A DNA stretch of 35,167 bases from Bacteroidota bacterium (GTDB taxonomy: Bacteria; Bacteroidota; Ignavibacteria; Ignavibacteriales; Melioribacteraceae): the NCBI GenBank assembly GCA_018829545.1, contig JAHJTX010000102.1:1-35167 (forward strand). Reading direction: 5' to 3'. The position numbers and the translations under genes were made by a program. Below are positions 1 through 35,167 of the stretch, piece after piece. A model generated the notes under the pieces. It was not told where the DNA came from, did no database searches, and was given only the letters and a program-made list of their open reading frames with translations. Position 1 is the stretch's first letter. Each line of letters starts with the position of its first letter.

Positions 1-71
1 CCTAACACATTCAAGAGTATCTTTGCTTTTTCTCGCATGACAACGTTCCAAATCTGGATTTATTATAAGTC

Positions 72-96
72 CTTTGTGTCTTTGAGGCTTTGTGGC
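72..96 (-). repeat. Copy of a CACAAAG-rich intergenic repeat
   Basis: Read on the minus strand this 25-base stretch begins GCCACAAAG and ends GACACAAAG. A related copy lies at the other end of the window (35147-35167, plus strand), matching at 18 of 21 positions. It lies downstream of the receptor gene and outside any convincing reading frame. The rest of bases 1-129 shows no gene. Confidence 0.4.
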
Positions 97-129
97 AACA
101 TTCTTGTATTGCCGCAAATGCACTAAGAA

Positions 130-2046
130 TTAAAAATTAATATTCACTCCCAAATATGCCGATCTTCCGAGAGTGCCGTAATATAAGACTTCCTCGTAAT
201 ATTGATTTAACGCGTTTTCAATACGCCCCGTCAAAGAAGCAAATTCAAATAATTTATACTCTCCGGTAATATTAACCAAAGAATAACTTTTTAGCTTTAC
301 TCGAGAATATGTCATAAAGTCTTTGTCCTCTCTTTCACCAATGTAGGAATATATTAGATTTGCTCTAATCTTTTCGGTGGGAGAATAGGTAATTAACAGC
401 GTGGTTTTGTTTTTCGGTCTACGAATAAGATTCTCATAAGTGGATGAGATTCCGGAAACTTTTTCTTTTGCTTCAGTAAATGTGTAATTAAAATTGAAGT
501 CAAAATCACCCATCTTCTTTAAGGAGGCAGTAACCTCAATTCCCTTTGAAAACGCCTTGTTGATATTGACGGCTCTAAAGCTGTTATCGAAACCAATCAG
601 ATTGTCGAAATAATTTTCAAAATAAGTTAAACCAAACATTCCGGAATAATTGAGGAAGTACTTTTCAATTCCGGCGTCCCAAGTTGTACTTTCCTCCGGA
701 TTCAATTTTGTATTGCCGAACATAGGATCGAAAAGATTGAACAGAGATGGAGTTTTAAATCCCGTTCCGTAAGTAGCTTTCAGTTTCAAATCGTCATTCA
801 GCAAATACGCCGGCGCAATACGGTAAGTTATTTTTCCTCCGAATTGTTCGTGATTGTCATATCTGACGCCTACGCCCGTAAATAGCTTGCTGCCAATATT
901 AATTTGATCGTGTAGAAATCCGCTGTAAGTAGAAAATTCTCGCAAGGGAAATTTACTTTCATTAGGGCCCCATTGACTAACCGAAATGAATGAAGTTGAA
1001 GCCGATTCTCTTTGCACTTCGATGCCCGCAGTCATTTTGTTTGACGGAATAAAATCAATTGTATTTAACCACACCACATTTTTTCTTGTGGAATTATTGT
1101 AGGAATTAGAAGCGATGTTTGGATGCAGAGCATCAAGATTATCGGTGGTACGAGCAATTTTACGAGTTAAAGCTGCGGATAGTTTGCTTTCCCATTTCGA
1201 ATTAAAAAGGGAATTTGTTACTTCTGCTTTGAAAAGATGTTCCTCATTTTCTCCTGTATAATTTGGGTCATCGCCGTATTTCTCCGATTGATCTAAATCA
1301 GTTGATGATGAGTTGAATCTGTAAATAAAATCCAATTTTGTGGATTTGGAAAGATCAGCAATAAGCCTTGCCGATGCAGTTTGATTGAAAAATCCATCAC
1401 GTTCTGTATTGCCGTATTTTTTTGAAATTGATGAGAACCCATCTGTAGAAAATTGCGAAAGAGCGATTGAAAATTTCAAAAAATCAAACGCTCCGGAAGA
1501 AGATAAACTTCCATTGAAGTAATTATTTGATCCGGACTCAGCGCTGATGTTGGATGTGAATTTATCAATTGAAGACTTTGTAATTATATTAACAACGCCA
1601 GCCATTGCTTCGGAGCCGTAAATGGTACTTTGAGCGCCTCGGATTATTTCTATCCGCTCGATATTGTCCGTACTCAAATTCGCAAAATCGAATGCGTTAT
1701 TTGGTGAGCTGGCATCATTCACTTTAACGCCATCAATTAAAACCAATGTGTGATGTGGATTTGCGCCTCTGATATAAATTTTGGAAATTTTGCCGGAACC
1801 GCCTGATTGAACAATATTTACACCTTCCACAGTGCGCAGAATTTCTAGGACAGATTTTGTTTGGTGCTTTTTTAGGTCTTCTTCACCGATGATAGTGTAT
1901 GAACTAGCTATCTCAATCGACGGTGTGTTTGTTCTGTTTGCCGTAACAATCACTTCATCAAGTTTAGCAGTTATACTATTCTCCTGAGCGGAGACAGTTA
2001 AATAAAACAGGATTAATACGGCAAGTAAAATGGTTTTTGAATACAT
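130..2046 (-). CDS. btuB: TonB-dependent vitamin B12 receptor, BtuB-like
   Basis: Outer-membrane beta-barrel receptor, predicted to bind cobalamin or a related corrinoid and import it using the TonB system. The 638-residue protein starts with a signal peptide (about residues 1-20, ending VSA before QEN). A TonB-box-like segment DEVIVTANR follows at 30-38, then a plug domain containing YIRGANP and VLIDGV, then a long barrel ending in the outer-membrane signature of a terminal phenylalanine. The length is typical of BtuB. The ATG at 2046 is chosen over the TTG one codon upstream because AAGGAG sits 8 bases before it. The substrate assignment rests mainly on the cobalamin riboswitch directly upstream, since plug sequences alone do not settle it. 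No BtuCDF transport genes lie in the window. Confidence 0.88.
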   Translation of the reverse strand: MYSKTILLAVLILFYLTVSAQENSITAKLDEVIVTANRTNTPSIEIASSYTIIGEEDLKKHQTKSVLEILRTVEGVNIVQSGGSGKISKIYIRGANPHHTLVLIDGVKVNDASSPNNAFDFANLSTDNIERIEIIRGAQSTIYGSEAMAGVVNIITKSSIDKFTSNISAESGSNNYFNGSLSSSGAFDFLKFSIALSQFSTDGFSSISKKYGNTERDGFFNQTASARLIADLSKSTKLDFIYRFNSSSTDLDQSEKYGDDPNYTGENEEHLFKAEVTNSLFNSKWESKLSAALTRKIARTTDNLDALHPNIASNSYNNSTRKNVVWLNTIDFIPSNKMTAGIEVQRESASTSFISVSQWGPNESKFPLREFSTYSGFLHDQINIGSKLFTGVGVRYDNHEQFGGKITYRIAPAYLLNDDLKLKATYGTGFKTPSLFNLFDPMFGNTKLNPEESTTWDAGIEKYFLNYSGMFGLTYFENYFDNLIGFDNSFRAVNINKAFSKGIEVTASLKKMGDFDFNFNYTFTEAKEKVSGISSTYENLIRRPKNKTTLLITYSPTEKIRANLIYSYIGEREDKDFMTYSRVKLKSYSLVNITGEYKLFEFASLTGRIENALNQYYEEVLYYGTLGRSAYLGVNINF

Positions 2047-2169
2047 CAAAGTTACTCCTTATAAAATTGGTTAAAGGTTGTAACTTCGAGGGGATATGGC
2101 AGCAGAAAAAGCGAAAAAACTCTTTGTGCTAATCCAACCTCACCCGCGAAGGTTGATTATTTACAATTT

Positions 2170-2322
2170 ACGGCAGGTCTCCTGGCTCTGAACTTCAGCT
2201 AACGCCTTCCCACCACGATTTAACGGGGCAGTGGCTATTGTCAACTGGTTTTAATCCATTACAGTTGCGGGGCAGCACCGGAATTTAACCGGTTTCCCTA
2301 TTCTCCCTTTTGGGGACCGTAA
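2170..2322 (-). promoter_or_regulatory. Cobalamin riboswitch controlling btuB
   Basis: On the minus strand the conserved elements appear in the right order: GGGAA and CCGGT near 2280-2300, GCTGCCCCGCAACTGTAA near 2257-2274, and the B12 box AGCCAGGAGACCTGCC at about 2172-2187. The element ends about 120 bases before the btuB start. Between the two is a 6-bp hairpin (CAACCT/AGGTTG, 2135-2155), followed at some distance by a T6 run, which could belong to the expression platform. High cobalamin would be expected to lower receptor expression. The mode, transcriptional or translational, is not decided by the sequence. Bases 2331-2425 show no gene or clear promoter. Confidence 0.95.
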
Positions 2323-2425
2323 AAAATATTGTAAGAACGGAATGAATTTATATAAAATCCGCGTAACCACAAATACTATTTTTGAATCACAATAAAAATT
2401 TGCTAATTCAACATTGTTAGGAAAA

Positions 2426-2881
2426 CTATCGCTTTATTTTGCTCTCATAAATTTTTATCCATTTTTGCGGAGAAATTTTAGACGCAAGTGCGCCTATCAA
2501 CTTGTAAGGGATATCATCAATCTTCTTAAAGCGGATGCAGCTTTTATCCATATCCAATTTGTTTTTTGATTCCTTAGCATATTTTTTTGTGAACCACGCT
2601 AAAAGTTTTTCATCGGCGTAAATGCCCATGTGGTAAACCGCAATAAAATTTTTCTGTGAAGCCAAATTCATGAACGGCAAAGGCAGTTTTGTATCGCAAT
2701 GATAACCATTTGGATATAGTGTCTGAGGGACGACATATCCTATCATCCCATAACTCATTACTTCCTTAAATCCTTTCGGCAGATTTTTGCGAATTATTTT
2801 TCTTAATTCGGTTACGGCTTTTTGCCTTTCTTCAGGCAGTGCATCTATATATTCTTTTGGAGTTTTTGCTTGGGACTGCAT
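2426..2881 (-). CDS. DUF1801-type (YdhG-like) protein
   Basis: A 151-residue cytosolic protein resembling the DUF1801/YdhG family. The N-terminal part (YIDALPEERQKAVTELRKII) is followed by a conserved core around VMSYGMIGY (residues 42-50) and YHMGIY (83-88), and a C-terminal segment ending KWIKIYESK. Members of this superfamily share an alpha/beta fold with YjbR/CyaY-like proteins and mostly lack a defined biochemical role. The ATG at 2881 has AAGGA 8 bases upstream. It is the last gene of a closely spaced minus-strand run beginning at 7176, 45 bases after the aspartase fusion gene. No function can be assigned. Confidence 0.8.
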   Translation of the reverse strand: MQSQAKTPKEYIDALPEERQKAVTELRKIIRKNLPKGFKEVMSYGMIGYVVPQTLYPNGYHCDTKLPLPFMNLASQKNFIAVYHMGIYADEKLLAWFTKKYAKESKNKLDMDKSCIRFKKIDDIPYKLIGALASKISPQKWIKIYESKIKR

Positions 2882-2926
2882 GGATTTATCCTTTCAGTTA
2901 TTGCAAATTGTTCTAACAATATTCTT

Positions 2927-4801
2927 TTATCTGCCAACCGATTTTTGCGGTTTTATCATATTTTCCGGCGCTAGTGCAGAATCAAGTTCCTCTTTCGACA
3001 TAAGATTTTTTTCTATTACCAATTCATATACGCCGCGGTTGCTTTCAAGCGCTTCTTTTGCCAATTGCGTGCTTACTTCATATCCAAGAATTGGATTCAA
3101 AGCAGTTACGAGTCCAATGCTGTTCTCAACATAAAAACGGCAAACTTTTTCGTTTGCTGTTATTCCTTCGATGCATTTGTATTTTAAGGTAGTCATTCCA
3201 TTTTTAAGCATTTCAATTGATTCAAAAATACTTTGAACGATAACGGGTTCCATCACATTCAATTCCAATTGCCCGGCTTCGGCGGCAAGAGTTACGGTTA
3301 GGTCGTTGCCGATTACTTTGAACGCAATTTGATTTAGAACTTCAGGAATTACCGGATTGACTTTGCCCGGCATAATGGAAGAACCTGGCTGCATAGGAGG
3401 AAGATTAATTTCGTTAAAACCAGCTCGCGGACCGGAAGAGAGCAATCGTAAATCATTGCAGATTTTAGAAAGCTTAACCGCAAGCCTTTTAACAGCCGAT
3501 GAATACATAACGAAAGCTCCGGTATCCTGAGTGGCTTCAATTAAATTTGCCGCAAGTTTAATATCCAGATTAGTTATGTCGCGCAAGTGCTTAATTACTT
3601 TTTCGCTGTATTCGGGGTCGGAGTTTATCCCCGTGCCAATCGCTGTTGCGCCCAAATTGACTTCAAGAAAAAGATTGGAATTTTGCTCGAGTCTTTCAAT
3701 CTCTTCACCAAGAGTTACAGCATAAGCCTCGAATGACTGACCAAGTGTCATCGGAACGGCATCCTGCAATTGTGTTCGTCCCATTTTAATCACGTTTTTA
3801 AATTCACCGGCTTTTTTTCGGAAGGATTTAATTAATTCCCATAACACAACTACTAAAGTTTTATTAGAATTTATTAGCGCAATTTTAATTGAGGTTGGGT
3901 ACGCATCGTTTGTTGATTGAGATAAATTAACATGATTGTTGGGATGGCAATATTTATACTCACCCTTTTCATGTCCAAGAATTTCTAACGCACGATTTGA
4001 GATAACTTCATTTGCATTCATATTTGTGCTGGTGCCGGCGCCGCCTTGAATCATGTCCACAACAAAATGCGTGTGATATTTGCCATTGATTATTTCCGAA
4101 CACGCTTGAATAATTGCCTCTGCTATCGGTTTTGAAAGTAAGCCCAATTCAAAGTTTGCCTGTGCGGCGGCTTGTTTAACCATTGCCAAAGCTTGAACTA
4201 GAATCGGATAAAAGCTGAGAGTAACCCCGGAGATATTAAAATTTTCTATTGCGCGGAGTGTCTGCACGCCGTAAAAATATTCGTGCGGAACTTGTCTGTC
4301 GCCAAGTAAATCGTGTTCCTTTCGAGTTCTGCCGGATTCATATTGCGCGCCTGCATTAACTACGCGCATATTTGTGTTTCTTATTCTACGAGAAATAATT
4401 CGCGCAACGTATGAAAAAATCTTTACCGCAAGTTCGCCGTTGTTCTTAAATATCGCAAGTAATTTGTCCTTTTCAATTCTTAAAATAGTAGTATCCGAAA
4501 TTGCCCGCGCGGACGTTGAATGAGGTGAATCATCAACTAAAGAACCTTCGCCAAGAAAATCATATTTGCCGAAAACAGCTAAACGTTTCTCCTCACCAAA
4601 GGAAGTAGATTTATAAAGTTCAACTTTACCTTCAAAGATTATCCAGATATACTTTCTCGGATTATTTTCTATGAATAATTTATAAGATGACTTATAATTT
4701 TTTGTCTGCGTTACATTTGCAAGAAGAATTAGCTCTTCATTGGATAACGAACTAAAAATATCTGTGCTCTTGTAAAAATTGATTATGCCATTGATTTCCA
4801 T
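2927..4801 (-). CDS. aspA: Aspartate ammonia-lyase with N-terminal cNMP-binding domain
   Basis: A 624-residue fusion. Residues 1 to about 135 form a cyclic-nucleotide-binding beta-roll (WIIFEGKVELYK, FGKYDFLGEGSL). From about 157 the chain is a full aspartase of the fumarase/aspartase superfamily, starting RKEHDLLGDRQVPHEYFYG, with GGAGTSTNMNANEV (253-266), NLSQSTNDAYPTS (292-304), and the signature GSSIMPGKVNP (473-483) that carries the catalytic loop. The enzyme would reversibly deaminate aspartate to fumarate and ammonia. Ordinary aspartases are about 470 residues and lack the sensor domain. The usual phosphate-binding arginine of cAMP-type pockets is not seen in the segment after GEGSL (DDSPHSTSARA), so the ligand may differ or be absent. 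ATG at 4801 with GGAGA upstream. Second-last gene of the 7176-2426 run. Confidence 0.9.
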   Translation of the reverse strand: MEINGIINFYKSTDIFSSLSNEELILLANVTQTKNYKSSYKLFIENNPRKYIWIIFEGKVELYKSTSFGEEKRLAVFGKYDFLGEGSLVDDSPHSTSARAISDTTILRIEKDKLLAIFKNNGELAVKIFSYVARIISRRIRNTNMRVVNAGAQYESGRTRKEHDLLGDRQVPHEYFYGVQTLRAIENFNISGVTLSFYPILVQALAMVKQAAAQANFELGLLSKPIAEAIIQACSEIINGKYHTHFVVDMIQGGAGTSTNMNANEVISNRALEILGHEKGEYKYCHPNNHVNLSQSTNDAYPTSIKIALINSNKTLVVVLWELIKSFRKKAGEFKNVIKMGRTQLQDAVPMTLGQSFEAYAVTLGEEIERLEQNSNLFLEVNLGATAIGTGINSDPEYSEKVIKHLRDITNLDIKLAANLIEATQDTGAFVMYSSAVKRLAVKLSKICNDLRLLSSGPRAGFNEINLPPMQPGSSIMPGKVNPVIPEVLNQIAFKVIGNDLTVTLAAEAGQLELNVMEPVIVQSIFESIEMLKNGMTTLKYKCIEGITANEKVCRFYVENSIGLVTALNPILGYEVSTQLAKEALESNRGVYELVIEKNLMSKEELDSALAPENMIKPQKSVGR

Positions 4802-4829
4802 CAGATTTCTCCATGTGAGTAAGTTGGAT

Positions 4830-5423
4830 CTACAAATTGTTAGCTTTTTTCCAAGAGTTCATAAATACAAATTCCGAAATTGGTTTTCTGCCCGTTCTCT
4901 TTTTCTCAGATGGTTTTAAGGAATCCGGCAATGCCTCCGGATCACCCAAATATCCCATTGCTAAAACGGTTGCAGGAGAAAAATTATCATCGATTCTAAA
5001 AATTTCAGAAGTCATTTTTGCATCAAAGCCGGCAAGCTGGTGCAGATAAATGTCTTCACTAAGAGCTTGCAGAGTTAAACTAAAAACTGCCATTCCCAAA
5101 TCGTGCATTGCGTAATTATTCGATTTCCCATTTCGTTCAAAAGAATTGCGGGCAACGGTAAGTACCAAAACCGGAGCATTAATTGACCAGGGTTTATTGC
5201 CATCCATAATTGCCGCCGCAAGTTTATTGTAACTTTCAGAGCCTCTTCTAAAATAAATAAAATTCCACGGCTGCTCGTTAAAACAAGATGGCGCCCAGCG
5301 CGCTGCCTCAAAAATCCTTTGTAAAGATTCATCCGAAATATTTTTATTTGAAAAACTTCTGGGGCTCCATCTCTTTTTCAAAATATCAATTATACCGCTG
5401 CTTTCTCTGTTATCTTCAGACAT
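4830..5423 (-). CDS. Nitroreductase family protein
   Basis: A 197-residue FMN-dependent oxidoreductase of the nitroreductase fold. Diagnostic segments are the N-terminal RWSPRSFSNKNIS (about 17-29), which supplies flavin contacts, then EAARWAPSCFNEQPW (39-53) and the glycine-rich LAMGYLGDPEALP near residues 154-166. Members reduce nitro compounds, quinones or other electrophiles with NAD(P)H. The natural substrate cannot be read from sequence. The length is normal for a single-domain dimeric member. It lies 24 bases after the MscS-type gene and 28 before the aspartase fusion, so co-transcription is likely. Starts at ATG 5423. Confidence 0.88.
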   Translation of the reverse strand: MSEDNRESSGIIDILKKRWSPRSFSNKNISDESLQRIFEAARWAPSCFNEQPWNFIYFRRGSESYNKLAAAIMDGNKPWSINAPVLVLTVARNSFERNGKSNNYAMHDLGMAVFSLTLQALSEDIYLHQLAGFDAKMTSEIFRIDDNFSPATVLAMGYLGDPEALPDSLKPSEKKRTGRKPISEFVFMNSWKKANNL

Positions 5424-5447
5424 TATTTCCCTTAAGCAATTTCTAAT

Positions 5448-6674
5448 CTATTGTATTTTTTCTGAAAGACTTCTTACATCGCTGCTAGAAGGACTTTGAT
5501 ACACTTTCAATCCGAATTCGGGAATTACCGCGAATATGTGATCAAAAATATCCGCTTGAATATCTTCATAGAGAACCCAAGCAGTTGTAGTTGTAAACAC
5601 ATAAATCTCCAAAGGAATTCCATTTGCCCCGGCGGCTAATTGCCTCACAAGAAATGTTAATCCCTTGTGAATGTCCTCCCGGTTTTTCAAATACTCTTTT
5701 AAGTAGACTCTGAATGCTCCGATATTTGTTAATCTTTTTGCGTTTACAACATCGGAATTATCGGCATTGATTTTCTTATTGTATCGGTCAAGCTCAACTT
5801 TCTTTTCGGAGAGATATTTTTCGAGGAGATTAAATTTATTGAACTTTTCAAACGTTTTATCATCAACAAATTTAATGCTGGCGATATCAATATTCACCGC
5901 TCTCTTAATTCGTCTGCCGCCCGTTTCTTGCATTCCCCGCCAGTTTTTAAAAGAGACTTCAATTAATTTATTCGTTGGAACTGTAGTGATAGTTTTGTCA
6001 AAATTTCTAACTTTAATTGTGTGAAGAGCAATATCCATAACATCTCCGTCAACAGCTAGCGCTGGAATTTCAATCCAATCGCCTACACGAACCAGATCGT
6101 AAGAAGTGATTTGAATGCTGGCAACAAAAGAAAGTATTGTATCCTTAAAAACCAGAATAATTACTGCGGTTAAAGCCCCAACTCCAGCAAGTAATTCCCA
6201 AATGCTTCGTCCGGTTAAAATTCCCACAACTATAATTATACCGATAATGAACACAACTATTTTTACGACTTGAATGTAACCTTTTAACGGACGCTTATTG
6301 TGTTCAGTAATCTGCTCGTATATCTCGTTGGCAGAAGTAAGCACTGTATTAATTACAAGGATAAATATAAAAGCAGTGAGCGCGTTGAAAAAATTATTGA
6401 GAAAGGACTTTGCGTAAGGCAGATAAATAGTAAAGTGAGAAATAATCAGCAAAGGAGCAATAAAGGAAATTTTTCTCAGCAATCGGTCGTTTACAAGAAT
6501 ATCGTCATACGCGGTTTTAGATTTTTGCACGAAAACTTTTATTGCCCGTATTAAAATAAATTTTGTAATTAAATAGGCAATGAATGCAATCAGCACTCCA
6601 AAGAAAAAAAGAGCAAGGTTTTTATAAATCAAATTATGGTCCAGCCAGCTAAAAAATTCATTTATCATTTTCAC
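5448..6674 (-). CDS. MscS-type mechanosensitive channel, YbdG/MscM-like
   Basis: A 408-residue inner-membrane channel expected to release solutes on hypo-osmotic shock. Hydrophobic segments lie near residues 19-45, 68-90, 97-113, 130-152 and 157-180. The last is the pore helix, followed by FKDTILSFVASIQI and the beta domain DLVRVGDWIEIP (193-204). The segment RPLKGYIQVVKIVVFIIGII and the overall five-helix layout resemble E. coli YbdG more than the three-helix MscS. The open frame begins with GTG at 6674. The ATG two codons downstream (6668) is equally possible, and neither has a clear ribosome binding site. It lies 13 bases after the acetyltransferase gene and 24 before the nitroreductase gene. 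Confidence 0.88.
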   Translation of the reverse strand: MKMINEFFSWLDHNLIYKNLALFFFGVLIAFIAYLITKFILIRAIKVFVQKSKTAYDDILVNDRLLRKISFIAPLLIISHFTIYLPYAKSFLNNFFNALTAFIFILVINTVLTSANEIYEQITEHNKRPLKGYIQVVKIVVFIIGIIIVVGILTGRSIWELLAGVGALTAVIILVFKDTILSFVASIQITSYDLVRVGDWIEIPALAVDGDVMDIALHTIKVRNFDKTITTVPTNKLIEVSFKNWRGMQETGGRRIKRAVNIDIASIKFVDDKTFEKFNKFNLLEKYLSEKKVELDRYNKKINADNSDVVNAKRLTNIGAFRVYLKEYLKNREDIHKGLTFLVRQLAAGANGIPLEIYVFTTTTAWVLYEDIQADIFDHIFAVIPEFGLKVYQSPSSSDVRSLSEKIQ

Positions 6675-6687
6675 AATCAGTTTGTTG

Positions 6688-7176
6688 TTAGTTAATTAAT
6701 TTTGAAATAGCGTTTTCATCCAAGCGGAATACCGTCCACTCATCCAGCGGCTTGGCGCCGAGGCTTAAATAAAAATCGACAGCAGGTTTATTCCATTTCA
6801 AGACGGACCATTCAAACCTGCCGCAGTTATTTTCTTTTGCTATTTGCGCTAAACGGAGCAGCATAGTTTTGCCAATGCCTTTCCCTCTCATTTCGGGGAG
6901 GACAAATATATCTTCCAGATATAATCCATGTTTAGCTTTAAAAGTTGAGTAGTTGAAAAAGTATAATGCAAATGCAACCGGTTCAGCGTCAATATAACCG
7001 ATTATGCACTCAACATTTGAATTGCCGCCGAATATAGTTTCTGCGAGTTTTTCTTCTGTCGCATCCACTTCATGCTCAAGCTTTTCGTAAACAGAAAGGA
7101 GTTTAATAAAATTCAAAATTATAGGAACGTCCTTTTCACCTGCTTTTTTAATGGAAAAATTCTCCAAGTGGTTCAA
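6688..7176 (-). CDS. GNAT N-acetyltransferase, diamine acetyltransferase-like
   Basis: A 162-residue acetyl-CoA-dependent N-acetyltransferase. The acetyl-CoA loop is RGKGIG (97-102), preceded by the characteristic LYLEDIFVLPEMRG strand. The order of motifs, together with KWNKPAVDFYLSLGAKP near the end, resembles spermidine/spermine N1-acetyltransferase-like members. The acceptor is therefore possibly a polyamine or small amine, but this is inference. There is no ATG near the N-terminus. The TTG at 7176 is chosen because AGGTGA lies 5 bases upstream. It is the first gene of the five-gene minus-strand run, divergent from the EamA transporter. Confidence 0.85.
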   Translation of the reverse strand: MNHLENFSIKKAGEKDVPIILNFIKLLSVYEKLEHEVDATEEKLAETIFGGNSNVECIIGYIDAEPVAFALYFFNYSTFKAKHGLYLEDIFVLPEMRGKGIGKTMLLRLAQIAKENNCGRFEWSVLKWNKPAVDFYLSLGAKPLDEWTVFRLDENAISKLIN

Positions 7177-7333
7177 TGTATCACCTAATAGCCCAGATAA
7201 ATGTTTGGCAAAATTATTGTCACAAAATTACAAAACTTTTAGCTCCCATTTTTAAGCGTCTTAAGTCATCAAATTATTATGACAATAAAATTTGTGTGAA
7301 TTGTACTACACTAATAATTCTGCAAATGATTCT

Positions 7334-7341
7334 TATATTTG
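7334..7341 (+). promoter_or_regulatory. Possible -7 promoter element before EamA gene
   Basis: TATATTTG matches the Bacteroidota-type -7 consensus TAnnTTTG exactly and lies 22 bases before the proposed TTG start. No convincing TTG-type -33 box is found at the usual distance, so the call is weak. Confidence 0.25.
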
Positions 7342-7363
7342 CCACGCACTTACCGGAAAATAT

Positions 7364-8260
7364 TTGAAGCAACGATCTGATAAATTCAAAGCATACTTAG
7401 CATGGGCTGCAATTTGTATAATTTGGGGAACTACTTATCTCGCAATTAAAATAGGCGTTACGGATTTACCGCCGATGCTGTTTGCCGGGTTTCGTTGGTT
7501 GAGCGCGGGTCCGATTTTACTTGCCTTCTTTGTATTAAGAAAGTGCAAAATGCCTTCTCTTAGGGAAATTGGTCAACTTGCAATTGTTGGTATTCTATTA
7601 TTGGGTATCGCAAACGGACTTGTTGTAGTTGCTGAACAATGGCTGCCGAGCGGTTTAACGGCGCTTTTAATTACAACACTTCCTTTCTGGGTGGTTCTTT
7701 TAGAATCGCTAATCCCGCAAGGAATTAAATTAAATTTAAGAGTAGTCTTTGGAATGATTACTGGTTTTGCCGGTGTAAGTCTAATTCTATATAACAATTT
7801 GAATGATGTATTTAATGTTGATTATTTATTAGGAATTCTTTGTCTATTAGTTGCAGTTATTTCTTGGGCGAGCGGTTCGCTCTATTCCAAGTACAAAAAG
7901 GTTTCAGTCAATCCATTTGTCGGCGCATCAATTCAAATGATTATTGCAGGATTACTTCAAGTGATTGTTGGATTATTATTGGGTGAATATGAGCGGTTTA
8001 GTTTTACAACTGAAAGTTTTGCCGCATTCGCTTACTTGTTCATTGCAGGATCAATGATTGCCTACGGCTCTTACATTTATGCAATCAGCCATTTACCGGT
8101 TTCATTCGTAACAACTTATGCGTACATAAATCCGGTAATTGCATTAGTCCTGGGCTGGGCAGTACTCGGGGAAGAATTAAACGAGGAAATTATTTTTGCA
8201 TCGGCAATAATTCTTATCGGCATTTATTTGGTAAAAAAGGGAGCTGTTCAAAAAGTGTAA
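7364..8260 (+). CDS. EamA/DMT-superfamily transporter
   Basis: Inner-membrane transporter with two EamA repeats and about ten transmembrane helices. It opens with YLAWAAICIIWGTTYLAIKIG, the typical first helix of the family, and ends with the second repeat (PVIALVLGWAVLGEELNEE). Relatives export amino acids, nucleosides or other metabolites, and the substrate is not predictable here. An in-frame ATG lies further upstream at 7292, but it would add a non-hydrophobic 24-residue leader unusual for the family. The TTG at 7364, giving KQRSDKFKAYLAW right before helix 1, is therefore preferred (298 residues). No strong ribosome binding site supports either start. It stands alone on the plus strand. 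Confidence 0.88.
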   Translation: MKQRSDKFKAYLAWAAICIIWGTTYLAIKIGVTDLPPMLFAGFRWLSAGPILLAFFVLRKCKMPSLREIGQLAIVGILLLGIANGLVVVAEQWLPSGLTALLITTLPFWVVLLESLIPQGIKLNLRVVFGMITGFAGVSLILYNNLNDVFNVDYLLGILCLLVAVISWASGSLYSKYKKVSVNPFVGASIQMIIAGLLQVIVGLLLGEYERFSFTTESFAAFAYLFIAGSMIAYGSYIYAISHLPVSFVTTYAYINPVIALVLGWAVLGEELNEEIIFASAIILIGIYLVKKGAVQKV

Positions 8261-8303
8261 TTAAGATCGCAAAATTTCGTAATTCTCACTTATGTTACTT
8301 AAT

Positions 8304-8430
8304 AACTCATGTTACGCAAAAATGTAGAGCGAAACTCTGTTTCGCTCATTATATGAGTAATTAGAACTAAATTGTCTGAGCGATTCAGCGAAGCGTCCTA
8401 CAATTCTTATCCTTTTGCGTAAGGTGAGTT
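8304..8430. repeat. Palindromic intergenic element with nested hairpin
   Basis: The outer arms 8304-8321 and 8413-8430 are inverted repeats matching at 16 of 18 positions (left arm AACTCATGTTACGCAAAA). Inside is a perfect 9-bp hairpin, GAGCGAAAC/GTTTCGCTC with a 3-base loop, at 8327-8347. The element fills the gap between the convergent EamA and PH-domain genes. It resembles a small non-autonomous repeat and could also act as a bidirectional terminator. No coding capacity was found. Confidence 0.55.
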
Positions 8431-8494
8431 ACTCACTTCTTTATTCGAAAAATGAAAATTTATCACTCTAGGAATTTCATAAATATTTGATCAA

Positions 8495-9097
8495 TTAACT
8501 TCTCTCACGTAGAATATCTTTGATTTCACGCAGCTCATCCAAAATTAGATTTAATTCAGATTCAGAATCTACTAACTCCGCGGATGTAGTTGATTTGATA
8601 CCACCAGATTTTTTAAGACGGTCACTAAGAGAATCCATCAGATTATTCCATTCGGTTAATCCCGCCAGGTTTGCCTCGTATCCTGTGGGAGTTGAAGATT
8701 GCCCGGCAGTCTGAATTCTTATTGACGCTATTCCTAGGAATCTGTCATAAAGCGATCTGTGAAGAATAAAATCAGTAATTGCGTAGAAAGGAATATTCTG
8801 CTCAATTTTTGAAAGTATTCCTTTCTTTAAGATAATTCGTTCGTTGGCGATAAGATATTCTAAGTTTTTAACCCACAACTGTGTGATAGGAACGCCAATC
8901 AACCAGAACAACAAAATTATTCCAGACCAAATTGGCCAAAGAATAACGGCAACATCAGTGTGATTAACGTGCTTACCAAGCGGAACAGTAAATTGAATGA
9001 TTAAAGCGGACAAAAAAAGCAAAATACTAATCGATAAAAAAACATAGTAGATTTTGGTAACTAACTTCAAATTGGGTTTTAACGAAATAGTTTCCAT
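8495..9097 (-). CDS. Bacterial PH domain (bPH2/YdbS-like) membrane protein
   Basis: A 200-residue membrane protein. Two hydrophobic helices (about residues 16-35 and 48-68) are followed by a bPH2/DUF304 domain with the family pattern NERIILKKGILSKIEQNIPF, then ITDFILHRSLYDRFLG and IRIQTAG (about 125-135). A charged C-terminal tail ends in a short coiled-coil-like stretch (ELNLILDELREIKDILRE). Proteins of this type are common and mostly uncharacterised. Membrane-associated roles are assumed from the architecture. Good start: ATG 9097 with GAGGAAT upstream. Last gene of the 11447-8495 run. Confidence 0.82.
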   Translation of the reverse strand: METISLKPNLKLVTKIYYVFLSISILLFLSALIIQFTVPLGKHVNHTDVAVILWPIWSGIILLFWLIGVPITQLWVKNLEYLIANERIILKKGILSKIEQNIPFYAITDFILHRSLYDRFLGIASIRIQTAGQSSTPTGYEANLAGLTEWNNLMDSLSDRLKKSGGIKSTTSAELVDSESELNLILDELREIKDILRERS

Positions 9098-9140
9098 TCT
9101 AATTCCTCGCTTTTAATGATTGATGAGGTAACAAGAGTAT

Positions 9141-9590
9141 TTATTTAATTGATGAAGCCTTCTTAAGAAGCGCTTCAAATTTATTATTCCCAGGTTTATT
9201 TACAAAATATAAAACCAAGAATATTAAGTATATAAGAATATAAGTATTATCGGACGATAGGAGGAATCCCGCGGCATTAAACAAATTGAAGGCACAAATT
9301 GATAATAATTTTGCCGAGTGATATTTAGAATAATAACTGCATTTTCTTCCGATATCACGATTCTTTTTAAGGTCGGAAAAAATAATCGAGTCAAATACTT
9401 TAATTAGAAAAAGTTCTATGCCTCCAGCGGTTAAAATGATTACTTTCAACACAAAATCATTTTGCATCTGGAAGTTGAAGAATTTATTTGTATCGATAAA
9501 ATAAACTGTAATCAATAGAAAAAATTGAAAACCAAGAAGCACAAAAAAAAGATTCAGAGAAGATTCAATTCGTTTGGGATCGTAGTTCAT
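9141..9590 (-). CDS. Unknown four-helix membrane protein
   Basis: A 149-residue protein not assigned to a family. Four hydrophobic stretches can be seen (around residues 12-30, 44-64, 90-110 and 114-131), with a lysine-rich C-terminal tail (KPGNNKFEALLKKASSIK). There are no catalytic or binding motifs. It lies 13 bases after the exported protein gene and 43 before the PH-domain gene, so it is probably co-transcribed with both. ATG at 9590, without a visible ribosome binding site, which is common in this group of bacteria. Confidence 0.65.
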   Translation of the reverse strand: MNYDPKRIESSLNLFFVLLGFQFFLLITVYFIDTNKFFNFQMQNDFVLKVIILTAGGIELFLIKVFDSIIFSDLKKNRDIGRKCSYYSKYHSAKLLSICAFNLFNAAGFLLSSDNTYILIYLIFLVLYFVNKPGNNKFEALLKKASSIK

Positions 9591-9603
9591 AGTTTAAAAT
9601 TCT

Positions 9604-10035
9604 CTAATCAATATCGAAGAGTAAAAGACGCGCTGAGATTTCGATAAATAAAAAATTTGTGATCAGCTCTTGCTCGCCGCTGGAAAAAATAACTTCAACC
9701 TTGCTCGTAGCAATCCCATCCTTTGTTTCACTAGTTATTTCTCCGAATGTATGAGAATCGCTAATGTCAATAAGGGCTTTTATCTTTTTGCAAATTCTTT
9801 TAACCTGAGCGGCGTCCTTTTCGTCGGCATAATTGTAATGATCTTTGAACAATCTTTCGGCGTCTTTACCGTAATATGCAATTTTATCTGCGGCATTTTT
9901 ATAATCTTTATTTTTGGACAATTCAAAAATATTATCGGTCGCTGCTTTTAGTGATTCAACTTTTTCATTTTGCTGTGCTGTAACTGCACTTGCAAAAAAG
10001 GTGATAAGGATTAGTAAAAATAATATTCGCTTCAT
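9604..10035 (-). CDS. Unknown exported protein
   Basis: A 143-residue protein with a clear signal peptide (MKRILFLLILITFFASAVTA, cleavage before QQN). The mature part begins with a helical, lysine-rich region (NIFELSKNKDYKNAADKIAYYG, residues 36-57). A beta-type segment follows (ATSKVEVIFSSGEQELITNFLFIEIS). The arrangement is reminiscent of small NTF2-like or DUF4878-like secreted proteins, but the match is too weak to name a family. No lipobox cysteine is present, so a soluble periplasmic protein is expected. It lies 50 bases after the AMP nucleosidase gene and 13 before a membrane protein gene. Confidence 0.65.
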   Translation of the reverse strand: MKRILFLLILITFFASAVTAQQNEKVESLKAATDNIFELSKNKDYKNAADKIAYYGKDAERLFKDHYNYADEKDAAQVKRICKKIKALIDISDSHTFGEITSETKDGIATSKVEVIFSSGEQELITNFLFIEISARLLLFDID

Positions 10036-10085
10036 TTTATACGCCTAAGTTATAATTGCTTGTGCTTCAAACGCAAAATACTTGT

Positions 10086-10868
10086 TTAGTAAACAAAATG
10101 CTTTATCTGTTCGCCTTTAGAGCCTAACTCAGTCATCGCCTCAATCCCAATTTTAAGGTGAAGATCAACAAATTTATCTGTAACTATTTTATCGGACTCT
10201 GCAGTTTTGATGCCTTCCTGAATCATTGGTAAATCGGAAACCAGCAGAAGCGCTCCGCGTGCAATTTGGTTTGCATAACCAACAATAAAAATTGTTGCAG
10301 TTTCCATATCAATTCCAATCACGCCGATTTTTCTTAAATAATTTCTGAAGTCATCGTCCCATTCCCATAATCTTCGATTGGTTGTGTAGATTACCCCGGA
10401 ACGGTATTCTTGTTTATGCTGGATTATTTTTTCAGAGACAAATTTGTGAAGCTTAAACGAAGGAAGCGCGGGAACTTCCGGCGGCATATAATCCTGCCCG
10501 GTGCCTTCACCTCTAACCGCGGCAATTGGAAGAATAAAATGACCTAATTCTGTCGATCGTTTTAATCCCCCGCATTTCCCCAAAAAGAGTACGCCCTTTG
10601 GATTTTTAGCAATCAATAGATCCATAATTGTTGCGGCATTTGCCGAGCCAATACCGAAATTAATTATTGTCAGACCGTCGTTATTTGTAGAAGTCTGCAT
10701 CGGCATCCCTTCACCATAAACATCGCAGCCAAACGTGTCTGCAAACTTTGTAACGTAATTATGAAAATTAGTAATAAGCATAAAATCGCCGAACTGTTTT
10801 AATTGCGTGCCGGTGTAACGCGGAAGCCAGTTTTTAGCGATGTCGAGTTTTGTTTTCATATAATTCAT
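10086..10868 (-). CDS. amn: AMP nucleosidase (short form)
   Basis: Hydrolyses AMP to adenine and ribose 5-phosphate in purine turnover. The 260-residue protein is a nucleoside-phosphorylase-fold domain without the N-terminal extension of E. coli Amn, the form usual in Bacteroidota relatives. Visible family features are NFGIGSANAAT (70-80), LFLGKCGGLKR (94-104), the substrate-site segment GIDMETATIF (185-194) and LLVSDLPM (208-215). Two starts are possible: ATG 10868, and ATG 10859 three codons downstream, which is better placed relative to AAGG. It lies 6 bases after the PAP2 phosphatase gene and is probably translated from the same mRNA. Confidence 0.9.
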   Translation of the reverse strand: MNYMKTKLDIAKNWLPRYTGTQLKQFGDFMLITNFHNYVTKFADTFGCDVYGEGMPMQTSTNNDGLTIINFGIGSANAATIMDLLIAKNPKGVLFLGKCGGLKRSTELGHFILPIAAVRGEGTGQDYMPPEVPALPSFKLHKFVSEKIIQHKQEYRSGVIYTTNRRLWEWDDDFRNYLRKIGVIGIDMETATIFIVGYANQIARGALLLVSDLPMIQEGIKTAESDKIVTDKFVDLHLKIGIEAMTELGSKGEQIKHFVY

Positions 10869-10874
10869 ACCTTA

Positions 10875-11447
10875 TTAATCATGCTTGTTCTTTTCCGATT
10901 TGGAGATAAAAAATAATTCAACCCTTTGAGCGAGAAGTGAAAATAAATATCCAATGCTTCCGCCAATTAAGGCGCCCGCTATTATATCGCTGGGATAATG
11001 AATGCCAATATATACTCGTGAGAGTGCAACGAATACCGCAACTGCAATTAAAAGTGATTTATATTTTTTAAATAAATTTCCGAAAAAGAAAGCTACTGCA
11101 AAATTATTAACCGCATGTGAAGAAGGGAAGGAAAAAGATTTTTTACAGCTTACTAATAGATTTATATCTTCCAAAACGTGACAAGGACGCAGCCGTTCAA
11201 AAACATTCTTCAACAAAGCGCTGCTTAATTGATCGGTGACTACAATCAAAATTATTATCCCTACGGCAGATATCTTTCCCATGCGCCCGCCCTTGAGTAA
11301 AAGAATAAACCAAATGATTATATATGCAATCAGCCAGCTTTTTACATCTGTGATCAACAAAAATAACTTGTCGAAAATTGGATTTGAAATAGATTGATTT
11401 ACAAGTCTGAATAGAAAAACATCAATGGAATATAAAAAGTCGAGCAT
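10875..11447 (-). CDS. PAP2-family membrane phosphatase
   Basis: A 190-residue membrane phosphatase of the type-2 phosphatidic acid phosphatase family, probably acting on a lipid phosphate such as undecaprenyl pyrophosphate or phosphatidylglycerol phosphate. All three catalytic motifs are present: K80 with R87-P88, PSSH (108-111), and SR at 143-144 with H150 and D154. About five hydrophobic segments place the active site at the periplasmic face. ATG 11447 has AGGA 5 bases upstream. It is the first gene of a minus-strand run and is divergent from the hybrid kinase gene. The exact substrate is not readable. Confidence 0.9.
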   Translation of the reverse strand: MLDFLYSIDVFLFRLVNQSISNPIFDKLFLLITDVKSWLIAYIIIWFILLLKGGRMGKISAVGIIILIVVTDQLSSALLKNVFERLRPCHVLEDINLLVSCKKSFSFPSSHAVNNFAVAFFFGNLFKKYKSLLIAVAVFVALSRVYIGIHYPSDIIAGALIGGSIGYLFSLLAQRVELFFISKSEKNKHD

Positions 11448-11602
11448 TTAATCCTGATTTAATTTATTATTTAATTGACATATGATTCAAAATGAATTTA
11501 CGTTATTTTTTGTCAACATTAAAATAAGAAGTTTTTAATTTACCAAGAAATTGAGCGGTGTATAAAAGCGTAATACATTTTTTTGATATAAAATGAGAAA
11601 AA

Positions 11603-13921
11603 ATGAGTATAAAAGTTCAAACGGACGACCAAAGAGTATTAATGCATAAGACGGCGGTTTTTCAGACTCTTACGCAAAATTACGTAAGAATCATGGCGAT
11701 AATAATAGCTATGATTGGATTACTCGCATTGATATTTGAAGTTCGGAATCTTGTATTCAATGCATTTGATGTTTATATCGCGCGTCTTTTTACGGTGGTT
11801 ATTGCTTTTGTGATTTTAGTTTTGGGTAATACAGAAAGCTGGAAACTGAAAAGCACTCATTTAGCGCACCTGCTTGTATCGAGCGTTGTACTATCGAGCA
11901 TGTTTGTAATACACCGGCTGCCGAGTACATTCCAGATTAATTCTCTACTAATAGCTTCAGCGATTTTTGTGTTCAGCTTAGCATTGGGCTGGCGGGTAAT
12001 TCATCAGTATATCGTTGTCTTTTATTCAGTTACAGCTCTAGGATTGTTGGTTTTATTGAATCAATCTTTATTTTCTGAAGCAATAAAAGTTCCAGAGAAT
12101 TTAACGGCATATTTAATACTATCTCTATTCTCGATCATCACGAGTAAGATGGTTTATTCTTCACGCGAGATATTGTTCAAAACTTCGGGCGGCAACGGCA
12201 TTCAAATAATTGATGCACAAGTTAGAATGCACGAGTTGCTTCAGATACAAGATTTATTCGATAATTTAAGTGAAGGACTATTTCGGTTTTTGCCGGACGG
12301 AAGGGTAACTTTTGCAAATCAATCGTTTTTAAATATTCTTGGTTACGAGGACAAAGTAGAATTAAAAGATATCCCAATTGAAACTCTGTTTGTTGAACCG
12401 AAAGAATATGCGAGTCTATTAACTTTTCTTAAACACCAGAAAAAAGTAAAATATTTTAGAGCGAGTTTTTATAAAAAGGATAAAACAATAATTATTGTCC
12501 GGCTTAGTTTAAGGTATTCACAAGACCAAAACGAACCGCCATATTTTGATGGAATATTACAGGACGTTACCCAGAAAATAAAACTCGAAGAAGAGAAAGA
12601 AAGAGAGTTGAAAGAACTAAAGGAAGAAAAGAAAAAATCGTTATCTGAAATACATTCCGCAGTATATGACGTAAACCGAAAATCGGAATATCTCGCAAGC
12701 ATGTCGCACGAAATTAAAACTCCTCTGAATTCAGTTATTGGATTTTTAGACTTGATTGAACAAAGTGGATTTGATAGCAAGGAAGAGCTTTTGGATTTTG
12801 CGAGCAAAGCAAAATCTTCCGCAAACGCGCTAATGGGTATTGTCTTGAATATTCTGGATATATCCAAAATTGAAGCGGGAAAGCTTGAACTTGACGAAGA
12901 GAATTTTAACTTAAAAGCCGAAGTTGATAATTGCTGCTCCATATTAATTCCCACTGCAAATGAAAAAGGGCTGTCCCTTAAGCGTGAATTTGATTCAAAT
13001 ATTCCCGAATTGGTAAAAGGCGATCAGCTTCGATTCCGTCAAATATTATTAAACCTTTTGAGTAATTCTGTTAAATATACAAACAAGGGCGGTGTGGGAA
13101 TTTCAATTTCTTTAGAAGAAAAAAGTGAGATAACAACCAAATTAAAAATTATTGTTAAAGATTCCGGAGTGGGTATTCCTCAAAGTAAACTTCCGTTTTT
13201 ATTCAAACCCTACAGTAGAATAAAGGAGATGGGCGCTCAAAAGAGCGAAGGGACAGGATTGGGTTTGGTGATTACAAAAGAATTAATCAGTCTTATGAAC
13301 GGGAGCATTGATGTACTTAGCGAAGTTAAGGTCGGAACACGTTTTGAAGTATTGATTCAATTTAAAAACAGTTCTGAAAAGGAATTAAAGGAATTTTCAC
13401 TTACATCAAAAAAAGCTGAGAAACCAACGATAGACTTAGAGCCAAAGGTTGAGCCGGAGATCTCAGAACCACAGTTAGTTGTTGCTGGAATTGAAGCTGC
13501 AGAAGACGATCTGGCATTGAGGAAAAATTATTCTGAGAGGAAGCGCCTGCTTCTCGTTGAAGATAATCCAATCAGCCAGAAACTGGAAATTAGAATTTTA
13601 AATTCTGCCGGCTATAATGTTGATGCGGTAAGCGATGGTTATCAAGCAATCGAAGCGGTTAAGAAAAATATTTACGATTTGGTTTTAATGGATATTGAAA
13701 TGCCTAATCTCGATGGATTGAGCGCGACTCAAAAAATTAGGGAGTTAGACAATCCAGCTAAAAATATTCCTATAATTGCCGTTACGGCGCACTCCAGCAT
13801 GAAGGACAGAGAAAAGTGCCTAGCCGTGGGTATGAATGATTACATTGCCAAACCGATAAACATTAATTTTATGAAAATGACGATCGATCAGTGGGTTAAA
13901 AAAGTACCTAGCGCAGAATAA
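11603..13921 (+). CDS. Hybrid sensor histidine kinase/response regulator
   Basis: A 772-residue membrane sensor kinase. Residues 30-185 hold about six transmembrane helices with little periplasmic sequence, resembling integral-membrane sensing domains. A PAS domain follows (about 215-325), then a charged coiled coil (327-352) and the HisKA domain with phospho-accepting H369 in SMSHEIKTPLNSV. The ATPase domain has N-box RQILLNLLSNSVKY, G1 DSGVGIP (520-526) and G2 EGTGLGL (549-555). A receiver domain (647-768) has acceptor D697 in LVLMDIEMP and K750 in IAKP. No separate response regulator or obvious target lies nearby. The output must therefore go through a phosphotransfer protein elsewhere. 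The signal is unknown. Confidence 0.93.
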   Translation: MSIKVQTDDQRVLMHKTAVFQTLTQNYVRIMAIIIAMIGLLALIFEVRNLVFNAFDVYIARLFTVVIAFVILVLGNTESWKLKSTHLAHLLVSSVVLSSMFVIHRLPSTFQINSLLIASAIFVFSLALGWRVIHQYIVVFYSVTALGLLVLLNQSLFSEAIKVPENLTAYLILSLFSIITSKMVYSSREILFKTSGGNGIQIIDAQVRMHELLQIQDLFDNLSEGLFRFLPDGRVTFANQSFLNILGYEDKVELKDIPIETLFVEPKEYASLLTFLKHQKKVKYFRASFYKKDKTIIIVRLSLRYSQDQNEPPYFDGILQDVTQKIKLEEEKERELKELKEEKKKSLSEIHSAVYDVNRKSEYLASMSHEIKTPLNSVIGFLDLIEQSGFDSKEELLDFASKAKSSANALMGIVLNILDISKIEAGKLELDEENFNLKAEVDNCCSILIPTANEKGLSLKREFDSNIPELVKGDQLRFRQILLNLLSNSVKYTNKGGVGISISLEEKSEITTKLKIIVKDSGVGIPQSKLPFLFKPYSRIKEMGAQKSEGTGLGLVITKELISLMNGSIDVLSEVKVGTRFEVLIQFKNSSEKELKEFSLTSKKAEKPTIDLEPKVEPEISEPQLVVAGIEAAEDDLALRKNYSERKRLLLVEDNPISQKLEIRILNSAGYNVDAVSDGYQAIEAVKKNIYDLVLMDIEMPNLDGLSATQKIRELDNPAKNIPIIAVTAHSSMKDREKCLAVGMNDYIAKPININFMKMTIDQWVKKVPSAE

Positions 13922-13968
13922 AAATATCTGATTTTTTTAAAAATGATCATATCTCCCAGAGGATTAAG

Positions 13969-13995
13969 AATGGTGAGTGAAATAACCATTTTTTT
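13969..13995 (+). terminator. Rho-independent terminator after the hybrid kinase
   Basis: A 6-bp stem AATGGT/ACCATT with a 10-base loop is followed immediately by a run of seven T. It lies 48 bases after the kinase stop and just before the convergent gene end at 14001. Confidence 0.5.
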
Positions 13996-14000
13996 CATTT

Positions 14001-14600
14001 CTACAAAGATATATTCCATCTTTTTAGGGGATCATCGAACGATACAGCGTTTGGATCAAATAATTGTGGATCATATTTTCCTCCAAGCCATTCAATCATT
14101 CCATCATACTCTTCATCTTTAGGATTATTCAATATGGATAACATATCATAGTAACCGCCTATACCACCACAATCTTCTGGCGGACATGCCATTTTTCCGG
14201 TTATACATTTAGGATATTTCTCCCCTGCTGAAACAGGAATAATCTTCTCGAACTTAACGGTGTGAATCCAAGAATCGCCAAAATCATATTCGTATCTAGC
14301 TTTCTGATTAGTTTCTTTAAAGTACTTAGATATTTTCACTTTATTCTCGGGCAATAAAAATCTACCGTATGATTCATATTCTTCATCGGGAGCGCCAATT
14401 TCTACTTTTATATTTGTTGCCGGATTGATTAATTCAAACATGTGCAAATGATAATCCAACCACCCCATGGAATCTTGAATAGCAACGTGCAAATCCCAAA
14501 ACGAATAATTAGCAGGAACGAGTATCCGCCTCCAAATTGCTGGTTTGGTATAATTTAGAGTGATTTTGAATTGATAAACTTGGTTGAAATATTTACTCAT
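14001..14600 (-). CDS. Plasmid pRiA4b ORF-3-like protein
   Basis: A 199-residue protein of the pRiA4b ORF-3 family. The N-terminal core YQFKITLNYTKPAIWRRILV, followed by SFWDLHVAIQDSMGW (about 32-46) and HLHMFEL, is the family hallmark. YDFGDSWIHTV and the CPPEDCGGIGGY segment complete the domain. The family is widespread on plasmids and chromosomes and has no established biochemical function. A TTG lies four codons upstream in frame, but the ATG at 14600 is preceded at a good distance by GGAGGC, so it is chosen. It converges with the hybrid kinase gene. The next gene upstream on the same strand is ornithine aminotransferase, which ends 110 bases before this start. Confidence 0.87.
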   Translation of the reverse strand: MSKYFNQVYQFKITLNYTKPAIWRRILVPANYSFWDLHVAIQDSMGWLDYHLHMFELINPATNIKVEIGAPDEEYESYGRFLLPENKVKISKYFKETNQKARYEYDFGDSWIHTVKFEKIIPVSAGEKYPKCITGKMACPPEDCGGIGGYYDMLSILNNPKDEEYDGMIEWLGGKYDPQLFDPNAVSFDDPLKRWNISL

Positions 14601-14672
14601 AATAGCCTCCAATCAGTAATTAAAAATTTCTTTTATAACAATATTTTTGTCCGCGAAACCAACAAAAAGGTT

Positions 14673-14720
14673 GTCTCAAAAATAAATATTGAAACAACAT
14701 CTTATAATTATTATTGAGAC
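14673..14720. repeat. Inverted repeat at the 3' end of rocD
   Basis: The arms 14673-14685 (GTCTCAAAAATAA) and 14708-14720 are inverted copies with one mismatch and overlap the rocD stop codon. They can form a hairpin in the rocD transcript. A T5 run follows only after several bases, so terminator function is possible but not clear. Confidence 0.4.
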
Positions 14721-15925
14721 ATCTCATTAATTGATTTCTTAATAATTTCAATTGCTTCTCGTAATTGCTCTTCGCTTATAACAAGAGGCGGAGCAAAGCG
14801 GATTATGTGTTGATGAGTTGGTTTTGCAAGCAAACCGTTCTCAGCCATTTTAACGCATACGTCCAAAGCTTGCTTTCCGTTTGTAGGCTTGATTACGATT
14901 GCATTCAGCAAACCTTTGCCGCGCACAAGTTCTATCATCGGGTTGTCGAATTTTTTCAATTCATCGCGGAAAATTATTCCAAGCCTTTCAGCATTTTCTG
15001 CAAGTTTCTCATCTTTGACCACCTCTAATGCAGCGATGGCAACCTTACACGCGAGCGGATTTCCACCGAAAGTTGAACCGTGCTCTCCTGGTTTTATAAC
15101 GAGCATAATTTCATCATTCGCTAAAACTGCAGATACAGGCAAAACTCCGCCGGATAGGGCTTTACCCAAAATTAGAATATCAGGTTTCACTCCTTCGTGA
15201 TCGGAAGCTAGCAATTTTCCTGTTCGTGCAATTCCTGTTTGAACTTCATCTGCAATGAACAAAACATTTTTCGATTTGCATAGATCGTAAGCTTTTTTCA
15301 AATAACCTTCTTCCGGAACATATACTCCGGCTTCTCCCTGAATTGGTTCAACTAAAAATCCCGCGACATTAGTATCTTCAAGCGCTTTCTCTAATGCAGG
15401 AATGTCATTATAAGGAATAACTTCAAATCCGGGTGTGTAAGGGCCAAATCCCTTAAAAGAATCAGGATCGGTAGACATTGAAATTATAGTAATTGTTCTT
15501 CCATGAAAATTACCTTCGCAAACGATGATCTTAGCTTTGTTTTCTTCAATACCTTTTTTGTCATAGCCCCATCGGCGAGCCAGTTTAAGAGCAGTTTCAA
15601 CCGCTTCTGCTCCTGAATTCATAGGAAGCACTTTATCATACCCAAAATATTCGGTTATATATTTTTCGTATGGACCCAATTGATCGTTATGAAAAGCTCT
15701 TGAAGTTAAAGTGAGGGTTTCGGCTTGTTCTTTTAATGCATCAATAATCTTAGGATGGCAGTGCCCTTGATTTACAGCCGAGTAAGCGGATAAAAAATCA
15801 AAATATTGTTTCCCTTCAACATCCCACACATAAACGCCTTTGCCTTTTGCCAACACAACCGGCAACGGATGATAATTGTGAGCGCCGTAACGTTCTTCGA
15901 TTTCGATATAATCCTTAGAAAACAT
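14711..15925 (-). CDS. rocD: Ornithine aminotransferase
   Basis: A 404-residue PLP-dependent class-III aminotransferase, converting ornithine and 2-oxoglutarate to glutamate semialdehyde and glutamate in arginine/proline metabolism. The N-terminus [20 protein letters not shown] is characteristic of ornithine transaminases and separates it from acetylornithine or GABA transaminases. The cofactor-binding segment [12 protein letters not shown] (225-236) and the PLP lysine K255 in [10 protein letters not shown] are intact. The frame extends 11 codons upstream to a TTG. The ATG at 15925, with AAGGA about 8 bases before it, is preferred and matches the usual family start. It is apparently monocistronic. 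Bases 15926-16108 upstream show no gene. Confidence 0.92.
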
Positions 15926-16108
15926 AAAATTCCTTGTAGATTTTGTTTTTAATAGCAATGAAAAGTTATCAAATTTGCCTCTGACTTCCGAATAATTTTG
16001 GATAAAAAAGATAACTTGCAGCTCAAAAATCCATAAGAAAATAAGATCGAATTAAAGGAAGAAACGGTTCACATTTTGCTTGATGAGCTTATTATAGCGC
16101 ATCTCAAA

Positions 16109-17101
16109 TTATGCACTATCACAAATTTCTAATAGAGGAGAATTCTGTTTCGATTTACCGTTTCCATTGAGAACAAACTCAAAATGTTTAAGAATTTTTT
16201 TCTTATCAATAAATTCAATCTGAGTATGATCAATATCACGATTGTCATTAGGAAGAGAATAAAATTTAGATAAACCATCCCAATCAATATTTCGTAATGA
16301 AACTATATTATTTAAAAAAAAGCTGACCCAATATTCTCCGATTTTTGAAATTGGTTTTTCATAAAGGAGTTTATTTTTTGCATTGGAAACATAATTGGGA
16401 TCTATTTCGAATCCTATATAATTTCTTCCCAATCTTTTGGCTGCAATTGCTGTTGTCCCGGTACCCATAAATGGGTCAAGAATAATATCTGATTCATCCG
16501 TACTCATCAAAATTAAGCGCTCTAAAAGATGAATAGGTAACTGACAAGGGTGTTCGTCCCGATATTTATTATGTTTTATTCTATGTATATCAGCCCAAAC
16601 ATCAGATACGAGCGGACCAAATGGGTGAAGTAATTGTTTTTTACCGCCATAATCTTTTAGAAGGTAACCACTTTTCCGACTGCGTTTATGGGGGTATCTT
16701 AATTCATAAAACTTCGTCTGATTTATATCTTTCACATAATACAAAATCCCATAGTGAGAAGGTTGTAAAGATTTTCCCATTGGAGCGGTTGGTGCATCCC
16801 AAGAAATCCAGTGTCTAAAAGTTGAATATTTATTTAAAATGGAAGAATAATAGGTTAGCCATTTAGGAATATTATGGATGAATATAGAACCAGATGGCTT
16901 AGTCACCCTAACCATTTCGCTGATCCATTCTTCACACCAATCAACGTATTCTTGCATTTCTAATTTATCATAATACGAACTATATTTTTTTTTGAGGTTA
17001 AAGGGAGGATCCGCAAATGTAACATCAATAGAATTAGCAGGTATTTTGTTTAACAATTCAATTGAATCGCCGGCAATTATTTTATTAATAAATTCTTTCA
17101 T
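16109..17101 (-). CDS. Beta-class DNA methyltransferase
   Basis: A 330-residue site-specific DNA methyltransferase acting on an exocyclic amine (N6-adenine or N4-cytosine). The catalytic motif IV DPPF lies at 31-34, before motif X (HPCQLPIHLLERLI, 184-197) and the AdoMet motif I (ILDPFMGTGTT, 207-217, then FEIDPNY). This order defines the beta class. DPPF, not SPP, favours N6-adenine. A roughly 80-residue C-terminal extension has no recognised motif and may take part in DNA recognition. No restriction endonuclease is adjacent, so it is either solitary or works with the 66-residue protein encoded 2 bases upstream. The intergenic palindromes near 17400-17520 and its isolation fit horizontal acquisition. 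Target sequence unknown. Confidence 0.9.
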   Translation of the reverse strand: MKEFINKIIAGDSIELLNKIPANSIDVTFADPPFNLKKKYSSYYDKLEMQEYVDWCEEWISEMVRVTKPSGSIFIHNIPKWLTYYSSILNKYSTFRHWISWDAPTAPMGKSLQPSHYGILYYVKDINQTKFYELRYPHKRSRKSGYLLKDYGGKKQLLHPFGPLVSDVWADIHRIKHNKYRDEHPCQLPIHLLERLILMSTDESDIILDPFMGTGTTAIAAKRLGRNYIGFEIDPNYVSNAKNKLLYEKPISKIGEYWVSFFLNNIVSLRNIDWDGLSKFYSLPNDNRDIDHTQIEFIDKKKILKHFEFVLNGNGKSKQNSPLLEICDSA

Positions 17102-17103
17102 AA

Positions 17104-17304
17104 TTATTTAAATGTCTCATTTAGCAATTCTTTAAATCTATCTAGTTCGTCCTTATGAAATGTGAACACATCCTCATACGCAGAAACCATTCTTTTTAAA
17201 TCACCCTTTCGAACATACCAGCCAATCCCATCCACAAAACCAATAAATTTTGCCTTGGGATAATGCTGTTTTATTAATACACCAATAGATATTTCTGTTT
17301 TCAT
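17104..17304 (-). CDS. Small protein upstream of the DNA methyltransferase
   Basis: A 66-residue protein of unrecognised family. The N-terminal half (IGVLIKQHYPKAKFIGFVDG, then IGWYVRKG) looks like a short beta-rich unit. The C-terminal third is helical and charged (FHKDELDRFKELLNETFK). There is no cysteine and no clear helix-turn-helix. It ends 2 bases before the methyltransferase start, so the two are almost certainly translated from one mRNA. It could be an accessory subunit, a controller protein or an unrelated leader gene. The sequence does not decide. The ATG at 17304 lacks a visible ribosome binding site. Confidence 0.55.
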   Translation of the reverse strand: MKTEISIGVLIKQHYPKAKFIGFVDGIGWYVRKGDLKRMVSAYEDVFTFHKDELDRFKELLNETFK

Positions 17305-17397
17305 TCATATAATAAATATATTAAAGTAAATCTAAGCATCCAGCAAAAATATCTGAGAAATCTTTCCGCTATTGCAAAAGAGAGTCGCTTCTATGGC

Positions 17398-17530
17398 AAA
17401 ATTGAGTCCACTCTGAAAAGTCATATTGTTAGTAACCCCACGTTTTAACGTGGGGATAACAAGCTAAAAACAAACTTTCCCAAACGGGTTTTAACCCGTT
17501 TGGGGTTTTTCGGAGTGGACTCAAAATTAG
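17398..17530. repeat. Nested-palindrome element between GT9 gene and methyltransferase operon
   Basis: An outer inverted repeat (left arm containing TTGAGTCCACTCTG at 17402-17415, right arm near 17511-17524, one mismatch in the core) encloses two perfect hairpins. The first is at 17436-17455 (arms CCCCACGTT/AACGTGGGG). The second is at 17479-17504 (12-base arms CCCAAACGGGTT/AACCCGTTTGGG around two T) and is followed by GTTTTT. The layout suggests a small mobile or dispersed repeat. No reading frame is present in 17305-17588. Confidence 0.6.
17479..17510. terminator. Strong hairpin, possible bidirectional terminator
   Basis: This 12-bp perfect stem is followed by GTTTTT on the plus strand and by a T-rich stretch (AAAGTTTGTTTTTAG) on the minus strand. 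It lies about 80 bases beyond the 3' end of the GT9 gene. It could terminate that minus-strand transcript and insulate the methyltransferase operon. Confidence 0.45.
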
Positions 17531-17588
17531 ATATTTTGACAATATAGAAGAGATGGTGGAATATACTAGAACTTCATTGATGACATGA

Positions 17589-18647
17589 TTAGTCGATAAA
17601 TTCCTTCACTTTTGAGAATACTAATTCCACATCCAATTCACGAATGCACTTAAACTGAATATCGGTTCTTTTGCACGTTAGAGGTTTGGGAGAATAAAAA
17701 AAGCATGGAGCACACTCAAGATTCAAAGAGGCAATTTTATAATTTGTATTCCAAGGATGAATAAACTCTTCATTTGTAGGTCCAATAATTGCGACTGTTT
17801 TTAATTGTAATGCGGCTGATATGTGCATGAGGCTGGAATCATTCGATACGAAAACATTCATCCTCTGCATAACCGCGGCAGATTCGGCTAGACTTCCCGC
17901 TGAGACTTCAACTATGTTTTTTGTTGCGGCGAGACTTAAAATTTCTTTCCTCAATTCTGCTTCTTCCGGTCCGCCGAATAAAAATATTTTTGCGCCGCAT
18001 TCTGTAAATAACTTGTCTGTCAGTGCCGCAAATTTTTCAGTTTCCCATCTTCTTTTAGTGTGATTTTTTAAAACAGCACAGCCGGGGTGAAATCCAATCA
18101 ATAACTCATCAGTGGAAATGTTTCGTTCCGAAAAAAAGTTATCGGCAAAATCAAAATCTTCCTTTAACAATGGGAAATTGAGAGCATGTTTATCCTCCGA
18201 GTTAATATCAAATGCCTTTCTAATGAGACCCAAATTGTGAATAACATTATGCGTCGAATCGTTTTCAATTATTCGAACATTATTCAAAAAACCTAAATTC
18301 TGAAAATCCATTCGCTTGTATTTAACCGTCGCTCTCTCTTTAGCGCCAATTAAAAAATTAATCACATTGTATTCTTTTCGGTTAGAAGGATAAACGTTCA
18401 CGGTAACGCTGTACTTCTTCCGCAAACTCAAAACAAATTTCAACGCATCAAACGGACTTCTATTTAAGAAATCGAAATGGTGAACGGAATTAATTTCGGG
18501 GAGTCTGGAATAAATGTCTTTAACGCCTTTGAACATAACCATAGCATCGATTTGGGAATCCGGAATATTATCTTTCAGTAATTTGAGCGCGGGTGTAAAC
18601 ATAAGCGCATCGCCGATTCCGGATAATGCTATTATTAGTATCTTCAA
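17589..18647 (-). CDS. Glycosyltransferase family 9 (heptosyltransferase-like)
   Basis: A 352-residue GT-B glycosyltransferase of family 9, the group containing LPS heptosyltransferases. The first Rossmann unit MKILIIALSGIGDALMFTPAL, the second-domain start LIGFHPGCAVLKNHTKRRW (about 182-200) and the donor-site segment FVSNDSSLMHISAAL with AIIGPTNE are typical. It probably adds a sugar to lipopolysaccharide or another surface glycan at the cytoplasmic face. The start is TTG at 18647, since no ATG is available in the correct place. It follows the DUF2723 gene by 87 bases with a hairpin in between, which suggests related but partly separate expression. Confidence 0.87.
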   Translation of the reverse strand: MKILIIALSGIGDALMFTPALKLLKDNIPDSQIDAMVMFKGVKDIYSRLPEINSVHHFDFLNRSPFDALKFVLSLRKKYSVTVNVYPSNRKEYNVINFLIGAKERATVKYKRMDFQNLGFLNNVRIIENDSTHNVIHNLGLIRKAFDINSEDKHALNFPLLKEDFDFADNFFSERNISTDELLIGFHPGCAVLKNHTKRRWETEKFAALTDKLFTECGAKIFLFGGPEEAELRKEILSLAATKNIVEVSAGSLAESAAVMQRMNVFVSNDSSLMHISAALQLKTVAIIGPTNEEFIHPWNTNYKIASLNLECAPCFFYSPKPLTCKRTDIQFKCIRELDVELVFSKVKEFID

Positions 18648-18680
18648 ATGCGTAACCGAATTTTTTATGGAAAGCTAAAT

Positions 18681-18709
18681 TAATAAGCCACGAAATCCGT
18701 GGCTTATTA
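18681..18709 (-). terminator. Hairpin between DUF2723 gene and GT9 gene
   Basis: A perfect 12-bp stem (TAATAAGCCACG/CGTGGCTTATTA) with a 5-base loop lies 26 bases past the DUF2723 stop. There is no strong T tract immediately after it on the minus strand. It may be an attenuator or mRNA-stabilising stem, not a full terminator. Confidence 0.4.
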
Positions 18710-18734
18710 TAAATGTAAAAATATTTTAACGTTT

Positions 18735-21635
18735 CTAATTATTCAAATCCAAGCGATCTTTGAATACCTCGATAGAATCCATTGAAGAAAGTTTTCTATA
18801 ACGTTCCAGCAAGCTGTTGATTGTCGGATCGTTTGGAACATAATTTTTCAAGGAAGAGAACAAATCAACAAGTTTATTATACTCCCCAAGGTTTTCGTAA
18901 ACGTCTTTTAAAATTATGTAAGGATTGTACTGTCTGTTAAAATCACGCGGATTATCTTCAATCATCTTTCGCATTAAGGCTTCAAGTTCAAGTCCAATTT
19001 CTTTGTACTGCGTCATGCCGCCTGCAGAGTAATACAAATTCGATAAATCGTAAAGAAGCTCATATCTCAGATCAACGAGGCGGCGGGGAAGTTTTTCTTC
19101 CATCTTGTCTAATGACGCGATTGCCATCTCATTATTATTGTTGTCGAGATAATGAATTGATAAACGCAAATAGCTGTTTCTGTAATTTTGAACAAGACGC
19201 TGATGATTTTCATCCATAAAAATAGTCGGATCGTTCAAACCGCGGAATTTAAAACCGGGTGCGTAATCTGTCTTGTAATCTGCGGGCTCTTCAAATAATT
19301 GTCTGCGCATTAATTCTTCATCAACGTAATAAAGATTTTTCTTACGCTTTTCCGGAACAAGTCTGAAAGCCAATCCTTCCATTTTAAGATAATCATCCAA
19401 ACCAATTCTGCTGTTTTCAGAACACGTTACCGCGAAATAAATTGGTCTTTCCCAATTGTTTGCCTTCACCATTTCGAGCGCAACCAAATCTTGAACGCGC
19501 ACAGCTTTAATTCTTCCGAACTGAATTGTATTGTCCATTTTCCAAGTCAGTTTATCTTTGCTAATGAGCGACGTGTCTGTAATTCCCAATTCAGTGTAAG
19601 CTTTTTTCGGAACATCAACAGTAATTTGCTTTGATTCCCACTGAACTGGTCCAATTTCGTCAAGTTCTCTATCGGAGATATTCATTTTAATTTTAGCCGC
19701 ACCATGCGGAGTGGTATTCTTCAACTGTTTTATATACCAGCCTGTATTTAATAAGGAAAGATTCGCGATTCTAACATCTCTTCTTACGCCTTCAACATCC
19801 TGAAGATACCACAATGGAAATGTATCGTTATCGCCGTTTGTAAAAATAACCGCGTTAGGCGCAACGCTTTGCAGCATATTATAAGAATAATCCCATGGCA
19901 CAAAATTACGGGAGCGGTCATGTTCCCAAAAATTTTCTGCGAGCATTAATACCGGAACAGCAAGGAAACCTACAATAATTGATGCGCTGAACAGAGGTTT
20001 AACAAAACTCTTCTTACCGAAATTTTCAACTATCAAATCGAGTATTCCCCGCATACCAATTGCTATCCATATAGAATAAACAAAAAAGGCGCCAACGTAA
20101 AAATAATCTCTTTCACGCGGCTGGGGCTGCTGCTGGTTTTGATAAAACACAGTCAGATAACCGAGAAAGATAAACATCGCCAGAAATATTGAGCCCATCT
20201 TCCAATCTTTTTTGAAGTGATAAATAAATCCAAACAAACCGAGTAGAAATGGCAATGCCCAAAGTTTTGTATAATCAATACCTTCATCTTGTTCGGTAGA
20301 AACTCTTCCAATATAATTCCACGCTAGATATCTGTTGAACATGTGATTCATCTGGTAATTCCAGAAAAAGTCCAAATCACTGGAATATTGAGTGTAAATA
20401 TCCTGCTGATGAGATTCCTGTGAATATCGTCTTTTGAATGTCGGAAAATCTCCGTACTGCTCTCTGTTTACATACGAAAGAAACTCGGTCATGGTTTTGG
20501 GACTGTTAAGATTTATCGGTGTGTCCTGATTTGAGCGAATCAAAATCATTGTATATGACGTATATCCGAGAAATGTAAACAGTACAGCTTTAGAGATAAG
20601 ATGCAGAGTTTGCCTATCGGTTTTGTTCGACCAATAAATTGTAAATCCAATTACAGAGAACAGTGCAGCAAATATAGCGGCATTAAGTAAATAATTGTCG
20701 CCGCCGAGCAAGGAGACAAACTTAGGAACATATTTTACGAAGCCGGGGTAAATTGCAACAAGCGCTGCGCCTCCTATCAAAAACGGCAGATAAAATGAAT
20801 TTCTTGCAAATATCTTTTTACGCAGAGCCGCCATAAATATGATTGTGGCAACGCCGACAATTATTATAAATCTTTGATCGAAGGCTCTGAACGCTTCCGG
20901 TGAAGGCGCTGAAGAACCGGTTTCGGCAGCCCACATTCCAACAGCAATAATTAAAATGATCACTGCATGAATAATAAATAGCTTTGCGGTGGTAATTAAT
21001 TGAGCCTCATCAGATAAATACTTTCTGAACATAACGGTCATTACAATAGGAACTGTTGCAAGCACGGACATCAAATGAACGCCGGTTGATATTCCAAGAG
21101 TATAGGCGATCATTATTAAATATTTTTCGTTGTCCACGTTATCAGCTTTTTCATTCCATACCATCATTAGCCATGTTACAAATGCGATAAAAAATGTTGA
21201 AAGAGCGTAAACTTCGGCTTCAACTGCGTTAAACCAAAAAGTATCAGAAAATGCCAATGACAGCGCACCAATTGCTGCGGCAAGAAATGTCCCAAGAGCA
21301 TCGAGTAAACTTGTGTGAGTTTTCCCTTTGTAATTTTCAATCAACTTAACTGCGATGAGGTATAACAATAATACCGTAAGCGCGCTGGAAATTACAGAAA
21401 CAAGGTTTACCCTGAACGCAATATTATCTGCAAATGGAATCAAAGCGAATAATCTTCCAAGGATCAAGAAAAAGGGCGTTCCAGGTGGATGCGGAACCTG
21501 CATCAAATGAGATGAGGCTATAAATTCTCCGCAATCCCAAAATGAAACCGACGGCTGAACCGTTAATAGATATACTAGACCGGCTAGTAAAAATACGCCC
21601 GCCCCAATTACTCTGTGTAGTTTTTTAAAATCCAT
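18735..21635 (-). CDS. DUF2723 membrane protein, TMEM260/O-mannosyltransferase-like
   Basis: A 966-residue protein. The first about 590 residues hold roughly a dozen transmembrane helices. The rest is a soluble, probably extracytoplasmic domain with helical repeat-like sequence near the end. The N-terminal motif VSFWDCGEFIASS (30-42), with acidic D34 and E37, is followed by VPHPPGTPFF (47-56). This is the diagnostic signature of the DUF2723 family, which is related to the eukaryotic protein O-mannosyltransferase TMEM260 and GT-C enzymes. NGDNDTFPLWYLQDVEG near residue 610 is also conserved. It is expected to transfer a sugar from a lipid carrier to a protein or glycan. Donor and acceptor are unknown. 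ATG 21635 with GAGGAG upstream. Confidence 0.88.
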   Translation of the reverse strand: MDFKKLHRVIGAGVFLLAGLVYLLTVQPSVSFWDCGEFIASSHLMQVPHPPGTPFFLILGRLFALIPFADNIAFRVNLVSVISSALTVLLLYLIAVKLIENYKGKTHTSLLDALGTFLAAAIGALSLAFSDTFWFNAVEAEVYALSTFFIAFVTWLMMVWNEKADNVDNEKYLIMIAYTLGISTGVHLMSVLATVPIVMTVMFRKYLSDEAQLITTAKLFIIHAVIILIIAVGMWAAETGSSAPSPEAFRAFDQRFIIIVGVATIIFMAALRKKIFARNSFYLPFLIGGAALVAIYPGFVKYVPKFVSLLGGDNYLLNAAIFAALFSVIGFTIYWSNKTDRQTLHLISKAVLFTFLGYTSYTMILIRSNQDTPINLNSPKTMTEFLSYVNREQYGDFPTFKRRYSQESHQQDIYTQYSSDLDFFWNYQMNHMFNRYLAWNYIGRVSTEQDEGIDYTKLWALPFLLGLFGFIYHFKKDWKMGSIFLAMFIFLGYLTVFYQNQQQPQPRERDYFYVGAFFVYSIWIAIGMRGILDLIVENFGKKSFVKPLFSASIIVGFLAVPVLMLAENFWEHDRSRNFVPWDYSYNMLQSVAPNAVIFTNGDNDTFPLWYLQDVEGVRRDVRIANLSLLNTGWYIKQLKNTTPHGAAKIKMNISDRELDEIGPVQWESKQITVDVPKKAYTELGITDTSLISKDKLTWKMDNTIQFGRIKAVRVQDLVALEMVKANNWERPIYFAVTCSENSRIGLDDYLKMEGLAFRLVPEKRKKNLYYVDEELMRRQLFEEPADYKTDYAPGFKFRGLNDPTIFMDENHQRLVQNYRNSYLRLSIHYLDNNNNEMAIASLDKMEEKLPRRLVDLRYELLYDLSNLYYSAGGMTQYKEIGLELEALMRKMIEDNPRDFNRQYNPYIILKDVYENLGEYNKLVDLFSSLKNYVPNDPTINSLLERYRKLSSMDSIEVFKDRLDLNN

Positions 21636-21653
21636 TTACTCCTCGGATGGTAT

Positions 21654-21881
21654 TTAATCTGAATTAGGTTTTTTGAAGAACTGATCAAAATTTTTCTTCG
21701 CTCTATTCATATAATACTTTTGATAGAGGGCTTTTAACCGCTCAAAGGAAAGATTGTCAAGGTCTTCTTCCATTTTATGTCTTTTAAAAAGCATTGAGTA
21801 ATCCTGAAATTCTTTATTATCCATCATTTTTTCGTATCTTCTTAAGGCTTCAAAATACTTTTCTTGATCTGTTTTTCTCAT
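21654..21881 (-). CDS. Small charged helical protein
   Basis: A 75-residue, lysine- and glutamate-rich, probably all-helical protein (EKYFEALRRYEKMMDNKEF, then LDNLSFERLKALYQKYY) without a signal peptide or known domain. It ends 18 bases before the DUF2723 start, so it is the first gene of that transcript. It is too small and compositionally biased for a reliable family call. The Lys-rich C-terminus (RAKKNFDQFFKKPNSD) suggests a cytosolic location. Confidence 0.6.
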   Translation of the reverse strand: MRKTDQEKYFEALRRYEKMMDNKEFQDYSMLFKRHKMEEDLDNLSFERLKALYQKYYMNRAKKNFDQFFKKPNSD

Positions 21882-21998
21882 TGCTCGTTAAAAAGTTTGT
21901 TCTAGACAACGTATTTAAAATGCTAAATAAATTGAAGCCAAATATAAAAAAAAGTTCTTAAGATAAATCATAAATCGTTTACCATTCTTAGGCTTTGA

Positions 21999-22631
21999 AT
22001 GCAGTTATACCAAAACTTTAATCCATCGGTTTCCATAATTCTTCCGACTTTCAATAGGGAACGGCTTATTACAAGAGCAATTAATTCCGTTCTTGGGCAA
22101 AGTTACACGAATTGGGAATTGATAATTGTTGACGACGGGAGCGAAGACGATACATTTGCGGTTGTGAATCCGTTTCTATATGAGCATAGAAATATCCGCT
22201 ATATGAAGCATGCAAATAGATATCTCCCAATTTCACTCAATATTGGAATTCAAGCTTCTATTGGAAAATATGTTACGTTTCTCGGCAGCGATGACGAGTA
22301 TAAAAAAGATCATCTCGAAGACAGAATCTCATTCATTAAAAATTCTAATTTCGATTTGATTCATGGCGGGGTTGAAATTATTGGTGACGAGTACGTTAAA
22401 GATAAAAATAATATTGAAAGAAAAATTCATCTTTCTGAGTGCATTCTCGGCGGAACATTTTTAGGCAAGCGGGAAGTCTTTTTAGAACTTGATGGATTCA
22501 AAAATATTAAGTACAGCGAAGATTCCGAGTTCTTTGAACGCGCAAATAATAAATTCAAAATTGGCAGAGTGAATTATCCCACATACATTTATTACAGAGA
22601 TACGCCGGACAGTATCTGCAATACTATTTAG
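21999..22631 (+). CDS. Short family-2 glycosyltransferase
   Basis: A 210-residue GT-A glycosyltransferase domain with no membrane segment. Nucleotide-sugar-binding motifs are SIILPTFNRERL (12-23), IVDDGSEDDT (43-52) and the DxD-like FLGSDDE (94-100). A C-terminal acceptor region follows (GGTFLGKREVFLELDGF), then SEDSEFFERA. The protein is shorter than many GT2 enzymes but contains the complete catalytic domain and an orderly end, so it does not look truncated. It transfers a sugar during surface glycan synthesis, with unknown specificity. The last 8 bases overlap the 3' end of the convergent thioesterase gene. Confidence 0.85.
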   Translation: MQLYQNFNPSVSIILPTFNRERLITRAINSVLGQSYTNWELIIVDDGSEDDTFAVVNPFLYEHRNIRYMKHANRYLPISLNIGIQASIGKYVTFLGSDDEYKKDHLEDRISFIKNSNFDLIHGGVEIIGDEYVKDKNNIERKIHLSECILGGTFLGKREVFLELDGFKNIKYSEDSEFFERANNKFKIGRVNYPTYIYYRDTPDSICNTI

Positions 22632-23031
22632 CGTATTTAGATATAATCTCTTCCGGTATTCGTACCGGTCTCCCGGAATTGACAGAAACCATTGTGTAGA
22701 AGACAATTCCCTCGGCAGAGATCTTTGAATCTTCTTTTCGCAGAATCCAAAAATTTACTTTTACCTGAGCGCCGCTAATTTCATCAACTTGAGTGCGAAC
22801 GAGCGCAGTATCGTTTAGTTTTAGCGCCCGCTTAAAATTTATCTCGGCACGCGAAGCAACCCATGAATAATCAAGCTTAATAAATTCATGCATGCTCATT
22901 CCATAATCGCGCGTCATTTGCTCGAAGCGGGCGGCTAATAAATAATCAAGATACTTTGAATAATGCACATGATTATTCATGTCAATATCGTCGGGACGTA
23001 TTGTTACTTGAGACTCGAATACAGAATACAT
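22624..23031 (-). CDS. Acyl-CoA thioesterase, 4HBT hot-dog fold
   Basis: A 135-residue hot-dog-fold thioesterase of the 4-hydroxybenzoyl-CoA thioesterase/YbgC group. The signature is IRPDDIDMNNHVHYSKYLDYL (residues 11-31), with the presumed catalytic aspartate D17, then ARFEQM. WVASRAEINFKRALKLND and VRTQVDEISGAQVKVNFWI are the expected central strands. It hydrolyses acyl-CoA thioesters of unknown chain type. ATG 23031 with GGAGA 6 bases upstream. Possibly co-transcribed with the membrane protein gene ending at 23098. The stop codon lies inside the last codons of the opposite GT2 gene. Confidence 0.88.
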   Translation of the reverse strand: MYSVFESQVTIRPDDIDMNNHVHYSKYLDYLLAARFEQMTRDYGMSMHEFIKLDYSWVASRAEINFKRALKLNDTALVRTQVDEISGAQVKVNFWILRKEDSKISAEGIVFYTMVSVNSGRPVRIPEEIISKYAK

Positions 23032-23097
23032 ATTTTCTCCGGTACATTAATGCGGATAACTCAAGTGCAAAAATAGCAAAATATTTTTCTGCTCAAA

Positions 23098-23484
23098 TTA
23101 GTCAGTTATAAAATCCAGATTAATAATCCCGGTAAATATTGAAATAAAATATACCGCAGCGAAAACAATACTGATGATGATTAGAATTTTCATTATGCTG
23201 AAATATTTTGCTTGAGCAAAAAATCCTTCTCTCAATGCCGCTTTTTCATCGTTCAGTTCATACTGCTTAAATTGGAATGCAGCGTTTCTTAATCCAATAC
23301 CTGCAATAATCAGCGGAATTCCAACAAATAAACCGATTATGGTAAGCGAAATTAATGCACCGTAGGCAATAGTGAAAAAGCCTAAGAAATTAATATCTCT
23401 CGCCATTGTTATGAACTTTTCTCCATACGGTTCATTCTGACGAGGAGTTTTTAGCTCAAATTGTGAATTATCATATTCTTCCAT
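23098..23484 (-). CDS. Small two- to three-helix membrane protein, possibly DUF5362
   Basis: A 128-residue membrane protein. A soluble N-terminal about 30 residues is followed by hydrophobic segments around 33-52, 53-66 and 98-124. A charged loop lies between them (FKQYELNDEKAALREGFFAQAKYFSIMKI). The layout resembles the DUF5362 family found in Bacteroidota, but this is a tentative match. There is a strong ribosome binding site (GGAGGTGAG) directly before ATG 23484. A 2.9-copy tandem decamer lies just upstream. Function unknown. Confidence 0.7.
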   Translation of the reverse strand: MEEYDNSQFELKTPRQNEPYGEKFITMARDINFLGFFTIAYGALISLTIIGLFVGIPLIIAGIGLRNAAFQFKQYELNDEKAALREGFFAQAKYFSIMKILIIISIVFAAVYFISIFTGIINLDFITD

Positions 23485-23790
23485 CTCACCTCCAAAATAA
23501 TTGTAAATAATTGTAAATAATTGAATATCGGAAAAAGTAATCGGATAAATAGTAGTGAAAAAGTATCATCTTCCTTTAAACTTCACAAAAAGATAAGAGT
23601 ACATAATAGGAATGAAAACTCATGGCTAACAATAAGGATTTTTTTGGAATGATTCAATTATTATATAAAGTGAAAAAGAATTCAGAAGTGAGCATCACAA
23701 ACATGCGGGCATATTATACTGTTTAGTTTGATATTGCCTTCAAGAAAAATTAGCTTTGTCCTTTCAAAAAATCATTATACAGGAACTCAG
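23485..23790. other. Intergenic region between divergent genes
   Basis: This 306-base gap between the divergent small membrane protein and FKBP genes holds a tandem decamer repeat at its left end and otherwise AT-rich sequence. A 34-codon frame at 23622-23726 exists but has no convincing start signal. No RNA gene or clear promoter was recognised. Confidence 0.5.
23495..23523. repeat. Tandem decamer repeat AAATAATTGT x 2.9
   Basis: Two perfect copies and a nine-base partial copy of AAATAATTGT lie in tandem 10 bases upstream of the 23484 start codon, adjacent to its ribosome binding site. The copy number could vary by slippage. Confidence 0.6.
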
Positions 23791-24504
23791 ATGAAATCAA
23801 AAATTATAACGCTAATCATAATTGTCTTTATTGCCGGGTATTCGGAAAATATGTCTCAGCAAGACAGCTCAGCAGTAAATCAAAATCCATTACTTGATTC
23901 AAAAATTAAAAAAGTTAGTTACGCAATCGGGCTAGACATTGGAAATAATTTTCGTCAGCAATTAATTGAATATGACGTGGAAGCATTTCTAAAAGGACTC
24001 GAAGACGGATATTCAAATACAGAGGGATTACTTAGCGGGGAAGAACTGCAAATCATTATGCAGCAGTTCCAAAAAGAACAGAAAGTAAAACTGATGATGA
24101 AAGACGAACAGTTGAAATCGAAAAATACCGAAGAAGGTAAAGCATTCCTCGAGAGTAATAAAAGTAATCCTGGAGTTACAACCACATCGAGTGGCGTTCA
24201 ATATAAAGTTCTAAAATCGGGTGACGGCGCAACGCCAAAATCCACAGATAAAGTTTCTGTTCACTACTCCGGAAGACTAATTGACGGCACTGAATTCGAC
24301 AGTTCTGTAAAAAGAGGACAACCAATTAGTATTCCTGTAGTTAATGCTATAAAAGGCTGGGGCGAAGTTCTGCAGTTGATGAAAGTAGGAGACAAATGGG
24401 AAATTTACATCCCTTCGCATCTCGCCTACGGAGACCAAGCGAAAGGACCAATCGGACCAGCATCGGTATTGATTTTTGAAATGGAATTATTGGGGATAGA
24501 ATAA
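23791..24504 (+). CDS. FKBP-type peptidyl-prolyl isomerase
   Basis: A 237-residue exported prolyl isomerase and folding factor. A hydrophobic N-terminal segment (residues 5-15) is followed by an FKBP_N dimerisation domain (about 35-125; KKVSYAIGLDIGNNF, EEGKAFLESNK). The catalytic FKBP domain comes after it (about 135-237; DKVSVHYSGRLIDGTEFDSS, GWGEVLQLMKVGDKWEIYIP, LAYGDQ). This is the architecture of FkpA/Mip-like periplasmic chaperones. The frame stays open upstream to 23728, but the ATG at 23791 with AGGAA before it starts exactly at the signal sequence. The expected lipobox cysteine is a tyrosine (IAGY, codon TAT at 23839), so lipidation is not predicted even though the segment looks like a lipoprotein signal. 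Confidence 0.9.
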   Translation: MKSKIITLIIIVFIAGYSENMSQQDSSAVNQNPLLDSKIKKVSYAIGLDIGNNFRQQLIEYDVEAFLKGLEDGYSNTEGLLSGEELQIIMQQFQKEQKVKLMMKDEQLKSKNTEEGKAFLESNKSNPGVTTTSSGVQYKVLKSGDGATPKSTDKVSVHYSGRLIDGTEFDSSVKRGQPISIPVVNAIKGWGEVLQLMKVGDKWEIYIPSHLAYGDQAKGPIGPASVLIFEMELLGIE

Positions 24505-24524
24505 AATCAGAGTTGCCGCTCTTT

Positions 24525-24572
24525 CTCAGATTAAAAATCTGAGATACATTGTAGAGCAGATTACCAATCTGC
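24525..24572. repeat. Pair of short hairpins downstream of the FKBP gene
   Basis: Two perfect palindromes lie close together: CTCAGATT/AATCTGAG with a 3-base loop (24525-24543) and GCAGATT/AATCTGC with a 3-base loop (24556-24572). They share the core CAGATT and neither is followed by a T tract. They look like a dispersed intergenic repeat more than a terminator. The remaining bases to 24678 hold no gene. Confidence 0.5.
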
Positions 24573-24678
24573 GCCCAAACGATTTTGGTCAAAGTTGGAC
24601 ACATGTCAGACGGCAGACTAATTATCGGGGTAGTACGTGTTGCTAGTCCCAGTTTTATTAGTTCAATGGAAAGTCGAT

Positions 24679-25344
24679 TTATTTTCTAACCATTTTAAAA
24701 GTTTGTTCAAACAGTTTTGTTGTATCTAATTTTGCTGGAATAACTAAATCATCAAAACCATTTTTATGTAAGACAAACTTTATTGAATCGGCAAGAAATA
24801 AAAAATCGTTGATCCCTTCTATCTGATACGTTGAGCCAATGCCGAGTGTCGAATAATTTATTTTAAATTCCCCATTGTTGTCCGATAAGGTTAATGGAGC
24901 AGCATCAATGAGCGCAGCTATATCATCTGTCAGCAAGGGGAATGATCCTTTGCGAGTGAAAGTCTGTCCAACAATTTTGTAGTAATAAATTCCATTTGTA
25001 TAATTTGAGCCATCCCAATAGTAAATGTGATTGCCGGCTAACTGCTCTACTTGATCTAATGGTTTTGCAATTTCTATATTGTGCATATCTAATATTTGTA
25101 AGGTAACAGTTTGATTTATTGGCAATGAATAAAAGATAGCGGCATTTCTTAAAACAATATTTTGACTAAGGGAAAAAATATAGTGAACATCAATATCTTG
25201 AATCGGACTGCCTTCTTCATTAACGACTTTTCCATAAATGGCTGCTTCTCTATCATCAGGAGGATCAACAACAGAATCATTGCAACAATAAAACATTATT
25301 GCGAATAATAGAAAAAATAAAATTTTAGAATATCGCTTCATCAT
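24679..25344 (-). CDS. Predicted lipoprotein with carboxypeptidase-regulatory and FlgD-like segments
   Basis: A 221-residue lipoprotein. The signal sequence ends in a lipobox-like FYCC (about residues 18-21). A short beta-sandwich segment follows (AAIYGKVVNEEGSPIQDIDVHY), resembling carboxypeptidase-regulatory-like domains. Next comes a stretch (TVTLQILDMHNIEIAKPL, then HIYYWDGSNYTNGIYYYKI) resembling the FlgD Ig-like region seen in secreted Bacteroidota and Ignavibacteriota proteins. Two adjacent start codons, ATG 25344 and 25341, follow AGAGG. It probably sits in the cell envelope. Function unknown. It lies 102 bases after the DUF1028 gene. Confidence 0.72.
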   Translation of the reverse strand: MMKRYSKILFFLLFAIMFYCCNDSVVDPPDDREAAIYGKVVNEEGSPIQDIDVHYIFSLSQNIVLRNAAIFYSLPINQTVTLQILDMHNIEIAKPLDQVEQLAGNHIYYWDGSNYTNGIYYYKIVGQTFTRKGSFPLLTDDIAALIDAAPLTLSDNNGEFKINYSTLGIGSTYQIEGINDFLFLADSIKFVLHKNGFDDLVIPAKLDTTKLFEQTFKMVRK

Positions 25345-25446
25345 TATTTACCTCTATTTTTTTTCAATAATTTAACACCGGTTATACAGCGCTGGCGAAG
25401 TGACTCAGATGGAATTGCATTTTTCGTCACAACACTCAAACAGAAG

Positions 25447-26442
25447 TTAATTTTCTGCAGCAGCTAAAATTTTCTGCAAATCGCTTTCAGATACATTCAA
25501 CAAATTTACTTTTGGCAATCTGGTTGTTAAGATTTTCCAATTGTTATTTTTTACGAAAACTTCTTTGAAGAGCGGCAGCGATTCCTGAACCGAGCCATTG
25601 TTTGCGAGCGTTACGGCATGCCAGTATTTCATTTCTTCATTGTCCGGGAACATATTTTCTGCCGCAGAATATTCATCCATCGCCAATTTCATATTTCCTT
25701 TTTCCACTGCTAAATCACCGGCATTCATATGCTCATAAGCCCGGTGAACTTTTAACAGTCTTTCTAATTCAATGAGCGGTTCGCTGCTGTCGTCAACCCG
25801 CAAATCCACTAATTTATCTTCCCAAGGTTTTCCGGTTGATTCACCTTTTACTACTATTAATGATGCAGACTGTCTTCCGCGGATATCGCCGCCTTCACTC
25901 TCAGCGGCTTTCAAGGCAGTTAGTAATCTCTCTGCAAGAGGACCCTTTGAGATTTTGAAAGCAGAATACATTGCATCCCACACAGTATTATTAAGCATCA
26001 TATTTGCATGAACTGAAAAACCCGCGCCGGTTTTATGACCAGCTTCAGCGATGCACAACTTGCCGGTCCACGCTGCAACATTTCCACTCTTATCAACTAT
26101 TGCCAATTGTCTTACATCGCGGGCTTCATCGTCGTTAATTAATTTATCAAGCGTCTCTTGAGCAGACGACCCGTTTCTTAACATTTCAAGACCTCTCGGA
26201 CCGAAGGAAACATTTACAAAACTTTGCGTTGCAATTGCGCCTGCGCCCGCTTCAGCCCATGAAACAATTGTTCCCACTGAATACCAATGAGATTGAACGG
26301 CTACTCCCATTTCGCCTGTATGCGTATCTCTTGCTACGATTGAATATGTGTGGCAGAATGGATCGCTCGAAAAGATTTTTTGCGAAAACGCTTGGGATGA
26401 AAATATAATTGATAGAACTACTATGAATAATTTTGTTTTCAT
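25447..26442 (-). CDS. Exported DUF1028 protein with C-terminal TPR-like region
   Basis: A 331-residue secreted protein. The signal peptide is about residues 1-20 (cleavage after AFS). Residues about 30-235 are a DUF1028 domain, a predicted Ntn-hydrolase-fold unit: CHTYSIVARDTHTGEMGVAV, GAGAIATQSFVNVSFG, GRQSASLIVVKG. The last about 90 residues are helical and TPR-like (AGDLAVEKGNMKLAMDEYSA, then MFPDNEEMKYWHAVTLANNG). The enzyme activity of the family is not established, and peptide or amide hydrolysis is only inferred from the fold. It starts 3 bases after the RlmL-like gene ends, so the two are co-transcribed. Confidence 0.85.
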   Translation of the reverse strand: MKTKLFIVVLSIIFSSQAFSQKIFSSDPFCHTYSIVARDTHTGEMGVAVQSHWYSVGTIVSWAEAGAGAIATQSFVNVSFGPRGLEMLRNGSSAQETLDKLINDDEARDVRQLAIVDKSGNVAAWTGKLCIAEAGHKTGAGFSVHANMMLNNTVWDAMYSAFKISKGPLAERLLTALKAAESEGGDIRGRQSASLIVVKGESTGKPWEDKLVDLRVDDSSEPLIELERLLKVHRAYEHMNAGDLAVEKGNMKLAMDEYSAAENMFPDNEEMKYWHAVTLANNGSVQESLPLFKEVFVKNNNWKILTTRLPKVNLLNVSESDLQKILAAAEN

Positions 26443-26445
26443 GTC

Positions 26446-27603
26446 TTATTCTTCCCTAAATTGTTTTTTACTTCCTTCGTAGATAGAGTATTTGTGATAT
26501 TTACATTCAAGAGGACCGTTGAATAAAGTAAGTCTTTTTGAAGTGCGCAAACCAAAATGTTTTAGCGCGTTTTTGTTGTAGCTGAAAATCCAAACATCGA
26601 AATTTTTAAAATTCTGTTTGAAAGAATCACCAAGTTTTTTGTAAAACTCCTCAATATTTTCTTTCTTTAATCTTTCGCCGTAAGGCGGATTTGTAACAAC
26701 AATTCCAGGTCCGGTTTTTAACTCGGCTTCAGTAATACTTTCCTTTTTAATAATTATGTTCTCATCAAGTTTTGCCCGCTCGACATTTCTTCTTGCAATT
26801 TCGACTGCTTCCAAGGAAATATCTGTTCCAATGATTTTAATGCTCAAATCCTTGAAATTTTCTTTCGCTTCATTTTTTATTTGATGCCACAATTTAGCGT
26901 CGTAATCCTTCCATTTCTGGAATCCGAAATTCTCTCTGTAATAATTCGGAGGGATATTTCTCGCTATCAAACACGCTTCGATTGGAACGGTTCCCGAGCC
27001 GCACATCGGATCGATAAATTTTGTTTCGCCATTCCATCCGGTTAATAAAACTAAACCGGCGGCAAGAACCTCGCTTAACGGAGCTTCAACTTTTTCTATT
27101 CTGTATCCGCGCTTGTGAAGTGAATCTCCGGATGAATCGAGCGAAAGAGTGCAATGATTTTCTTTTATATGAATATTGATTCTTAAATCGGGATTGTCCA
27201 AATCTACCGAAGGACGTTTCCCTTCCAAATTTCTAATTCTATCAACAATGGCGTCTTTAGCCAATTGAGCGACAAATTTGGAATGCCTAAAAATATTAGA
27301 ATTAACAGCGCTGTCAAGAGCAATTGTGTTTTTATGAGTAATAAAATTTTCCCACTTAACATCATATATGTTTTTATAAAATTCTTTTTCGTTTTTAGCG
27401 GTAAAATCTTTGAAAGGAACAAGAACTCTTATTGCGGTTCTTAAATGCAGATTGGATTTATATAAAACCTCCTTGCTTCCGGAATAAAAAACTGATCTTG
27501 TTCCGATTGAAATATTACTGCCACCGATTCTCTTAATTTCATCAGCAAGGGTTTCCTCAAAACCGCCAAGTGTTTTGGCTGTAATTTTAAATGACTGGTT
27601 CAA
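26446..27603 (-). CDS. THUMP-domain rRNA methyltransferase, RlmL/YpsC-like
   Basis: A 385-residue AdoMet-dependent RNA methyltransferase. The N-terminal region (ITAKTLGGFEETLADEIKRI) and a THUMP domain (about 45-155) precede the catalytic Rossmann domain. That domain carries motif I IDPMCGSGTVPIEACL (197-212) and catalytic TNPPYGERL (304-312). This matches the N-terminal half of RlmL, which makes N2-methylguanosine 2445 in 23S rRNA. The length equals the stand-alone YpsC-type form without the RlmK half. Starts at TTG 27603. The first gene of a transcript that continues into the DUF1028 gene. Confidence 0.9.
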   Translation of the reverse strand: MNQSFKITAKTLGGFEETLADEIKRIGGSNISIGTRSVFYSGSKEVLYKSNLHLRTAIRVLVPFKDFTAKNEKEFYKNIYDVKWENFITHKNTIALDSAVNSNIFRHSKFVAQLAKDAIVDRIRNLEGKRPSVDLDNPDLRINIHIKENHCTLSLDSSGDSLHKRGYRIEKVEAPLSEVLAAGLVLLTGWNGETKFIDPMCGSGTVPIEACLIARNIPPNYYRENFGFQKWKDYDAKLWHQIKNEAKENFKDLSIKIIGTDISLEAVEIARRNVERAKLDENIIIKKESITEAELKTGPGIVVTNPPYGERLKKENIEEFYKKLGDSFKQNFKNFDVWIFSYNKNALKHFGLRTSKRLTLFNGPLECKYHKYSIYEGSKKQFREE

Positions 27604-27680
27604 TTTATTTCTCTATTTACTATTGATTGAGATGTTCGTAATTTTTTAGTGCCTTATTTGAAATGAATAAAGGAATACTT

Positions 27681-28760
27681 ATGAAAACAAAGATAGTAAT
27701 GAATTTAATATTAGCGCTAAGTTTTTTCTTCTCTTCGGTTATCCTTGCACAAATTGAAAAAGATGAAGTGCTGGAAAAACTTAAAAAAGATAATGAAAAT
27801 CTGAACCACCGAATTGATGAGCTGGCAAAGAATATCGACGATTTAATTTGGTTCGATAAGTTGAAGGACTACGCAATTATTGATAAGGTTTACATCACCG
27901 GTCCGCCGTTGTGGAAAGAGAAGAATCCAAATGCGATGGGTGTGGGCAATCCTGTTAAATTCTGGTCGTATATTTTTATTCCAAAAGGAATTCAAAAGAA
28001 TAAAAAGTATCCGCTTATCGTTTTCCCCCATGGCGGAGTTCATTCGGACTTTTCCACGTATTACTCGCACATCATTAAAGAATTGATGACACAGCAGTAC
28101 ATCGTAGTCGCCCCTGAATACAGAGGCAGCACTGGTTACGGTAAATCTCATTATGAAAAAATTGATTACGGCGGACTTGAAATTGAAGACACTTACAGCA
28201 GCCGTAATTATATGATTGAAAACTATGAATTCGTTGATGAAGACAGAGTTGGAATTATTGGATGGAGCCACGGCGGATTGATATCGCTGTTTAATATTTT
28301 TGATCATCCGGATGACTATTCTGTTGCATTTGCAGGCGTTCCGGTGAGTGATTTGATTGCGCGTATGGGTTACATGAAACAGGATTACCGCGATTTATAT
28401 TCTGCCGATTACCACATTGGGGAAACTGCACACGAGAATGTTGAAGAATACAGAAGACGCTCCCCTGTGTGGAATGCTCACAAATTAGCAACGCCACTTT
28501 TAATTCATACGAATACGAATGATGACGATGTAAACGTGCTGGAAGTTGAACATCTTATAAAATCTCTAAAAGCTGAGGGCAAAAAATTTGAATACGAGAT
28601 TTTCGAGGATCTACCCGGCGGGCATTCCTTTGATAGAATCGATACAAAGAAGGCAAAAGAAATACGCGTAAAAATTTATAAGTTTTTAGCCAAGTATTTA
28701 AAACCAAATATGGTTCTGGATTCTGTTGACAAAATTAATGATCTAATCTATTATAAATAG
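27681..28760 (+). CDS. Exported prolyl-oligopeptidase-like (S9) hydrolase
   Basis: A 359-residue secreted alpha/beta hydrolase. The signal peptide (1-24, ending ILAQ) is followed by a heptad-rich coiled-coil segment (26-55) and a peptidase S9 catalytic domain. The oxyanion/strand region is LIVFPHGGVHSD (112-123). The nucleophile is S196 in GWSHGG, with acid D281-D283 in NTNDDDVN and H315 in GGHSFD. It probably hydrolyses peptides in the periplasm. It lacks the N-terminal beta-propeller of classical prolyl oligopeptidases. An upstream ATG lies at 27663. The ATG at 27681 begins the signal sequence and has AGGAA 6 bases before it. First gene of a four-gene plus-strand run. Confidence 0.87.
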   Translation: MKTKIVMNLILALSFFFSSVILAQIEKDEVLEKLKKDNENLNHRIDELAKNIDDLIWFDKLKDYAIIDKVYITGPPLWKEKNPNAMGVGNPVKFWSYIFIPKGIQKNKKYPLIVFPHGGVHSDFSTYYSHIIKELMTQQYIVVAPEYRGSTGYGKSHYEKIDYGGLEIEDTYSSRNYMIENYEFVDEDRVGIIGWSHGGLISLFNIFDHPDDYSVAFAGVPVSDLIARMGYMKQDYRDLYSADYHIGETAHENVEEYRRRSPVWNAHKLATPLLIHTNTNDDDVNVLEVEHLIKSLKAEGKKFEYEIFEDLPGGHSFDRIDTKKAKEIRVKIYKFLAKYLKPNMVLDSVDKINDLIYYK

Positions 28761-28772
28761 CGGGATATCATT

Positions 28773-29135
28773 TTGAAAAAAACATTGTCTCTATTTTTCG
28801 GAGTAATAATAATTACCGCTTGCGGCATTCTTCAAAACGATTCGTTCAGTGGCTACTGGGCAATTTCCTTCGATGGTGATTTCAAAGATACTTTTCACTT
28901 TAAGGTGGATGAAAACAAACAGTTCTCTTTTGCAGAGACAATTTCCATGCAGGGCAATGATTATGATGTTACAATTGAGGGATCAATTGATGAAGAAGGA
29001 ATTTTATCTGCCAATATAAATTTGGATTCTCAAACGGTTGGTCGATTGAACGGAAAAGTTAATTATGAAAACGGAATTGGTAACTGGATGGAAGCCGGTT
29101 TGTCGGGAACGTGGAGCGCAATTAAAAAACAATAA
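28773..29135 (+). CDS. Small predicted lipoprotein
   Basis: A 120-residue lipoprotein starting at TTG 28773, with signal sequence ending ITAC (lipobox cysteine about residue 17). The mature part is all-beta in appearance: repeated short strands such as GYWAISFDGDF, QFSFAETISMQ, YDVTIEGSIDEEG, LSANINLDSQTVG and a closing GLSGTWSAIKK. It may form a small barrel or sandwich binding domain. No family recognised. It lies 12 bases after the hydrolase gene and overlaps the next start by one base (TAATG), so co-expression is certain in practice. Confidence 0.75.
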   Translation: MKKTLSLFFGVIIITACGILQNDSFSGYWAISFDGDFKDTFHFKVDENKQFSFAETISMQGNDYDVTIEGSIDEEGILSANINLDSQTVGRLNGKVNYENGIGNWMEAGLSGTWSAIKKQ

Positions 29136-29362
29136 TGTTACCATTTGAATTAATATTAGTTGTTGTGCTGCTTGCTCTGTGCATCGCTGTATTTGTAATG
29201 ACTGGCATTTTGCTTAGAAGAAGAGGCGGCAGCTTAACTTCAACTATATTCGGCGCAACTTATGATTTTTATTTCGAAGATAAACGCAAAGCAATTAAAA
29301 TGATTGTTGAAAAGAAAGCGGATAAAAAATTTGAAGAAATTGCTAACGAAAAGGATAAATAA
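29135..29362 (+). CDS. Small single-pass membrane protein
   Basis: A 75-residue protein with one N-terminal transmembrane helix (about residues 3-27), then a basic segment RRRGG and a charged helical tail (AIKMIVEKKADKKFEEIANE). The N-terminus is probably outside and the charged tail in the cytosol. The start codon overlaps the lipoprotein stop by one base, giving translational coupling. Function unknown, no domain recognised. Confidence 0.65.
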   Translation: MLPFELILVVVLLALCIAVFVMTGILLRRRGGSLTSTIFGATYDFYFEDKRKAIKMIVEKKADKKFEEIANEKDK

Positions 29363-29393
29363 CTGATCATTCTTTCGGTAAATTTGCCTAACT

Positions 29394-30302
29394 ATGCTTC
29401 CATCTTATTTAGAAAAACTTACCATAATTGATTTAAGAGAGCGATCTGAAAAACTCAACGCTCTAATGGAATCATGTACAATCTGTCCAAATGAATGCGG
29501 AACAAATCGAATTACTGAAGACACGGGTAAATGCTGTTCGTCGGCTAAAGTACTTGTGTCGAGCATTTCACCTCATTTCGGGGAAGAGCCGCCGCTCGTT
29601 GGCAAATGCGGATCGGGTACGATATTTTTTACAAATTGTAATCTCAAGTGTGTTTTCTGCCAAAATTATGATATAAGTCATCTTGGCAACGGACGCGAAA
29701 TTTCGATTGAGCAATTATCGGATGCCATGATTCAACTTCAAAATAAGGGCTGCCATAATATCAATTTTGTAACGCCCACACATTTCACTCCGCAAATTAT
29801 TTCCGCGCTTGCCATTGCCGTAGAAAAAGGATTAGAAATTCCTATCGTTTATAATTGCGGCGGATATGAATCGGTTGAAACACTTAAACTTTTGGATGGA
29901 ATAATTGATATTTATATGCCCGATATAAAGTACTCTTCTAATGAGATTGCTTTTAAATACTCCGGCGTGAAAAATTATTGGACTAAGGTTAAAGCTGCAG
30001 TATTAGAAATGTACAGGCAGGTTGGTCACCTTAAAATTAGTAATTCCGGAATTGCTAAGCGCGGATTATTAATTCGCCATCTTGTCCTGCCGAATGATTT
30101 AGCGGGGTCACGGGAAGTAATAAATTTTATAGCCGAAGAGATTTCTAAAGATTCATACGTGAATATTATGGACCAATACAGACCTGCGCATCAAGCACAT
30201 AAGCACAGTGAATTGAATAGAGTGATTACTTCAGATGAGTATTACCAAGTAATCAATTGGGCAGAGGAAGCGGGGCTTCACAGAGGATTTGTTGAAAAAT
30301 AA
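29394..30302 (+). CDS. Radical SAM protein, PflX/COG1313-like
   Basis: A 302-residue radical SAM enzyme. The [4Fe-4S] motif CNLKCVFC (C82, C86, C89) is the CxxxCxxC signature. An additional N-terminal cysteine set (C28, C31, C35, C47 in CTICPNECGTNR...GKC) is typical of the COG1313 (PflX) group and may bind a second cluster. These proteins are named after the pyruvate formate-lyase activating enzyme, but most have no proven substrate, and no glycyl-radical enzyme gene is nearby. NFVTPTHFTPQI and DIYMPDIKYSS are further conserved blocks. Start ATG 29394. Last gene of the plus-strand run. Confidence 0.85.
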   Translation: MLPSYLEKLTIIDLRERSEKLNALMESCTICPNECGTNRITEDTGKCCSSAKVLVSSISPHFGEEPPLVGKCGSGTIFFTNCNLKCVFCQNYDISHLGNGREISIEQLSDAMIQLQNKGCHNINFVTPTHFTPQIISALAIAVEKGLEIPIVYNCGGYESVETLKLLDGIIDIYMPDIKYSSNEIAFKYSGVKNYWTKVKAAVLEMYRQVGHLKISNSGIAKRGLLIRHLVLPNDLAGSREVINFIAEEISKDSYVNIMDQYRPAHQAHKHSELNRVITSDEYYQVINWAEEAGLHRGFVEK

Positions 30303-30436
30303 ATTCCAAACAAAATTTAATGCTCCTTTGTATTCCGTTTCGGCAATGCATGTTGTAAATGACAATTCTTCGAGAGTTCTGCAGCAGCCTCTTGCGTCGT
30401 GCAGATTGCTGCGGAAATAGGAGATTATTGCTTGCA

Positions 30437-31233
30437 CTAGGGTTCAGAGCATTGATTCCAATTATTGAAATTAATTGGTAAGTATTGCATATTATCCTGC
30501 GCTCTCCTACTACTTGATATTGCATCCGAATGATTGGCAAAAATTATTATCGGTATTATCGCCAATATCAGTTTTAAGTCAAGAACAAATGAGGTGGAAT
30601 TTTCATATTCGTTTTCCAGATCAATTAAATTATCAATTCCTTTTTTTTTCTCGCTGTCCATATATCTGCCACAAACCGGAAATTCCGGGCACGCTGATAA
30701 ATAATTCTCTCTTTAAATATTGCACAGGATATTTTTGCTTCAATATTTCCAGATCGCTCAGCATCAACGGTCTTGGTCCTATGAGACTCATTTTACCGGT
30801 AATTACGTTGAATAACTGGGGCAGTTCGTCCAAGCCCCTTATTCTTAACCACTTGCTGAATTTGGTAAGTTTTTCGTTGAGTTCCGGTTTATAAAAAATA
30901 TTACTACTTACTTTAGCTTCAGAAAGGGCAGCATTGTTTTGTTTCATCGTTCTGAACTTTACAATCTTGTAACGGAATTTATTTAACGTTATTCCTCTGT
31001 TTTGAATAAAAATGGGAAAATTTTTTAACTGAATTGATAATATTATTCCAAATATCAACATTGCCGGAAGTGCGAATAATAGAAGAAACAGAGACAATGC
31101 AAAATCTAAAAGTCTTTTACCGTGCGGGCTATATTTTATATGTTTTTTGCTGATTTTTAACCGCCAGGTTTTTATTAGAATCTAAAACCTTCGAACGAAC
31201 TAAACCTTCGAGGTCTTGTACTTGATTCTGCAT
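30437..31233 (-). pseudogene. Sugar transferase gene with two +1 frameshifts
   Basis: A bacterial sugar transferase (undecaprenyl-phosphate sugar phosphotransferase type, WcaJ/RfbP C-terminal domain) split into three frames. ATG 31233, with GGAGGTGA 7 bases upstream, reads 34 codons to a TAG. Removing one A from the A6 tract at 31143-31148 joins it to QQKHIKYSPHGKRLLDFALS, the normal start of the domain. The core follows intact: FRYKIVKFRTM, RIRGLDELPQLFNVI, GKMSLIGPRPL, VPGISGLWQIYGQRE. A second shift in the A9 tract at 30641-30649 ends this frame early. Removing one A continues into GIDNLIDLENEYENS and SFVLDLKLILAIIPI. With both corrected, the product is about 264 residues. It is a decaying gene, a phase-variable gene or an assembly error. 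Confidence 0.82.
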
Positions 31234-31268
31234 TCTGACCTCACCTCCGGTGAGTAAACTCGAAGGTT
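31203..31268 (-). promoter_or_regulatory. Nested hairpins enclosing the sugar transferase ribosome binding site and start
   Basis: On the minus strand AACCTTCGAG (31268-31259) pairs perfectly over 10 bp with CTCGAAGGTT (31212-31203). The loop holds a second hairpin CTCACC/GGTGAG (31254-31240, 3-base loop GGA) containing the Shine-Dalgarno GGAGGTGA, and also the ATG at 31233. Folded, this would block translation. A further CGAAGGTT copy at 31194-31187 could compete for pairing. Confidence 0.5.
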
Positions 31269-31272
31269 GCTC

Positions 31273-32466
31273 CTATTTAGGCACAACCCAAATATTATTT
31301 TCAATTTCTAATTTGATATCATCAAGATAAACGGCAACGCCCGCGCCGCCTTCGCGAAAATCTGCAACAACATCAACGTGCTGGGCTGATCGGTTCAGTA
31401 TGCCTTTTTCAAAAAATTTGTCGGCAATCTTTTTGTCATCCTCTGATGAAGGATTTGCAACATAGCACTCCGGATAACTTGCGCCAATTGCAATGTGCAG
31501 CGTTCCTCCAACTTTCTCAACGAACAGAGGATGCTTAAGCGCTTTTGAAATTCCATTGTTCATTCCAAGTGCAACTTCTCCAATGCGGTGAGAACCTTTA
31601 TCGGTTTCAATTATTTTTTTAAGAGCTTCGCCGCCTTCCTGCGCTGAGTAAGATACGATGATACCTTTCTCAAATTTCAAATAAACTCCCTGAATTGAAG
31701 TGCCGCCTTGAAAAACCGGAAGGTCAACAAATATTTCACCATGAACAGTGTTGGCATCGGGACTCGTAAAAACTTCGCCGTCCGGAAAATTTCTTTTTCC
31801 TGTGCACTTAATAATGTTTCTGCCGTCGATATTCATTTTGAGTGTGAGCAAATTTCCGGTTACGGGGCATTTAGTCTCAATCTTTATCTCTTTGCTTTTC
31901 GTAAGTAATTGGTAAATGTCTTCTTCAACTTCATCCAATAATCGCGGATCAACCGTAGAAGCGTCAACAATCACTTTTGTATATTCTTCAAGCGTCATTC
32001 CTTCCATATCCGCGAAACCTTGAGTCGGGAATAAAGTTAATGCCCACCTTTTGGAAAGCCGCGTGTTCTTAATCGGCTCATCCGCTCTCATAATTTCCTG
32101 CGCCAATTCTTCAGAAACTCCTTTGAAATATTCGGGATTTTCCGCACCGAGAATTTCAATATATTTATTCATGTTTTCGTACCGGGTTTTCTGCCAATTT
32201 GGTACATTTTTAATTTGTTCCACACTTCCAAAACGCGCCATGGAAGCGCCCCAGATTTTCCCTCTGTCATTATCCGGTGCAACAATATTTAAATCCGCTA
32301 TCGCTTCGGCTTTAATTATCTTGTCCTGCATAACGGACATAAGAGCCCAGCAGATATGCTCGCCTTTCACCATTATGACGTCATCCTTTTCAATTCCGCC
32401 AAGTGAATAATCTAAAATATAATCTGCCCATTTTTCAAGATCAGCTTTTGAGATTTTTGCAGTCAA
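31273..32466 (-). CDS. M29-family aminopeptidase
   Basis: A 397-residue metallo-aminopeptidase of the thermophilic (M29) family, removing N-terminal amino acids from peptides in the cytosol using two metal ions. The conserved metal-site blocks are all present: GEVFTSP (230-236), GEVALGMN (296-303), HIAIGASYPE (324-333) and the late HVDVV (363-367). The length matches family members of about 400 residues. The start is TTG at 32466, with GGAG 7 bases upstream. It is divergent from the putative nuclease gene. The sugar transferase remnant lies 39 bases downstream on the same strand. Confidence 0.9.
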   Translation of the reverse strand: MTAKISKADLEKWADYILDYSLGGIEKDDVIMVKGEHICWALMSVMQDKIIKAEAIADLNIVAPDNDRGKIWGASMARFGSVEQIKNVPNWQKTRYENMNKYIEILGAENPEYFKGVSEELAQEIMRADEPIKNTRLSKRWALTLFPTQGFADMEGMTLEEYTKVIVDASTVDPRLLDEVEEDIYQLLTKSKEIKIETKCPVTGNLLTLKMNIDGRNIIKCTGKRNFPDGEVFTSPDANTVHGEIFVDLPVFQGGTSIQGVYLKFEKGIIVSYSAQEGGEALKKIIETDKGSHRIGEVALGMNNGISKALKHPLFVEKVGGTLHIAIGASYPECYVANPSSEDDKKIADKFFEKGILNRSAQHVDVVADFREGGAGVAVYLDDIKLEIENNIWVVPK

Positions 32467-32553
32467 TTTTTACTCCAAATTAATTGAAAAAATAATTTCG
32501 ACAGTTCTATTTGTATCAGCATAAACTTAAGTAAAAGGATAGCTTGAAATTAA

Positions 32554-32582
32554 TTGTTAGGTGTAATTGAAAATTTTAATAT
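32554..32582 (+). promoter_or_regulatory. Possible promoter of the nuclease gene
   Basis: TTGTTA (32554-32559), a 17-base spacer and TAATAT (32577-32582) form a sigma70-like promoter about 75 bases before the proposed ATG at 32659. If used, it excludes the in-frame TTG at 32554 as a start. Confidence 0.3.
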
Positions 32583-32658
32583 AAATTTACGTAAGAAATT
32601 AATAATCCAAAAACGACTAGCATTATTTATCATTAGTATCATTTTTAATGAGGGATAT

Positions 32659-33468
32659 ATGAAAGGTGGGCAGTTTGGTAAAATCGGTGAAAACATGGTT
32701 GCCTTTGAACTATCTAAAAGAGGATGGATAGTTTTTTTACCGCCATATGATGAACGCATTGATATATTGGCAATGAAATTCATTTGTTCTACGTGCAATT
32801 CTCTCTGGAATACGACGCATAATCTCTTCTGCGCGAATTCGCAATGTGAAAATCATCAGGAAATTGCAAAAACGAGAATTAAAAAATCGAAAAAATGTAC
32901 TAAATGTAATTGTACTTTTTCCAGACAATCAGTTCCGTCACAGTCTTCAATTTGTCCCACATGCAATACCAATTCTCTTGAAGAAATTGCTCTTTGTAAT
33001 ATTTGTGAGAGTGAGATTGATGTTAAGCAAAGGAATTGTACAACTGTAGGCTGTCAAAGCACAAATTATCGGATCGTTTTTCGGTCAATACAAGTGAAAT
33101 CAACACACTTTGTGGATAATGGACAAAATTTAGGATTTAATTTCAAGTATCAAGATTTGCTCGATGACGACAGGCACTTCTTTATTGTTTATTTAAGAGA
33201 TATTAAAAATTACGATGAGAAACATCATTTTTGGGTGATGAACAAAAATGATTTTATTTCCATTAAAAACATTGATACGGTTTCGTTTAAAATATACCAA
33301 AATGACCGAGGACATTATAACCCCGATGATCTTAAAAACTTTCATTATGATTCGAGTATGACATTAAGAATAAATCATAAATTAGAAACATCTACTGATC
33401 CACACAGGATTTCAATTTATAGGATATTGTTAAAAAAATACGATACATTCTTAAAACTGGATGAGTGA
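32659..33468 (+). CDS. Putative PD-(D/E)XK endonuclease with three inserted zinc-binding units
   Basis: A 269-residue protein. Residues 1-40 (FGKIGENMVAFELSKRGW, then DERIDILAM) resemble the first half of a PD-(D/E)XK nuclease core, with E11 and D35. RSIQVKS (142-148) supplies a QxK third motif (Q145, K147). Between them lie twelve cysteines in three four-Cys sets: C43/46/58/63, C80/83/99/102 and C113/116/127/132, a layout typical of zinc ribbons. The C-terminal 110 residues are unassigned. The ATG at 32659 follows GAGGG. An upstream in-frame TTG (32554) would add residues with no domain. It converges with a DNA methyltransferase gene and their stop codons abut, which suggests a restriction endonuclease. 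The nuclease call is inference from motifs. Confidence 0.7.
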   Translation: MKGGQFGKIGENMVAFELSKRGWIVFLPPYDERIDILAMKFICSTCNSLWNTTHNLFCANSQCENHQEIAKTRIKKSKKCTKCNCTFSRQSVPSQSSICPTCNTNSLEEIALCNICESEIDVKQRNCTTVGCQSTNYRIVFRSIQVKSTHFVDNGQNLGFNFKYQDLLDDDRHFFIVYLRDIKNYDEKHHFWVMNKNDFISIKNIDTVSFKIYQNDRGHYNPDDLKNFHYDSSMTLRINHKLETSTDPHRISIYRILLKKYDTFLKLDE

Positions 33469-34917
33469 TTATCTCACATCTATTTCTTTGAAATGATCAC
33501 CATTGAATGAATCAATTATACGATTTATTATCGCATTTCGGTATAGCTCCTTATTCAGTTCCATTCCGATTCCATTCCTATTTAATCTTTTTGCGACAAT
33601 TGGAGTTGTAAAACTTCCGGCAAATGGGTCCAACACATTCTCGTTGATAAAAGAGAAATACTTTATCGCCATCGCTGGAATATCTTCAGGGAATGGCGCT
33701 GAGTGGCCCAATATATTTTCACCCTTACTATTAATTTTAATTACGGGATTTATTTTTACAATATCTTTTCGCCACTTGCTGATAGTAAATTTATCAATAA
33801 TATTCTCCGGATCGTTATTGTGATAATATTGCATAGTATTTGCGCGTAAAGAAAATCGTTTTCCTCTATTGTTTGCGCTTCTTACAAAGCACTTTCCATT
33901 TTTGCATTCCCAGCTTTGAACGCCGATTTCAGATTGTGTATTTCCATTAACATTTAATGAACCGCACACAGGACATGGAATTTTTGTTGTATCTAGGCGG
34001 TGCTTATGAAAGATTAGTATATGCTCATAAGCATTGAATGGATATTGATAAAAAGGGTAATAATTTCCATTGTTCATATGTCTTTTGCTTTCAACTTCTC
34101 CTTTATCCCAGATTATATCATCAACGAACTCAAATCCTTCTTCTTCAAAAATTTTAATAAAATAGGCGCCTAATGGAAGCCTCTTCTTTCCCCATACAGA
34201 TTTTGTTACCAAATTATCATTATCGAATATATCACCAACATTCCATATCCATGCACGATGGTTATCCAAAACTCGGAGTGATTCTCTAATGATCTTGCGC
34301 ATATCCTCTAAATAAAGGTTGATATTTTCCCATTGGGAGTATGCCCGAGCATTGTAATAAGGCGGTGACGTAATCATGAGTTGAATTGATTCAGATTTAA
34401 GTTGTTTTAAAGCTTTGTATGAATCACCCCATAATACTTTAATATCGTCATTCCTGCCGTCAACTACTGCTTGTAAATCTTGATTATATTCCTTTGGTAA
34501 GGTTTCTTGCTGAAAGTTATCTTTTAATAATCCTAAATAAGTTTTACTGAAATGAGTCACATAATCTTGATTACTAAAAGAATTGGTACTGATTTCCTTT
34601 ATTCTATTTATCAGTAAGGAATGCTGAGAAGGATCTAAATACTTTGTTAGATAAGTCTTATTTTTTTCAAGCAGATAATCAAAGTCAATATCGTAATTAT
34701 TAAAAATTTGTTCTGTTATTGGCTTCTCTGCAATAATTGGAGAATGGTAAAGAGCTAAAGTTTCTTTTGCGATGTACTTTTCAACATCACTTATTTTGTA
34801 TCGGTTTGATTTTCCTACTTTTAGAGAAGGTAGACCTTCTTGTTTCATACGCCATAATGTTGAGCGAGAGATATCTAAAATTTGTAAAACATCTTTTTCT
34901 TTCATTAATTTTTCCAT
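33469..34917 (-). CDS. DNA methyltransferase with N-terminal helix-turn-helix and zinc-binding insertion
   Basis: A 482-residue protein. Residues 5-50 form an excisionase/MerR-type helix-turn-helix (VLQILDISRSTLWRMKQEGL, then VGKSNRYKISDVEKYI). The methyltransferase domain has motif IV TSPPYY (183-188) before the AdoMet motif LDPFAGSFTT (429-438), the beta-class order. TSPPY favours N4-cytosine, though N6-adenine is not excluded. Between them C315/C318 and C338/C343 look like a zinc-binding insertion. The linker 50-160 is unassigned. ATG 34917 is chosen. ATG 34905 four codons further is possible, and a longer in-frame extension to 34992 has no domain. Likely partner of the convergent nuclease candidate. 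Confidence 0.87.
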   Translation of the reverse strand: MEKLMKEKDVLQILDISRSTLWRMKQEGLPSLKVGKSNRYKISDVEKYIAKETLALYHSPIIAEKPITEQIFNNYDIDFDYLLEKNKTYLTKYLDPSQHSLLINRIKEISTNSFSNQDYVTHFSKTYLGLLKDNFQQETLPKEYNQDLQAVVDGRNDDIKVLWGDSYKALKQLKSESIQLMITSPPYYNARAYSQWENINLYLEDMRKIIRESLRVLDNHRAWIWNVGDIFDNDNLVTKSVWGKKRLPLGAYFIKIFEEEGFEFVDDIIWDKGEVESKRHMNNGNYYPFYQYPFNAYEHILIFHKHRLDTTKIPCPVCGSLNVNGNTQSEIGVQSWECKNGKCFVRSANNRGKRFSLRANTMQYYHNNDPENIIDKFTISKWRKDIVKINPVIKINSKGENILGHSAPFPEDIPAMAIKYFSFINENVLDPFAGSFTTPIVAKRLNRNGIGMELNKELYRNAIINRIIDSFNGDHFKEIDVR

Positions 34918-34930
34918 AAACACCCACACT

Positions 34931-34950
34931 ATTTGAAACAATTTGAAACA
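34931..34950. repeat. Perfect tandem decamer upstream of the HTH-methyltransferase
   Basis: ATTTGAAACA occurs twice head to tail, ending 14 bases before the methyltransferase start codon. On the minus strand it abuts TATATTTG (34956-34949), which fits a -7 promoter element. It is a plausible operator for the encoded helix-turn-helix domain. Confidence 0.55.
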
Positions 34951-35076
34951 AATATAATCATATAGAAAATCAAATAAAAATAGTTTATTCAAAATATAAT
35001 TTTGGCAATCATAATTTCACTTAATTGACTTAGTACATATTTTCATAAATATTGTGACTTAACATTTTTGTAATTA

Positions 35077-35089
35077 GTCCCGTAAGGAC
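35077..35089. repeat. Short palindromic motif GTCCcgtaaGGAC
   Basis: A 4-bp stem with a 5-base loop is followed by GATATATTAAAAATAAAG. It resembles a dispersed intergenic element known by eye from related genomes, but only one copy is in this window. No gene is present between 34918 and 35146. Confidence 0.25.
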
Positions 35090-35146
35090 GATATATTAAA
35101 AATAAAGTTACTACTCAGCAGCCACATAAATTGTAATTCAAAATAT

Positions 35147-35167
35147 GCCACAAAGACACGAAGACAC
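35147..35167 (+). repeat. Copy of CACAAAG-rich intergenic repeat at window end
   Basis: Begins GCCACAAAG and ends GAAGACAC at the edge of the window. It matches the minus-strand reading of 76-96 at 18 of 21 positions. It may continue beyond the window. Confidence 0.4.

Follow-up and report, generated by a model that had tools for sequence, protein, structure and literature searches.

Metal sites formed by four cysteines have been described in several restriction enzymes, including DpnI, which has a PD-(D/E)XK active site and binds zinc, BslI, which also binds zinc, and NotI, which binds iron; Vsr, the fold of which is PD-(D/E)XK-like, likewise binds zinc through Cys (PMC4081073), and in Vsr an FxH motif replaces (D/E)XK (PMC1189080). 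Given these precedents, zinc in such an enzyme is not new. The small endonucleases of PDDEXK_5 (PF11645) and phrog_5018 comprise a helix with E, a strand with D, a strand with Q-V-K, and then a hydrophobic strand, and in them D and QVK are not separated by a Cys insert. Among methylases, the N-terminal region of M.SsoII regulates transcription (PMC3978073).

The window, i.e., the whole stretch of 35,167 nucleotides of DNA that was analysed, contains a nuclease-like gene and a DNA methyltransferase (MTase) gene (Table 1). The putative nuclease shows the above elements of PDDEXK_5 and phrog_5018 in register, although it differs from these small endonucleases in bearing a Cys insert between D and QVK. 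It resembles DpnI in the presence of Cys4 motifs in a restriction enzyme with a PD-(D/E)XK site, the zinc of the window enzyme being predicted, whereas it differs from DpnI, BslI, and NotI in that three units separate its putative second catalytic residue from the third. It also resembles Vsr in being PD-(D/E)XK-like with a predicted Cys-bound zinc, although, unlike the FxH of Vsr, QVK is invariant in its family. No description of three Cys units inside a catalytic hairpin was found in the open-access literature, REBASE and subscription papers being outside the scope. On the evidence of sequence, the pair is very probably a type II restriction-modification (anti-phage) system. The previous sequence-only reading had proposed an undescribed system: its unusual nuclease architecture was upheld, whereas the layout proved to be that of ordinary type II restriction-modification. 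The kind of system is thus ordinary, and the unusual part is the layout of the nuclease, in which Cys units interrupt the active site.

Table 1. Features of the gene pair, with positions in the window
Feature	Position	Strand	Basis
Putative restriction endonuclease (269 aa) with three four-Cys units interrupting its PD-(D/E)XK core	32659..33468	+	ORF, homologue alignment, and hhalign
N-terminal half of putative catalytic core, residues 1-42	32659..32784	+	phrog_5018 match; hhalign to PD-(D/E)XK relatives
E11	32689-32691	+	Within N-terminal core half
D35	32761-32763	+	Within N-terminal core half
Insert with three four-Cys units	32785..33054	+	12 Cys kept in all five homologous proteins
Cys unit 1, C43/46/58/63	32785-32847	+	Conserved Cys
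Cys unit 2, C80/83/99/102	32896-32964	+	Conserved Cys
Cys unit 3, C113/116/127/132	32995-33054	+	Conserved Cys
Q145-V-K147, putative third catalytic motif, strand after insert	33091..33099	+	Invariant; aligned with QVK of PD-(D/E)XK relatives
Beta-class MTase, 482 aa, convergent with nuclease	33469..34917 (start 34917)	-	Pfam N6_N4_Mtase 1.4e-32
MTase motif I, DPFAGS, residues 430-435	33613..33630	-	Sequence and MTase alignment
Four-Cys ribbon of MTase, C315/318/338/343	33889..33975	-	All four Cys kept in six MTases, phage enzymes among them
MTase motif IV, TSPPY, residues 183-187	34357..34371	-	Sequence and MTase alignment
N-terminal HTH_17 (excisionase-like) of MTase, residues 5-51	34765..34905	-	Pfam HTH_17 1e-6
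21-bp tandem repeat TTTGTTTCAAATTGTTTCAAA, probable MTase operator	34932..34952	-	Exact in L002, same place

Putative nuclease core and its cysteine insert

The nuclease family is known from five sequences: that of the window, those of L002 (70%, a Saprospiraceae MAG), L003 (62%, a MAG), and L004 (61%, a MAG), obtained by a scan of species genomes, and that of the distant relative L014 (35% identical), which turned up when the small phylum that includes L003 was searched with a profile. The family is rare, as the 395 genomes of the window's phylum yielded the window's own hit and two chance-level matches, and no homologue was found among 145 nearer relatives of the window's genome or in viral contigs, phages, and plasmids. 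Among weaker genome matches, L005 was judged by eye to be an unrelated penicillin-acylase-like frame, L015 and L016 are transposase zinc ribbons, and L006 and L018, both short, were kept outside the homologue set. Pfam and PADLOC have no model for the nuclease, and NCBIfam gave one weak irrelevant match; because no model there describes the nuclease, annotation pipelines relying on Pfam, NCBIfam, and PADLOC will miss the restriction half of such systems.

The order E, D, (D/E/Q)-x-K of the PD-(D/E)XK superfamily is followed by E11, D35, Q145, and K147, which are present at the residues named in the sequence-only reading. Conservation of these residues was a check suggested by that reading, and alignment of the five proteins showed all four to be invariant down to 35% identity. 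The three four-Cys units that it had located between D35 and Q145 were likewise found, with four Cys per unit in each of the five proteins, although the spacing drifts in L014; C85 of the window protein is one extra Cys and is not conserved. Cysteine is strongly enriched here, with 13 in residues 41-140 compared with a Cys content of 0.7% in 12 other proteins of the window (P ~4e-13, binomial), and zinc is presumably bound by these units. The gene is under purifying selection (dN 0.034 and dS 0.48 between L003 and L004). The 269-aa protein would act as a restriction endonuclease with a PDDEXK_5-like fold and would cleave DNA: the metal-binding catalytic residues would be E11 on the first helix, D35 on the second strand, and Q145-x-K147 on the third strand, and the hairpin formed by these two strands would be opened to accommodate ~95 residues that make up the three presumed zinc units.

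The PD-(D/E)XK core proposed from sequence alone gained support from three profile methods, i.e., phrog_5018, PDDEXK_5 with the insert excised, and hhalign. The intact N-terminus is matched by phrog_5018 (residues 5-39, 3.5e-6), members of which in the sampled genomes include PDDEXK_5 hits. Pfam PDDEXK_5 gave no match to the intact nuclease; with the Cys insert cut out, E-values of 2e-4 (window), 0.005 (L002), 0.0023 (L004), and 0.0073 (L014) were obtained, all below the gathering cut-off (best score 21.8 bits versus 26.1 bits), and by these scores the nuclease is "PDDEXK_5-like" and not a member of PF11645. Two control excisions at wrong places gave no PDDEXK_5 match. The match was lost when the window core was spliced three residues longer, so the excision test is fragile, and given this sensitivity the match was not relied on by itself. 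Alignment of the excised cores by hhalign with nine PD-(D/E)XK relatives, which had been gathered with models touched by the window protein itself so that some dependence between the two sets remains, gave 96.8% (E 2.6e-10) with E11, D35, and QVK in register, versus at most 2.1% for 20 column shuffles and 6.8% for a reversed profile. The alignment of the intact nuclease with these relatives (93.2%) covers residues 2-42 only and stops at residue 39-42, where the insert begins.

AF2 models were built from four and five homologues (pLDDT 61, pTM 0.51 and pLDDT 56, pTM 0.30, respectively), and their quality was too low for the fold to be judged. Model 2, of low confidence over the core, places a helix at residues 7-20, strands at 24-26 and 33-43, the insert, a strand at 137-147, a helix at 164-168, and strands at 174-183 and 186-195, and the order of elements in this low-pLDDT model is that expected for PD-(D/E)XK. 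With these low-confidence models, the best hit of Foldseek was an unrelated protein (E 0.15), and that of VIA-align was limited to the C-terminal helices (Z 5.1). PDB sequence searches with the intact nuclease and the excised core yielded no related chain.

Two roles of the Cys units have to be weighed. In the first, the presumed zinc units would read the target or clamp it; its boldest form, appreciably less likely than not, is that these PD-(D/E)XK restriction enzymes constitute a new family with an array of three zinc units in the catalytic hairpin. This array would read the target, recognition being grafted directly into the active site, and the partner would be a beta-class methylase that represses itself via its HTH on a tandem operator. 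The other, at somewhat less than an even chance, retains the type II pair but regards the Cys units as structural or as a means of dimer formation, with the target being read elsewhere, e.g., by residues 160-269. The high conservation of residues 155-235 among the window, L002, L003, and L004 is in line with this latter role, as is the finding that Cys4 zinc units in HNH restriction enzymes are structural and not recognition elements (PMC4081073), although three complete units would be costly if stability were their sole purpose. The greatest divergence of the insert is seen in the L014 nuclease, a product of the exchange described below, but the rest of that protein is also the most divergent, and the two roles are not separated by this comparison. 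If the zinc array does read DNA, as in the proposed family, its recognition module would be built into the active-site hairpin rather than fused at one end, which would bear on the evolution of restriction specificity and on engineered nucleases.

The methyltransferase and the repeat before its gene

Because TSPPY (residue 183) precedes DPFAGS (residue 430), the MTase belongs to the beta class, and this motif order, together with the N6_N4_Mtase match (113.8 bits versus a cut-off of 26.7; Pfam, 1.4e-32), bears out the class given in the sequence-only reading. Both catalytic motifs are intact, and the gene is under purifying selection (dN 0.057 and dS 0.39 between L004 and L014). TSPPY is found in N4-cytosine and N6-adenine enzymes, and either base may be the one modified. 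The enzyme would mark in host DNA the same site that the nuclease recognizes. Its C-terminal motif region aligns with PDB 2zie, a putative modification methylase of the beta class (E 2.9e-14); the C-terminal part alone aligns, and the HTH and Cys ribbon are extras of the window MTase. In a comparison of the Cys units of the nuclease with this ribbon, unit 3 gave 81% and units 1 and 2 gave ~35%, and no kinship is claimed because short Cys motifs match easily. The HTH_17 domain is present in the window and L002, absent in L004 and L014, and degenerate in L007, a phage copy of the MTase.

Although the leader sequences of the window and L002 MTase genes, the two with an HTH, have otherwise diverged, the repeat TTTGTTTCAAATTGTTTCAAA is exact in both, lying 14 bp upstream of the start codon in the window and 11 bp upstream in L002; by comparison, 100 shuffled leader pairs had at most 15 bp in common. 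The repeat precedes the HTH-bearing MTase genes only and is absent before those lacking the HTH. With as many as two mismatches allowed, a single match was obtained in each of the genomes of the window and L002 and none in those of L003, L004, and L014. A backward control pattern also had one match in the window's own genome, and a lone near-match would therefore mean little; the real repeat is exact and occupies the same place in both genomes. In both, it overlaps a TAnnTTTG box, the -7 element of Bacteroidota. The repeat, known from two genomes, is probably an autoregulatory operator of the MTase gene, and the simplest reading is self-repression: the HTH of the methylase would bind the repeat just upstream of its own start and repress its own gene. 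The window MTase would thereby resemble M.SsoII in having an N-terminal domain of DNA-binding type (HTH_17, 1e-6) with a predicted regulatory role, although M.SsoII is a C5 methylase, whereas the window enzyme is of the beta class and combines an excisionase-like HTH_17 with a tandem repeat, a likeness predicted from sequence.

Linkage of the two genes

The stop codons of the two genes abut tail-to-tail (TGA 33466-33468 and TAA 33469-33471), exactly where the sequence-only reading had placed this convergent pair, and the start positions 32659 and 34917 match those of the homologues. In the window, L002, L004, and L014, the nuclease converges on a complete MTase, always of one and the same family, and the L003 contig ends 80 bp past the nuclease, inside the MTase, these bases coding for the C-terminal end of the same enzyme. 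Separate endonuclease and methyltransferase genes thus lie side by side in 5/5 loci, which is the type II layout and supports the restriction-modification pair read from the sequence. The five loci span at least two phyla, with identical orientation and near-zero spacing, and all bacterial MTase copies that were found are adjoined by the nuclease. No helicase or specificity subunit adjoins the pair within the window, the contig of which stops 250 bp beyond the MTase start.

Nuclease and MTase have diverged equally among the window, L002, and L004 (~70 and 62%). By contrast, the MTases of L004 and L014 are 92% identical over 418 residues whereas their nucleases are 29% identical, and DNA similarity breaks off on the nuclease side of the MTase gene, ~70 bp inside its 3′ end; from these observations, the sequences indicate that one nuclease of this family has been replaced by another beside the same methylase. 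Such a swap would be difficult to account for if nuclease and MTase were functionally unconnected. As the near-identity of the two MTases extends across the recognition region, a single mark is predicted to block both nucleases, and the L004/L014 pair is thus a natural experiment, in which comparison of the nucleases would show which residues matter.

That the two genes are independent cargo of mobile elements, i.e., a resolvase-like or other DNA-processing nuclease beside a solitary methylase, is improbable. The loci do adjoin integrases, Holliday junction resolvases are members of the PD-(D/E)XK superfamily (PMC1189080), and the MTase stands alone in phages, no nuclease being found beside the viral copies at L007 (54%) or in a Staphylococcus phage (47%); however, linkage in all five loci across at least two phyla with the same orientation and spacing, the equal divergence, and the replacement of a nuclease by another of its family beside an almost identical MTase argue against independence and for the type II pair. 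Vsr accompanies C5 methylases, to which the window MTase does not belong. A modification-dependent nuclease or a Vsr-like repair enzyme working with the methylase is least likely of all and very improbable, as DpnI and Vsr, PD-(D/E)XK-like with Cys-bound zinc, do act on methylated or deaminated sites (PMC4081073), but cutting the mark of its own neighbor, the MTase motifs of which are intact, would kill the host, and the FxH that Vsr has for (D/E)XK (PMC1189080) contrasts with the invariant QVK.

Genomic surroundings and other genes

Reverse transcriptase and TIR genes are clustered with the pair of L003; a TIR gene and an integrase are near the pair in L004, and an integrase is near that in L014. 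These surroundings, together with the G+C of the window pair (0.32-0.33 versus 0.36 window-wide), fit a mobile defence module, and the type II pair would thus move with mobile DNA. In L003, an RVT_1 protein (502 aa) and then a TIR protein are encoded at L003:3692-5972, directly upstream of the nuclease, forming a candidate defence cluster, and a TIR gene lies upstream of the nuclease in L004 as well.

Stand-alone methylases, which shield the phage's own DNA, are common in phages. L007:5001-6419 and L010:3974-4903 encode phage MTases of the present family, with the Cys ribbon and no adjoining nuclease, and such enzymes possibly protect phage DNA against this kind of system.

Two further genes of the window were observed. 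A second N6_N4 DNA methyltransferase (16109-17101, minus strand, 330 aa, Pfam 1.2e-51) lies between aminotransferase and glycosyltransferase genes with no evident adjoining nuclease and is a candidate solitary methylase. Furthermore, a lyase/fumarase-like protein is encoded at 2927-4801 (minus strand) with an N-terminal cyclic-nucleotide-binding domain (cNMP_binding, Lyase_1, and FumaraseC_C), which looks uncommon as a fusion.
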